Part shown: positions 1 to 64,000 of the stretch, one piece after another
Layout of the letters: every line of letters begins with the position of its first letter
Numbering within the stretch: position 1 is the first letter of the stretch
Source of the DNA: Ariolimax columbianus
Lineage: Eukaryota > Mollusca > Gastropoda > Stylommatophora > Arionidae
Assembly: GCA_036924085.1 (NCBI GenBank)
Contig: JAVGWX010000007.1
Span: 38,004,643 to 38,068,642, forward strand
Direction of reading: 5' to 3'
DNA length: 64,000 nt
Program-made: the position numbers and the translations under genes
The notes under the pieces: model-generated
Databases searched by the model: none
What the model was told of the DNA's origin: nothing
Seen by the model: the letters and a program-made list of their open reading frames with translations, nothing else

Positions 1-138
1 TGACCGAAAGTTGCAAATATCGCAGTCAAGCTGTAAACTACGACACAATGCATTCCGTTCTCTGGACTATATTCTGCTACTTAAGCCCTTTTAGGGCTTG
101 GTAGCGGGAGATTGAGAACGAACGAAGCCAAGCCAATC
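1..138 (+). repeat. R2 SINE-like repeat, 3' part
   Basis: This is the 3' portion of the most frequent dispersed repeat in the window (R2). It shares the block around 'tgcaaatatcgcagtcaagc' and the ending 'gaacgaagccaagcc' with copies near 20.1, 45.8, 60.2 and 61.0 kb. It has no coding capacity. It is cut by the window start on the left. The R2 copy at 45580-45921 has a target-site duplication, which supports retrotransposition as the spreading mechanism. Confidence 0.75.
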
Positions 139-164
139 CAGGGTTATACAATCTCATTGTACTT

Positions 165-1583
165 GGTCAGGTCAGGTCAGGTCATCCCGTAACCGGTGAG
201 GTCGTTCGGGCACACATGAAGACATCCTCACAACACCACACCACTCCTATCTGTCAGATGCCGATGCCTGTGACTCTTCTGGTCGGAGACTGGTCCATTC
301 TTTGATGTTGTCCTCCCATCTCTTTTAGGGCCGGCCTCTTCGTCGTCTGCCATGCACCTTTCCGTGGAGGATTGTATTTGCAAGACCATTTGATCTCGAT
401 ATGTGACCGTACCAAGCGAGTTTCTTTCTTTTGACAGTTGCCAAGAGGTCTTCGAAAGGCCCTATTGCTGTTGTAATTCTATCTCGTATTTCCTCATTTG
501 TAACTCGATCTTTGTACGTGATGTTTAAAAGTTTTCGGAAACATATCTCAAAGGCCTGTATCCTTCGTTGAAAGTCAGCTGTAACTGTCCATGTCTTACA
601 CGAATAGAGGAATATTGGCAGGACTAGTGTTAGCATTAATCTGATTTTCGTGCATAGTGCTAACCGTTTATCTTGCCAGATTTTGTTAAGCCGTGCAAGC
701 GCCGCTATTGTCTGTGCTATTCTGGCCAGAACCTCACATTTTGATCCTTGATCACTGACAATCGACCCAAGATATTTAAAACGGTCAACCACTTCGAGTT
801 CCTGACCGTTAGCTTTTATCCTGCTGTTGAAAGCCCATGGCGTTGTTGGTCATTAATTTTGTCTTTCCAGCGTTTATCTCCATACCATAGTCAAGAGCTG
901 TTTCATCGAGCCTTCTGACCCAGCCAACCCGTCGATATCATCTGCAAAACGAAGGTTGGTAATCGTTCGGCCCCCTATCTTGACAGTACCAACGTGACCT
1001 CCAAGTGACTCACCCATAATTCCTTCAAGGAATATATTTAAAAGAGTGTACACCCCTGTCTCACACCAACTGATGTGCGAAACCAGTACCCTCGCCACCC
1101 ATTCACAAGAACTGCCCTAGACGCCTTGTCATACAGGTGTTCAAGGACCATTATAATATTTCCGTTGATATTATACATCCTCATGGTTGCCCAAAGCGCT
1201 TTATGCCATACCCTATCAAACACCTTCTTAAAATCCCCAAACACATAATACAGTGTTTGCTGCTGTTTTAGATATTTTTCGCTTAGCAGCCTTAAATTAA
1301 ATATTTGTTCTGTAGTGCTTCTTCCCTGTCTGAAACCTGCTTGCTCCTCGGCAATGATGTTCTCTGCTTGGGGTTTCAATCGGTCGAGGATTAATCTAAG
1401 CATGACCTTGCTAGGGTGGCTGATGAGGCTTATTGTTCTGTAATTTTGGCACAGCTTTAGGTTACCAGACTTATGTAACGGTATAACTATTGATTTCGTT
1501 CATAAATCCGGCCAGTTTCATGTCGCCAATATTTTGTTGCAGATGTGTGTCAGGCCTTCCACCACTACCTCTTGACACCCACT
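165..1583 (-). pseudogene. LINE-E (RTE-like) reverse transcriptase remnant
   Basis: Degenerate non-LTR retrotransposon on the minus strand. Reading 5' to 3' from about 1583 there is a pre-RT stretch with 'IVIPLHKSGN', then RT motifs 'QAGFRQGRSTTEQIF' and 'DFKKVFDRVWH' (palm motif A), 'VGVRQGCT' (motif B) and 'LRFADDIDGLAG' (catalytic FADD). The thumb/C-terminal part ('FKYLGSIV', 'LAWYGHISRSN', 'RRRRGRP') follows at 325-792. The three open stretches (1038-1403, 874-1098, 325-792) are in different frames, and a TGA replaces a Trp codon upstream, so it is dead. The 3' end is a short tandem tail at about 165-183. No endonuclease domain remains, so the copy is 5' truncated. Related tails occur at 21990-22560, 34440-34825 and 61497-61830. 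The RTE-like assignment is from motif appearance only. Confidence 0.85.
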
Positions 1584-1694
1584 TTTATGCTTTCAAGAGG
1601 ATACATTTTCCTTACCGCCCACTCAAATCTAAATGGGAGAAAGTTCCGCGGTCGTCCACTGATTCTCTCTATTTTTAATGTTTTAATAATACAG

Positions 1695-1772
1695 AGAGGA
1701 GCGCGTGGCCGAATGGTTTCGAGGTCTGCCTGCCGACAAGGAGGGCAGCGGTTCGAATCCCCGGTATGGCAT
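1695..1772 (+). repeat. tRNA-like sequence, probably a SINE head
   Basis: Contains an A-box-like 'tggccgaatgg' and an exact B-box 'ggttcgaatcc' at spacing typical of a tRNA promoter. The outer halves do not pair as an acceptor stem and the anticodon arm is irregular. It is therefore read as a tRNA-derived SINE head or tRNA pseudogene, not a working tRNA. Confidence 0.45.
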
Positions 1773-1948
1773 ATGTTGTTTTTCTGTTGGGGTGAAATAA
1801 ACAAACAATTGCTAACACACGACGTGGCGACAGCAGTGGCGAAGTGGTCTGTAGTCCTCAGCCTCCAAAACCCCTCGGCTACCAAAGCAATGGGGAAAAA
1901 GTCGTACCAGTGTTTTTTTAATAACACAGAATGTCATTATTCTGCTAC

Positions 1949-2297
1949 CGCCCACATGAAAGCTAAAGACCGCCCACGTGAAAGCTAAAGACCGCCCACG
2001 TGAAAGCTAAAGACCGCCCACATGAAAGCTAAAGACCGCCCACATGAAAGCTAAAGACCGCCCACATGAAAGCTAAAGACCGACCACATGAAAGTTAAAG
2101 ATCGCCCACATGAAAGCTAAAGACCGCCCCCATGAAAGCTAAAGACAACCCCACATGAAAGCTAAAGACCGCCCACATGAAAGCTAAAGACCGCCCACAT
2201 GAAAGCTAAAGACAACCCCACATGAAAGCTAAAGACCGCCCACATGAAAGCTAAAGACCGCCCACATGAAAGCTAAAGATGCCCACATGAAAGCTAA
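1949..2297. repeat. 22-bp minisatellite, about 16 copies
   Basis: Tandem array of 'cgcccacatgaaagctaaag' plus 'ac' (22 bp), with a few 23-24 bp variants carrying 'aaccccacatg'. Units sit directly against each other with no spacers. It is low in variation and noncoding. Confidence 0.95.
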
Positions 2298-2496
2298 TCT
2301 ACCGTCCACTAGTATGCAGTAGAACCCAGTTTGAAGACCCCTGTGTTAATCTATCAAATTTTGACCAACCCTCAAATTCAAAAGAAAGGAAAACCCCAAT
2401 ACACCAACTCATCAAAGAAAGACACAATTAAAACAATTACACGCGAGTAGTCCTAAAGACAAAAAACATGATTTAATGGAAGGTCATTCTTGGATA

Positions 2497-2612
2497 CATC
2501 AAAATTTGATAGATTAACATGTTCAACTGGTAGAGGCTGTGTACACAATTTCTAAAGGTTAAAATTGTAGAAATAGAAGTTCATGCAAACCGACAGCGAT
2601 CGTGTCAGGTTA
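2497..2612 (+). repeat. R5 dispersed repeat, copy 1
   Basis: Begins 'tcaaaatttgatagattaac' and continues through 'gtacacaat' and 'gtagaaatagaagttcatgc' to 'gtgtcaggttaaatg'. Closely similar sequence occurs at 2785-2927 and, split by an insertion, at 17735-17775 plus 18457-18550. An inverted copy of its first 20 bases lies at 2344-2363. Its origin is unknown. Confidence 0.6.
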
Positions 2613-2614
2613 AA

Positions 2615-2775
2615 TGTTGTCGTTGAATGTCCATGATGAGTAAATATTTACTCGTATATGCACCCTGACGAAAAGGACGTTAAGTGGTGGACTGCAGTTG
2701 CTTTCCCTGCGCGTGCCGATGAAGATGGACTAGGGCCTCCATGCTGTTATGAGATGCTTGGCTTCATCTGAAAGC
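2615..2775 (+). repeat. R1 interspersed repeat, 5' half
   Basis: Starts with a (GTT)-like stretch, then matches the R1 body 'aaaaggacgttaagtgg' and 'gatgaagatggact' seen complete at 49045-49453. It lacks the 3' 'cagacgttagtc' end. It separates two R5 copies. Confidence 0.6.
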
Positions 2776-2784
2776 TTGAATCCG

Positions 2785-2927
2785 TCAAAAATTGATAGAT
2801 TAGCAAATCGCTCTAGCACAGGCCATGTACACAATGTCATCTCTCTTAAGCTATGGAGAAAGTTCGTTAAAATTGGAGAAATAGAAGTCCACGCAAGTGG
2901 ACACGGGTCTTGTCTAAGTTAAATGAC
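2785..2927 (+). repeat. R5 dispersed repeat, copy 2
   Basis: Second copy of the R5 sequence, including 'ttgatagattag', 'gtacacaatgtcatctctc' and 'ggagaaatagaagtccacgc'. It is more complete in the middle than copy 1 and matches the 18457-18550 segment there. Confidence 0.6.
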
Positions 2928-2954
2928 AAAACGGTTGAGTGGTTACGGCAGCAT

Positions 2955-3225
2955 GAATGGAGGTATAACTATCAGCAGGCTGAAGAATCATCGGTTCAAC
3001 AAATTAAAAATTGGACTCACAGACACGTACCCAAGTGGGGAGAACAATAAAACAAACAGTGGAACATACCATACGGGCTTGACGGCTCCACAAGAGGAGC
3101 AGAACGACTACATGGTCCTCGCCAACCAAATTGCGAGATGTATGGCGATGAGCCAAGCATGCCCGTCATGGAGATGGATGCGATTATTTGAGACCAAACG
3201 ACGAAGAAGACGAAGCGAATTACAG
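2955..3225 (+). pseudogene. Jockey-type LINE C-terminal fragment
   Basis: The frame reads 'SRLKNHRFNKLKIGLTDTYP', the same C-terminal zinc-knuckle region as the J1 LINE ('RYHLFNKLKIGCTDECPC'). The first knuckle cysteine pair is lost (Ser for Cys) and frameshifts follow. The fragment ends in a GAA-rich tail near 3196-3215, as the other jockey-type tails here do. It is a dead 3' end only. Confidence 0.6.
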
Positions 3226-3374
3226 GGATCCATCGATTTGAGTCCCCTTTACCCCCTGCTGAACGAGACGTGGCACATATCCTAGGAGTGCAGTACTGTT
3301 GCCCACCTGGGAAATGCTCGCCCTGAACCGCTCAACCTGATCACATACGGTGCTCGCTTCGCTGAGAAGAGCAT

Positions 3375-3565
3375 CCACCATTACTGATGAGCTGAAAATG
3401 CGAACTGCAGGAAAGGACAGAATGCAAGACGGGCCACTTTGCACGTGTGCTCCAAGTGTGGTAGAGTTTGTCACGCTCAGATCGGACTGTACAGTCACCT
3501 GCGTTCACATCTAATTCACATAGACGGACGCTATCGTCATCTTCGCTTGACATGGGCAACTGTTA
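3375..3565 (+). pseudogene. LINE C-terminal C2H2-finger fragment
   Basis: Encodes 'CSKCGRVCHAQIGLYSHLRS', a C2H2-like motif of the type found at the extreme C-terminus of many RTE-like LINE ORFs. Neighbouring residues ('KGQNARRA') also fit a LINE end. No conserved host domain accompanies it. It could be an isolated zinc finger, but the setting of LINE tails makes a retroelement origin more likely. Confidence 0.5.
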
Positions 3566-3721
3566 TTCGTACTATAAACTATGATTACCGTTTGTCTAGA
3601 TCAGGATTCTTAACCATTCAAGATCGTGAGCACCGTTCACGTGCAACATTAAGAGCGTGAGTACCAGGCAACAGGCAATCTTAATAGGTTTATTTTTTTT
3701 TAACACTCATCGGGATAATAG

Positions 3722-3949
3722 CATCATTGATCTTGAAAGTCAATCAGAAGTTCAGTGATGTCCAAGGAGAAGTCGCTGGTAGCTACACGTAAACAGTCTT
3801 GCAGATGTGAATCAGTTAATTGTGGTCGTACTCTGTTCTTGAGGTATTTCATATGTGGGAAAGCTGTTTCGCACAGGTAGGTCGTCTCGAACATATCCAG
3901 ATATTTGAGAGAAACACTCCTCGGTATTTGGAACCTTTTTGTATCTTCT
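3722..3949 (-). pseudogene. hAT-type (ZBED5/SCAND3-like) transposase C-terminus
   Basis: Minus-strand frame with 'LDMFETTYLCETAF', 'MKYLKNRVRPQLTD' and 'LQDCLRVATSDFS'. This is the arrangement of the C-terminal dimerisation region of hAT-derived ZBED5/FAM200/SCAND3-like proteins, a conserved Tyr-Leu-Cys-Glu followed by a Leu/Arg-rich stretch. Only about 75 residues remain. The J1 composite at 3950-5215 inserted directly upstream of it on the minus strand. An earlier section of a similar protein occurs at 60510-60775. Confidence 0.6.
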
Positions 3950-5215
3950 CCTACACAAGCAATTTCAGAGCGGAGGCAGAGGCAATGAGGGCGGCAGTGG
4001 AAGAAATGGTGACACACAGTGAAAATGAAAGCCATATAGTCCTGCTTACAGATGCTCTCGCCGTAGTCACAGCGCTAAAAAGCCAGAAAAATACTGAGCT
4101 TAACGACTTAAGAGCAGCACTCTGCAAATTGTGCCAGCAGTCCGCCCCAAAAAGGGTAGTGGTACAGTGGGTCCCATCACACTGCAACATCCAAGACAAC
4201 GAGGAGGCAGACAGACTGCCAAAAGAAGGCGCAAGACTACCACAAGCAGATACTAGTATGACGTACGAAGAGTCAAAACGGCTTATCAAAGCCAGATACA
4301 TGACCAAATGGGAAACCGAACATACTGGTTACACCAAAAACGATGCCTATTACCAGTTGAACCGAAGAGAGCAGGTCGTTGTCTTCAGACTTCGCACTCC
4401 CATGCATACACCGACGGTTCTGTAACAAACACTACACAGAACGGAGGGGCAGGAGCATTCCTGAACCTACCAAATGGCAGAAAAATAACACTGTCATTCG
4501 CTACTGGTAAGTACACAAGCAATTTCAGAGCGGAGGCAGAGGCACTGAGGGCGGCAGTGGAAGAAATGGTGACACACAGTGAAAATGAGAGCCATATAGT
4601 CCTGCTGACAGATGCTCTCGCCGTAGTCACAGCGCTAAAAAGCCAGAAAAACACTGAGCTTAATGACTTAAGAGCAGCACTCTGCAAACTGTGCCAGCAG
4701 TCCGCACCAAAAAGGGTAGTGGTACAGTGGGTTCCGTCACACTGCAACATCCAAGGCAACGAGGAGGCAGACAGACTGGCAAAAGAAGGTGCAAGACTAC
4801 CACAAACAGATACCAGTATGACGTACGAAGAGTTAAAACGGCTTATCAAAGCCAGATACATGACCAAATGGGAAACCGAACATACTGGTTACACCAAAAA
4901 CGATGCCTATTACAAGTTGAACCGAAGAGAGCAGGTCGTTGTCTTCAGACTTCGCACTGGCCACAACAGACTGAGGTACCACCTATTCAACAAATTGAAG
5001 ATAGGGTGTACCGACGAATGCCCGTGCGGTACCGGTAAAATGACCGCTGAACATCTGCTGCAGAACTGCCCGACATACGAGGATCAGAGAGAGCAGATGT
5101 GGCCATCACCAGTGGAACTGCAAGACAAGCTCTATGGCAGTGGCGACAGCCTCAGGAGGACCACCGCTTTTTTCGAAAAAATAATGGTTACTGTCTGACT
5201 GCGTACGAAGAAGAA
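3950..5215 (+). mobile_element. J1 LINE, composite LINE-LINE insertion
   Basis: Jockey-like LINE 3' portion with an RNase H domain, made of two joined pieces. The first piece (about 3952-4395) runs from the middle of RNase H to 'VVFRLRT'. The sequence then jumps back near 4395 to 'HAYTDGSV' and runs through RNase H, the knuckle region and the stop at about 5196. The main open frame is 4308-5198. The tail is 'gcgtacgaagaagaag'. A 9-bp direct repeat 'gtatcttct' at 3941-3949 and 5216-5224 flanks the whole unit, so both pieces arrived in one event. Template switching between two LINE RNAs is the simplest explanation; later unequal exchange is the alternative. Confidence 0.85.
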
Positions 5216-5225
5216 GTATCTTCTT

Positions 5226-5690
5226 CTTTCCAAAAAGGTTATACTTTTCTCCTTTTCAAATAAATATATCATCGCTAAGGAGGACTGGAGATCGTCAATT
5301 CATGTACCCAAGATGCAACACAACACTAGGCTGACCTTCACCAGCATCGGCAAAAAAACACGAATCAAGTCAGCAGTGCGAAATATTTCAGAGCACAGAG
5401 CTGTAAATACGTTTACAGCAAACACGCAACTGAACTTTCAGTTCACCGAAAATATTATGGATGGATAGCAATATTATATGTTTGGGTTTGCACAACAAAG
5501 TTAGAATTGAGAAAAAAAACTGGTCTTATGAGCGTTTATTACATCCCGTTTATTACTTGCATGACGTGTGCACTAAATGTGATTATAAGAGCACCGGGGT
5601 GCTCGCGAGCACTAGATTGAGAACGCCTGAGATAGAAGCAAGCTCGTTTCCGTTTAGTCAGGCGATAGTAATCGTGCTTTGAAAAAAGGG
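5226..5690. other. No recognisable feature
   Basis: AT-rich sequence between LINE pieces. Short open frames are present, but nothing resembles a known domain and no tandem structure was seen. Confidence 0.5.
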
Positions 5691-5950
5691 ATGTAACTAC
5701 AGTCCGTGGCGGTAAAGAATGCGACCATTAAGACCAATTTGAGCAGAGAAGCGTCTTACACATCGAATGGTGTGTCTTCTCAAACACTGAGTCTTTAGTC
5801 CATATGCAATCAATATCTCGTGTGTCTGTATTCCAAGCTTAATCCTGTCCTTCCATGCAGCGTCCTGTTTCCGTGATTCCAAATCGATGCCCGCATCATT
5901 CATATCCTGCTTGCACACATCCTTGTACCGAAGTAGTGGTCGCGCCGGGA
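5690..5950 (-). pseudogene. LINE C-terminal fragment
   Basis: Minus-strand frame with 'RYKDVCKQDMNDAGID' and 'AAWKDRIKLGIQ'. This matches the usual end of endonuclease/RT LINE ORFs (a 'rykDvcKrDm ... W...a.DR..W' pattern). It is short and broken, with no RT domain attached. Confidence 0.55.
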
Positions 5951-6172
5951 CTTTTCATCTAATTGTAGATCTCCATACAGAAAATCCTTTGGTATCCTAC
6001 CATCATCCATCCTCCAAATGTGCCACAGCTATCGGAGCCTTCGAAGACTTAAGCATAGAAAAGACCACGACAATGCCTGCTCTTTCCAATACCTCTACTT
6101 TGATGATCTTGTCCTGTCACACAACTCCCACGATTATCTACAGATACCTCACGTGAAAGAAGCCAACCACCT

Positions 6173-6304
6173 CTCCTGATGTGTGTATGTAGACCATGTT
6201 CCACTGCCATACAAAAGGGCACTGATGTAGCTAGGCATCTCCTGATGCGTGTATGTAGACCATGTTCCACTGCCATACAAAAGGGCCTTGAGGTAACTAG
6301 GATG
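6173..6304. repeat. Two-copy 66-bp tandem repeat
   Basis: Two near-identical 66-bp units beginning 'ctcctgatg' (6173 and 6239) and containing 'gtagaccatgttccactgcc'. Reading frames through them are repeat translations and are not evidence of a gene. Confidence 0.75.
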
Positions 6305-7205
6305 TTCTTGAATGCCCACATTAAGTAGGATTACTCTTTTATGCGCCCTGAAATGAGCATTAAGTGGCGGGTTGTCGTAGCTTTCCTCACATCCCGATGA
6401 AGGTGAACCGAGGTCCTCCAGTCAGTTGTGCTACAATTGGCTTCATATGCGTGTCGCTCACTACTACTGTGATCAAGTGGGTTCCACACCTTGTTAGTCA
6501 GGCTGACGTGAAAACAGCCCGTTTCCAGGAGGGGCTACGGGGAAGTCGTTGAGGGTATTGGTCAGTCAGTATATTTTGCCTGATCCTGGCAAAGATAGTC
6601 TGTTCAGTATATTTTAACGGAAAATGACTAACATGTCTGATCAGTATATGTTGCCTGACCCTGAATGACCTGTCTGATCAGTACATGTTGCCTGTCTGAT
6701 CAGTATATGTTGCCTGTCTGATCAGTATATGTTGCCTGTCTGATCAGTATATGTTGCCTGTCTGATCAGTATATGTTGCCTGACCCTGACTGACCTGTCT
6801 GATCAGTATATGTTGCCTGTCTGATCAGTATATGTTGCCTGACCCTGACTGACCTGTCTGATCAGTATATGTTTCCTGTCTGATCAGTATATGTTGCCTG
6901 TCTGATCAGTATATGTTTCCTGTCTGATCAGTATATGTTTCCTGTCTGATCAGTATATGTTGCCTGTCTGATCAGTATATGTTGCCTGTCTGATCAGTAC
7001 ATGTTGCCTGACCCTGACTAACATCTATGATCAGTATATGTTGCCTGACCCTGTCTGATCAGTATATGTTGCCTGACCCTGTCTGATCAGTATATGTTGC
7101 CTGTCTGATCAGTATATGTTGCCTGTCCCTGACTAACATGTATGATCAGTATATGTTGCCTGACCATGACTAACATGTATGATCAGTATATGTTGCCTGA
7201 CCCTG
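6305..7205 (+). repeat. R1 repeat with expanded 22-bp terminal array
   Basis: R1 body (about 6305-6595) with 'cgccctgaaatgagcattaa', 'ggtgaaccgaggtcctccag' and 'agcccgtttccaggagggg'. The copy ends not in a single 'ctgatcagtatgtt' unit as at 49320-49450 but in a long array of 'tgtctgatcagtatatgttg' plus 'cc' (22 bp), with interspersed 'ctgaccctgactgac' variants, up to 7205. Each unit carries the palindrome TGATCA. Confidence 0.85.
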
Positions 7206-7940
7206 ACGTCATTTTTCCTTCCCCGTGTAACAAGATAATAGTACAGATGCATATACTCAACACATGATTTCTTTCATTTCTAACAAAGTAAAATGATTGG
7301 ATGTTAAAATATGAGTCACGTTTAAACAGATTTGGCTATCCTTATTCTCTTCCTGGTTTCCATTCACATCTCCCATGTCCGTTTATTATATGCGCAATAT
7401 AGGAGAAACTATTCCATTATGGCTTGTCCTCGCTGTTATGACTCTTGATGATGATGTGTACTATTGCGGACAGACATTTCCTACGTGTATCTGTCCTATT
7501 TTGTGCCCCCATACCAGCAATCCCAAAGTGCGAATATACTGTGGTATGGACAAGTGGGCTTAGGACTAGCCCCACAGACAGGAATTGTCGCCAGTGCCTA
7601 GAGTGTTTGGCTTAGCTGATAAACGTCTGCAGGTCACGGGAACAAAACTGATAACCGGAGGTCTAGCACGCGCAACAGAAACAAGTAACAGCGTATTGTG
7701 CAATAGATGTGCAACAAAGCTGGGCCGTACAAGAAGATACACACGAGGGAACTGTAGTCACGCTAAATTTAATGTAAACACTTACATAATCAAGCAGGGA
7801 CTCGGTTTAACGTGGGACTTAATACGAACAACCTCGTTACGACCAAACAGTTTTCGCCAGGGATGGAGGACTGTTACTAACAAACAAATATAGACGACCA
7901 AGATGACAATTGTGAAAGCTGAAAGTCCACAAGGAGCGTA
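7206..7940. other. No recognisable feature
   Basis: Unique-looking sequence. The 102-residue open frame at 7585-7893 has no domain I recognise and no codon bias or conserved motif that would support it as a gene. Confidence 0.4.
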
Positions 7941-8590
7941 ATATTATTACAACTTCTTGTTGTTATCCCATAGCTGCTGAACATGCCTGCTCTTGACAGC
8001 CCAATGCCATTCTTATATAGATGCAGGTCTTCTTCAGTTCTTTCACTGCTCCGTACAGTGTGTTGGCAATTGTCGGCAGTGCTTATCGGAATCTTTTCCT
8101 CGTGTCCGCCAGCGCCTTGCACTCAACGAGTAGATGTCGGTATATTCAGGATGAGAGCGAAGTCTGGACAAGGACAGGTGCTGGGGATTGATGCGGTTAA
8201 ATTGGCTATTGACTGGTGTGTATTGTTAGGAACTGAAAGATGAAACTTTGATCTCTTCTATGTAGTTTATTTATGTCATCGTTACTTTTTGGCTGTGACA
8301 TTTCGCTAAATACACTGCGACCTGTTGTTCCCGTCGCTCGCCTGTTCATCCAGATTTCCCGAGTATTATTCTGAATAATTCGTTTTACTATGTGGTTACT
8401 GCAGGGTCTATCCAATTGTTGATAGGAGACTCCTGTTGTTGACAATCTGTCAGCTATGTCCAGGCATCCATTGCAAGATGACATCCCGTGAGATGTTATA
8501 ATATTGTATAATGACCGCCCTTCCCACCAAGAATATCTTTTAACATTTATGACATTAAGGGAAGGAGGAATTGGCGTTATGGTCATTTAT
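7940..8590 (-). pseudogene. Jockey-type LINE J4, C-terminal region
   Basis: Minus-strand open frame 8206-8586 encodes the stretch downstream of RNase H in jockey-like LINEs: 'REIWMNRRATGTTGRSVFSE', 'INKLHRRDQSFIFQ'. After a frameshift near 8200 it continues as 'HLLVECKALADTRKRF' and 'TLYGAVKELKKTC' down to about 7960. The histidine and cysteine of the knuckle are recognisable ('HLLVEC'), but the first Cys pair is disrupted. It is a diverged relative of J1, without RNase H or RT domains. Confidence 0.65.
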
Positions 8591-9195
8591 TTAATTGAGT
8601 GGGGGAGGGAAGGGACATAGATATACATACATACAGAGGACCTGTTAGAAAAGGAGGCGAGCGACAAGAAGGTGAGAATATATTGAAAACAGGAATACAT
8701 GAAATATATATGGTATGAGTTGACTGACGTCCTGAAATCAAACTAAAAATAAGACGAGGCTGCGGCGACAACGTGGATTAAAATAAAGTGTTTTAAAAAT
8801 AGGTACGATCAGATAGTACACTAAAACACACATGAAGCCTACGTTACTAGCAAACAGCCTTCATCAGGGACAAAGATCCACACACATATATGAGCTAGAA
8901 CTATTAGATCACATTACATATGGATTGGAGTTGACGTTTTTACCAACCCAAGATCTAGAACTTCGCTTCTTACACAAATATATCTATTTGACTGTTATAC
9001 GTTTCTTGGCAGATGTGCAGTACGGTAGGTTGCCATTATTTTCAGTACACTGAGAAGCGATCAAGAGAAACTAACACCCGTTTCCGCCAAACTGAACACG
9101 GCGTTTACAATTTAAAGGTAAATTGGGCTTTGTTAATCCTAGTGTTAACATAATCGCCTTTACTCCGTCCAGGTGAATATGGAAGGTAAACATGT
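8591..9195. other. No recognisable feature
   Basis: AT-rich stretch. The 8832-9053 open frame shows no known motif, and no repeat structure was noticed. Confidence 0.4.
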
Positions 9196-9224
9196 AAATT
9201 TCTTCTTCTTCTTCGTACGCTCAC

Positions 9225-9236
9225 AGACGTCGACTT
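9225..9236. repeat. Target-site duplication of J1 copy A, left
   Basis: 12-bp direct repeat 'agacgtcgactt', identical to 10306-10317. It marks the exact ends of the J1-A insertion into J1-B. Confidence 0.85.
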
Positions 9237-10305
9237 CTTCTTCTTCTTCTGCGTACACAGTCAGACAGTAACCATTATTTTTTCGAAAAAAGCGGCGGTC
9301 ATCCTGAGACTCTCGCCACTACCATAGAGCTTGTCTTGCAGTTCCACTGGCAATGGCCACATCTGCTCTCTCTGATCCCCGTATGTCGGGCAGTTCTGCA
9401 GCAGATGTTCAGTGGTCATTTTACCAGTACCGCACGGGCATTCGTCGGTACACCCTATCTTCAATTTGTTGAATAGGTGGTACCTCAGTCTATTGTGGCC
9501 AGTGCGAAGTCTGAAGACAACGACCTGCTCTCTTCGGTTCAACTGGTAATAGGCATCGTTTTTGGTGTAACCAGTATGTTCGGTTTCCCATTTGGTCATG
9601 TACCTGGCTTTGATAAGCCGTTTTGACTCTTCGTACGTCATACTGGTATCTGTTTGTGGTAGCCTTGCACCTTCTTTTGCCAGTCTGTCTGCCTCCTCGT
9701 TGCCTTGGATGTTGCAGTGTGACGGAACCCACTGTACCACTACCCTTTTTGGTGCGGACAGCTGGCACAGTTTGCAGAGTGCTGCTCTTAAGTCATTAAG
9801 CTCAGTGTTTTTCTGGCTTTTTAGCGCTGTGACTACGGCGAGAGCATCTGTCAGCAAGCCTATGTGGCTCTCATTTTCACTGTGTGTTGCCATTTCTTCC
9901 ACTGCCGCCCTCAGTGCCTCTGCCTCCGCTCTGAAATTGCTTGTGTACTTACCAGTAGCGAATGACAGTGTTATTTTTCTGCCATTTGGTAGGTTCAGGA
10001 ATGCTCCTGCCCCTCCGTTCTGTGTAGTGTTTGTTACAGAACCGTCGGTGTATGCATGGGTCCAGTCCATGCTTGGGTAGCTTTTCGTTATGAAGCTTAG
10101 GGTAGTGTCTCTCCTTTCTTTTTCGGTCTGGCAGTTTTTGTTTGCAATACCTGGTATATTTTCTACCACCTCTGGAAATATATCCTGCCTCCAAGTAGGT
10201 TTTCGTACAGTAGTGATGGGTTTTGGTGTTGTTAGTGCGTTTATGGGATCTTCGTGCATCTTTGCTTTGGCTATTTCTGCAAAGTTTCTCCGCTTTAGTT
10301 TCCCA
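9237..10305 (-). mobile_element. J1 LINE copy A, 5'-truncated, ORF open
   Basis: The best-preserved J1 copy. The frame is open from the 5' junction. With the first Met it gives 332 residues (10259 to 9261), and coding sense continues upstream of that Met, so the start is only the first ATG of a truncated ORF. RNase H carries all four acidic positions: Asp72 in 'YTDGS', Glu112/114 in 'AEAEAL', Asp138 in 'LLTDAL', Asp191 in 'NEEADRLA'. A C-x-C-x8-H-x4-C knuckle follows (Cys274, Cys276, His285, Cys290), then 'KLYGSGESL' and the stop. The 3' end is a GAA-repeat tail. RT and endonuclease domains are missing by 5' truncation, so it cannot move by itself, but the lack of stops suggests a recent insertion. 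RNase H in this position is usual for jockey/I-type LINEs. Confidence 0.9.
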
Positions 10306-10317
10306 AGACGTCGACTT
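10306..10317. repeat. Target-site duplication of J1 copy A, right
   Basis: Partner of 9225-9236, identical over 12 bp. Confidence 0.85.
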
Positions 10318-10559
10318 GAATTTGTTCAAAGAAAGTAGCGGTCATCCTAAGGCTGTCGACACTGCCATAGAGCTTGACTAGTGCTGGCAATGGTAACAAG
10401 TGCTTTCTCTGGTCCTTGTATGTCGGACAATTTTGCGGCAGACGTTCATGGGTCATTTTCCCAATACCGAGGGTGCATTCGTCAGTACCACATATCTTCA
10501 CTTTATGAAACATGTGAATTTCAGTCCATACGTTAAGCGAACCTTTCATTTTCAGAAAT

Positions 10560-11030
10560 CGAACGAGAAAAACAGGAGCACGACCCAAGGCACCCAATGT
10601 TTGGACATCAGGTACAAAACACACAAGACTCATCCAGACATGGCTTTCTAAAAACAACACATCCCATACAGACAAACCCTTAAAGTCGCCGTATCGAGAG
10701 ACGGTATAAATTGATGGAGGCCCCAGAGATGGAACTTCGGGAAGAACCTGTCCCTGGACATCATCTACAATACACAACATGGAAGTCGCTGAACAGACTC
10801 CGAACTAGTGTATCACGGTGCAAGAGGAATATGAAGCGATGGGGAATCGTAGATTATGACACGTGTGATTGTGGAGCAATACAGGACTCAGACCACCTGA
10901 TGACCTGCCCCAACCTCCAGGAAACATACAATAGGTGTGACATGCTGGAGGCAAATAGCAAGGCAATCCATGTGGCTGAATACTGGATACATTCAGTATA
11001 ACGGTGCTTGGGCACGGAAAGTAAGTAAGT
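10560..11030 (+). pseudogene. LINE-K C-terminal fragment, plus copy
   Basis: Open frame 10711-11001 encodes 'WKSLNRLRTSVSRCKRNM' and then 'YDTCDCGAIQDSDHLMTCP', a C-x-C-x8-H-x4-C knuckle like J1's but from another LINE family. The frame ends 'AIHVAEYWIHSV'. Upstream (about 10560-10710) the same LINE continues with frameshifts. A second, similar copy lies inverted at 12825-13377. Confidence 0.75.
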
Positions 11031-11860
11031 GTGTGCTATGCATTCTTGATTACATAAAGACTATGTACATAATGTACGCTACCGGTAACTTGCAAGTAAC
11101 CTATTCTGACATTTAAGTAAGGGTGTATATTATTAAAGTAAGCCGACAGGAGAAAAATTGGAGAACAAAGGTGAACCTAGAACTGAAGAGGCCCTCCAAA
11201 TGACGCACAAAAAATATCGCCCCAGGCACCAGACGGAAGGTCGGCTTGTAGAAGGCTGAAACAACAACCGGCTGTCTGATGCACAGGTTCCCAGCCGTTT
11301 TCGGGTCATGACCCCATTTTATAGAAGCAAAGTGATCAAGCTACCCTGACGCTTTAAAAAAAAGGCTTTTTAATAGGGTTAATAGAAACACATCGATATT
11401 TGATTTTTCAGTATAATATCAATCAATATAATTTTAACTACGACATATTTCTTTATTACGCAATCTACCCATCTGATTGTTGGGCAGAAACATTCGATTT
11501 ATTATATTTCACAGAAGTCGCTTACGTAAACAAAGCTCCGTGCATGACGCGATGACTTGTTTCCCACAAACTGCTTATATAAGCACTCTGGGGTCCGCGC
11601 GTTGATGTATGCGACTATGGGTCGCTTCAGTGTATCCGCTGGGCTACTCATATTTGTATAGCTTATATTCGATATTGAAAAGTTACTATATTATTCAAAC
11701 TTTATAACACTGATTAAAAATGAAAACTGCTTTAGAATCAATATTATGTTTGTTTTGTTTTTTTAGTTGACGGTTTCAACCGAGGACTCCACAGAAAGAT
11801 TTAGCTACTCATGGGCTAGGAGCCCGTGTACTCGGGTATGGACAGGCAACTTATGATCGG
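11031..11860. other. No recognisable feature
   Basis: AT-rich unique sequence between the two LINE-K arms. I saw no domain, tRNA-like promoter or array in it. Confidence 0.45.
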
Positions 11861-11864
11861 ATTG

Positions 11865-12085
11865 GTAGACTAAGACATGCACATGTAAACTACGGTACGC
11901 ACATTTAGTGTACGGTAGATAGAAATAGAATAAGGTACGCACACGTAGTGTAAGGCATAGACAAGTAGACGAAGATGCAACAATTTGCTGTTTGTGTAAA
12001 TACAGGTAGACTAAGGTACGCACATTTAGTAGACTAAGGTAGGCACATGTAGTGTAAGGTAGATAGATACAGGTAGACTAAGGTG
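11865..12085. repeat. Degenerate short tandem repeat
   Basis: Irregular repetition of 'gtagactaaggtacgcacat' and 'tagtgtaaggtagatag' units of about 40-50 bp in varying order. The reading frames across it reflect the repeat. Confidence 0.65.
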
Positions 12086-12109
12086 TGTCTAGATCTATGG
12101 TTAAACGTG

Positions 12110-12425
12110 AAGGTGGGTCCCATAGCAGCAATTGCCGTCGGGGATGAAGATAACTCTTCATGGACTAAGCCGCAGCCAGCCTTTGTGAGGTGGGGTGGCC
12201 AGTTTCCTTCTTTACTGTTTATACCTTTCCCAATCCATATGTCATCCCTTTTCTTGCTGTTTATACCTTCCCGTCAGGTGCCCATTTACAGCCGGGTCGA
12301 CTGGAGGAGCGGTCGTACCAGGAACAAACCACGCCGAATTTGTTTCCTGTCCGTCCATGACTTCGAACCTTGGCTCGGTGTAATCCCAGTTTTAGTAAGC
12401 CAGCTCACTGTCGACTAGGCTACAC
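12110..12425 (-). repeat. SINE-C, tRNA-derived repeat
   Basis: Shares 'gtggccagtttcc', 'caggtgcccatttacagc' and 'gggtcgactgg' with 24010-24165 and 39825-39920. Read on the minus strand, the other copies carry a B-box-like 'ggttcaactcc' near the 5' end, which fits a tRNA-derived SINE. This copy has extra internal duplication ('cttgctgtttatacctt'). Confidence 0.55.
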
Positions 12426-12825
12426 GCTCCACTTAGATCTACTACGGCTAGAGGCCGGCAAAATCGCCAGTGGCCATTACGCGTGACGACGCCTCAATGG
12501 GCAGAAACAAACGCATTCCACTTCACCTGGTCTGATCCTTCCTACAGCTCTCATTCGGACGCCGACTCTGGTGTTAGGATCTCTTCTTAAAACATAGGTG
12601 AGCCAACTCCTGAGTCGACACCGATTGATGGTGTGCAGGTCTTCTTGATGCTCCCGGCAAGCAGTTCTCGATTGGTGATGGTGCTCGGTCAGAGAATTAT
12701 ATGAATCTTCCTTTATTTGAATCTTTCTTTATATGAACCTTTCTTTATATGAATCTTCCTTTGTGTGAAAAGATGACAATTTGAACATATCTCATGGTTT
12801 GTGATGTTACTCGCCAACACTTACT
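12426..12825. other. No recognisable feature
   Basis: Sequence between SINE-C and LINE-K with short repeats of 'tttatatgaatctttc' near 12710-12770. No coding or RNA feature is supported. Confidence 0.4.
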
Positions 12826-13377
12826 TACTTCCCCTGTCCAAGCACCACGTTATATATCTTGCTTCCAGTATTCAGCCACATGGATTGCCTTGTCATTAAC
12901 CTCCAGCATGTCACACCTATTGTATGTTTCCTGGAGGTTGGGGCAGGTCATCAGGTGGTCTGGGTCCTGTATTGCTCCACAATCACACGTGTCATAATCT
13001 ACGCATCCCCATCGATTCATATTCCTCTTGCACCGTGATACACTAGTTCGGAGTCTGTTCAGCGACTTCCATGTTGTGTATGGTAGATGATGTCCAGGAG
13101 CAGGTTCCTCACGAAGTTCCATCTCTGGAACCTGCACCAATTCGTGCCGCCTCTCAATACGGCGACTTTCAGGATTTGTATGTATGGGGTTTGTTGTTTT
13201 TAGAAAGCTATGTCTGGATTTGAGTCTTGTGTTTTGTACCTGATGTCCAAACATTGGGTGCCTTGGGTCGTGCTCCTGTTTTTCTCTTTCGATTTCTTGT
13301 GCGACGCTTCTTCGGATCTCGGGAGGTGCTACCTCCAACACTGCGCGACATAGAGTCGCACAATAAGTACACAGCAC
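12825..13377 (-). pseudogene. LINE-K C-terminal fragment, minus copy
   Basis: Single open frame 12850-13377 (175 residues) with 'TTWKSLNRLRTSVSRCKRNM', the knuckle 'CDCGAIQDPDHLMTCPNLQE' (C-x-C-x8-H-x4-C) and end 'AIHVAEYWKQDI'. This copy is more intact than the plus copy at 10560-11030 and extends further 5' ('REKQEHDPRHP'). The two copies form an inverted pair about 1.8 kb apart. No RT domain is present. Confidence 0.75.
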
Positions 13378-13429
13378 TTGTAAATTTGTATCTGGGCATT
13401 GCTTCTATGTCTTTTCACAGCTGCTGATA

Positions 13430-13858
13430 GAAATCGCTCTTTATCTCTTCTACGCTGTCTGTTTGCGGTTAAGACCACGCCTTTACTGTGTTGTTTGTTC
13501 TTTTTCTCAGAGTAGAACAGTGTTTCTCTATACTGTTTCTATCCTTCGTATTCCTAAGATTTGTAGTTTGTCTACCTCATTCATTCCCATAACATGATCC
13601 CAATTCTTACGCTCATGATATCCGTGGTAGGTCATGCAAGTGGCTTCATTCCGGTTCATCGCTCACAGTCTAGCTAACACGGTACTGCCAAGCGACGAAG
13701 TAGATGTATATGCTGCTGTTACAATTACAATGTCATTATTCTTTTACGTAGGCAGGCGTGACTACCCTGTGTCAACACCCCCTGACCTTAGAAGATCGGG
13801 ATGACAAAATGTGTCTGACTTATATCCGGAAACCTGCCTGGATTGGTAAAGCCTGCCC
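13430..13858. other. No recognisable feature
   Basis: No domain, array or tRNA-like promoter was seen here. Confidence 0.4.
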
Positions 13859-14128
13859 GGAGTAACATTCCTGCTGGTATTTCACTAATGGCTGTCAGAG
13901 TCCTTAAGTTCCTAACCAAAGTCTGCTAGGAGTAACATTCCTGCTGGTATTTCATTAACGACTGTCAGAGTCCTTAAGTTCCCAACCAAAGTCTGCTAGG
14001 AGTAACATTCCTGCTGGTATTTCATTAACGGCTGTCAGAGTCCTTAAGTTCCCAACCAAAGTATGCTAGGAGTAACATTCCTGCTGGTATTTCATTAACG
14101 GCTGTCAGAGTCCTTAAGTTCCCAACCA
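13859..14128. repeat. 70-bp minisatellite, about 3.9 copies
   Basis: Units start 'ggagtaacattcctgctgg' at 13859, 13929, 13999 and 14069, an exact 70-bp period. Units differ by a few substitutions, the first being the most divergent. Confidence 0.95.
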
Positions 14129-14690
14129 TCGTGATGTTTTTAATCTTCCCTGCCCCCGTCATGAGGCAGTGGAGTACTCGGCTCCCCTCAAGGAGTCTGC
14201 AGTGTCCTCGGTCGACACACTAACAATGAAACCACAAGACGCCAGGCATTGGCAGTTCAATGGCAATTGCAGTTTTGAGTGCCCTTTTTTGCTACAGGCC
14301 GTGGGCATGGCAGTGATCGATCGACGCAAGGGCTACTCATGCCTAAGTGAGCTACTATTCTATGTTGCGTAAGGCATGTGGTGTCAACGTTTCTCCAGCA
14401 GCTCGATCCAGGGACATGTGTCAGTTCATTCCATTTTACGATGCAGCATTTCCCAGGACTAGTCTGTAGCGGATGTGTTGACTTAAAGATTCTAGATTTA
14501 AGTCTTCTGCTCAAACTTAGGGTACCTTGGAGCGGTTGAATGTTTCGAACTTTCAATTTCGAAGTCAGACTCACTCTACGTAAACTGTCAAAAGTGCGAC
14601 ATGAATACCAACACATCAAAAACAGAGACAATGAATACAGATAGAAAGAACACCACACTTGATATTCATGTGAATGAAACACAAATAAAG
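14129..14690. other. No recognisable feature
   Basis: Short open frames only. No known domain or repeat family was seen. Confidence 0.4.
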
Positions 14691-15245
14691 TAGGTACAAG
14701 AACTTAGGTATCGTTAACTGGTTTGACTGAGGATAGCAGACTCGACAGAGAGATAGAGACGAGAGTGCAAACGCCGTGACCGGCCAGCTGTCTCCACTAA
14801 GACACCCCAAGATTTCTCTCCAAGCAAAAAAGCAGATGATAACTAGTACATTCACCCCACGCCTGTGCTACCAGTGCCCGACATGGGCATTGAATAAGGG
14901 CCATGAACGAAAGTTAGCCACCTGTGAAATGCGGTGCCTACGAAAGGTCACTAACAACACCAGAAGAAATTGATGAGTATTCGGGAGACGGTTGTAACAA
15001 TTCCATATATACAGTACATCGAGCAACAGAGAATGAATTGGTTTGGCCACATTGTGAGAATGCAACCAGGCCATATTGTTCATGCAACCTTCTATAGAAG
15101 AACATCAGGAAGATGGGCTAGAGGTAGACCGAGAAAACGATGGATAGACCGCTTAAACGAGATCTGCCGTGAAATGGGGAAAAATGTTACTCGGGCCACG
15201 AGAGAGGCGAAAGACAAATACATACTACGACACTGGGCTACAACC
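14690..15245 (+). pseudogene. RTE-like LINE-F C-terminal remnant
   Basis: Post-RT region of a LINE: a 'KYLG'-like start near 14700, then 'FTPRLCYQCPTWALNKGHER' and 'TCEMRCLRKV' (14776-14973). After a frameshift it continues as 'QRMNWFGHIVRMQ', 'RRTSGRWARGRPRKRWIDRL' and 'ATREAKDKYILRHWATTR' (14970-15251). The last codons and stop sit inside the first unit of the 33-bp minisatellite that follows. Similar thumb sequence occurs at 61200-61470 and 35880-36150. Confidence 0.8.
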
Positions 15246-15494
15246 CGGTAGAAAGTGAGACGCAACTGGGCTACAACCCGGTAGAAAGTGAGACGACACT
15301 GGGCTACAACCCGGTAGAAAGTCAGACGAGACTGGGCTACAACCCGGTAGAAAGTCAGACGAGACTGGGCTACAACCCGGTAGAAAGTGAGACGACACTG
15401 GGCTACAACCCGGTAGAAAGTCAGACGACACTGGGCTACAACCCGGTAGAAAGTGAGACGACACTGTGCCACAACCAGGTAGAAAGTGAGACGA
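15231..15494. repeat. 33-bp minisatellite built from a LINE ORF end, 8 copies
   Basis: Eight units of 'cactgggctacaacccggta' plus 'gaaagtgagacga' (33 bp, 264 bp total). The first unit encodes the last LINE-F residues (His-Trp-Ala-Thr-Thr-Arg) and the stop codon, so the array grew from the ORF terminus and adjacent 3' sequence. The long minus-strand frames over this region are translations of the array. Confidence 0.95.
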
Positions 15495-15709
15495 CAAAAG
15501 TTAGAGGCAAAATTGAGTAACCTAGTCACACTCTGTTCATGAATATCAAAATGTTAACGAGGATTGGATGAAGGCAAGACATCTTACAAGTGGACTAGCC
15601 AACAACCTGAATCATGGTAGAATGGCATCTAACAATTCATCTCCAGCTGCAATATTTAATAGAGGACTATCTCTGCGGCACAGTTCCTCTTTGTCTTCGA
15701 TGTTTGTTC

Positions 15710-16030
15710 TCAAACCACCCGCTACCAAACCCTGAAAAGGGCTTTGTGAAAAGCAGGATGTAGTCCGGAGAAGGGAATGCGCTGTGTCGTAGTTTACAGC
15801 TTGACTGCGATATTTGTACCTTTCGGTCCGACACATCCAAATTTAGCAGGAATTTGTGGGTACTGGGTTAGTCTTTCCTCGGCGATCCGTTCTTCTTAGC
15901 CAGTCTGCTCTATCGCAGACTGTTGCCTACCACGTGGAGGTGTAAGAGGGTCTTGGTAGCTCTGGTTCGCTGCCCTTGACGCTGGCCCTGACGCTAGCAG
16001 TCAGCTCTGGTTCGCTGGCATCCTGAGATT
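15710..16030 (-). repeat. R2 SINE-like repeat, near-complete
   Basis: Minus-strand R2 copy from its 5' part ('agctgactgctagcgtcagg' sense, near 16000) to the 3' part with 'gacacagcgcattcccttc' (near 15780). The internal order matches 45580-45921. There is a small local duplication of 'ctctggttcgctg' near its 5' end. Confidence 0.75.
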
Positions 16031-16034
16031 GTAT

Positions 16035-16200
16035 TAAGTATTCGTCTTCAAAAGGACGTTTGTGATGCGGTGTCGAAATTTACAGCGAGGCTGTGATATC
16101 TGCACCTTTAGGTCCGACACATCCGATTTCAGCACGACAATTTGGTGGATATGGGTTTGCCTTTCTTCTTCAATCCCTGATTTCTTTGCCATGCTGCACG
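16035..16200 (-). repeat. R2-related fragment
   Basis: Contains 'gctgtgatatctgcacc' and 'gtccgacacatccgatttca' in R2 order but is diverged. It lies next to the preceding R2 copy in the same orientation. Confidence 0.55.
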
Positions 16201-16214
16201 GCTGCAGTATGTTT

Positions 16215-17050
16215 TCAGGATCGCCACTTCCGTTCCGGCAAAGCCTACTGATCAGACTATGTCAGTCAGAGTCAGGTGAAACATACTGTTCAGACTCAGA
16301 TAGGGTCAGATGAAACATACTGGTCAGACACAGACAGGGTCAGATGAAACATACTGATCAGACTCAGATAGGGTCAAATGAAACATACTGATCAGACTCA
16401 GATAGGGTCAGGTGAAACATACTGGTCATACTCAGATAGGGTCAGCAGAAACATTCTGGTCAGACTCAGATAGGGTCAGGTGAAACATACTGATCAGACT
16501 ATGTTAGTAAGCATCATAAAAAAACATACTGATCCGACTATGTTAGTAGAGTAGAGTCAGGCAAACATACTGATCAGACTATGTTAGTAAGGATCAGGAA
16601 AAACATACTGATCAGACTATGTTAGTAGAGAAGAGTCAGGCAAACATACTGATCAGACTATGTTAGTAAGGATCAGGAAAAACATACTGATCAGACTATG
16701 TTAGTAGAGAAGAGTCAGGCAAACATACTGATCAGACTATGTTAGTAAGGATCAGGAAAAACATACTGATCAGACTATGTTAGCAGAGAAGAGTCAGGCA
16801 AACGTACTGATCAGACTATGTTAGTAAGCATCATAAAAAACATACTGATCAGACTATGTTACTAAGGGTCAGGTAAACATACTGATCAGACTATGTTAGA
16901 CAGTCATATGAAACATACTGATCAAGGCCCCCATCTAATCTCAAATTTGTCTCCCTTGAAAAAGATTGCGTAATGACAGTCTGGTCAACGAGATGGGGAT
17001 TGGCACTTGAATCCCCATAACGGTCAGCTTACCGGATAGCCTGGCATTGC
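16215..17050 (-). repeat. R1 repeat with expanded terminal array
   Basis: Minus-strand counterpart of 6305-7205. About 16250-16925 is an array built on 'aaacatactgatcagactat', in places a ~78-bp dimer alternating 'gttagtaaggatcaggaa' and 'gttagtagagaagagtcagg'. R1 body follows at about 16925-17040 ('gacagtctggtcaacgagat'). The array unit is the complement of the R1 3' end and contains TGATCA. The monomer layout differs from the 6.6-7.2 kb array, which suggests independent expansion. Confidence 0.8.
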
Positions 17051-17381
17051 ACTACATCATACCCTGTTCGACCCTCTCAAGTACACCTGGGGATATAAGG
17101 AGAATCACTGTAACCCGCCTAAGTCGAGTAAAAGTTGCATTAGCTCAATGGGGAGACACCGTGAGATGTTCAGTCGACTGACTAGTGTAGCATATCTGGT
17201 CCTTAATGTTGCAAGAATGGGCAAAATCCAGTCCCAATTACACATTTATATTGTTGTTACCTAAATAATTATTGAACAAGCAAATATATAAATTTATTTA
17301 AAATATTTTTGGAATAATCAGTTATTTATACTAAGACAAGTTTTTCTTTGCTTTTTTTTTTTTTTTTGGTGAAGTGACACT

Positions 17382-17738
17382 TCAGGAATGTAATTTCTTT
17401 TTCTTTTTAGTGAATTGGTTAAAAAAATAATTAATTTCTTGTTCCTGTTTGCTCATCACTTGATCCCGTGTATTTCTCGTAACGAAATTGAACAGATTAA
17501 GTTGGTCAACTTTCATTGTTGACTTAACTCTTTGAATATAATCCTCGTTCCATTTGATTTCCTCACTTGCGTTATTTTCAATGTTTACTACGAGTGGGTC
17601 GCGATTTACCAGCTCAATGAACACGTGTGACTGTTGGAATGCGAATTGAAGTTGTTGATGCAAGTAAATACCTTTTCCAAAAACACAACAAAAATTGTTT
17701 TTCGGTACAGGTTTTTGAAAGACCTGTCCAGAATCCAT
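17382..17738 (-). CDS. Open frame of unknown identity, probably not a gene
   Basis: 118-residue frame starting 'MDSGQVFQKPVPKNN' and ending in a lysine run created by a poly-T tract. The middle is not low-complexity ('VFIELVNRDPLVVNIE', 'EIKWNEDYIQRVKSTM') and could be a fragment of a transposon protein, but I do not recognise the family. Its start overlaps the R5 repeat boundary, which argues against an intact host gene. Confidence 0.2.
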   Translation of the reverse strand: MDSGQVFQKPVPKNNFCCVFGKGIYLHQQLQFAFQQSHVFIELVNRDPLVVNIENNASEEIKWNEDYIQRVKSTMKVDQLNLFNFVTRNTRDQVMSKQEQEINYFFNQFTKKKKKLHS

Positions 17739-17775
17739 GAAAATTTGATAGATTAACTGGCCGTACTAGTGGATG
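17735..17775 (+). repeat. R5 dispersed repeat, copy 3 (5' piece)
   Basis: Begins 'gaaaatttgatagattaact', as copies 1 and 2 do. The rest of the R5 sequence resumes at 18457, so this copy appears split by inserted SINE and GATA sequence. Confidence 0.5.
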
Positions 17776-17779
17776 CTAG

Positions 17780-18010
17780 TAAGGGGAATCCAGGGGTCTC
17801 CATGAAGGTGTTCGCTTCGGGTGATGGATGTCGCGGGTTCAAATCACAGTGGGGACTGGGAGTTCGAGGATTTTTTCAAGTGGATCATCCAGTAAAAAAC
17901 GTGCCCTGATTTCTGAGATCAGACACTCGTGTTCAGTGACGTGCACGTTAAAAATCCCTTGGCAGTTGGAAATCTAAAAGATTAGATTTAACGGCCAAAA
18001 AGTATTTTTT
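17780..18010 (+). repeat. SINE-B, tRNA-derived repeat
   Basis: Has a B-box-like 'gcgggttcaaatc' near 17845 followed by a body with 'gtgttcagtgacgtgcacgt' and 'ttaaaaatccc'. Inverted relatives lie at 30855-31085 and 48365-48575, where the sense strand carries 'gcgggttcgaatc'-like boxes. This fits a tRNA-headed SINE family. Confidence 0.65.
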
Positions 18011-18328
18011 AAATCTAAAATTATTTTAGTGATTCTCGCCCCCACAGATATGTTGCAAAAATGGGACTGTGTGGCTACAACATCAGGTCTTGGCTACGTG
18101 GTTAGTGGAGCGGCATAGATGGCGCCTGACAGGCTGTGGGTCTACCTTGCTCTAATTTACGCTTCCACCACCACCAGTCCCAAAAATAGGCGATCGTATA
18201 TTCCAGGACGTACCAACCTAACAGTATAGATACTGAGATTGACATGGCAAGTCTCACCAGCGAATATTCGCCTGCCAAAAAATATGGTCGCCCGGCCCCA
18301 CGTCGTCTAACGACACATGTTGCCTGAA

Positions 18329-18363
18329 AATAGATAGATAGACAGATAGATAGACAGACAGTG

Positions 18364-18455
<92 letters not shown>

Positions 18456-18456
18456 T
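18329..18456. repeat. GATA tetranucleotide microsatellite
   Basis: Near-perfect (GATA)n, with a few GACA units at the left end. Probably highly polymorphic. The long isoleucine/tyrosine/leucine-rich minus-strand frame is an artefact of it. Confidence 0.98.
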
Positions 18457-18550
18457 ACAGTGTAACAACAATGTCACCTCTCTGGGTTATGGTAAGTTGG
18501 TTAAAATAGGAGAAAAAGAAGTTCACGAAAACGGCCAGATCAGGTAATAT
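18457..18550 (+). repeat. R5 dispersed repeat, copy 3 (3' piece)
   Basis: Continues the R5 sequence with 'caatgtcacctctctggg' and 'aggagaaaaagaagttcacg', matching 2785-2927. Confidence 0.55.
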
Positions 18551-18613
18551 AAAAGATTGTAAAAATAATTCCATGCACGCTTGTTACACAGAATAAATCT
18601 GAATGGCTAACTC

Positions 18614-19033
18614 TACGCCAGCAGTCCGCACCAAAAAGAGTAGTGGTACAGTGGGTTCCATCCCACTGTAACATACAAGGCAACGAGGAGGCAGACAGAC
18701 TGGCAAAAAAAGGTGCAAGACTACCACAACCAGATACTAGAGCAAGTCGTGGTCTTCAGACTTCGCACTGGCCACAATAGACTGAGGTACCACCTTTTCA
18801 ATAAATTTAAGATATGTGGCACTGACGAATGCACGTGCGGTACCGGGAAAATGACCGCTGAACATTTGCTGCAAAACTGCCGGACATACGAGGATCAGAG
18901 AAAGCAGATGTCGCCATCACCAGTGGCAACACTAGACAAGCTCTATGGCAGTGTCGACAGCCTCAGGATGACCGCTGCTTTTTATGACAAAATAAAGGTT
19001 GATGTCTGACAGCGTACGAAGAAGAAGACAGAA
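18614..19033 (+). mobile_element. J1 LINE copy C, 5'-truncated with internal deletion
   Basis: Starts within RNase H ('VVVQWVPSHCNIQGNEEADR'), then skips about 120 bp of the J1 consensus near 18740 and resumes at 'EQVVVFRLRTGHNRLRYHL'. The knuckle 'CTCGTGKMTAEHLLQNC' is present and the end is 'YDKIKVDV' plus stop, followed by 'agcgtacgaagaagaag'. A 13-bp duplication 'gaatggctaactc' flanks it (18601-18613, 19034-19046). The open frame 18713-19009 covers only the part after the deletion. Confidence 0.88.
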
Positions 19034-19046
19034 GAATGGCTAACTC

Positions 19047-19845
19047 GGAGGCAGCACAGCAAATGAGCTGAAGACAGTCAGCGACTTACAGTTGTATGCT
19101 TACATCAGGGACAGGGAAATAGAGCAAAGACCGTATTACGCCTCGAGGAGACGGCCATGGAAAACAGGCTGCACTAGTGTAGTCTGGTCACGAGAATATG
19201 GATCAGAGTGGGAAGGTAAACACCCCCTCCCCCAAAAGGCCAGCTGCAACCGGATGTGTCGGGACGAAATGTGCAGATTTCGCTGCAAACTAAGACACGA
19301 CGCACTTTTTTTTTCGACGAATACCTAAGAACGGATATCTCTTATTGTCTTCTTCCCTTCTAGCCCACACATTTAAAAAAAATAGTTGCTACGTTCTTCT
19401 ATTGTTACAATCCACAAAACGACAATCACAAATGTAATCATGTCTTGCCATCCTACTCTGTGCAATTTGCCCCAGGGGAAACTTGCTTTTCTATGTAGCG
19501 CACTTGCTAACAATAAAACGTTGCTAACAATAAAACGTGTGTTATTCGAACGTGTCTTAAACATATGTTAATACTAAGACTAAAAATCAATAGCCAATTG
19601 AAAACAAGTGATTGTTAATAAAATATCTGATTAGCGTGTTGCTTCAATATCAGTCCGCTATTTTGAGACCCTGGTTCTGAGGTTCCAGGGATAACGAATA
19701 CACATGAACAGTCAGCAATAGAACAAACAAATCTATGTTCTACAGAAGCTCAAGAGACAGTACCCTAGCAACTCTTAGACACATGTGTAAACAGATATGC
19801 CTCTCTGTGAGCGAAAAGGGTGAGGCAGTGGAATCTACATCAAAC
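19047..19845. other. Mostly featureless, with an R2-like scrap
   Basis: About 19240-19310 resembles R2 ('ggatgtgtcgggacgaaatg', 'gctgcaaactaagacacg'). The rest shows no domain or array. Confidence 0.4.
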
Positions 19846-19849
19846 ACTC

Positions 19850-20222
19850 CAACGGGATCAAGATGCTGAGCAGCGCATGAGCTGCAGTGGTCAGCGACCA
19901 TAGCTGACTGCTAACGTCAGGGCCAGCGAACCAGAGCTGCCAAGACCCTTCTAAACCTCCACGAGGTGATCCTGGATAACAGGCTGCAGCAGGGCAGACT
20001 GGCTAAGGAGAAGGGATAGAAGAGGGAATGCTAATCCGGTACTAAAAAAATGCTTGCTGAAGTCGGATATGTTGGACCGAAAGGTGCAAATATCGCAGTC
20101 AAACTGTAAACTACGACACAACGCATCCCGTTCTCTGGACTACATTCTACTTAAGCCTGTGTCAGGGTTTGGTAATGGGAGATTGAGAAAGAACAAAGCC
20201 AAGCCAAGTCAAGATAGAAAAT
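19850..20222 (+). repeat. R2 SINE-like repeat, complete
   Basis: Longest plus-strand R2 copy, from 'gggatcaagatgctgagcag' through 'gctgcagtggtcagcgac', 'ggtgatcctggataacagg', 'gttggaccgaaaggtgc' and 'aactacgacacaacgcatcc' to the 'gccaagccaag' tail. About 370 bp. No significant ORF. The internal promoter is not evident, so the SINE class is left open. Confidence 0.8.
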
Positions 20223-20261
20223 TACACCATACCAGCAGGAGATACATGTACCAATTCCACA

Positions 20262-20320
20262 GCTGAAGCAGGAGCTGAAGCTAGAGCTGAAGCAGGAGCT
20301 GAAGCAAGAGCTCAACAACT
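20262..20320. repeat. Short 'gctgaagcaggagct' tandem repeat
   Basis: A few imperfect copies of 'gctgaagcaggagctgaag' and shorter variants between the R2 tail and the next LINE tail. Confidence 0.8.
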
Positions 20321-20559
20321 CAGATCATTGTCATTCAAAACACTACAAGAAAAAAAGATAATTCTGACTCCATCGTTCAAGCCCCAAATGCGATAAAATC
20401 TCACACGAGAAAGAAAATATAACAGGATTGATGTCTCACAACAGATCTAGTCATACAGTGAATTCCGGTCCACTGTGGAGTCCGGAAGTAGCGACACGCA
20501 GACTCGCCATCCACAGAGCAGTACTGAAGCAAAAAGACATCCATTAAACAATCCGTGAG

Positions 20560-20825
20560 GACAGGAGGGACACTGGAGTCTCAAGACACACGTCCACAGA
20601 ATGGGTCTCAGAGACACGCCCACCTGCGATTGCGGAGCACCCAAACAACGGGACATATCCTGCAGGACTGCCCTATTTATACAGACCACGCGGCAGTTTG
20701 ACCCGGGGCAGCGACCATGTTCGAAAACTGTGGGGGACCGGCGAAGACATGAAACGTAATCTCCTTCGCAAACCTCACCAGGCTTGATGCTTAGCACCAG
20801 TTGATCGAAGAAGAAGAAGGTTCCA
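20560..20825 (+). pseudogene. Jockey-type LINE J3 C-terminal fragment
   Basis: Reads 'HRMGLRDTPTCDCGAPKQ' and, after a small deletion, 'LQDCPIYTDHAAV' and 'LTRLDA', with a 'gatcgaagaagaagaagg' tail. The same family is found at 45390-46215 and 31385-31555. The first knuckle cysteines are intact, but frameshifts kill it. Confidence 0.65.
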
Positions 20826-21440
20826 ATCCAGCGTCTGTCTGGTTATACTGCCCGGTTTCTTTCTGAGACTTGAGTCCTATCCATCGCCACTCTACCCAAT
20901 CCCCTTTTTCCCACCGATCTGCTTGCCATCTAACACGAAGAAGACACTTGGTATTGAAGGTCTGCTGTCTGGATAAGATACTCAAGCCACATATTAATTC
21001 AATTAGATTAAGTGAGGAATATTTACGACACCATCAATCGCACGCTCTGGTTCTGAGCTACATTGGAATTCCTGGAATGTTTTTTTAAATCTTCGTTCTC
21101 CACGCGTCCTGGTGATTGTTTAACCGTTATGTTTATTATTAAGACCTTCATTGTTTACTACTGATATGTGTAACATCAACGCTGACAGCCATTTTCGCAG
21201 TTACATAATTGATGTAGTAACAAGTTGATGAGTCATTAGTAAGGAATGCATGGCAATAGAGTAACGAAGTAAACGCAAGCAAGATGAACGCACGCCAGGT
21301 AAACATGTGCAGGCAATGATCATAAACACAAAGCGTGTCTTCCTATGGAAACGACTAGGCCATAGAGATATGCGATGAATTATTTTATCATTATTTCTTT
21401 TCCTTTCCCCTGTCGTTGGCTCTGGGATGCCTCAACATGA
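20826..21440. other. No recognisable feature
   Basis: Unique sequence with no domain or array that I could identify. Confidence 0.4.
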
Positions 21441-21800
21441 GGCATGTAACTTAACGGTAGGACTAACGTCTGGTCAGCATGTTAGTCAGGGTCAGGCAAA
21501 ACATACTGGCCAAGACTCTCACCTCTTCCCCGTGGCAGTCTCTAGATACGGGCTGCTGTTCTAGACAGTCCGGCTAATGACGTGGGGGATCGACGAGATC
21601 TCCATAGTAGTGAGCATCACGCAGATAAAGCCAAGCATAGTACATCCACCTGGAGGGTCACAGTTCACCTTCATCAGCACGCTCGGGATGTGAGAAAAGC
21701 TACTGCAAACCGACATTAAACATCCTTTTCAGGGCGCAGAAAAGAGTAAACCTGCTCATTGTAAGCCTTTACAACAACTGGCATGTGTTTGTAAGAGCAT
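21440..21800 (-). repeat. R1 interspersed repeat, near-complete
   Basis: Minus-strand copy, with the 3' end 'gactaacgtctggtcagc' at 21463 and the 5' portion 'cgcagaaaagagtaaacctg' and 'acaacaactgg' at about 21740-21780. Contains 'cttcatcagcacgctcggga' and 'gacgtgggggatcgacgaga'. Only one terminal unit is present. Confidence 0.75.
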
Positions 21801-21989
21801 TGGTTGATGACTGGTAAAGCTGTCAGTGTCGGTAGCGTTAAGTGACGTCTTTCAAGAGGCGGCTCCCTCCACTCTGGCTATTCGTATGCAAACTCTGAAA
21901 CTTGAACCTCAATCTTCCTTTTCCGATTCTCGGGGACAAAAGTGTTTTAATCGATGTCTTGTGCGTTCATTCAAACAAACAAAAACTAC

Positions 21990-22560
21990 AATTGTTAGGT
22001 CAGATCATCCCGTAACCGGTGAGGTAGTTGGGACACACATGAAGACATCCCTACAACCCCACGCCATCCCTCTCTGTCAGCGGCCGCTGCCTGTGCCTCC
22101 TCTAGTCCATTCTTTTATGTTGTCCTCTCACCTCTTTTTGGGACGGCCTCCTCGTCGTCTGCCTTGCACCGTTCCGTGGAGGATCGTAAAAGCAAGACCG
22201 TTTGATCTCGATTTGTGGCCGTGCCAAGCGAGTTTCCTTCTTTTGACAGTTACCAGGAGTTCTTCAAAGGACCCCATTGCTGTTGTAACTCTATCCCGAC
22301 AGTTACCAAGATTTCTTCAAAGGACCCCATTGCTGTTGTAACTCTATCCCGACAGTTACCAAGAGTTCTTCAAAGGACCCCATTGCTGTTGTAACTCTAT
22401 CCCGTATTTCCTCATTTACAACTCGGTCTTAGCAAGCGCCGTTTAGAAGTCCACGGAAACATATCTTTTCCAAAGCATGTATTCTCCGCTGCAGGTCAAC
22501 TGTAATTGTCCATGTCTCACTCAATGTCGGGTATACGTTTTCGAGTTGATTAATCATCTA
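21990..22560 (-). pseudogene. LINE-E 3' end with a 53-bp triplication
   Basis: Same LINE as 165-1583. The reverse strand carries the 'VKRRKLAW' region, the Arg-rich motif and the terminal 'ccggttacgggatgatctga'. Within the coding part a 53-bp segment is present three times (22245-22297, 22298-22350, 22351-22403). Because 53 is not a multiple of three, the frame is destroyed. The plus-strand 171-residue frame here is antisense noise. Confidence 0.8.
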
Positions 22561-22569
22561 TCCTAGTTC

Positions 22570-22865
22570 GCGGGGAGGAAGACTAACGTCTGGTCAGGCA
22601 AAATATACTGGCCAAGATCCTCGCCTCGACTTCCTAGTAGCCCTCCCTGGAAACGGGCTGTTCTAATGGCTAACGAGGTGAGGGATCGACGTGATCCCCA
22701 TAGTAATGAGTGACACGTAGATTAAGCCTGGAGTATCCTGGTCCACCTTCATCAGCAAGCTCGGGGTGCGAGGAATGCTGCGGCAACCCGCCACTTAAAG
22801 TCCTTTTCAGGGCGCACAAAATGATAACCTGCTCCTTGTGGGCATTCGCAAACAACAACCCTAGA
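22570..22865 (-). repeat. R1 interspersed repeat, near-complete
   Basis: Minus-strand R1 with 'gactaacgtctggtcaggca' at its 3' end (22584) and 'caaacaacaaccc' at its 5' end (about 22850). Body includes 'cttcatcagcaagctcgggg' and 'gtccttttcagggcgcac'. Confidence 0.8.
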
Positions 22866-22992
22866 TCGCACTAGAATCTTCCGACAGCGTCTGATGGTTA
22901 CACAGTACACGATTCTCGTGTCTGCTACACAAACAAAGACCTCCCCAAACATACCGCACAACCACACCTCCTTGACCTAAATACCAACATTC

Positions 22993-23685
22993 TTCTTCTT
23001 CTTCTTCGCAACCTGTATTTTTTCGAAAAAAGCAGCGGTCATCCTAAGGCTGTCGACACTGCCATAGAGCTTGTCTAGTGTTGCAACTGGTGATGGCCAC
23101 ATGTGCTTTCTCTGGTCCTCGCATTTCTGGCTATTTTGCAGCAGATGTTCAGCGGTCATTTTTCCGGTACCACAACTGCATTCGTCAGTGTCACCTATCT
23201 TCAATTTATTTAATAGGTGGTACCTCAGTCTGTTGTGGCCTGTGCGGAGTCTGAAGACCACGACCTGCTCTCTTGTGCTCAATTGGCAATAGGCATCGTT
23301 TTTTGTGTAGCCAGTATGTTCTGTTTCCCATTTGGCCATGTATCTGGCTCTAATAAGCCTTTTGGGCTCTTCGTAGGTCACACTAGAATCTGGTTGTGGT
23401 AGTCTTGCACCTTCTTTTGCCAGTCTGTCTGCCTCCTCGTTGCCTTGGATGTTACAGTGGGATGGAACCCACTGTACCCCTACTATTTGTGGTGCGGACT
23501 GCTGGCATAGTTGACAGAGTACTGCTCTTAAATCATTAAGTTCAATATTTGTCTGGCTTTTTAGTGCTGTGACTACGGCAAGGGCATCTGTAAACAAGAC
23601 TATCTGGCTTTCATTTCTTTTGCCTGTCAGCATTGCTTCTGCTGCATCCCTCAGTGCATCTGCCTCCGCTCTGAAATTGCTTGAG
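22993..23685 (-). mobile_element. J1 LINE copy D, 5'-truncated
   Basis: Open frame 22977-23633 (218 residues) covers RNase H from 'VLFTDALAVVTALK' through 'WVPSHCNIQGNEEADRLA', the knuckle region ('CSCGTGKMTAEHLLQNS', final Cys replaced by Ser) and the end 'FFEKIQVA'. The catalytic Asp in TDAL and the last Asp are kept, while the first Asp and Glu lie beyond the truncation. GAA tail at 22993-23007. The flanking 14-bp repeat 'aaataccaacattc' (22979-22992, 23686-23699) defines both ends exactly. Confidence 0.9.
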
Positions 23686-23699
23686 AAATACCAACATTC

Positions 23700-24009
23700 A
23701 AATATCTAGAACTGGGTACGCCTCTTCACCGTTGTCAAACTTATTTAAAATATTAGTTACATTATGTATCTATGTTTCATCCGATTCGCAGTTGTAAAAT
23801 ATAAGTAAACACTAAATCTGCGGATCTGGTACGAACAGAGCAACACGCATTTGTGTAGTATGTCTGACCAAACGGTGGGTGGCTATTTATAGCCTGGATT
23901 ATGTTAATCGTAAACGGAGGGAAAGAAGAAACGAGAGAGAGAGAGAGAGAATAAACTGACTTTTGCTTTACTTTAAATAAGACAAACGTATGCGGAAATA
24001 AAAATGTAA
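23700..24009. other. No recognisable feature, short GA run
   Basis: AT-rich, with a (GA)n run at about 23935-23950. No coding feature is supported. Confidence 0.45.
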
Positions 24010-24165
24010 AGCTTTTGTGAAGTGGATGTGGCCAGTTCCCTCCCTCGTTGTCTTCGCCTTTCATTACCGTAAGCCAAGTGCCTATCTACGGCTGGGTAGA
24101 CTGTGGGAGTTGAACCCCTGTACCGTCGCCGTGAAAAGCGAGTGATCTATCGCTACGCTTACCTA
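24010..24165 (-). repeat. SINE-C, tRNA-derived repeat
   Basis: On the minus strand a tRNA-like head is visible, with 'gcgatagatcactcgc' followed by a B-box-like 'ggttcaactcc'. The body 'gccaagtgcctatctac' is shared with 12110-12425 and 39825-39920. Confidence 0.6.
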
Positions 24166-24727
24166 CTTACTGTCCGTGTCCTATCACCGTGTTTTACTGC
24201 AAGCATCCAGTGTTCAGCGACATGGGTCTGTAGGCTAGTTGGGTGTCATTCTGGTTAATAGCGGAGTGCAGCCATGCCGGCTGAGATACCGTTCTCCTGG
24301 TCTGTCGAACCCCAGAATGGCGCACGGCCACATTTTCTACATTACATTTAAGATAAGTTTGTCTGACAAGAAATCTTTCTGAAGTGCTTGAAACGTGGAG
24401 ATGAGATTTGCTGGTCCTATGGTGTGGAGAGTCAAGCAATCACGAAATGAAATACTTCGTTAAAGCTATGGCTATTCTGAATCTCGTTTCAAGTACTCGG
24501 CTGGGAAATTCACTTGATTCAATCAGTAAAAAATTATAGAGGGAATTAATTGTGGTCTTCAGGCCCGTCAAATCTCCAGAGACAAAAATGGGAGACAAGG
24601 TGGCAGAGGTTGATGAGAAAAAGCTGGAGTAACGTTTCGTCATGTCTCAACCAACTTACTCCGGACTGTCAAAGCAGAAAACGATATGGAACTGTGAGGA
24701 CGCTGTCTCTGTGTGATAAACTTGGCT
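24166..24727. other. No recognisable feature
   Basis: Short open frames only, with no known domain or repeat. Confidence 0.4.
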
Positions 24728-24955
24728 GCCGTATTTCCTTGGTTGAGTTGGATGGTCATTAATACAGCGGCCTATAGCCAGCCTCCTGCCCTTAATCCAA
24801 CAGTATTTCCTAGGTTATTGATCCAGCAGTATTTCCTTGGTTGGGTTTGTTGGTTATTGATCTAGCGGCCTATGGCCTCCTGCACTTTATCCAGCAGTAT
24901 TTCCTTGGTTGAGTTTGTTGGTTTTTGATCGAGCGGCCGATGGGCTCCTGTTGAT
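24728..24955. repeat. About 68-bp tandem repeat, 3-4 copies
   Basis: Units containing 'cagtatttccttggttg' and 'agcggcctatggcctcctgc' start near 24730, 24827 and 24895, with a partial unit at 24801. The minus-strand frames over this region come from the repeat. Confidence 0.8.
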
Positions 24956-25739
24956 ATCTTCCCCGACAACTGTGGCAAGGTCGGTGATGAGCACGATGAA
25001 CAGGACTTTGCCACGACGGAGCAACAAGTTCTCTTCAATGTTGGGACGATGATCCCAAGCAGCAAAGGAATGTCGGACATAGAAGCGGCCATTAACTGGC
25101 ATGTGTATATATTCTTAGTTCGTTTGAGTTGACTGTAGCCGGTTAATTTCTTTTCTGCCTAGCTGGCTGGGCTTCAACAGCGTTGGGCCTATCGGTTCGG
25201 TATTTGTGTTCGCTCTGTCCTACTTTCTTTTCCCCCCCCCCCTCTCTTCCCTAGGGCCCGCTTTCTACGGAATGTGTATATAATAATACATAAATCGACT
25301 GCGGATTTCTCAGTAATTGTAGCCAAATGTGGCGTTTTCATTGCAATTTTCGTATTACTAACACCTTGGGATTTTAAGGAAATGGAGGACGGCATGATTC
25401 AAAGAGTGCTGTCCCAATTGTACTAGAGCACCGAACGCTTTTCCCTTAAATACATCTGTCAGGATCGCTGAGCTATCAATATTGCTGGACATTTGCAGGT
25501 ACTGTACTGCGTTGCCTAATAAATAGATTTACTAGTGAATGTTGAGAATATACAATGAGTAGTAATCCGCCTAGACAGAGAGGGTCCGCCGAGCTAACCC
25601 ACGATGAACAGCCGTGGCTCAAGCTGCACGCAGTGGGGTTTAGTCAGTGGGGTATAGTCATTCAGATTGGAAACTAGCTGTGCTGAAGGTGATCCTTGAC
25701 GACAGCAGAACGATAAAGACGTATACTGTCATCCCGAAG
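24956..25739. other. No recognisable feature
   Basis: Includes a C-rich tract near 25233-25245. No domain recognised in the minus-strand frames at 24862-25102. Confidence 0.35.
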
Positions 25740-26245
25740 AATGATCTTCCTCGTTCGTCTTCAGACCTTGATTTCAATGACTAACGAAGGCAGCAGTCGA
25801 GTTGAGGCTCCGTGGACTTCCGTACAGCGTCTCGTGGAAGGCCACTGCATGTTGCCAAATGCTACTTCTTTTATCGGTATGAATTGGGCAGGACTGGATA
25901 ATCTGTTCTGCAGTCATGGGGGCTGAACCGCAGGTACAAAGGCCCAAAGTGCCAATCTTGAACTTATTATGCAGATGACATCCCAGTGTGTTGTGCCCTG
26001 GGCGTAGCCGGAGAATATCCTGAAAGATGACATCAGGTCCGTGTCGCTCAGCAAATGGTACAACGATACGCTCGGTGGTGTTGTCGCGGTTGTAGAGAGC
26101 TGTCGTGTTGGTCAGCCCAACGTGAAGGTTGTATGCAACCATTGCAGAAGGCTTGTAATGGACACCTCGCCGTCGCCAGACACGCATGCGGCCATCTTGG
26201 AAATCCAGAATGATAGCGGGACTCATGGGAAAACATCCCTGGTGC
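25740..26245 (-). pseudogene. Jockey-type LINE J2 C-terminal fragment
   Basis: Minus-strand frame 25774-26226 has 'LRLRPGHNTLGCHLHNKFK', knuckle 'CTCGSAPMTAEQIIQSC' (C-x-C-x8-E-x4-C, the usual His replaced by Glu) and 'FHETLYGSPRSLNSTAAFV'. The 3' end 'ctgaagacgaacgag' is shared with J2 pieces at 28740-29090 and 57985-58170. No RNase H or RT. Confidence 0.7.
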
Positions 26246-26424
26246 CCACTGTTGATTGGTCCATCTCAGAAAACGATTGCACAACTACATTCTAGCTTGA
26301 TTGTGGTGTGGCGACATGGGCTAGACAATATGGGACAGTGAGAGTTCGGTCAGTTGCACCTCGTGCAAGCGGTTTCGTGCTGTCAGGGTGGAGACCGCGG
26401 TCACTGTCGTCTGTTGTATATATT

Positions 26425-26680
26425 TATGTAATTCTTCTTCTTCTCGTTCGCCATGTTTTTTCTTGTTACGGCTACAAGTGAAGTCCAGATATCTGAATAA
26501 AGGCTGCCGTTGTGGCGAGTTCTTCAGCGCTTTCAAACAGCTTTGTGTTGATATTTTCCTCCATGGACCAGTGGTTAAGCATATAACAGTCTTACAGGAT
26601 ATGTTCGGATGGCTATGCTGCCTGCCCCCACATACACATTGGCGATGGAGCCAATTTTAGCCGGTGCAAATGGCTATAGA
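26425..26680 (-). pseudogene. Jockey-type LINE J5 tail
   Basis: The minus strand reads a Cys/Gly-rich stretch, an 'EHIL.DC' knuckle half, 'ESAEELATTAAFI' and a GAA-repeat tail at 26428-26441. It is heavily decayed, and the family assignment rests on the order of these pieces. Confidence 0.45.
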
Positions 26681-26894
26681 ATACAAGACTCATAGTTTAT
26701 CCTACCCAAGTCTATCTCACCTACGCGGTGGATCAATTTATACCCAGTAATCTTGCCAAAGGATGGGTGTTAACCCCAGCGGGAGTTAAGATGGGACAGC
26801 AAACGAGGTTATGACGAGTTCAGAGCCCCCAGTCAGATGGGGGAGGTGGAGCACACTATTCCACAGAACAGAAGATGAAAGACAGACGTACTAG

Positions 26895-27135
26895 GCCAGG
26901 AGTCGCACTAGCAACCATGGTACCCGCCTGCACCCATTTGTTGTTGCTGTAAGTCTACTGCTGTAATTGAGTACCATTCTGAATTCGAGTTCTGTGGGGT
27001 CTGAGTAATGAAAAGTCGGCCTTGGCGGCGTGTAGTGAGTCCTGGGCGGCCAGTCTGATGTAAATCAGAAACTGTGCCGCGATGATGTTCCAAGGTATGC
27101 AGACGACTGTGAAACGATAAGGTACAGAGCAACAT
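26895..27135 (-). pseudogene. Tc1-like transposase N-terminal scrap
   Basis: Minus-strand frame with 'HHRGTVSDLHQTGRPGLTTR' and 'RQGRLFITQTPQN'. This resembles the linker and second helix-turn-helix of Tc1 transposases (a 'tGRPr.tt.rqdR.i' pattern). No catalytic domain or terminal repeats are visible, so the call is tentative. Confidence 0.5.
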
Positions 27136-27978
27136 CTACCTGCCGACTTCCGGTTAGCAACATTCCTATGCCTACCTACTACCTAACGCTGCTGTTCTGA
27201 CAAACCCTGCTGTCATTTAAAACCTGACCCTGGTTAGTAGTGCTCAACGAACACGAATTCCACGCAAAGTCCCGGGGAGCGAGAAGAGAAAGAAGACCAT
27301 GTGAAATTTCACCACGGACCAAATCACTGCTTTTTTTCGATTGGCATGCTCGGCACGTGCCACCCAGACAGCATCAAATCGCACGTACGATTCAGGCAGA
27401 GTGTGTCTGCCGTGCCTATCATACCATAAAACCACTATGTTCTGCAATAAGAGATCCCAGCTTACAATAGCCCCTACGTGAGCAGTATATTATTTAGTTT
27501 AGGATACAACATACGACGGAAGCGAAAGGGAGGGAGAAAAAAAAAGGGGGGGGGGGGCTATGCCCATGACAGCCGATATTAGGAATCGAATCTTACAGTA
27601 CACTTGTCTCATGACAAACCATAGTGACCTCAATGTGTATGGCCCTAGAAAAGGAAACATTTCCCAAAGCACTTCATGTGGTCTGACATTTGTGGTTTCT
27701 GTAGCAATTAATTTGAGACGCTGATACTTCATACACAACTTTTTATGAGCCGGCTTTTACGATATGGCGGTGTGAAACAAAAAACCGTTCATGTGGCAAT
27801 AACAAACTAAAATCGCGTGGCGGTAGACGGCTGTACTACACATACACCATGTCCTACTCCAGAAGGTAACTTCCGATTTGTCAGTTCGTCTTGAAAAGTA
27901 CATATGTCATAGTTTACAGCTATCGTGTTTTACCAAATTGAAATCTCTGCTTTTCGGGCAGACTCGCGGTGCTAATTC
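27136..27978. other. No recognisable feature
   Basis: Contains a G-run near 27546-27558. No gene or repeat family is supported. Confidence 0.4.
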
Positions 27979-27980
27979 TA

Positions 27981-29533
27981 CAAGGGGCTTGTCATAAGTT
28001 TTTACACTATGAAGGAGCAAGTTGAAATTTGGCCCATATGTAGCTGATTCAATTTGTACTGGACTTGAAAAGTTTGAATTTCCCTCCTCAGCGGGTTTAC
28101 CCGGTACACCTCTAACGGTGAGATTGAACCAGTGTTTGAGGAATTCAGTCCTTCATATGCTTCTGTAAAAAAAACTGGTGTAGGCAGTTTAAGTGTGGCT
28201 GTTCCCATGTTGCTGATCTTCCAAGTTCAGAACGACCATGCTCAGAGTGCATCGATGACAACGCTGCAAGAGCGAAGAAAATTATTGACCAGGATAGGAA
28301 AATTACAATTGCAGAGATATCTATGTCAACAAAACTGAATGAAAGTACAGTTTTTAAAATTTTACACAACAGACTGAACATGAGAAAAGGGTGTGTCCAC
28401 TGGGTCCCGCGTCTGCTGACATGTGAACAGAAACAAACAAGGATTGATTGATGTGGCCAGATGCTAAAAAGTGTGGGTAGAAAAACATGTAGCCGACCAC
28501 GGTGACAGTAGATGGGGCTTGGACCAAAATTTCCAACATGCAGTGGAAAACCCCGGGCTCACCAACACATGTCAAGCCAAGAGCACAGAAATCTGCATGA
28601 AAAGTGATGCTGGCTGTTTTTTTGGGACGTCAAATGTGTCATTGAAAGATAACCTGCCTCATGGCAACACGATGAATGGGCAATATTATGCGGGTCTCCT
28701 TAGAAAGAATCTATTAAAGCCAACTTCAGGGTAAAATGGGCTGATCAACACCCTGACTTCTGAAAAGAAGACAGCTACTATAACAACTAGAGAAGAGCAA
28801 GCCATCATCTTCAGACTGAGAACTGGGCATAACAGACTCAAGAGCCATCTTTACAACAACATGAGGATTGGGACAGATGACAGGTGCCCATGTGGGGAGC
28901 ATATCATGACCGTGAAACACATCCTACAAAGCCACATGCTCACACGGGAAAAGAGAACAATACTGGCCTCGTGAGACAGATATGAGACAAAAAGCTGTAT
29001 GGAGATGAAACATCCTTATAAATAACGGTGTCCTTTGTAAGAGAAACCGGAACCTTGATCTGAGGATGAACGAAGAAGAAGGAGAAGTATCTAAAAATCC
29101 AAACTAAGAAAGACTGTCACCAGAAAACAAGGGATAGCGCGCCTCAAATTCTTCCTTTGCTTGAAGACAACGCGCCCTCCCATAAAGCAAGGCTTGTGCT
29201 GCAAACAGCCAACGATTTGAATATTGAAATTCTTCCACACCCATAATATTCTCCGGATTTAGCTCCATCAGATTTTTTTCTTTTCCCAAAACTTAAAAAA
29301 CAGTTGAAAGGAAATCATTTTGACAGTGACGAAAATGTCATACTGGCTTGTGATAACTGGTTTAATTTGAAAAATAGGTTACTTTAGTCTGAAGGTCTTT
29401 TCAAGGTCACGCAGAGATGACAGCAATGTATAAATTCAGGTGGTGGCTACATTGAGAAGGAATACGCACTGCCAAATTTCAACTTTCTCCCACTGCTTCA
29501 TGGTGACGGTAAAGACTTATGACAAGCCCCTTG
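27981..29533 (+). mobile_element. Mariner element M1, complete ends, dead, interrupted
   Basis: Ends are inverted repeats: 'caaggggcttgtcataagt' at 27981 and its complement ending at 29533, extending imperfectly for about 60 bp. Both ends abut TA, the mariner target. The transposase is readable across frames: N-terminal 'FEEFSPSYASVKK', 'IAEISMSTKLNESTVFKILH', 'HWVPRLLTCEQKQTRI', 'MQWKTPGSP', then 'LLEDNAPSHK' and 'YSPDLAPSDFFLFPKLK'. The second and third catalytic Asp codons (29166 and 29271) have 34 codons between them, the mariner D34D signature; the first lies in a 'GD' near 28502 at a frameshift. A LINE J2 tail (about 28740-29090) splits the gene. Stops and frameshifts make it inactive. 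Without the insert the element would be about 1.2 kb, normal for mariner. Confidence 0.92.
28740..29090 (+). mobile_element. J2 LINE tail inserted in mariner M1
   Basis: Reads 'EEQAIIFRLRTGHNRLKSHL', knuckle 'CPCGEHIMTVKHILQS' and a 3' end 'ctgaggatgaacgaagaag'. It sits exactly between the 'MQWKTPGSP' and 'DNAPSHK' parts of the mariner gene, so it entered after the mariner. Boundaries are approximate. No clear target-site duplication was found by eye. Confidence 0.75.
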
Positions 29534-30010
29534 TATTTCAATAAAAGTTGAATGGTATGTATGCTTGTGGTCGGTGTATCTGGACGCTCGTTTATTTTTC
29601 AGAATTCGTCCGGAAAATGATGCTGCACCCCGGAGCATACAGAAATGATGCGATTTCTGCGCCTTGAGGTCCGACGTTTCCAGTTTTAGCTGACTTTTTT
29701 TTGTTTGTTCTGGGTTTGATTTCCCACTGCGATCCTTATTTTCCATCACTAGTTTAAGTTTAACTGGACATGTCGGTTTAATTGGGGATTTTTCTCGGTA
29801 TGACCCCTTTTTCGCGTTACATCAAGGATTGGCAAAAACTACTGTACTGCAAAACTGCCAAGTGTTACACATTACCTGCACGCATCGATACACTGGCCAA
29901 TACGTCCTGACATCGCCCAAGGGACTAGTCCGGGACGGAAATAAAGGTACCTTCTGCGCGTCAGATTTCGCCACAGCATTTTTGGGGAACATGTTTGTCG
30001 TCCATCTTCA
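29534..30010. other. Mostly featureless, R2-like scrap
   Basis: 29630-29750 has faint similarity to the R2 middle ('ttctgcgccttgaggtccga'). Otherwise no feature. Confidence 0.35.
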
Positions 30011-30325
30011 ATCTCTTAGCCAGGCTGCATGAATGCAGTCTGTATTCAGGACCGGAGGGAGGATATAAGCCGTTGGCTGGCTGCTGTCAGTTCTTTTTGT
30101 CAAAACAGATCCGGACTGATGAAGGTAGACCGGTGTCCTCCAGGCGGTTGTGCTATGCTTTACTTCATCTGCGTGTCGCCCACTACTACGGGGAACACCT
30201 CGACAGTCAGGCTGCCATGACAACAGTCCGTTTTCAGGAAGGGCTACAGGGAAGCCGATGTGAGGATCTTGGCCAGTATATTTTGCCTGACCCTGACTAA
30301 CATATCTGACCAGACGTTAGTCTTC
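30010..30325 (+). repeat. R1 interspersed repeat
   Basis: Contains 'ctgatgaaggtagaccggtg', 'cgtgtcgcccactactacgg' and 'gccagtatattttgcctgac', and ends 'ctgaccagacgttagtc', the same 3' end as at 49436-49455. The 5' (GTT) segment is replaced by other sequence. Confidence 0.8.
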
Positions 30326-30855
30326 CTTCCAGCAGCCTTGCTGCAAACTGCGACTTGCCATTTTAATAACGAACGTCAAGAACAACAAGTGGAGAAGACA
30401 GGCAATATATTCAAGAAAAAGTGGAGTCAAAGGGAACAGCATGGCTTGAAATAGGAATTGGCTGAGATCCAGAAATTGTGGAATCAGTGAGCTGTGACAG
30501 CCCTATGGTCTAACTGAATCGATATTGAAAGCGTGCCGTGTTATTAAAGTGCCGTATACGACTGTGTAGTTGTGCCTTGTCATTGAGCACCAGAGTGGTA
30601 AATACTCTTGTCCACCCCCCCCCACCCCCCCCCCCCCCCACATGACAAGGAACAGGCTTCGTGCAACGCTACAGTCAATCCATCTGTAAAAACAGACCTA
30701 GTTTAGTTTAAATCGAAGAATTAACGTCATTGCATGCGGTTTAACCTATAAGTGCTCTGTTCTCCATATTTTTTGGAGAATCTCAGTACAACGCACGGAC
30801 TCCGTAACAGTAGCGAGATTACTGTAATAGATTGGGTACATTTTTTACTGAATTT
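30326..30855. other. Featureless except a poly-C tract
   Basis: C-rich run at about 30612-30640. No coding feature is supported. Confidence 0.45.
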
Positions 30856-31085
30856 TGCCCGGGCAGCGGCAGTTAAGCCTACTCTTTTTGATGCCCAACT
30901 GCCGTGGGATTATAAACTTGGGCGACACTGAAACGGGCGTCCTATCTCCATTACCCAGAGATCCGAGGAAATTCCAGAAAGTTAAAAAAACTCGCAGTCT
31001 CCGCCATGATTTGTACCCGCGACCTCCAGCACACGAGGCCGACGTCTTACCTCGAGACAACTCAGTCCCCTGGCTTCCAGTAGTA
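30855..31085 (-). repeat. SINE-B, tRNA-derived repeat
   Basis: Inverted relative of 17780-18010. The minus strand has a tRNA-like head with 'gaggtcgcgggtacaaatc' near 31005-31025. The body shows 'gttaaaaaaactcgc' and 'cgggcgtcctatctcc', matching 48365-48575. Confidence 0.7.
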
Positions 31086-31184
31086 AGTTGTCAAAGTGCG
31101 GAGACCGCGGACAATGGTGTCTCTAACACGTAATTCTCTACTGCTGTGTTGTATATTGTGACAACATTGACGTGTTGCAGTGGG

Positions 31185-31715
31185 AGAGGAGACTAACGCC
31201 CGGGCGGGCAAAACACATTAATCAGACATGCTAGAATGAGAAATATATTGACAAAGACGTCCACCTCACTTCCACGTAGATCTCACTGGGAACGGGCTGG
31301 TTTCTGACAGACTGATTAACGAGGTGAGGAATCGGAGTGATTTACACGTAGTAGTCTTCTGCTTGCCACTGTTGCCATGCGTCTAGTCCGGTGAGGTTAA
31401 CGAAAGGAGATTGTGCGTTTCAGGTCTTAGCAGACAGCTCACAGCTTCTCGAGCATGGTCGCTCCCCCGGACCAGACTGCCTCTTCTATGGCATGCATAA
31501 GTAGGGCAGTCCTGCAGGATACGTTCTGGTGTTTGATTGGGTGCTTCATCCGCAGTAGTGAACGTCGACAGATGAGGCCAAGCATAGCTAGCCCAACCGC
31601 ATGGAAGACTCTGGTCCACCTTCATCGGGATGTGAGGAAAGCTGCTACAACCCGCCACATAAAGCCATTTTCATGGTGCACAAAAGAGTAAATGTATGGG
31701 CATTCAGCAACAACA
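31185..31715 (-). repeat. R1 repeat interrupted by a J3 LINE tail
   Basis: R1 3' end 'gagactaacgcccgggcggg' at about 31189 and 5' part 'cattttcatggtgcacaaaa' at about 31668, with 'gcaacaacaaccg' at 31707. The R1 sequence is broken at about 31355 and 31558 by a LINE tail. An imperfect 9-bp repeat (acgtagtag/ccgcagtag) borders the insert. Confidence 0.7.
31385..31555 (-). pseudogene. Jockey-type LINE J3 tail inside R1
   Basis: Minus-strand 'PNQTPERILQDCPTYACHRR', then 'SDHAREAVSCLLRPE', ending near 'LTSPD'. Same family as 20560-20825. The knuckle second half (x8-R-x4-C in place of H) is mutated. Confidence 0.65.
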
Positions 31716-32175
31716 ACCGTGTTACACTTTACCTCTACGTATGGACTCCCACTCACCACCCCCCCCCCCCCCCAATGGTGCATGCGTCTGTTTTAATGTA
31801 GTGTGCATGTTCAAATATGGCAGTGTTGCAGTACAGCGGTTGTGCCAATCCCTTCTGTCCGCGGAGAAGGGATCAAACCGAGAAAAGCCTTCAACGTGCC
31901 CACCCAAACTGAACGCCCCTGCACCACGCGCTCCACATCTTGGTATTTGCCACACGACTGCTAAATAACCTTCGGAACAAGTGTAGCGTAACTGACCAAA
32001 GCAGCATTCCGATTGGATTACTCATCAACCGGGAACACGTACAATTTTAACAGAAATAAAAGCCGTGCTAACGATAGAGGATATGTTTGGATTGTACTTT
32101 TTTAAAACTTATTTGATTAAAATAAATTCAGAAATGTTTAATTTGTGAGCCCTAATAAGTTTTAGGAATATGTAT
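31716..32175. other. Featureless except a poly-C tract
   Basis: C run at about 31757-31774. No gene or repeat family recognised. Confidence 0.4.
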
Positions 32176-32400
32176 TGTTGACTGGGGGTAGCTGTACACA
32201 AGAAGTTACGGCACTCGCCTCTCACAGTGATGAACGGAAACGGTGGGCGATCGAATCCCGTAAGTTTCAAGCGACCCACTGGTCTCAAGGGAGGTAAGAC
32301 CAGAGTGCCTGCATCCTGAGTTACCCCCAGTTGTCTCGACCAAGTCTTGTCACTGATCCAAGGTAACTCTGGACAAGGGTGAGATTGACGACCAGCGATC
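32175..32400 (+). repeat. SINE-D candidate, tRNA-like
   Basis: Has 'gtagctgtacacaagaagtt' and a B-box-like 'ggcgatcgaatcccg' about 60 bp downstream, followed by a body unlike SINE-A, B or C. Only one copy lies in the window, so the family status is inferred from the promoter-like boxes alone. Confidence 0.4.
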
Positions 32401-32520
32401 TCTTACTATAATCAAAATACAGCGCTCATCACATTTTTAGGACATAACCGTCTGATGTTGTGGTCATCATCGCTTGCAATGGGCAATAACTTATTATTTA
32501 CTAGGATTCCATCAGATATA

Positions 32521-33030
32521 CGAAGCGTGTTCAAATGAAACCGGACCAACCTGCAACAAGTGAATATGCGTACGACGGTGTAAACAGCACATACCAACCG
32601 TCAAGTTTGCACAATTTCATTATTCAACGACTCATAGTTTCCTCAGCAGACCGTTAAAAACATGGCGGACGTGATACGGAATCCGCCCAGAGTTGACATT
32701 CATCGCAGAATGCAGGCAGTGTATGGTGACAAAATTGTGTCGAAGACAGTGAAGAAAGGTTCTAACGATTTTTAAAGAAGGACGTGAGTTAACAAAAGAT
32801 CTTCCAAGACCAGGCGACTTGTTGCGCCAGAAAATGCCATCGCCAAACCTTACATTTGCCGCACTTTTCTCATCATACACTGCCTGCATTCTGCGATGAA
32901 TGTCAACTGGTCGACATCCTTCAGCTGTTAGAAACCGAATCACTGCTCGCTGATCAACTCTGGACGGATTCCGTATCACACCCGAAATGCTTTTAACGGC
33001 ATGCTGAGGAAACTATGAGTCGTACAATGA
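32521..33030 (+). mobile_element. Mariner-like M2 fold-back remnant, copy 1
   Basis: Starts after TA with 'cgaagcgtgttcaaatgaaa', the same end as at 47335-47352. Codes for a mariner N-terminus ('DVIRNPPRV', 'DIHRRMQAVYGD', 'GRELTKDLPRPG'). From about 32850 the same N-terminal sequence returns inverted up to about 33030, with 'VIRNPSRVDQRAVIRFLTAE' on the minus strand. This gives a head-to-head palindrome. The left arm lacks about 54 bp present in the right arm, a deletion between two 'agttga' copies. No catalytic domain remains. Confidence 0.75.
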
Positions 33031-33324
33031 AGGCTCTAACACTTCATCCCAGACGACAGTGTCTGCTATTGGACTACATTTACCGTCCCTTCATCCACAT
33101 ATCGCTCGAGCTTACACACTCGTCTGGCTGGGTATGAATCGCAAGGTGTGCACAGCTATAAGCTATATTCCCTCGAGGGGTTAGGCCCCATGCCACGACG
33201 TGCTCTCAGTGTGACATTGTCCCCATATCTTCTCTCGTCACACAGAAAGACCCTCTCCTTAATCACTTACGCAGAATTAACTGCATAGCCATGTTTATAC
33301 TACAGCTAATTATAAATTAATTAT

Positions 33325-33560
33325 TGTTTTTTGCGTTCGCCTTATTTCTCTAATCCCCAAGGCGGCGTGCGTTGCACTATGTTTTTATTTTGCGCCCGTT
33401 GGCCCAGTGCATCCGACTTCATAAATTATTGTATGTAAGGGTCTGCTTCCTCCTGCATTTTCTTCCCCAGGGTAACGACAGGCGCCGTGATGGGGAGTGA
33501 ACCCATCACATTCGTGTTGTGGGCGAGTCGTGTCACTTAACCACTAGCTCACGCCGTCCC
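33325..33560 (-). repeat. SINE-A, tRNA-derived, full length
   Basis: The sense strand (minus) starts near 33560 with a tRNA-like head carrying an A-box region 'ctagtggttaagtgacac' and B-box-like 'gggttcactccc', continues through 'aagtcggatgcactgggcc' and ends with 'gattagagaaataaggcg' near 33350. Three more copies lie at 36161-36400, 47741-47899 and 59199-59455. Confidence 0.8.
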
Positions 33561-34440
33561 CAACTGATTATATAATCAGTTATAAATGGATTTAGATAAA
33601 AGTTTTTAATCCATGACACATTGACTGCTTGCCAGTAATTGCAAAAGTGTGATCAGATGTTAAGGACTTAAGAATATCATATATGTTCAAATCAGATCAT
33701 TTAAAACACGGCAGACGCAAAAATAGGCAACGAGAGTATGTTGCATTGGATACATGGCACAATACATAGGATGTTCTAATTGCTATCAGATATGACTTTC
33801 TCAGCCAGTGACTATCCCCAGTCTGCCTGTACGGAGGCAAGTTTGTGTCTCTCTTTATCTGGTCTCTGCCCTTAATCTATCGGGCTTGGAATAGCCAGCT
33901 GGTAGCTACGCTACTGTTAGCATAGCTCTTATGGTAATTGGGACACGCAAGCTCCTTTGTCACGACAAGGTGACGGACATACTAACAAACGAAACCAAAA
34001 AGATCAATACACCGGGACAGACATTATGTCACCAATAATAAAGAACTAAAAAGAAAAGAGAAACCGGGAATATGCCAAGAAAAAAAAAACTTTAAAAAAC
34101 GACACATTAGGAGGTCTGGCTAAACCAGAATTGCAGATCCCAAAAATGTACTTTTAATTACAAACACCGTATTACATTTATAATTTAATTGCGCTAACAT
34201 ATTGAAAATCGCGTAAATGTACTTTTTATCAGAAATTGGCTATGATGTGGTAATGCGGGATCTCTTTAGTCCTTGCCACGGAGATGCAGAAGGGATGGAT
34301 GTGGCATGAATGGACAGTGGACATACAGGCCTCGATCCTATGTGAATGTGTGTGGGTGTATTGTCCTGGACATACTGGGGATTTATGGGAATGAAAGAGC
34401 TGTCCTACCTGCACCCACAGTAGGTACGTTTGCAATGAAC
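33561..34440. other. No recognisable feature
   Basis: AT-rich, with short open frames but no domain or array. Confidence 0.4.
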
Positions 34441-34825
34441 AGAGGTGACATCAGTAGGTGTGAAACAGGGGTTGTACACTCTCTCCAACTCTTTTCAATA
34501 TATTCATTGAGGGAATTATGAGTGAGGCACTTGGAGGTCACGTTGGTACTGTCAAGATAGGGGGCAGAACGATTACCAACCTTCGTTTTGCAGATGATAT
34601 CGACGGGTTGGGGGCTCGCTCGGTACGGTCACATATCGAGATGAAATGGTCTTGCAAATACAATCCTCCACGGAAAGGTGCATGGCAGATGACGAAGAGG
34701 CCGTCCCAACCAGTAGAGTCACAGGCAGCGGCCGCTGACAGAGAAGGGTGTCGTGATGTTGTGAGCATGTCTTCATGTGTGCTCCAACGACCTCACCGGA
34801 TACGGGATGACCTGATCTGACATTT
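34440..34825 (+). pseudogene. LINE-E remnant with internal deletion
   Basis: 34441-34612 carries the RT motif B to FADD part ('GGRTITNLRFADDIDGL'). The sequence then jumps at about 34613 straight to the extreme 3' end ('cggtcacatatcgagat', 'ccggatacgggatgacctga'). About 700 bp of the LINE-E consensus at 165-1583 is missing between them. Deletion or RT jumping could explain it. Confidence 0.75.
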
Positions 34826-34849
34826 TGAAGCTGATCAACAACCGTCTTT

Positions 34850-35040
34850 TTTTTAAAGATGAAGACACTGGAGGAACCAGCAAGGCCCAGATTGCATGAT
34901 TTTGATGACAGGGCAGCAGTGTGTGCATCCTGTGAGCTACATGAACCATACACTCTTCTACATTTGCTGAGAGGGAGTGATCACCTATTGGTCTGTTTGG
35001 AGTTCAATGACGTCGATTCTTAACAGAACAGAACTATTTA
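34850..35040 (+). repeat. R4 dispersed repeat, copy 1
   Basis: Shares 'gtgtgtgcatcctgtgagct', 'catttgctgagag' and 'tgacgtcgattcttaacaga' with 56465-56625. Two copies only in this window; origin unknown. Confidence 0.5.
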
Positions 35041-35269
35041 TGATAGGAATCGGTACGGTCTGTGGTCATTTTTATTTAAGCATGAAGTAAATATGTAAGA
35101 GTTGAAACATACAACAAACAAACTGTAACCACCAAATAAATGAACTGTTAAGCGTAATAAAGTTAGACTATGAGGTTTGTCAAGATAAAAAAAAAACAGT
35201 CCAACATCCACGTCTACAGAGGTGGAAACATGACAAACTAAGAGATTGTCTAGAATCCTGCAATCATAT

Positions 35270-36160
35270 TTTAATCATAAATAACAAAAATGAATCCCAC
35301 ATATTTAGCGATAGTGTCACCCAATGATGATCGTAATTTGCTCCATTCAACAATTTCTCAGGAAATTGAAAGTGTAACGCAAGCAGCCCTAGAAATAAGT
35401 CACTGGGTTTGGATGGCATAACCACCGAGGCAGTTTGTGGGAAGACATGACTGAAGTAGATAGACAGAATCGTTACAAAAGCATAGAAGGAAAGAACATT
35501 GTATTTATTGATCAGGATAAAGCTATTAGTAGAGTGGATAGGAATCAACTCTGGTCAGTATTAGGGTGATGTACCAAATAAATAAAAAAAGTGATTGATG
35601 AAATAACAGATGAATTAGATATAACCACAGATAGAGGGATGTGTGCTACTCCAATTGCTGTTCAATATTTTCATGGATAAAATAACCAAGAAGCTAGTCA
35701 CATTGCAACACCAGAGTTTGAAACTCAACACATGAGCTCTGCACGTGCCCAAAGCCTACCGTAATATGCTACCACTGCAGAGACGTGTGAATGCACTTGG
35801 CACAGTCTGTGCTAGATATACTATAGCAGAACACAGGTCCACTAAACATAAATGTAAACAATATTAATCTTAAGCAGCTTCAAGAGTTCAAATATCTGGG
35901 AAGTATGTGTACAGCGGGGATGGTCGACTTGGGTAGGGTCATTGAAACGTGATGTCAGAGAGCATCTATTGTGACTTATCAACTATTACCGGAATCTTTA
36001 TCTTGGCAACCAACCAACAATATATTCATACCCATTCTGTGCTACCAATGTCAAGAGTGGTCCTTAACCAAGCTCAGTACAGGAAAATGTTTATGTGTGA
36101 AATGAAATCTCTAAGAATAGTCGTTGGTGTCATTAGGAGAGACAAAAGGAGAAATGATAG
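35270..36160 (+). pseudogene. RTE-like LINE-F remnant, 5' part of a split copy
   Basis: Recognisable pieces in order are 'NKSLGLDGITTEAVCG' (RT fingers), 'KNIVFIDQDKAISRVDRNQL' (palm motif A, Asp kept), 'LLFNIFMDKITKKL' (after motif B), 'EFKYLGSMCTAG' and 'FMCEMKSLRIVVGV' (thumb). Several frames are used and the catalytic ADD motif is not visible. SINE-A at 36161 interrupts it, and the LINE resumes near 36597. Confidence 0.7.
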
Positions 36161-36400
36161 GGGACGGTGTGGGCTAGTGGTTAAGTGACACGGTTCACAA
36201 TCCGAAGGTGCTGGGTTTGTTCCTCATCACAGCACTGGCCGTCACCCCGGGGAAGCATACCCTTATACAGGAGGAAGCAGACCCGTACATAAAATGAATG
36301 CCAAAGTCGGATGCACTGGCAGACAGGCTCAACATTTGTTTTTAAAGGTAGTCAACGCACACAGCCTTTGGGAATAGAGAAATAAGACGAAAGAAGAACA
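36161..36400 (+). repeat. SINE-A, full length, tail part duplicated
   Basis: tRNA-like head 'gtgggctagtggttaagtga' at 36169, a B-box-like 'gctgggtttgttcctc', body 'aagtcggatgcactggc' and the end 'gaatagagaaataagacg' at 36372. The insertion splits the LINE-F remnant. Its last ~50 bp lies inside the 124-bp tandem duplication that follows. Confidence 0.8.
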
Positions 36401-36594
36401 AATTATGACACTAGAAATAGGCTGCAAGCTGTCACTAGTGCTGAGTGCATGTATATACAGAAACTGTGATGGTAGTCAACGCACACAGCCTTTGGGAATA
36501 GAGAAATAAGACGAAAGAAGAACAAATTATGACACTAGAAATAGGCTGCAAGCTGTCACTAGTGCTGAGTGCATGTATATACAGAAACTGTGAT
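36347..36594. repeat. Perfect 124-bp tandem duplication
   Basis: Two identical adjacent units, 36347-36470 and 36471-36594, each running from 'ggtagtcaacgcacacagcc' in the SINE-A tail into flanking LINE sequence ('cagaaactgtgat'). No differences were seen by eye, so the duplication is recent or an assembly artefact. Confidence 0.95.
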
Positions 36595-36596
36595 GG

Positions 36597-36710
36597 TTCG
36601 GTCATCGTATGTGACCTGATCCCTTATCAGTACTCGCAGGCACTGACACACTTGAACAAATTGAATGCAGTTCATATTCTTTAGATTATTATCCTGCCTA
36701 ATAATTTGCT
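36597..36710 (+). pseudogene. LINE-F remnant, 3' part of the split copy
   Basis: Resumes with a 'WFGHRM'-coding stretch, the motif that follows the thumb in LINE-F ('NWFGHIVRM' at 15040). Decays after about 100 bp. Confidence 0.5.
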
Positions 36711-36949
36711 GGGTATTGTGAAGTGATGGATTCCCGTCCAGTAATAGTAGTATATATAGGGAAGGAGCAGACCAAGAGTTATCTATGTGACACAAACATG
36801 CAGAGACATGGAAGGTGAAAACTTGTACTGAGCTGAAGAAATGGAAAGACAGGAGTTCTGAACTTGCAAAGAAGTCCTAGAACTGAATGACGATGAATAT
36901 CTATCTACATCTTGGGTGGGTTCTAATTCAGCGTTTCTATAAAATATTC

Positions 36950-38300
36950 TGACCATCTTTTTGTCCATATTCTGTGGTTTTGAAGTTTTCATGTTTAAAT
37001 GTCACTAGTCTAATGATTGCTGCCCACACATCATATACAGGTATTGTTCTTTCCTTGTCCATTCATAATGCTGCTTCTCATGTCTGTGTCATCCAAGAGC
37101 TTCCTTTTGAGTTTGATACTTCCTTGTACAGCTGCATAAATTGTTCATGGCATCTGACCTTTGGTCTAGTGAACTTTGCTTATATTATCTCTGGCTTTCT
37201 AATGTTATCCAATCTTGCATCTTCCTTTCACACAATCCAAGCATGATTTACTGTTTTTCTCTGTACATTATTGAAATCCTGTTCCACATAGTCAGCTAGC
37301 ACTTTATTCTGACTTTCGACAGATTAACACTTCTTAACTTCTACAACAAAAGCTTTCCTGTGGGAGGATCTTTCGGTGTCACTATTTTCTTTTCCTTTAT
37401 AATCTTTGGACAAGCGGCTCTGATCTTCACATTAGTTCTAGCTACTACTAGGGGATGAATGTTTCCTTCGTCTGCTGTTCATCAAAAAGTGATACACCTG
37501 GTTTCTGTCACTGCCATTTGGAGTGCCATGCAAGCTTGTAGATGTTGTGTAGAACAAGTGTTCCTCCAATAACTAAACTGTTTATCAAGTGTTCTCCATT
37601 CTCATGAGTGTGCTATCCTACCAGATGACCAAACCATTGTTGCTGTCCTTGAATTCCAGTCCTCAAATATTGTTCAGAGTGTATTCCTATCTAATATATC
37701 ACAAGCTTGTTCCTGATCTATAAATGTTATGTTTAAATGCTTGCCATACTCTATTGTTCTTTTGCTTAACTGTCTTACAATGAAAAAGGTGCCAGTACAT
37801 CCCATTCCCTTACAGAACCTAAATTATTGGACTTTTCTCAACTGAGATTCAACAATTTGTGTAATTCTCTGTTCAAGTATTTTCACATACATTTGTCTTA
37901 TATGACTGAGTAAGTATTATGTATCCCAGTTTTGTTAACTCTTTTTTCTCTCTCACTGGTATTATTGTAGCTCATTGTTAGTACTTTTCTATCTTTCAGT
38001 GTTGTAAAAATTATCTCTAGCCACTTCAATCCGGCCTTCCCACAAATTTGATTCACTTCTGTTATTATGCCGTCCATACCTGATAACTTATTTATGGGAT
38101 GTTCTTTGAAGTGTTCTATTTCTTGAATCCATATATCAGGTTCTAGACTATCCTTGTTTTTGGGAATAAATAATAATTTTGTGTGAGTGCTCGTTTGGTT
38201 AAGTTTTTGGAAATATTCTTTCCATGACTTTTGTCTTACATAGTCTTCAAATGTTGGGGGTCTATCAGATCTTCTTCCTCACCAACAATAAAAAGATGAT
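36950..38300 (-). pseudogene. RTE-like LINE remnant, inverted to the preceding one
   Basis: The minus strand reads 'NKLSGMDGIITEVNQICGKA' near 38090, 'YVKILEQRITQIVES' near 37880 and 'HLNITFIDQEQACDILDRNT' (palm motif A) near 37740-37690. Downstream decays into unreadable sequence. The motifs match the plus-strand copy at 35270-36160, so the two lie tail to tail as an inverted pair. Confidence 0.65.
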
Positions 38301-39008
38301 GAAATGACAACTCTCCATAAAGTTTTATTTTCAAAATTCCTTCACCATACACAGGGACAGTATATCTTTAATAATGTATTTTAGCCAGGCAGAACAGGCG
38401 ACAAAATGAAAAAAAAGCCAGAACATCATTGCCAGTGTAAACAACATTTGGAAGTCTTCGCAGTATGGCACAAACACCAAGTTCTGAATATTAAAGGGTT
38501 GCATACCATGGTTTCTATGGTGTGGAGTATTGAAGAGCAACAGAAAAAAAAAATATGCCCAAATCAACACGACAAAAGCTCCCAGTAAGAACCTCACCGG
38601 CATAAATGCCCACATGACAAATCCATGAACATACAATTTTTAACATGAGAAATACCCACACAGACAAATGCTGCTGACACACAAAACTGTTGACTTTATA
38701 TATATTTTAGTTCTACTTCTATATAGTGTATTCCAAAATAAAATTTTTTGAATGCTAAACTAGAATAAGTCTGCTGAGAATATTTTGAATTGTTTGAAGT
38801 ATAAAACAATATTAGAGGTATAAAGATGTTCACATATAAAACCATAACACGATCTAAACCAACCAACACCACCCCTCAACAAAATGAACAAATCAAACAT
38901 TTTTACATTGATGAAAACTATAAGCAATGTTTGTGTTTTGTAACAAAATTGATGTCACTGCACTTCGGTCCAACCCATAGTTGCGCTGTCTCTTTGAACA
39001 TATGGCAA
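38301..39008. other. No recognisable feature
   Basis: AT-rich. The hydrophobic minus-strand frame at 38331-38636 has no family I recognise and probably reflects AT-rich composition. Confidence 0.4.
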
Positions 39009-39331
39009 TGAATGTTGATACTGGTGGTTCCAATACCGTACTGGCTGTACATACTCCTGCTCCATCCCCTCAGGCACTCCTCCATGCTTGGCTCCCAAAT
39101 GATTTTATAATTCTGACTGTTCATTGCTGGTGCATTGATTCTATGTTTTTCTCAGCATACACTCGCCCTGAAAAGGATGTTTGTTGCTTGTTGGAATCAA
39201 TAAACTGGCAATAAACTGACAAGAAGAATTATAAATAAAATCATTTGCTGGTCAAGCATGGAGGTGTGCCTGAGAGGACGAAGCACAAGTATGTACAATC
39301 AGTAGACTATTACAATCACCAGTATTAACAA
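39009..39331. repeat. Fold-back element with ~105-bp inverted arms
   Basis: Left arm about 39009-39113 ('atgttgatactggtggttcc' to 'gattttataattctgac') and right arm about 39224-39331 are imperfect reverse complements over most of their length, with about 110 bp between. A strong hairpin is predicted. The spacer includes 'cgccctgaaaaggatgtttg', which resembles R1. It could be a MITE-like element or an inverted duplication. Confidence 0.7.
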
Positions 39332-39387
39332 ACTGTCATTTACTGAGGGAGACTTAATCCCTATGCAGTGGCATACATTATTAGATA

Positions 39388-39790
39388 CAGTATAGGTGAT
39401 CTCACAGAAGACACTGGTGTCAGGGATGATTTTTCTTTGCTCGTTTTCAATCTCTGATTACCAAGCCCTCAAAAGAGTTTTGCAAGTAGCAGGACATAAC
39501 ATGGAGAACGGAATGTGCTGTGTCATAGATTACAGCTTGACAGCGATGTGCGCTTCCTTCGGTCCGACACACCTCTGACTTAAGCAGGACAGTCAAAAAT
39601 GAAATGTTAAAGGTGATCTCACAGCAGTCACTGCTGTCAGGGATGAAATGTTGAAGGTGATTTCATTGCAAGATCTGCTGTCTGGGATGACATTTTAAAA
39701 GTAATCTCTTAGAAGGCACTGCTGTCAGGAATAAAATGTCAGAGATGATTTCATTTCAAGCACTGCTGTCAGGGATGAAATGTTGAAGAC
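39388..39790. repeat. About 44-bp minisatellite split by an R2 fragment
   Basis: Units of 'ggtgatctcacagcagtcac' plus 'tgctgtcagggatgaaatgtt' repeat about four times from 39602 to 39790, with one more unit at 39388-39426 left of an R2 piece. The R2 fragment therefore inserted into an existing array. Confidence 0.75.
39427..39598 (-). repeat. R2 SINE-like repeat, 3' part
   Basis: Minus-strand R2 3' half, from 'gtccgacacacctctgactt' to 'gctcgttttcaatctctgat'. Bounded on both sides by units of the local minisatellite. Confidence 0.75.
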
Positions 39791-39824
39791 TTCATTGTAC
39801 AAGCTCACATCCTCACTGCCTTTC

Positions 39825-39920
39825 CTAGCAGTAAACCAGGTGCCCATTTGTCAGTGAAGAGTACTGCGAACGAGAGTTCAAACCCTTACTTTTGCCATGA
39901 AAAGTGAGTTATTTCATCAC
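39825..39920 (-). repeat. SINE-C, partial
   Basis: 'ccaggtgcccatttgtcagt' and the complement of a B-box-like 'gggtttgaactc' at about 39872-39885, matching 24010-24165. Confidence 0.5.
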
Positions 39921-40039
39921 CATCATGTAGCATGTCTTTTATAAAACGTCACTCTAAAAAAAATCTGGCAAAGATGGCGCCGTAACTGGCTGCGAGTCTA
40001 CATTTCTCTACTGTTTTGGATCATTATGGATGCTGCCAG

Positions 40040-40310
40040 ACCACGGATTTGCCTGGAATTCACACTAGTCGACGACTTACACTTGTGTTCACTGATACAT
40101 GGAGTTGTTTTCCGTCTGGACTTGTTATTTCGTTCTTTTTTTGTGATTTCTTCCGTCCGTTTATCCTGGTCTGGACGCCGGCTACGCTTATATCTGTGTT
40201 GTATCTCACGGGTTAGTTCTGCCGGTTCACCTTCACGAATATGGCGTGTGGGAATTTTAGATGCTACTATGATGAACTGAATACAGCTGGGGAGAAATGC
40301 CAGACTCACT
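40040..40310 (+). repeat. Dispersed repeat, direct copy 1
   Basis: 'ggaattcacactagtcgacg', 'tccgtttatcctggtctgga' and 'gtgggaattttagatg' recur at 41065-41325 in the same orientation. Coding-like text with several Cys and His residues follows at 40240-40380 ('CGNFRCYYDELNTAGEKC'), possibly a LINE ORF1 zinc-finger start. No firm family. Confidence 0.5.
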
Positions 40311-40624
40311 CACACGCTGAGTGTTGTCCATATGACCTCTTGTGGTTATCGAAAAGGCACGACAAACTGCGTTAGATGCCTTCCCACCTTTCTACCCTGC
40401 GAGTTACATGTTTACGAAAAGGCTTCGGTGGTAACCCTGAGACAAAATCTGCATCCTATGCTATCTCCAGTCGTCTCGATGAATGTCTTGCCACTGGCAA
40501 AAGGTAGCTTAGGCTCTGTGAGTGAGGTTGACAAAAGGCGCAGTTTCTTCCTCACTTTAATCCAAATCTCCGCGCAAGTCACCCATTTCAGCGGACACAG
40601 CAAGAGATACGACTGTCCACACGG

Positions 40625-41062
40625 CTGAACAAAGAGAGTTCATCACTTGTGATGGACAACTATCACTCTCATCACAATCTGCCTGAAAGAAACTCGTTCT
40701 CTTGCCAAAACTCCAGCCTCCGCCACAGTCATTCCTGGATATCTTGGTGCCATCGTCTTCTTGGTCTACCCCTTCCTCTTTTGCCTGACACCATACCTTC
40801 CATCACAGTTCATTTTCTAGCCAGAATGGAATTTATAAACCAGTTCTCCTCTATGCTCAACTCTTGCCGAATGTCTACATTTGTTTTTTTCTCTGTCCAG
40901 GGTATTTTGAGGATCTTTCTGTAACATTTTGATTTCATTCTTTGTCTAGAAGTTTTGGTAATCGCCCATAATTCACAGCCATAAGCTGCCACAGGAAAAC
41001 CACAGGCTCTCAAGACTTTTACTTTTATCATTTTGTTGGTGCTCTGGGTTGTTTTCATGGCA
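40625..41062 (-). pseudogene. LINE-H C-terminal remnant
   Basis: Minus-strand frame 40810-41058: 'IKVKVLRACGFPVAAYGCEL', 'KCYRKILKIPWTEKKTNVDI' and, after a frameshift, an Arg-rich/Trp region and 'LEFWQENEF'. This is the post-RT segment of endonuclease/RT LINEs. A close relative is at 52620-53345. Confidence 0.7.
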
Positions 41063-41064
41063 GC

Positions 41065-41325
41065 CTGGTTAACGGATTCACACTAGTGGACGACTTTCAC
41101 TTGTATTCTCGGAAACGTGTTGTTTTCCATTTGGACTAGTTAATTCATTCATTGTGTGTTTTCCTCCGTCAGATTATCCTGGAATGGACATTGGCTATAT
41201 GAATAGCACTAGGTTTAAACATGTTTCATATTTCACGGTCTAGTTCACACGGCTGAACTTCACGGGATTGACTCCCTTCACCCTAGCTGAAGACAGTGTC
41301 AGCTTTGTTGTATGGAATTTAGACA
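41065..41325 (+). repeat. Dispersed repeat, direct copy 2
   Basis: Second copy of the 40040-40310 sequence, with 'cggattcacactagtggacg' and 'agattatcctggaatggaca'. It lies directly before the 3' end of the CR1/L2-like LINE on the opposite strand. Confidence 0.5.
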
Positions 41326-41339
41326 ACTATAATTAACTG

Positions 41340-43610
41340 CCACCTTAACTTAACGTCTTTATACTGGTTTAGAAGACCCTGCAGACTCTGTATACAACCA
41401 GTTACATTTACATCACCTTGCTCTAAAAGCTATGCGCATCCAGTTTATTATTAAATGTATTAACTGTCCCTGCCTCCACTACCTCCCCTGGCAATGCATT
41501 CCAAGCAGACACCACTCTCTGACTAAAAACATATTTCCTAATATCTAACCTGGACCTCTCTTTAGTCAGCTTGTAGCTGTGCCCTCGTGTTATTGTATTT
41601 TAAAAAACTTGTTATAGTCTAATTTATCGATTCCACTGATCATCTTATAAACCTGTATTTAGTCACCATGAATTCGTCTCTCTTCGAGACACTGTAGGCC
41701 AGTTTTTCTGAGTCGTTCCTCATAACTGTAATTCTGGAATCCCACTATCATCTTTGTCGCTCTTTTTTGTATTCTTTCTAGCATGTTTATGTCCCCTCTA
41801 TGATAAGGACTCCACACCTGTACACAGTACTCCAATCTAGGTCTAACTAATGCTTTATACCGTTTGACGATCACTTCCTTGCTCCTATGTTTAATATTTC
41901 TTTTTATCATACCTAACATTGCATTTGCCTTTTTCACTGCTACCTTAACTTGCTCACTCACCTTTCCTGTATGATCTATTATAACCCCATAGGTCCCTTT
42001 CCTTATCTATCTTTCTAATATTGTTTTCTCCCATTCTGTAATTATGTTGCATATTGGATCTACCAATGTGGATGACTGTACATTTATCTACATTAAACTC
42101 CATTTGCCAGCTTACAGACCATTCTCGAATTTTATCTAAATCCGACATCAATATATCCACTTCCGCTTTAGATGAGACACTACTGCATAGTTTTGTGTCA
42201 TCAGCAAATTTTGCAATCATGGATCTCATATCAATGTCCAAATCATTTATATATATCAAGAACAAAATTGGTCCCAAAACCGAACCCTGTGGCACACCAC
42301 TTTTCACTTCCTTCCACTCAGAGTACTCCTTATTTATGCCCACCCTCTGCCTTCTTCCCGTTAACCAATTTTCAATCCATTTGGCAACTTCCCCATCTAT
42401 TCCATGTGATTTTAACTTTCGAAATAATCTTTGATGAGGTACTCTATCAAAGGCCTTTGCAAAGTCTAGTTAAATAACATCCACTGGCTCCCCTTTATCT
42501 ATGATTTTAGTAACCTCCTCCATGAATTCTAATAGATTTGTTAAGCATGATCTCCCTCTAGTAAACCCATGCTGACTATTTCTAATTAGATTAAATTTGT
42601 CTAAATGCATTACAATGTTTTCTTTGATTATTGACTCTAACAATTTACAGACTATGCTCGTTAAACTCACCGGTCTATAATTTGCCGGATCAGATTTTTT
42701 TCCTTTTTTGAATAACTCCTGCCTCTTTCCAATCCCGTGGAACAATCCATTTTGTAAGTGATTGAGAACATAATATAGCCAATGGTTTTGCTAATTGGTC
42801 TCTAATTTCATACAGCAATTTTGGGTGAATACCATCTTGACCTGGACATTTATTCACTTTCAACCCCTCCAATTTTTTAAAAACTATTTCCTCTGTAATG
42901 CAGATTGATCTTAATCCCGCTGTATCCATGTCTCTTTGAAAAATATCTATAGGCTCTGGGATCTCGGAGCAGTCCTCCTTTGTGAAGACTGTGCCAAAGT
43001 ACTGATTGAGCAGATTAGCAGCCTCCCTATTCTCACTTATTATTTTCCCTGTACTGTCTATGAGAGGGCCTACTTTGTCTTTCGTTCTTTGTTTATTTCT
43101 AACATAAGAAAAGAAGCTTTTACTGTCAGTCTTGATCCTCTAAGCAAGTTTTTTTTTCAAAGTCTATTTTTGCTGTTTTATTCGCTTTCTGAGATATGTT
43201 CTGCTTGTCCAAATATTTTACATATGTTTCTTTTGATTTACCTGCCTCTATATATTTTTTCCATGCTTTATTTTTTGCTCTTCTACATTTTACTACAAAT
43301 CTAGTTATCCACTTTTTACGCTTGGGGTTTACCTCCCTACATGGAACACATTCCTCTTTTAGCGTTTCTAGAACTGTTTTAAAACTTTCCCACTCCTGTT
43401 CAACATCTGTTCCTACAACAATATCTTTCCAGATTATGTGGTTCGCTGCCTCTTTCATCCTCTTAACATCTGCCTTAGAGTAGTCGTATGTTCGCGTGTT
43501 TATGTTTACTTCTTTCCCTGCAATAAGATCCGAACGGATGATTTGATGGTCACCTGGAGAGAGATGGGCTCCATCATGTGTGCACCTAAGACACTCCATT
43601 TTTGTATGAC
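41340..43610 (-). pseudogene. CR1/L2-like LINE, 5'-truncated and broken
   Basis: Minus strand. From 43599 comes the endonuclease C-terminal edge ('LSPGDHQIIRSDL') and the linker to RT ('WITRFVVKCRRAKNKAWKKY'). Then 'LKVNKCPGQDGIHPKLLYEI', 'NYRPVSLTSIVCKLLESIIK', 'NSQHGFTRGRSCLTNLLEFM', motif B '[20 protein letters not shown]', catalytic '[10 protein letters not shown]', and the thumb/C-terminus 'RPRLEYCVQVWSPYHRGDIN' down to 'GLQCLEERR'. Frameshifts and stops separate at least five frames. The 3' part ends near 41340 in 'gactctgtatacaacc' (plus strand). A fresher inverted copy is at 49950-51800, and a short 3' fragment at 47570-47990. Confidence 0.9.
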
Positions 43611-44600
43611 GGGAGCTGGTCCTACAAACTGCAATAAAGGTGTCTCAATGATCTTCTAGGTTATGAGACTGATGATGACAGACATTTTTTAAAATGAAAG
43701 AGACTGGAGATAACAGGCTTCTTGACAAGTTGTGAATGGGCCTAAAGTAAAAAGGCTAAGAAACTCTAGGCACAGAGTAATTTTAACTGTTCATATATTA
43801 TTTTCCTTTCAAATTGGTTCTATTTTAATGTGTTCTGGGTCCAGCACATTACATAATAATACACAAGTCAAAATCTGCACCCCTCTCCATTTTTTTTGGT
43901 GGTGTTACTTCAATTTACTGGACACTGACAATATTAATATTAGTGATATTATTATATAAAAAATTGACATAATCCTAATGGTTGCTCCCATTAGAAGACT
44001 ATAAATTATATATAACCTATTCGTACTGTGTAAAAGATCAGTGATCATAAGGCCCGCGTTATTGCCCTACTTGAACGAAGTTGTCATGAAACCGGTTACC
44101 TGTGCTGCAGTGTGCTATATTTTTACAAACGAATTGTCAACCATGAACTACGCTAAATCACTCAAAGTAGGCCTATCACCACCACTGCTGTGGTTTCGAT
44201 AGTCTTAATTTTGTCGGCCTCCTGCTTATATCGATTTTTTCGTATTCGTTAAACAAGAATCAATTCATGATTAAGATGGTATAAGAAAATAAACAGTTCG
44301 ATAAACCGGTGCTGACAAAACAAAATTTATTCGGCGAATGCGACAACCAGCATACGCCATGAGACAACAAAAGCCCCGCCTCTTGGAATGCCTAGACCAT
44401 ATTAGGTGTGCAATCGAAACCCCTCGACAGAGCAATGGCGACTGCCAGTGTTTATGTCAATTCGTTACGCTTTCAGCGATTTTAACTGATCCTACTATGC
44501 CCTGTCGATTTAACAATCTCTAACAAACAATATCGATCGCTCACTCAGAAAAGAATTTCTTTAAACGATAACGTAAACACATTTAAATGAAAGAGTAACA
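43611..44600. other. Putative alpha-actinin intron 1 sequence
   Basis: No repeat family or second actinin exon was recognised between the LINE and the exon donor. AT-rich. Confidence 0.45.
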
Positions 44601-44614
44601 GTATCTTGTCTTAC

Positions 44615-44698
44615 CTTTTTCTGTTGCTTTTCCCATGCTGGGTCTAGCAATCCTTCTCTGTCCCACTCTTCCTCATTTCCGTCGTACTCTTGATTCAT
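44615..44698 (-). CDS. Actn: Alpha-actinin, first coding exon
   Basis: 28 codons beginning 'MNQEYDGNEEEW' and ending 'GLLDPAWEKQQKK', followed directly by a consensus donor (exon ...AAAAAG, intron GTAAGA, with GT at 44614-44613). The 'EEEW.R.GLLDPAWEKQQ.K' block is the conserved extreme N-terminus of alpha-actinin, just before the first calponin-homology domain, whose 'TFTAW' should open exon 2. Alpha-actinin is the spectrin-family dimer that cross-links F-actin in Z-discs, stress fibres and adhesion sites. The start is the ATG matching the family N-terminus; an in-frame ATG at 44812 gives non-conserved residues. No further actinin exon was seen at lower coordinates, so the first intron probably runs past the window start. 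This is the only confident host protein-coding sequence in the window. Confidence 0.88.
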
Positions 44699-44860
44699 GA
44701 TTATGTGAGAGTGTTCCCTCCTCGATAATGAAAATATATAAACTAGTAACTGTGGAAGCCTTAAAAAGCAGCCGAGTCTATACCAGTATAGATGTAAATA
44801 TGGTATCACCACCCCGCCAGGAGATGTGAGTCACGTGACACTACCGGAAGTTGGTCCCTG
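44699..44860 (-). promoter_or_regulatory. Putative alpha-actinin promoter/5' UTR
   Basis: Upstream of the actinin ATG on the minus strand there is 'tatatatttt' at about 44726-44735, a perfect palindromic E-box 'gtcacgtgac' at 44830-44839 and an ETS-type 'ccggaagt' at 44844-44851. This cluster fits a proximal promoter, but the transcription start is unknown and the TATA-like run may be chance. Confidence 0.35.
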
Positions 44861-45390
44861 AGAAAGAGAGCAAAGCTGTCCTCGTTTTTTCAGTTCCGTG
44901 TTAAGGTCAGGTGCATTATATGTTGGTGTTGTTATTGGGCTTTTGTCGCCTTTTACCGAGGCACGAACCTTTCAACTCCAGTCTTGTTGGTTGTATGAGG
45001 GTGTCGCACCTTATATATGTAAGGGGTGTCATTCAATGATGAACCTGCAAGTTCATTCACAATCCCTTCTGAAAAACTGTATGACAACTGACTGTGTCTT
45101 GTTATAGTTATGGTTAATTATGGTATTGTAGGATAATTTCAACCAAAGTTCTTTCCGTTATACAACTACGTTATTCGTGGTGGAGTGTAGTGCTAGGACA
45201 ATCCCTGCTTATTTTCAGTCACTGATAAAACGTCAAATTCATTCACAATCCCTTCTGAATAACATTTATTCGTTGTGATAGAATGTATACTGCGCGTGTT
45301 TTTAATAATCGGAATTCTGTTCGAAGGCGTCTACTCTGTTCGCCTACGAAAAAAGAAGGCAGGGGACAAAGTGTTATATTAATATCCATT
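44861..45390. other. Intergenic sequence with a spaced 21-bp direct repeat
   Basis: 'ttcattcacaatcccttctg' plus 'aa' occurs at about 45051 and again at about 45237, enclosing some 165 bp. No element was recognised in between. Confidence 0.5.
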
Positions 45391-45565
45391 CCCATACTGT
45401 ATGTTGTTGTTAATGCCCACAGTAAAAAAAACATATCTAGTCCAACAGTGCATCTCGGTCCACTATGGTGGGATTCTTGGCAATGAGAATGCAGATGAAC
45501 TTGCAAAAACCGGAAGTGGCGGCACACAGACTCGCCATCTACAGAGTTGCGATAAAGACACTCAT

Positions 45566-45579
45566 CAAACGATCCATGA
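45566..45579. repeat. Target-site duplication of R2, left
   Basis: 14-bp 'caaacgatccatga', identical to 45922-45935. The pair brackets R2 exactly. Confidence 0.88.
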
Positions 45580-45921
45580 GCTGCAGTGGTCAGCGACCCA
45601 TAGCTGACTGCTAGCGTCAGGGCCAGCGCAACAGAACTGCCAAGACCCTTCTACACCTCCACGCGGTGATCCTGGATAACAGGTTGCAGCAGGGCAGACT
45701 AGCTAATGAGAAGGGATCGAAGAGGGAATGCTAACCCGGCACTGAAAAAATGCTTGCTGAAGTCGGATGTGTTGGACCAAAATGTGCAAATATCGCAGTC
45801 AAGCTGTAAACTACGATACAACGCATTCCGTTGTCTGGACTGCATTGTACTATGTAAGCCCTTTCAGGGTTTGGTAGCGGGAGATTGAGAACGAACGAAG
45901 CCAAGCCAAACCAAGCCAAGC
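45580..45921 (+). mobile_element. R2 SINE-like retroposon with target-site duplication
   Basis: 342-bp insertion starting 'gctgcagtggtcagcgaccc' and ending in a 'ccaagccaa' repeat tail. Its 14-bp duplication and lack of coding capacity show that R2 is a non-autonomous retroposon moved by a LINE. It is slightly 5' truncated relative to 19850-20222, which begins about 30 bp further upstream. The frame at 45706-45888 is not a gene. The partner LINE is not identified; the tail differs from the GAA tail of J1. Confidence 0.88.
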
Positions 45922-45935
45922 CAAACGATCCATGA
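45922..45935. repeat. Target-site duplication of R2, right
   Basis: Partner of 45566-45579, identical over 14 bp. Confidence 0.88.
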
Positions 45936-46030
45936 TAAGGAAATGGGGAGACCAGCACAAAGAATAGAAGCCAGAAAATGGCAGCATAGACAAATTTGGA
46001 AGAAATGGACAGACAAAGATCTTCAGACTC

Positions 46031-46067
46031 TTATTCTTCTGCTTCTGCTTCTTCTTCTTCGTACGCT
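46031..46067 (-). mobile_element. J1 micro-insertion, 37 bp
   Basis: Consists only of the last few J1 nucleotides ('agcgtacg' on the minus strand) plus a GAA/GCA-repeat tail. A 13-bp duplication 'gatcttcagactc' flanks it (46018-46030 and 46068-46080). It interrupts the J3 LINE frame between 'KIFRL' and 'ITGH', which become contiguous when it is removed. Confidence 0.88.
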
Positions 46068-46349
46068 GATCTTCAGACTCATAACGGGACATTGCAGACT
46101 TAAGGTCCACCTCCACAGAATGGGTCTTAGAGACATCGCCGCGTGCGATTGCGGAACACCAAAGCAGACACCAGAACATGTCCTGCAGGATTGCCCTACT
46201 TATGCAGACCAAAGAAAGTTAGTATATATTTACTTACCGACCTACCTACCTAATTATCTGTTTGTTTGTCTGTCTGTCCGGTCGTCCGTCTGTCTTTGCA
46301 AAGATCTTCAATTTTCATCTACTATGTTCTAAATAGATTATCGATCCTT

Positions 46350-46945
46350 ATCTTCTACATGGTGTAGAGGTCGTAGATATTCATCTACTGTAAAAGTCGT
46401 AGATACTCATCTACTGTAAAGGTCGTAGATCCTCATCTACTATATGGTAAAGAGGTGGTAGATGCTCATCTACTATAAAGGTCGTAGATCCTCATCTACT
46501 ATAAAGGTCGTAGATCCTCATCTACTATAAAGGTCGTATATCCTCATCTACTGTAAAGGTCGTAGATCCTCATCTAATTTATGGTATAAAGGTCGTAGAT
46601 CCTCATCTACTTTATGGTATACAGGTCATAGATGTTCGTCTACTATAAAGGTCGTAAATCCTCATCTACTATAAAGGTCGTAAATCCTCATCTACTATAA
46701 AGGTCGTAGATCCTCATCTACTGTAAAGGTCGTAGATCCACATCTACTTTATCGTAAAGAGGTCGTAGATCCTCATCTACTTTATGGTAAAGAGGTCGTA
46801 GATCCTCATCTACTATATGGTAAATAGATCGTAGATCCTTGTCTACCTTATGGTATAGAAGTCGTAGATCCTCGTCTACATTTATGGTATAGAGGTCGTA
46901 GATCCTCATCTGCTATAAAGGTTGTAGATCTTCGTCTAATATAAA
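46350..46945. repeat. 26-bp minisatellite, about 22 variable copies
   Basis: Units of 'ctactataaaggtcgtagat' plus 'cctcat' with variants carrying 'ctttatggtaaagagg' inserts. Tandem and directly adjacent. Confidence 0.93.
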
Positions 46946-47354
46946 GATGTCTAAAGAAGGACGTGAGTTAACGCAACAATATGCGGCTTACCTGGTCTCG
47001 GAAGATCTTTTGTTAACTCACGCCCTTCTTTAAATATCGTTGTCCAGTTCTTCAATGTTGTCTTCGATACCCTTTTGTCACCATACACTGCCTGTATTCT
47101 GCGATGAATGTCAACTGATAGACATCCTTCATCTGTTAGAAACCGAATCATCGCTCGCTGATCAACTCTGGACGGATTCCGTATCACACCCGCCATGTTT
47201 TCAATGGTCTGCTGAGGAAACTATGAGTCAGAGGAAAATACAATTTTGCAAACTTGACAGTTGGTATGTGATGTTTACACCAGACGGGATGTCATCGTCA
47301 TACGTATGTTCACTTGTTGCAGTTTGGTCCGGTTTCATTTGAACACGCCTCGTA
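46925..47354 (-). mobile_element. Mariner-like M2 remnant, copy 2
   Basis: Outer end at 47354: reading the minus strand, TA then 'cgaggcgtgttcaaatgaaa'. Open frame 47196-46951 encodes the mariner helix-turn-helix region 'RVDQRAMIRFLTDEGC', 'DIHRRIQAVYGDKRVSKTTL' and 'KEGRELTKDLPRPGKP'. At its 3' side the 'aagaaggacgtgagttaac' segment recurs inverted (46953-46972), as in the fold-back at 32.5-33.0 kb. The rest of the transposase, including the catalytic triad, is missing. Confidence 0.78.
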
Positions 47355-47652
47355 AATTCGTGTGTATGATCTCTCAAGTTCCTTGTTTTCTTGCCTCTGA
47401 CGTGTCCACAGGCGTGGAGACCCGTGACACGCTGCTTTGTGCTATCCAGCTAAGTACACTTTTCTTACACATTTACCGGTTCATATCTCTATTACATGTA
47501 TTATTCTTCGGCGTTCGTCCTGAAAATGATGTCGTTGTATCGTATTTTACAGCGAGGCTGCTATTTAACTGAACTTAACTAACGTCCTTGTATTGGTTTA
47601 AAAGACTGCAGAGTCTGTAAACAGTCAGTTTTTTTTCTACTTCACTTGATCT

Positions 47653-47692
47653 TCTTCTTCTTCGTCGTCGTACGCTGTCAGACGTCAACCTT
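47653..47692 (-). mobile_element. J1 micro-insertion, 40 bp
   Basis: The minus strand reads 'aaggttgacgtctgacagcg' then 'tacgacgacgaagaagaaga', i.e. just the last ~27 nt of J1 plus tail. It is flanked by a 13-bp duplication 'cttcacttgatct' (47640-47652 and 47693-47705). Confidence 0.88.
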
Positions 47693-47740
47693 CTTCACTT
47701 GATCTAAAAACTATGCGCAATCAATCTAATCTTAGGATTC

Positions 47741-47899
47741 GGCATGGGCTAGTGGTTAAGTGACACGGCTCACAATCAAAGGTGTTGGGTTTGATTCCCA
47801 TCACAGCACAGGCCGTTACCCCAGGGAAGCAAACCCTTAGAAAATACAGGAGGAAGCAGACCCTTACTTAAAATGCATGCTGAAGTCAGATACACTAGT
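47741..47899 (+). repeat. SINE-A, 3'-shortened
   Basis: Head 'catgggctagtggttaagtg', B-box 'gggtttgattccc', body 'gaagcaaacccttagaaaat' and 'gctgaagtcagatacac'. Ends before the usual 'gagaaataaggcg' terminus. Lies within the CR1/L2-like fragment. Confidence 0.8.
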
Positions 47900-48364
47900 G
47901 TATTCCAAGCTTTCACCACTATATGGCTAACAATTAGCTTCTAGTATCCAATCTGGACCTTCCGATTTCAGCTGCCTTTCTGTTTAGTAGCCGATTTGTG
48001 TTCCCACTGCGATCCTTATCCCTTGGCCAGACTACACTAGTAACTAGTGGAGCCTGTTTCCAGGGCCGCCATCTGGAGGCAGAACATGGTCATGGTCAGC
48101 TATGGTTTGCTGACCCTGATGCAAGCACTCAGCATGGGCTGCTGTCAGCTTATGCACTACTGCCGTGTGACCCCTTTTGTGTATTCATCTACTTGGAATA
48201 CTTTGATGCTGGTATTCAAACAGGCATATTAATGTCTGTTGTCAGGTATCCGAAGGTTTCGGCTATACGTAATACGTATTTTACAACTTCCTGCAGCTTA
48301 CTAGACCTAGGGGAAGGTACAAATAATTTAGATATATTTGTAGCTATAATTTTTTTAATTTTGT

Positions 48365-48575
48365 CCGGGTAGTGGCCGTTAAGCCTTCACCTTTCGATTT
48401 CTAACCGCCAATGGATTTTTAACGTGATCTACACTGAACACGGATGTACGATCTCACTACACAGAGATCAGGGGAGTTTTTACGAGAAGATCCACGTTAA
48501 AATCCCGGTCTCCTCCGTGATTCGAGCCGCCGACCTCCGACACTCGAGGCGGACACCCTACTCCGAGTTCACTGA
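48365..48575 (-). repeat. SINE-B, tRNA-derived repeat
   Basis: The minus strand has a 'ggcggctcgaatc' B-box-like element near 48520-48535 and the shared body 'cacgttaaaatcccg'/'cagagatcagggg'. Same family as 17780-18010 and 30855-31085. Confidence 0.7.
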
Positions 48576-49040
48576 ACACTGTAATATTACTCTGTGTATT
48601 CATCCCTTCCTCTATTATTATTTAGCTAATATTTTTGTTGTTGGTTGTCTTTGATGAAGACCTTTAGGCCGTAACGTAGGTTTGGTTTATTTTTTTCACC
48701 TAAGCGCGGTATTTGACCATACATATATGGGTTTTTTTTAATTTTGCACACGTGAGTTTGTACCAACTGGTCAGCGTTGATAAATGACATGCATGGCTGG
48801 AAAGAAAGGCTTTTAGAAACAGCTCTTGAACAAAAAGCTGATTACTATGTGCAAATTAAGAGAGTGGATAATTCGCTGCAATTACAGGTTCAGAAAAAGA
48901 CGTGTCACACAAAGCATGTACAGGCGACTAAGTAGAGTTGTGCATGGTGCTAGTAGCTTCACAAATAATTGCCACGGGAACAAACCACTAATGGAAAAGC
49001 ATATGAATAGAAAATATACAGAATCAAGCGGAGGTTGCTG
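48576..49040. other. Featureless, ending in a GTT microsatellite
   Basis: No domain recognised. A (GTT/TGT)n run at 49037-49062 marks the 5' edge of the next R1 copy. Confidence 0.45.
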
Positions 49041-49044
49041 TTGT

Positions 49045-49455
49045 TGTTGTTGTTGTTGTTGAATGCTCACAATGAGCAAGTTTACTATTTTGTGCACCCT
49101 GAAAAGGACGTTAAGTGGCAGTTTGTTGTGAATTTCCTCCCATCCCGAGCATGCTGATGAAGGTGGACTGGGGCTCTCCAGACAGTTGTGATATAAGTGA
49201 CTTCATCACTACTACGGGGATCACATCGATCCCTCACCTCGTTAGCCAGACTGCTATAAAAACAGCCCGTTTCCAGGGAGGACTACGAGGATGTGTCGAA
49301 GTGATGGTCTTGGCCAGTATATTTTGCCTGACCCTGGATAACATGTCTGATCAGTATGTTTTGTCTGACCCTAGCTAACATGTCTGATCACTATATTCTG
49401 CCTGACCCTGGCTAACATGTCTGATCAGTATGTGTTGTCTGACCAGACGTTAGTC
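49045..49455 (+). repeat. R1 interspersed repeat, reference copy
   Basis: Cleanest full R1: (GTT)n, then 'gcaccctgaaaaggacgtta', 'gctgatgaaggtggactgg', 'ggggatcacatcgatccctc', 'aaaacagcccgtttccaggg', 'ggccagtatattttgcctga', two or three 'catgtctgatcagtat' units and the end 'gaccagacgttagtct'. About 400 bp, noncoding. Copies with the same two ends at 21.4, 22.6, 30.0 and 57.0 kb make it a defined family. The mechanism is unknown; no target-site duplication was identified. Confidence 0.85.
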
Positions 49456-49456
49456 T

Positions 49457-49480
49457 CCCCCCCCCCCCCCCCCCCCCCCA
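49457..49480. repeat. Poly-C tract (24 nt)
   Basis: Uninterrupted C run directly after the R1 3' end. Confidence 0.98.
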
Positions 49481-49945
49481 AGCGGAGATACATATTATTG
49501 TATATTGAATAAAGGCCTTTTTTTCAAAACCTTGATGCTTTCATTTCAGCCACGATTTATTACCATTTCAACAATATGGCGTTTGTTGCGCGAAATGAAA
49601 AATAAACTGTTGTGAAGACCAGCTGATACCGTTACATGTAACTATCTGTTCTATAATCATGTAACAGGAAAGAAAATTACATGAATTTGTTGGAGGCCTG
49701 TGCTCCATTTCGAGCTGATCGGTGTCGGTTTACGATTATGTTTGGAAATAGCAAAACAAAGTGTAACAAACTATATATAGGTGTGGTCAGATACCGCGTT
49801 AAGACGTAAACAAAAGCAAAACCTATGTTACGATGATAAGTCTTTATCTGGGACGAGAAGGAACCAAAATATAAGCTAACGGATCATAGAGGAAAGGATT
49901 AATAGCAAGGCAACGACGTTGTATAATAAAGTTATGATTCTGTAT
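49481..49945. other. No recognisable feature
   Basis: AT-rich spacer between R1 and the CR1/L2-like LINE. Confidence 0.45.
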
Positions 49946-49949
49946 ACAA

Positions 49950-51800
49950 TACAGCAAAAATAGACTTCGAAAAGAAACTTGCTCAGAGGATCAAGACTGA
50001 TAGTAAAAGCTTCTTCTCTTATGTTAGAAATAAACAAAGATCAAAGGACAAAGTAGGCCCCCTCATAGACAGCACAGGAAAAAAAATAAGTGAAAATAGG
50101 GAGGCAGCAAATCTACTCAATCACTACTTCTGCACAGTGTACACAAAAGAGGACTGCTCCAAGATCCCAGAGCCTGTAGATATATTTCAAAGAGACATGT
50201 CACATGGATACAGCAGGATTAGGATCAATCTGTTTTACAGAGGAAATGGTTTTAAAAAAATTGGAGGGGTTGAAAGTGGATAAATGTCCAGGTCAAGATG
50301 GTATTCATCCAAAATTGCTGTTTGAAATTAGAGACCAATTAGCAAAACCATTGGCTATATTATGTTCTCAATCACTAGCACAAGGGATTGTTCCACGGGA
50401 TTGGAAAGATGCGGGAGTGATCCCCTTATTCAAAAAGGGCAAAAAGGCAGATCCAGCAAACTATATACCTGTGAGCTTAACGAGCATAGTCTGTAAATTG
50501 TTAGAGTCAATAATCAAAGAAAACATTGTAATGCATTTAGACAAATTTAATCTAATTAGAAATAGTCAGCATGGGTTTACCAGAGGGAGATCATGCTTAA
50601 CAAATCTATTAGAATTCATGGAGGAGGTTACCAAAATGTTAGATAAAGGGGAGCCAGTGGATGTTATTTATCTGGATTTTGCAAAGGACTTTGATAGAGT
50701 ACCTCATCAAAGATTATTTCGAAAATTAAAATCACATGGAATAGGTGGGGAAGTTGCCAAATGGATTGAAAATTGGTAAACGGGAAGAAGGCAAAGGGTG
50801 GGTATAAATAAGGAGTACTCTGAGTGGTGTGAAGTGAAAAGTGGAGTGCCACAGGGCTCGGTTTTGGGACCAATTTTATTCTTGATATATATAAATGATT
50901 TGGACATAGGTATGGGATCAAATATTGCAAAATCTGCTGATGACACGAAACTATGCAGTAGTGTCTCATCTAAAGCAGAAGTAGATATATTGAGGTCGGA
51001 TTTAGATAAAATTTGAGAATGGTCTGTAATCTGGCAAATGGAGTTTAATGTAGATAAATGTACAGTCATCCACATGGGTAGATCCAATATGAAACATAAT
51101 TACAGAATGGGAGAGAACAATATTAGAAAGATAGATAAAGAAAGGGACTTAGGGGTTATAATAGATCATACATGTAAGGTGAGGGAGCAAGTTCAGGTAG
51201 CAGTAAAAAAGGCAAATGCAATGTTAGGGATGATAAAAAGAAATATTAAACATAGGAGCAAGGAAGTGATAGTCAAACTGTATAAAGCATTAGTTAGACC
51301 TAGATTGGAGTACTGTGTACAGGTGTGGAGTCCTTATCAGAGAGGGGATATAGACATGCTGGAGAGAATACAAAAAAGAGCGACAAAGCTGATAGTGGGA
51401 TTCCAGAATTACAGTTATGAAGAAAGATTAAAAAGAACTGGCCTTCAGTGTCTAGAAGAGAGAAGAATTCGTGGTGATTTAATACAGGTGTATAAGATGA
51501 TCAGAGGAATGGATAAAGTTGACTATAACAAGTTTTTTAAAGTACAACCACTAACAAGGACAAGAGGGCACAGCTACAAGTTGACTAAGGAGAGGTCCAG
51601 ATTAGATATTAGGAAGTATTTTTTTAGCCAGAGAGTAGTGAATGCTTGGAATGCATTGCCAAGTGAGGTGGTGGAGGCTGGGACGGTCAATGCATTTAAG
51701 AACAGATTGGATGCGTACAGCTTCTAGAGGAAGGTGTTGTAAATGGAACTGGTTGTATACAGACTCTGCAGAGTCTTCTAATAATATTAATAATATTATC
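49950..51800 (+). pseudogene. CR1/L2-like LINE, nearly intact RT, 5'-truncated
   Basis: Starts in the endonuclease-RT linker ('KIDFEKKLAQRIKTDSKSFF'), with a frameshift at about 50200. One frame then runs from 50204 to 51727, broken only by two stops: TAA at 50777 (for Leu in 'NWLTGR') and TGA at 51016 (for Arg). RT motifs: 'PGQDGIHPKLLFEI', 'QHGFTRGRSCLTNLL', motif A 'VIYLDFAKDFDRVPHQ', motif B '[20 protein letters not shown]', motif C 'SADDTKLCS' (Phe to Ser before the catalytic Asp pair). The C-terminus 'YSYEERLKRTGLQCLEERRI' to 'RLDAYSF' is uninterrupted (51038-51727). The 3' tail is an ATT-type repeat at 51783-51800. A younger copy than 41340-43610, in the opposite orientation. Confidence 0.92.
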
Positions 51801-51924
51801 TATTTATATAATGATATTCATTAATGGCGAGAAGAGCTTTCATAGCATTGAGAAATGTATGAAAGTCACAAGAAACTAAAACCACCACCAAGATAAAAAA
51901 AAATTCAACTCCACAGGTACTTGT

Positions 51925-52265
51925 GAAAAAGGTACAGGCTTTCGTAAATGGTTGACTGCAAAATACAAGGATGGAAATCGTACAAGATCACCAACGTGGA
52001 ACTTATGGGGAAAACTGGACAAATACCAGTGGAGCATGAAATACGAAGGAGGCGAAAGCGATGGATAGGCCACACATTACGGAAACCAGTGGATAACATT
52101 ACCAGACAAGCTCTGTTCTGGAATCCACAGGACAAGAGAAGTAGAGAAAGACCAAGACACTCATGGCAGAGGAAGCTGGAAGCAAATATGAAGGCAGCAA
52201 ACAGGACTTGAACAGAATTGGCTCAGATGGTTCATGATAGGAGGACTTGGTGAGGACCTGTGCTC
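51925..52265 (+). pseudogene. LINE C-terminal remnant
   Basis: Frame 51948-52211 ends with 'RRRRKRWIGHTLRKPVDNIT', 'RQALFWNPQDKRSRERPRHS' and 'WQRKLEANMKAANRT', the standard C-terminal block of endonuclease/RT LINEs, followed by 'LAQMVHDRRTW' after a stop. No RT domain is attached. Confidence 0.75.
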
Positions 52266-52619
52266 TATAGGTAGCTGACAGTTTTTTGTATTTATTTATT
52301 CATTCATTCACCGTTTCGCTCTAATATGAAGCATAGGCCACCATTGTAGCTGACCCCTCTACAGGAAGCCTATATCCAAATTTTTGCAGTGGCTGATTCT
52401 AAAAGCAATGTTTTTCCACATGTTGAGTCTGCTAGCCCTCTTTGGTCACTTCTCACGAGATGCTTTGATGATGGCATAATATTGGTATCTCAGAAGAATG
52501 CACCTGTATTGTGTTCTGAAAAAGTGCACATTGTAAAGCAATAAAATGCTGAAAGTGTTACGCATGTTCCTGTACTAAATGCCGAAACAAACCATTTTGT
52601 TTGGGTCAAACGCATTTTT

Positions 52620-53345
52620 ACTTGATTGTCTTCATCATCATGTAGCATGTCCTTTGCAGAACGTCGCTTTCATGACAACCTGTCCGTAGGAAAGTCTATC
52701 TTTCGCCAGTCTTCCGGCCTGCTCCGAGATCAAATCCAGCGTCGCCTTGATGTCCCGAGATTCATTGTCTTCTCGGTCGGCCCCTGCCTCTCTTTCCATA
52801 ACCACTCTCTCCAGTCCGTTATGTCGTTTGACGTTTGAAAAAAACCTCAGTATTTTGGTCATTAAGTCATATGTGAGCCAATTCTTCTCTACATTCAGGT
52901 CTTGCCGGATGGATTTGTTTCTTTCTTTCTTGGTCCAAGGGATTTTCAGAACTTTTCTGTACCACTGGGTCTCAAATGCACCTGTCTTCCATCTTATTGT
53001 TTTTGTAATCGTTCATGTTTCACATCCATAGGTTGCCACAGGTAAAATGCATGTTCTTATGATCTTTAGTTTTAGTTCTTTGTTTGTATTATGCCATATG
53101 TTCTACTTAATCCTTATCTTCTGCATTGCCATAGTCAGTCGCCTTCTTACTTCTTTTGTACGGTCTCCATTGTTGTTCAGTATTGATCCCAGATATTCAA
53201 AATGTGCAACATTGTCAATCTTTTCGCCAGCTATCTTGATTTTAGGTTGGAGTTTTGTCTTATCAGTTGTCATTATCTTTGTTTTCTTTGTATTCAGGTA
53301 GAGATTCCGAACTTCACTATTTAAATTTCATTTTACCATTTCAAT
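52620..53345 (-). pseudogene. LINE-H C-terminal remnant
   Basis: Minus strand, with frameshifts: 'HFEYLGSILNNNGD', 'EVRRRLTMAMQKI', 'CILPVATYGCETWTITK', 'YRKVLKIPWTKKERN', then 52862-52638 'ERVVMEREAGADREDNESRD' and 'RLAKDRLSYGQVVMKATFC'. Same type as 40625-41062 but longer. Only the post-RT section is present. Confidence 0.75.
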
Positions 53346-53445
53346 TTCTAAGAAATATAGAAATGCAATTGTTCCTCCCCACAACGTTTGTATTTTTGAT
53401 CGTCTTCGTGAGCACTGCTCATGGCATCCCATTTTATTTGGATTC

Positions 53446-54085
53446 ATCTTCCTCTGTTCTTCGCCAAATGTTCTCTGATTTCCGTACCAATGGTTCTTCA
53501 CCAAAAGTTTTATAATGTCATCTTCCTCTGTTCTTCCCCAAATGTTCTATAATTTCACCTTCCTCTGTTCTTCCCCAAAAGTTCTATAATTTCACCTTCC
53601 TCTGTTCTTCACCAAAAGTTTTATAATGTCATCTTCCTCTGTTCTTCCCCAAATGTTCTATAATTTCATCTTCCTGTTCTTCACCAAAAGTTCTATAATG
53701 TCATCTTCCTCTGTGCTTCCCCAAATGTTCTATAATTTCACCTTCCTCTGTTCTTCCCCAAAAGTTCTATAATTTCACCTTCCTCTGTTCTTCACCAAAA
53801 GTTCTATAATTTCACCTTCCTCTGTTCTTCCCCAAAAGTTCTATAATGTAATCTCCATCTGTTCTTCACCAAAAGTTATATAATTTCACCTTCCTCTGTT
53901 CTTCCTCAAAAGTTCTATAATTTCACCTTCCTTTGTTTTTCCCCAAATGTTCTATAATTTCACCTTCCTCTGTTCTTCCCCAAAAGTTATATAATTTACC
54001 TTCCTCTGTTCTTCACCAAAAGTTCTATAATTTCACCTTCCTCTGTTCTTCACCAAAAGTTCTCTGATTTCTTCTGCCACTGTTC
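53446..54085. repeat. 37-bp minisatellite, about 16 copies
   Basis: Units of 'ttctataatttcaccttcct' plus 'ctgttcttccccaaaag' (37 bp), with a subfamily carrying 'gttctataatgtcatcttcc'. No spacers, pyrimidine-rich on the plus strand. Confidence 0.95.
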
Positions 54086-54111
54086 TTTAGCCAAACAAAA
54101 AACAAAACAAA

Positions 54112-54195
54112 CCGCCAGCTGAAACCGGATAGGTCCAACCGAAAGCGCACATATCGCAGCCTCACTGTAAACTACGACATAATGTCACAATGAAC
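54112..54195 (+). repeat. R2-related fragment
   Basis: 'aggtccaaccgaaagcgcac' and 'actgtaaactacgacataat' match the R2 middle at lower identity. Confidence 0.55.
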
Positions 54196-54384
54196 TTTTC
54201 AGAAAAAAAAGCCGAAAAAAGAAGAAGAAGAAGAAATATTTAAGTGCTGACAAAGTAAATTGAGTTGCACGATCAGATCATACCTCGTTGTAATGTCTGG
54301 AAACTTCCTATATCAAGCTCAACAAGGCCAGCGTCATATGGTGCTCCTTGAACAACTTTATATTAAAAGGCTGACCTTCCTTTT

Positions 54385-54499
54385 TTTCCTCTCTCAATCC
54401 TTCTGAGACATCTTATAATGAGGTCATCGTTTCCATCTATCAATCATTCTGATATCTTATAATGAGGGACGTTAACGTTTTTTTCTCTCAATCGTTCTG
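54385..54499. repeat. About 44-bp tandem repeat, left half of a split array
   Basis: Units built on 'ctctcaatccttctga' and 'atcttataatgagg'. The array continues at 56351-56395 on the far side of the chimeric insertion. The third unit is split between the two sides. Confidence 0.7.
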
Positions 54500-54511
54500 A
54501 CATTTTGAAAT
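54500..54511. repeat. Target-site duplication of the chimera, left
   Basis: 12-bp 'acattttgaaat', identical to 56339-56350. It touches the GAA tail of the J1 part. Confidence 0.88.
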
Positions 54512-54961
54512 CTTCTTCTTCTTCTTTTTCTTCGTACGCTGTCAGACGTCAACCTGTATTTTTTCGAAAAAAGCAGCGGTCATCATGAGGCTGTCGACAC
54601 TGCCATAGAGCTTGTCTAGTGTTGCCACTGGTGATGGCCACATGTGCTTTCTCTGATCCTCGTATGTCGGGCAGTTTTGCAGCAAATGTTCAGCGGTCAT
54701 TTTCCCGGTACCACACATGCATTCATCAGTGCCATCTATCTTCAATTTATTGAATAGGTGGTACCTCAGTCTATTGTGGCCTGTGCGGAGTCTGAAGACC
54801 ACGACCTGCTCTCTTCTGTTCAACTGGTAATAGGCATCGTTTTTTGTGTAGCCAGCATGTTCTGTTTCCCATTTGGTCATGTATCTAGCTCTAATAAGCC
54901 TTTTTGACTCTTCGTATGTCACACTAGGATCTGGTTGTGGTACTCTTGCACCTTCTTTTGC
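54512..54961 (-). mobile_element. J1 LINE 3' end (LINE part of the chimera)
   Basis: Minus-strand J1 terminus with a 126-residue open frame (54922-54542): 'MTYEESKRLIRARYMTKWET', 'VVVFRLRTGHNRLRYHL', knuckle 'CMCGTGKMTAEHLLQNC' (intact C-x-C-x8-H-x4-C), 'KLYGSVDSL', 'FFEKIQVDV' and stop. Tail 'agcgtacgaagaaaaagaag' runs to the target-site duplication. J1 sequence stops at about 54961 inside the 'KEGAR' region, where 18S rRNA begins without a gap. Confidence 0.92.
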
Positions 54962-55721
54962 TGCTCAGCGAAGAGCACCCGCGGGAGAGAGCCGGCAGAC
55001 GGTAGGGCAGGAGACAACGGGCAGTGAACTGGCGCGAGCCGGACCGCCCGCCTGCGCCTGAGATCCAACTACGAGCTTTTAACTGCAACAACTTTAATAT
55101 ACGCTATTGGAGCTGGAATTACCGCGGCTGCTGGCACCAGACTTGCCCTCCAATAGATCCTCGTTAAAGGGTTTAAAGTGTACTCATTCCAATTACGAGG
55201 CCTCGAAAGAGTCCCGTATTGTTATTTTTCGTCACTACCTCCCCGTGCCGGGAGTGGGTAAGTTGCGCGCCTGCTGGCTTCCTTGGACGTGGTAGCCGTT
55301 TCTCATGCTCCCTCTCCGGAATCGAACCCTGATTCCCCGTTACCCGTTACAAACATGGTAGGCATGTCACGTACCATCGACATTTGATAGGGCAGACATT
55401 TGAAAGATGCGTCGCCGGCACACGAAGCCATGCGATCAGCACAAAGTTATCCAGTCACCAGTGGGGACGCCGCAACCCCGCGAGGGGAAACGACGATTGG
55501 TTTTGAACTAATAAAAGCGCTCTTTCCGTGAGGGTCGGAGCTTGGTAAGCATGTATTAACTCTAGAATTGACACAGTTATCCAAGTAGGATCGTGTCATC
55601 TAAGGAACCTCGACTGATTTAATGAGCCATTCGCGGTTTCACCATGAGACAGTGTGAACTTAGACATGTATGGCCTAATCTTTGAGACAAGCATATGACT
55701 ACTGGCAGGATCAACCAGATA
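54962..55721 (-). pseudogene. 18S rRNA 5' third, retroposed
   Basis: The minus strand begins with the 18S 5' end ('tatctggttgatcctgccag' from 55721) and runs through helix and V2/V3 landmarks such as 'attccagctccaatagcgta' and 'gttgcagttaaaagctcgta' into V4, stopping after about 760 nt at 'ttcgctgagcagc'. A complete 18S is about 1.8 kb, so two thirds are missing. Several normally invariant positions differ, for example 'tctagagttaatacatgc' for the usual 'gagctaatacatgc', and 'gattaggccatacatg' near the start. It is therefore a pseudogene and not an active rDNA unit. The V4 sequence is GC-rich, as in molluscs. Confidence 0.95.
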
Positions 55722-56338
55722 TCTGTCGGAGATGGACGAACCACACACACCGGTCGGCGATGGATGGATGTGTAAAAAGCCTCACCAGGACGGCCGCAGG
55801 GACCGACTGTAGGACGGACGGTTGTTCTGTCCCTCACTCCGTCGACCTAGGACCGCCTGGCAGGGGCCCGTACACACACCAACTGACCGACCGACCGGGC
55901 TCGCTCGGGGAGTGATGGCAGCGCTCTGTGCAGAACGGATCCCAACGGCCCCGGCGATGATTTTCACTCGGACTGGAGACGATTTTTGCCTGCCGGCCTG
56001 CCCTTCTCCGACCGGTTGGTCGGGCGAGGACAGGGCCTTTAGGCACGATTCCTGCTTTCCATTTGCCGATCCAAAGCTCATTGCGAGAGAAGGACCACAA
56101 GCGAGACGAACTGTCGAGATTGGCTTTACGCGCTAGCCTTCGACGAACCACACGGACTGACAAAGCTTCTCGATACGGACTACAGTAACACACCATTACC
56201 AGCGGTAGGACTCCACCAAATTGGTCCTGCTACAGTGCCGGGGGCAAGCCCGCGCTCTCACTCCGCCTGGCGGGACTGAGATCGCTATACGAACACTGGA
56301 TGCGAGTCAATCGAGCCACCGAGAGACCAGCCCCAGAT
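55722..56338 (-). other. Pre-rRNA 5' external transcribed spacer, retroposed
   Basis: 617 bp of GC-rich sequence directly upstream of the 18S 5' end on the same strand, contrasting with the AT-rich surroundings. Its position identifies it as 5' ETS. It ends precisely at the right-hand 12-bp duplication, with 'atctggggctgg' as the first bases of the copy. If copying reached the RNA 5' end, this marks the RNA polymerase I start. The many open frames here are GC-rich noise. Confidence 0.8.
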
Positions 56339-56350
56339 ACATTTTGAAAT
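56339..56350. repeat. Target-site duplication of the chimera, right
   Basis: Partner of 54500-54511, identical over 12 bp. The split minisatellite continues immediately beyond it. Confidence 0.88.
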
Positions 56351-56464
56351 GAATGCCTCGCTTCCATCTCTCAGTCCTTCTGATATCTTATAATGGATAT
56401 GTAGGATATTTTGAAGTTTATCAATCTGCCGCGTGTATCCACATTTGACAAGTTTTAAAATCAT

Positions 56465-56625
56465 AAGTGTGCCCAGAAGAGATGGACTCCTCAGAGTGTG
56501 TACAGCCAATGAGCTACGAGAACCGTCAGTGTCTATACCTTTCACCATTTGCTGAGAGAACGTTGCATCTATGGATCTGCCTAAAGTGCATTGACATCGA
56601 TTCTTAGTAGAACAAAATGTATATT
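56465..56625 (+). repeat. R4 dispersed repeat, copy 2
   Basis: 'gtgtgtacagccaatgagct', 'ccatttgctgagag' and 'ttgacatcgattcttagtag' correspond to 34850-35040. Confidence 0.5.
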
Positions 56626-57044
56626 TCGTGAGTTCTTCGAATTATAAAAGGGACTCTACTCTAAAATAAAGTTACTTGAACAAAACATATTTTGCTCCCA
56701 TTGTTAGACAGCGAGGCATGTCTTTGTAGTCTCGTGAGTTTTATAAATGGCTATTCTTTTCGGAATACAATGATTCTAGCTGATATGAAGAGCATCAAAA
56801 CCACAGATGTAAGGTAGAAATATTTTAATTTACTTTACATTATCACCAAAAAGGAGCAGCACCCACAATAATAATAAGAAACAAGCAGAATGCCCTGCTT
56901 CAAGCACGTTACTGCTATTGATTATAAACGCATACATAGGATTGTGTTGGTTTTTGAAAGTCATAAGAACCGTAAGCTAGACTCCAGGTTTGGGTACTTG
57001 ATATTATATAAATATGCAAGCTAATGCAAATCAAAATAGCAACA
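56626..57044. other. No recognisable feature
   Basis: AT-rich spacer. The minus-strand 56915-57232 frame is not supported by any motif. Confidence 0.4.
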
Positions 57045-57400
57045 AGTTGTGGTTGTTGTGGTTGTTTAATGAGTAAGTTTACTTTTTTGAGCGCCCTGAA
57101 AAGTACGTTATGTTTCGGGTTGTAGTAGCTTTTCTCATATACAAGCATGCTGATGAAAGTGGACCGCTGTCCTCCAGCCGGTTGTGCTATGGTTTGCTTT
57201 TTCTGCGTGGCACTCACTATTACGCGGATCACATTGATTCACATCTCATCAGCCAGGCTGACTTTAAAACAGCCCATTTTTAGGGAACCCTACATGAAAA
57301 AGATTATAATCTTGGTCAGTGTATTGTGCCAGACCCTAACGCGACGTCCTGGTCAGTGCGTTGTGCCTGACTGGACTAGCGTCTCAGTTCCACAAACATT
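57045..57400 (+). repeat. R1 interspersed repeat
   Basis: (GTT)-like start, 'gcgccctgaaaagtacgtta', 'gctgatgaaagtggaccg', 'ctattacgcggatcacattg' and a decayed 3' end 'ctggactagcgtctc'. A single set of terminal units. Confidence 0.75.
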
Positions 57401-57619
57401 TTAGTAAAATACGTAAATCCTATTTGGATTTATTACATCATTTTTGGTTCGATTTCCACCATGTCCAGTTTGGTAGATACTGGATTTTTTTTCTCAGGTG
57501 AAAAACTTATAACCAAATAGGTGGCGGTTGTAAGAAGCGATGTTCTGTAAACACTATGCTACTCACTTTTTAGTATTGGAAACACATGCTTAGAGAATTG
57601 TACATGTCAAACAGACACA

Positions 57620-59150
57620 ATTGAGACGAGTGGTGTTAATAGTCAAACATAGGTCATTACCAACCCTTCCTGAGACGAGTGGTGTTTATAGTCAAACATA
57701 GGTCATTACCAACCCTTCCTGAGACGAGTGGTGTTTATAGTCAAACATAGGTCATTTTCAACCCTTCCTGAGACGAGTGGTGTTTATAGTCAAACATAGG
57801 TCATTACCAACCCTTCCTGAGACGAGTAGTGTTTATAGTCAAACATAGGTCATTACCAATCCACCAACCCATCCTGAGACGGAATGTGTTTATAGTCAAA
57901 CATAGGTCATTACCAACCCTTCCTGAGACGAGTGGTGTTTATAGTCAAACATAGGTCATTACCAATCCACCAACCCATCCTGAGAAGACAGAACATATTT
58001 TGCAGTCCTGTCCACTGTATACCGACAAAAGAAGTAGCATTTGACAACAGCCAGTGTCCTTCCACGAGAAGCTGTACGGAAGCGTACAGAGCCTTGAGTC
58101 GACTGCTGCCTTCGTTAGAGTCATTGAAGTTGAGGTCTGAAGATGAACGAGAAAGAAGAAGAAGAAACATAGTTCCTTGCTAACCCACCAACCCATCCTG
58201 AGATGATTTGTGTTTAGAGTCAAACATAGGTCCTTGCTAACCCCTCCTGTGACGGGTGGTGTTTAGAGTCAAACATAGGTCCTTGCTAACCCCTCCTGAG
58301 ACGGGTGGTGTTTAGAGTCAAACATAGGTCCTTGCTAACCCCTCCTGAGACAGGTGGTGTTTAGAGTCAAACATAGGTCCTTGCTAACCCACCAATCCAT
58401 CCTGAGACGGGTGGTGTTTAGAGTCAAACATAGGTCCTTGCCAACCCACCAACCGCCCCCCCCCCCTTTCCTGTGACGGGTGGTGTTTAGAGTCAAACAT
58501 AGGTCCTTGCAAACTCACCAACCCCTCATGAGACGGGTGGTGTTTAGAGTCAAACATAGGTCCTTGCCAACCCACCAACCCCCCCCCCCCCCTCCCCCAT
58601 TCCTGTGACGGGTGGTGTTTAGAATCAAACATAGGTTCCTGCTAACCCATCATGTGACGAGTGGTGTTTAGAGTCAAACATAGGTCCTTGCTAACCCCTC
58701 CTGAGACGGGTGGTGTTTAGAGTCAAACATAGGTCCTTGCTAACCCCTCCTGAGACAGGTGGTGTTTAGAGTCAAACATAGGTCCTTGCTAACCCACCAA
58801 TCCATCCTGAGACGGGTGGTGTTTAGAGTCAAACATAGGTCCTTGCCAACCCACCAACCGCCCCCCCCCCCTTTCCTGTGACGGGTGGTGTTTAGAGTCA
58901 AACATAGGTCCTTGCAAACTCACCAACCCCTCATGAGACGGGTGGTGTTTAGAGTCAAACATAGGTCCTTGCCAACCCACCAACCCCCCCCCCCCCTCCC
59001 CCATTCCTGTGACGGGTGGTGTTTAGAATCAAACATAGGTTCCTGCTAACCCATCATGTGACGAGTGGTGTTTAGAGTCAAACATAGGTCCTTGCTAACC
59101 CATCCTGTGACAGGTGGTGTTTAGAGTCAAACACGGATCCTCGCAACTTA
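57620..59150. repeat. 49-bp minisatellite with ~405-bp higher-order duplication
   Basis: Units of 'gagacgagtggtgtttatag' plus 'tcaaacataggtcattacca' and 'acccttcct' (49 bp) at 57.6-58.0 kb change to a 'gtgtttagagtc'/'ggtccttgctaacccctcct' subtype from 58.2 kb on. Within the second block a stretch of about 405 bp (roughly 58262-58666) is repeated almost exactly at 58667-59070, including two poly-C interruptions. A J2 tail interrupts the array at about 57985-58170. The glycine/lysine-rich minus-strand frames are repeat translations. Confidence 0.93.
57985..58170 (+). mobile_element. J2 LINE tail inside the 49-bp array
   Basis: Readable in pieces as 'LQSCPLYTDKRS'-like, 'FHEKLYGSVQSLESTAAFV' and 'VIEVEV', with 3' end 'ctgaagatgaacgagaaag' and a GAA tail. 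It matches 25740-26245. Array units on both sides show it inserted into the minisatellite. Confidence 0.72.
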
Positions 59151-59198
59151 TGATGAGGTGAAGATTCAGTGAAAGGTTGGAAGCCAAACATTTATCTG

Positions 59199-59455
59199 GC
59201 GACGACGTAGATTAGTTGTGGTTAAGTGACACGACTCACAACCCAAAGGTGCTGAGCTCGCCCCCCCCCCCCCCCCCCCCCCCATCCACAGCCCCGGCCG
59301 TTACCCCGGGAAAGCAAACCCTTAGAATATTCAAGAGGAAGCAGAACCTAACATAAAATTAATGTCGAAGCCGGATGCACTAGGTCGACAGGCGCAAAAT
59401 AAAAACATAGTGCATCGCACACCGCCTTGAATAGAGAAATAAAGCGAATGCACAC
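59199..59455 (+). repeat. SINE-A, B-box interrupted by poly-C
   Basis: Head with 'ttagttgtggttaagtgaca', then the B-box region replaced by a long C run (about 59262-59283), body 'gaagcaaacccttagaatat', 'gaagccggatgcactaggtc' and the full 3' end 'gaatagagaaataaagcg'. Confidence 0.8.
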
Positions 59456-60104
59456 CAAAAACAACAACAACAAAAACATTCACCGCAAATGCAAAAGTAT
59501 AAACAGTTAAAACACGCTCAACAGGATTGGTACTCTGTAGAATCCACTCAGGTCACAACAGATTGACGTTCTTTCTTCTCAAAAGACTAATTCAGTGCTC
59601 TTCAACATCGGTAGCAGAATAATGAGGTCCTGGATTAAAAACATAGGACGATTGTGGGATTGTCTATGTAACTATATCTGGCATAGCTTGCGCATATATT
59701 GTCTCTCCGAATCTGCTAGACCTAGGAGTTCCTATAGTTCCTGTTAATTTGGTCTCTGAGCGCCACCTATTGACAAGAATGGTTCATCTAGCATGAGCCA
59801 CAGGTAGGCCAATCCTGTACAATCACTGCAATATATCTAGCTTCATTCTGTGAACCGACTTCCTCTTGAACACCGGTTGTTGATATATCCTGTTTATACC
59901 TACAAATACCCCGCTCTTGCTGAAGCTTTGTTCTTCTCTCTCTTCATTTTTCAATCTCGTATTGACAGCTACAATTATGATTTAGTACGCAATTGTATCA
60001 AAACGATTGTTTTCGTCACCAGATGCTGTTTGATCGATGATCGGAGAGCTGGACATATGACTAATGATTTGTTCGTACTATTTTTTGTGTGTTGTGAATT
60101 GACT
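59456..60104. other. No recognisable feature
   Basis: AT-rich. The 59850-60155 frame has no supporting motif. Confidence 0.4.
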
Positions 60105-60465
60105 TGGCTTCGTTCGTTCTCAATCTCCCGCTACCAAATCCTGACACGGGCCTAAGCAGCAGAATGTAGTCCGGAGAATGGAATGCGTTGTGTCGTAGTT
60201 TACAGCTTGACTGCGATATTTGCACCTTTCGGTCCAACACATCCGACTTCAGCAAACATTTTTTGAGTACTGGGTTAGAATTTCCTCTTCGATCCCGCCT
60301 CCTTAACCAGTCTGCTCTGTCCCAGCCTGTTATCCAGTATCATCGCGTGGAGGTGTAGAAGGGTCTTGGCAGCTCTGGTTCGCTGGCCCTGACGCTTGCA
60401 GTCAGCTATGGGTCGCTGACCGCTGCAGCTCATGCGCTGCTCAGCATCTTGATCCCGGAAACATG
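60105..60465 (-). repeat. R2 SINE-like repeat, left arm of an inverted pair
   Basis: Complete R2 on the minus strand, from 'gggatcaagatgctgagcag' (sense, near 60460) to the 'gaacgaacgaagccaagtc' end near 60105. It pairs with 60785-61138 as inverted arms of about 350 bp. Confidence 0.85.
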
Positions 60466-60509
60466 TTAGTACAAGTCTGCATTAATCATTATGTATTATA
60501 ATTAGGGCT

Positions 60510-60775
60510 ATAAATAAAACACTATCTTATGCTAAATTGATAAAATGTTTAGACAGCTGTGCCAGTACATTAATGAGCAATATATTAGGTTAGTGTTACA
60601 CACAGAAGTACGATGGCACTCAAAGGACACATACTTGACTGGTTTTCGTGAATTATATGAGAGCGTCATACCGTTTTTTTTTACAAGTGAAAATGAGGCT
60701 AATCCATGTCAACAATTGCAAACAATAATACATGATCCACTTTTATTTTTCAGGCATTTTAAAGAAATTTAATCA
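60510..60775 (+). pseudogene. hAT-type (ZBED5/FAM200-like) transposase fragment
   Basis: Frame 60545-60772: 'RLVLHTEVRWHSKDTYLTGF', 'ELYESVIPFFF'. The 'lhTEVRWlSrg..l.rf.eL' pattern is a hallmark of hAT-derived ZBED5/FAM200/SCAND3-like proteins, within the catalytic fold. The piece is 75 residues and stops inside the R2-flanked interval. The fragment at 3722-3949 represents the C-terminus of a similar protein. Confidence 0.65.
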
Positions 60776-60784
60776 AATTAATTT

Positions 60785-61138
60785 GCGATGGGATCAAGAC
60801 GCTGAGCAGCAGTGGTCAACGACCCATAGCTGACTGCTAGCGTCAGGGCCAGCGAAACAGAGCTGCCAAGACCCTTCTACACCTCCACGCGGTGATCCTG
60901 GATAACAGGCTGCAACAGAGCAGACTGGCTACGGAGAAGGGATTGAAGAGGGATTGCTAATCCGGTACTCAAAAAATGCTTGCTGAAGAATGTGTTGGAC
61001 CAAAAGGTGCAAATATCGCAGTGAAGCTGTAAACTAGAACACAACGCATTCCGCTCTCTGGACTACATTCTGCTACTTAGACCCGTGTTATGGTTTGGTA
61101 GCGGGAGATTGAGAACGAACGAAGTCAAGCCAATTAGG
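60785..61138 (+). repeat. R2 SINE-like repeat, right arm of an inverted pair
   Basis: Complete R2 on the plus strand starting 'gggatcaagacgctgagcag' at 60789 and ending 'gaacgaacgaagtcaagcc' near 61132. A chimeric LINE fragment abuts its 3' end. Confidence 0.85.
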
Positions 61139-61139
61139 G

Positions 61140-61470
61140 CAAGCAGCGTGCCTTGAATACCCACTAATTGTAGGGCCTTCCACAGTGCGTGTCTGTCCAC
61201 AGAATCGACAGCCTTTCTCAAACCCCTCATGTCGCATACCATGATTTGTCTTTCCTGTGCCTTGGTAAGATTCCATGTCTGACACTGGTAGCAGAGAGTT
61301 GGTATAAAAATACTATTTATCAGATGTCTCTTTGTCTCCATTGGAATGTATTTGTATCTTAGTAATGGTGGGAGCTGATAGGAACCCACATTAGCTTTCT
61401 GTGTTCTTGATTCCACCTCTTTATCTAGTCTTCCATCGTGTATGAACAAGCTGCCGCAGTATTTGAATTA
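61140..61470 (-). pseudogene. Fused fragments of two LINEs (LINE-F thumb + LINE-G palm)
   Basis: Minus-strand open frame 61449-61063 first reads LINE-F post-RT sequence ('NSIFIPTLCYQCQTWNLTKA', 'QIMVCDMRGLRKA'). At about 61210 it switches in frame to LINE-G palm sequence ('DSVDRHALWKALQLVGIQGT'), an earlier part of an ORF and a different family (compare 62995-63060). The order is impossible within one LINE, so the join is a rearrangement or template switch. After about 61138 it runs into R2. Confidence 0.7.
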
Positions 61471-61496
61471 ATTGACTTGTTTAAGCTCTGTACTTT

Positions 61497-61830
61497 GAAT
61501 GAGGAAATACGAGATAGAATTACAACAGCAATATGACCTTTTGAAGACCTGTTGGCAACTGTCAAAAGAAGGAAACTCGCTTGGTACGGTCACATATCGA
61601 GATCAAATGGTCTTGCAAATACAATCCTTCACGGAAAGGTGCCAGGTAGACGACGAAGAGGCTGTCCCAAAAAGAGATGGGAGGACATCAAAGAATGGAC
61701 CAATCTCCGACCTGAAGAGGCTCAGGGAGCGGCCTCTGACAGAGAACGGTGACGTGGTGTTGTGAGGATGTCTTCTTGTGTGCCCCAACGACCTCATCGG
61801 TTACGGGATGACCTGACCTGACATGACGTG
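61497..61830 (+). pseudogene. LINE-E 3' end
   Basis: 'NEEIRDRITTAI', a stop, 'PFEDLLATVKRRKLAWYGH', 'GKVPGRRRRGCPKKRWEDIK' and the terminal 'cgggatgacctgacctgac' tail. Nearly identical to the end of 165-792. 5' truncated. Confidence 0.8.
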
Positions 61831-61954
61831 ACTTTGTATCTGTATATTTAATGGTTTCTCTATTCTGCAGATTTTTCATTGCGACTGATTTTCAGTGCGA
61901 GTCAGCACATGTTATATGAATTTATCTTTGCTCTATGTTGGACAATAAGCATTC

Positions 61955-62320
61955 GGTTTGTGGATAAAGTTGAAACCTTCGAAATGTGGATATATGGATG
62001 GATAAGTCGTATCTGATGGAAGGACAAGCGAACAATTTGGCACATTCAATATTTTGGACATATAAAGAGACACAGCACACCGTTGAAAACGAAACTAGAG
62101 GGAAAGGTGAACTTTCGGTGGACAAGAGGAAAACAGATATTGACGTGGAAGGCATCAAGAGATGGACTGACAACAGTCTGTCGGAGTGTGCCAGAAAGGC
62201 AAGATGAATAGGATGTTAAAGTGACATTGCAGTCAACCTTCAATGCGAACACGGTCATCATCATCCTCATCATCACATTTCCAGAATGTTGTAAAAGACG
62301 AGCTAAAAAGCGTTGCACAA
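61955..62320 (+). pseudogene. LINE C-terminal remnant
   Basis: One frame reads 'VETFEMWIYGWISRI', 'YFGHIKRHSTPLKTKLEGKV', a basic/Trp stretch and 'VPERQDE'. This is the order found after the RT domain in RTE-like LINEs. Frameshifts and stops are present. Confidence 0.6.
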
Positions 62321-62339
62321 GTTAACACATCATGATGTT

Positions 62340-62430
62340 GCAGAAGGCGGATGTGTCGGACCGACCGAAAGGTGCGAATATCGCAGTCAAGCGGTAAACT
62401 AGCGACACAGCGGACTACATCTTGCTACTT
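62340..62430 (+). repeat. R2 fragment
   Basis: 'aaggtgcgaatatcgcagtc' and 'cggactacatcttgctactt' match the R2 middle. The copy is cut at about 62430 where LINE-G begins. Confidence 0.65.
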
Positions 62431-62444
62431 CCCTTCCCTGTTCA

Positions 62445-64000
62445 GAAGGGAAAAGGCTCCCGTCTGGAATTACAGGCCTATTACCCTACTGTCCGTCCCC
62501 GGCAAGGTCTTCGCACATGTGCCCCTCTCCAGACTGCAGCCCCTTTTAATGAGGCTTCGTTGCCCCTTACAGTCAGGGATCACAGCTTCTCGCTCCACCA
62601 TCGTCGCCACCAACAGTCAGGGATCACAGCTTCTCGCTCCACCATCGTCGTCCCCAACAGTCAGGGATCACAGCTTCTCGCTCCACCATCGTCGCCCCCA
62701 ACAGTCAGGGATCACAGCTTCTCGCTCCACTATCGTCGCCCCTTACAGTCAGAGATCACAGCTTCTCGCTCCACCATCGTCGCTCCTTACAGTCAGAGAT
62801 CACAGCTTCTCGCTCCACCATTGTCGCCCCTTACAGTCAGGGCTCACAGCTTCTCGCTCCACCATTCTCGCCCCTTACAGTCAGAGATCACAGCTTCTCG
62901 CTCCACCATTGACGCCATTCGCACGCTTTGCCTCATCACAGAACTGCACCGCGAGTTTAACCACCAACTCCACATCGCCTACGTTGACCTAAGGACTGCC
63001 TTCGATTCTGTGGACAGACACGCTCTGTGGAAGGTCCTGCAATGCGGGGGTATCCAAGGCTCCCTGTTGAACACTAATTGAACAGCTTCACAGCCACACC
63101 AGGGCCAAAATTCGACTCGGGCGGGATCTCACAGAGGAGTTCTCTACATCATCTGGTGTCCGGCTGCGTCTTCGTTCCTGCACTTTTCTGCTGTGCCATT
63201 GACTGGATCCTCAGACAGTCTTCTGCACACAGCCCAGGGGTCCTTGTCCGCGACTCCCGGGTAACCGATCTAGTCTACGCTGATGACGTGGCCATTCCTG
63301 GCTACGATTCTCAGGCCCTGGTATGCCCACTAGAGGTTTTGGATCGATCGGCTACTCACCTAGGCTTGCACATTTTCTGGGCGAAGACGAAAATAAAAGA
63401 TCTCAGCAGGCGCCCCTCTGCGCTGAGCATCACCTTGAACGACAGCCCTGCTGAAGCCATCGAGGACTTCGTCTACCTCGGCAGCAGACATTCCTCTGAC
63501 GCACGCAGCAGTCACGACATCACCCGTAGTATGCGCTTAGCGGCTTCATCCATGTACTCTCTCCACAGAGTCAGGTCCCAGCGAAGGCTTTCCCTAGAGG
63601 CCAGGCTTAGTATTTACTCCTCCTGCATTGCCCCATTCATCTGTACGACTCCGAGTCCTGGACACTACTACAGCAGGACCGGCATTCCACCTGCGCAACC
63701 AGAGGCGCATACTCGGGATTGTCTGGCATGACATGATTTCCAACACCGAAGTAGTTCAACGTACTCAACTTGCAGGTATTGTCTCAACGTTTGATCGACG
63801 TTGTCTCCCCCTCTTCGGTCACGTTGCTCACCTTTCCCGAGAAGTGCTGGTCCATGAGATGCTCCGACAGACTGTGGGGGCTAGTTACAGGAAGAAGCAG
63901 TGCTCATCCTGGAGACGTCCTCGGGGCCGCCCTCGCAACACTTGGCTTAAACAGATCGTCACCTCTCCAACAGAACTGCAGCCCGCCTGGGACGCGGCCA
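62445..64000 (+). pseudogene. LINE-G reverse transcriptase with motif-derived array
   Basis: 5'-truncated LINE starting in RT fingers ('WNYRPITLLSVPGKVFAHV', 'LSRLQPLL'). An eight-unit 44-bp array (62569-62920) made of the next motif follows. RT then resumes: 'RSTIDAIRTLCLITELHREF', motif A 'HIAYVDLRTAFDSVDRHALW', a frameshift near 63065, and frame 63078-63731 with motif C 'VTDLVYADDVAIPGYDS' (catalytic YADD intact) and 'EDFVYLGSRHSSDARSSHDI'. After another shift the C-terminus 'FHLRNQRRILGIVWHDMISN', 'LPLFGHVAHLSREVLVHEML' and 'RPRGRPRNTW' runs to the window end, so the 3' end lies outside. The array and frameshifts make it inactive. Confidence 0.88.
62569..62920. repeat. 44-bp tandem array of an RT motif, 8 units
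   Basis: Units begin 'acagtcagggatcacagctt' at 62569, 62613, 62657, 62701, 62745, 62789, 62833 and 62877, an exact 44-bp period. Each encodes 'QSGITASRSTIVA', the conserved RT fingers motif of LINE-G. Because 44 is not a multiple of 3, successive units are read in rotating frames, and two overlapping frames stay open across it. Confidence 0.95.

Follow-up and report, generated by a model that had tools for sequence, protein, structure and literature searches.

Within the window, by which we mean the whole analyzed stretch of 64,000 nucleotides of Ariolimax columbianus DNA, a chimeric block of LINE and rRNA sequence lies between two identical 12-bp repeats, and all LINE and rRNA parts of the block are read on the minus strand. 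In this direction, the order is the repeat copy at the 5′ end of the element (56339..56350), a type-A pre-rRNA 5′ external transcribed spacer (ETS) of 617 nt that begins at a putative Pol I start (55722..56338), 18S rRNA from nt 1 to about 760 (54963..55721, the junction end being uncertain by 1–3 nt), the 18S/J1 junction (54961..54964), the 3′ ~450 nt of the LINE J1 with the end of ORF2 past RNase H and then a (GAA)n-type tail (54512..54961), and the repeat copy adjoining the J1 tail (54500..54511). A preliminary description of the locus had proposed just such a succession of a J1 3′ end, ~760 nt of 18S and 5′ ETS in one orientation, and this was borne out. The 18S part is matched by RF01960 in cmscan (model 4–605, 540 bits, at 55718–55096; model 1–911 with permissive filters), the J1 part by other J1 copies in the window and the genome, and the ETS aligns to two rDNA loci, L035 and L036, and to 20 further loci that carry related sequence. 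The 18S seems gastropod-like in appearance.

The flanks of the block belong to a 44-bp minisatellite, of which the left part (54385..54499) and the right part (56351..56395) are separated by the block. When the flanks are joined via one copy of the 12-mer ACATTTTGAAAT, Tandem Repeats Finder (TRF) reports a 44-bp unit repeated 3.8 times (score 150), while it finds no tandem array in either half taken separately. The split of a ~44-bp minisatellite had been recognized before, and since the joined flanks restore one such array, the block represents a single insertion with a target site duplication (TSD). Within the window, the 12-mer occurs at the two boundaries only, 54500 and 56339, and it differs from the minisatellite consensus, so that the identity of the two, which had been named as a possible refutation, does not apply. 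The TSD is 11–12 bp long, as one base may be part of the J1 tail. Its boundaries are set independently by the ETS start and by the J1 tail, and an exact match of this length would therefore hardly be due to chance. These data support one TPRT-type insertion of a J1/rRNA chimera. As in template-jump chimeras of the U6/L1 type, the foreign RNA copy lies on the 5′ side of the LINE 3′ part in the same sense, and one TSD encloses the whole chimera. The window is rich in tandem arrays, such as a large minisatellite near the block (53443–54087, 37 bp × 17.5) and arrays of 49–57 bp with a 405-bp higher-order unit (57622–59133), and two ORFs of 191 and 229 amino acids at 50204–51727 appear to resemble parts of another non-LTR reverse transcriptase.

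Six further J1 copies of at least 178 bp and with 80–93% identity are present in the window, together with shorter pieces, and Pfam RNase_H was found in a longer copy at 9264–10259. J1 extends beyond the break point of the block in all five window copies that were aligned with their upstream flank, and the break in the block is thus real. It lies at ~54961–54964, where the 18S side ends with ..CGCTGAGC and the J1 side starts with GCAAAAG.., and one base between them matches neither. A 27-mer across this junction has a single occurrence at up to 3 mismatches in the 2.29-Gb genome. The junction therefore does not represent a non-autonomous SIDE or an rRNA-headed SINE, in which an interior-deleted form has multiplied as such. 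Splicing as the source of the junction is not favored either: 18S offers a GT after GAGC, but there is no J1 AG that would give the observed bases.

An exact 18S 3′-end pattern was found at 32 places of the genome, including arrays on contigs C50 and C222, with a spacing of 12,287 bp on C222. The ETS and 18S of two units (L035 and L036, 98.9% alike) served as rDNA reference. The 617-nt ETS of the window is homologous to the 635-nt ETS of the assembled rDNA and starts at the same first base, in line with the earlier claim that the copy reaches the 5′ end of the pre-rRNA. This start coincides with the position ..TATATT|ATCTGGGG.. of the rDNA and, judged by sequence, is probably the Pol I start. 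As the heads begin at the first base of the ETS and contain no IGS, an RNA template is favored. The alignment to the species' own rDNA also showed that the window head differs from current rDNA by 20.7% in the ETS (600 sites) and by 1.7% in 18S (752 sites), and no near-identical A-type rDNA was found among the 40 places that were scored as the best of 10,102 candidates (best identity 95%).

These 40 places come from a search of the block against its own assembly (2.29 Gb in 401 contigs), and they reveal that the rRNA head is not confined to the window. Among them are at least 39 other leader matches on many chromosomes with 87–95% identity, a count of headed copies that is a lower bound and, as sampling was by the best match to the head, biased toward complete heads. 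The ETS start (query 1832–1851) is the end of the match in 28 of the 39 listed leader matches, and the end lies elsewhere in 11. Twenty of the 39 were fetched with ~7.5 kb of downstream sequence. All 20 contain ETS and 18S, and 19 have J1 downstream in sense; this part reads N in L017. In six loci with both ends in place (L009, L018, L020, L021, L023, and L028), the J1 3′ end follows 4.6–5.7 kb after the 18S stretch that is shared with the window. The head starts at ATCTGGGG in 14 of the 20 loci, two of these with one or two changes, and within about 3 nt of it in 4 further loci (18/20 in total), with L010 and L019 being shorter. A scripted search in 12 loci detected exact TSDs of 9–13 bp at the ETS start and the tail in 7, repeats of 7 nt only in L019 and L027, and no TSD at the tail tested in L021, L024, and L025. 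The 5′ flanks of the 20 loci are unrelated, and the TSDs differ between loci. The genome contains 15,561 copies of a 22-mer from the J1 3′ end and none of the reversed control. The rRNA head thus belongs to a dispersed family, and the block in the window, which had been taken for an isolated chimera, is no isolated event, with only its exact junction being private. A one-off chimera is ruled out for the head, which dozens of loci share, and is retained for the exact junction. Judged by the 20 fetched loci, which lie at diverse sites and not at a fixed position in rDNA, J1 also does not behave as an rDNA-specific LINE of the R1/R2/R8 kind. Some loci have additional pieces beside the head: L013 contains, within the same 9.7-kb locus, a further ETS-18S head that is read from the opposite strand (7873–9240), L039 an inverted piece of 18S 961–924 (2156–2193), and C13:43682993–43683233 a piece of the J1 3′ end that is read from the other strand, the latter two as twin priming might leave them.

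A misjoining of rDNA and LINE sequence during assembly would be another reading of the block. We regard such an artefact as very improbable, as similar heads are present on many chromosomes, where they have separate TSDs; moreover, the TSD and the restored minisatellite speak against it, and the distance of the head from current rDNA in both ETS and 18S shows that no current rDNA was misjoined.

J1 is a ~7-kb LINE with endonuclease, reverse transcriptase and RNase H and a (GAA)n tail. In L028, the Pfam domains Exo_endo_phos_2, RVT_1, and RNase_H were matched in separate pieces, and by this domain content J1 is probably of the I/Jockey type. Its leader is arranged as ETS from the first base, 18S to ~1240, an older, degenerate mosaic that closes with the 28S 3′ end, and then the J1 body. 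At 18S ~1240, the leader enters a degenerate segment corresponding to 18S ~1176–1293, which contains a deletion that other leaders have as well. It is followed by a ~40-nt piece that we take to be 28S-like, a second ETS 1–50, a second 18S-like piece, and the 28S 3′ end. In agreement with this, cmscan found SSU and then LSU up to model position 3399 of 3401 in all five family leaders scanned, and LSU up to the same position in four of five other loci, with L030 ending before that. The impression that the leader stops at 18S ~760 in all copies was an artefact of the query end, as 18S runs beyond the junction point of the window in 19 of the 20 fetched loci; L025 has a deletion at this point, and its 18S resumes at 866. 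L021 has a weak match to the HDV-like ribozyme drz-agam-1 on the minus strand (8286–8366; 34.4 bits at a cut-off of 37). Beside the long element, there is a short internally deleted J1 that consists of the rRNA head, the leader, ~589 nt of the 5′ body, and the tail. L013, L014, L018, L022, L024, and L038 share its one internal joint to within a base, and TSDs were seen by eye in five of these six, L022 being without a clear one. The ETS of this short form is A-type in five loci and near-current in L038, which looks like a head renewal on this form as well.

How J1 came to its heads can be approached through their variety. At the first six of the 32 18S 3′-end places, which were examined, a J1 leader or body follows downstream in sense in all six. 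Five of these six have 18S-ITS1 joined to the J1 leader, each at a point of its own: in four copies, the joint follows 131, ~201, ~273, or ~503 nt of ITS1, and in the fifth, it follows the complete ITS1 (645 nt) and a further 27 nt that we presume to be 5.8S. The rDNA-like stretches of these five copies are 93.2–99.7% like current rDNA, and their ages differ, as the ITS1 sequences of L031 and L030 are only 77% alike. In L030, the order is 5.8S, 18S 1373–1396, LSU 959–1387, and J1. In L032, a stretch of 18S 1687–1841, reaching to 8 nt before the 18S end, lies directly upstream of the ETS start; the head of this copy is 99% like current rDNA and is joined to J1 at the 18S-like segment. L032 thus apparently experienced a further jump from the 5′ end of the pre-rRNA to near the 18S 3′ end, and the back-steps in L030 and L032 fit end-to-end template jumps. 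L038, L040, and L041 have an ETS that is 9–11% from current rDNA, and in all three of these near-current loci, which were followed downstream, J1 is joined at the 18S-like segment.

A maximum likelihood tree, built from the ETS only of 28 sequences and unrooted, resolves these heads as a ladder. It leads from family A (17 loci and the window) via L027 (support 88), L026 (100), and L028 (100) over a branch of 0.110 (100) to L039/L040, L038/L041 (95), L032 (100), and the rDNA (97). The 18S tree of the same 28 sequences has internal branches below 0.003 and none of the ladder steps. The ETS ladder toward current rDNA together with a flat 18S fits heads that have been sampled from functional rDNA at different times, whereas in a head that decays as LINE junk, ETS and 18S are expected to diverge alike. 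The decay of 18S increases with the distance in ETS (Spearman 0.70, n = 26), a weak support with 18 of these in one group. The ladder with the flat 18S and the five different ITS1/5.8S joints disfavor vertical inheritance of one captured head. Our data support that joints between J1 and unprocessed pre-rRNA, be it ETS or ITS1, were formed several times in this genome, and most likely J1 took on rRNA heads repeatedly by template jumping onto pre-rRNA. The family-A loci share one mosaic, and most copies therefore descend from few masters, without jumps of their own.

A different origin of the heads would be a residence of J1 copies, 5′-truncated or not, in rDNA units. If such copies were co-transcribed from the Pol I start, the heads would be 5′ transductions of pre-rRNA, daughters would carry ETS-18S or ETS-18S-ITS1 up to the landing site of the resident copy, and the concerted evolution of the array would keep the heads fresh. 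The fixed start and the order ETS-18S-ITS1 follow readily from this, as do the constancy of 18S alongside the ETS ladder and the variety of ITS1 joints. It is hard, however, to derive from it the arrangement of 5.8S, 18S, and an internal LSU piece in L030, the direct passage from the 18S end to the ETS start in L032, or the use of the same old 18S-like segment as joint in the A-type leaders, in L038, L040, and L041, and in L032. Also, there is no J1 in the two rDNA stretches that were read, which comprise ETS and 18S of one unit each and thus a small part of the arrays. We therefore consider this origin unlikely.

Returning to template jumping onto pre-rRNA, the origin of the head of the window copy itself has to be discussed separately. 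Of the 103 diagnostic ETS substitutions that could be scored, the window head agrees with the family at 100 and with current rDNA at 1, and it differs from both at 2; at all 10 sites that separate A from L026–L028, it has the A state. Its placement by subfamily sites within family A is weak, with a best grouping support of 66, and 18S site 743 was discarded as a family marker because its states are mixed among leaders. The second template of the window copy could have been an A-era pre-rRNA or the RNA of an already headed J1, and a later deletion is also possible. In the first case, which is a variant of our preferred explanation, reverse transcription would have passed from J1 RNA straight onto A-era nucleolar pre-rRNA, as the preliminary description had it. 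The private junction and the non-homologous joints of J1 and pre-rRNA in five other loci are in favor of this. The family-A states at 100/103 and 10/10 sites are what a headed J1 RNA would give, although the A-era pre-rRNA presumably matches family A at those sites as well. We see the direct jump as a real possibility, albeit one that probably does not apply. A deletion would mean that a longer J1 with an A-type head was inserted and that ~5–6 kb of its DNA were lost afterwards. The ends, the TSD, and the head correspond to family A, the junction is private, and it has almost no homology, as in end joining; nothing speaks directly against such a loss, and a jump at the time of insertion predicts the same product. 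We nevertheless regard the deletion as rather improbable. The proposal of a TPRT jump from J1 RNA to nucleolar pre-rRNA was thus right in kind and holds with respect to the TPRT-type insertion of a chimera, and it may also be correct for the window copy, the template of which was perhaps a headed J1 RNA instead.

Taken together, we think it probable that the block is a TPRT-type insertion from an rRNA-headed J1 lineage whose heads have been renewed by reverse transcriptase switching to pre-rRNA. The J1 reverse transcriptase would switch from J1 RNA to pre-rRNA and thereby create heads, which would have been renewed several times. Some switches may have taken place in the leader's old 18S-like segment, possibly guided by homology, and others onto unrelated points in ITS1 or 5.8S. 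The new template would then be copied upstream, in many copies to its 5′ end. For the window copy, it can be envisaged that the enzyme left J1 after only ~450 nt and entered an A-type ETS-18S template at 18S nt ~760, from where synthesis would have reached the ETS start. A more speculative extension, which we consider doubtful, is that J1 takes its 5′ end in trans: the degenerate 18S segment of the leader would be a landing pad, from which the cDNA switches to nascent pre-rRNA and finishes at the Pol I start.

Several known systems resemble parts of this picture. In Drosophila, R2 elements have been described that bear U12 snRNA or tRNA at the 5′ end, along with SIDEs of R2 and R2/R1, and they show that a LINE reverse transcriptase can jump in vivo to a cellular RNA and so generate a 5′ extension; the authors suggest that one jump founded a subfamily, and internally deleted forms exist there as well (PMC3414825). 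J1 differs from R2 in being dispersed and in encoding an APE-type endonuclease domain, and what it captures is pre-rRNA with ETS and ITS1, in captures that recur and replace one another. The chimeras of mammalian L1 are bipartite insertions with TSDs as well, in which an RNA copy precedes a truncated LINE on its 5′ side and, in the case of 28S, mostly has the sense orientation; 18 28S/L1 chimeras were reported, and the text describes them as single insertions with a short rRNA piece (28S median 269 nt) and contains none of the terms 18S, 45S, or external transcribed (PMC13174262). The J1 head, by contrast, is inherited by an amplified LINE family. In the LINE/SINE/WEIRD chimeras of Magnaporthe, one abundant non-coding RNA was repeatedly fused to LINE ends with direct repeats, and double template switches indicate more than one jump in succession, but the RNA is not rRNA, and a renewal of LINE leaders is absent from the abstract (PMC2104539). 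The biology of the rDNA-specific LINEs R1, R2, and R8 is tied to rRNA, and R2 is co-transcribed with it (PMC2718515, PMC5035012). The J1 copies, in contrast, are found at diverse sites outside the rDNA, and their TSDs vary. SINEs with 5S or 28S rRNA heads combine an rRNA-derived head with a LINE-derived tail, and the short J1 form has the same general build. The J1 head, however, includes the ETS together with roughly two thirds of 18S, and it is also present on the autonomous LINE. Such SINEs are named in the L1 chimera study (PMC13174262), and related literature also includes PMC7650587, PMC11203168, and PMC13188248. Among the papers listed in a search of titles and abstracts, which covered a minor share of the subscription literature, none reports a LINE with ETS/18S heads, let alone with heads that are inherited and renewed.

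As a rule, a template-jump chimera is an accident that ends with the copy concerned. J1, a successful autonomous LINE, has incorporated rRNA heads and appears to have exchanged them for newer ones several times, an indication of recurrent capture of pre-rRNA rather than of a rare error. The presence of ETS and ITS1 implies an unprocessed template, and whether LINE reverse transcription meets nascent pre-rRNA now becomes testable, as do the steering of template switching by leader homology and the transcription of headed copies. The heads mark the likely Pol I start of the species to the base, and they retain earlier versions of the ETS from an rDNA that is different today; if the proposed renewal is true, they constitute a dated fossil record of the host ETS. 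If the 5′ end of J1 were indeed taken in trans, the LINE would not need to supply a complete 5′ end itself, and should the captured start also drive the transcription of headed copies, the life cycle of J1 would be a Pol I or nucleolar one outside the rDNA.
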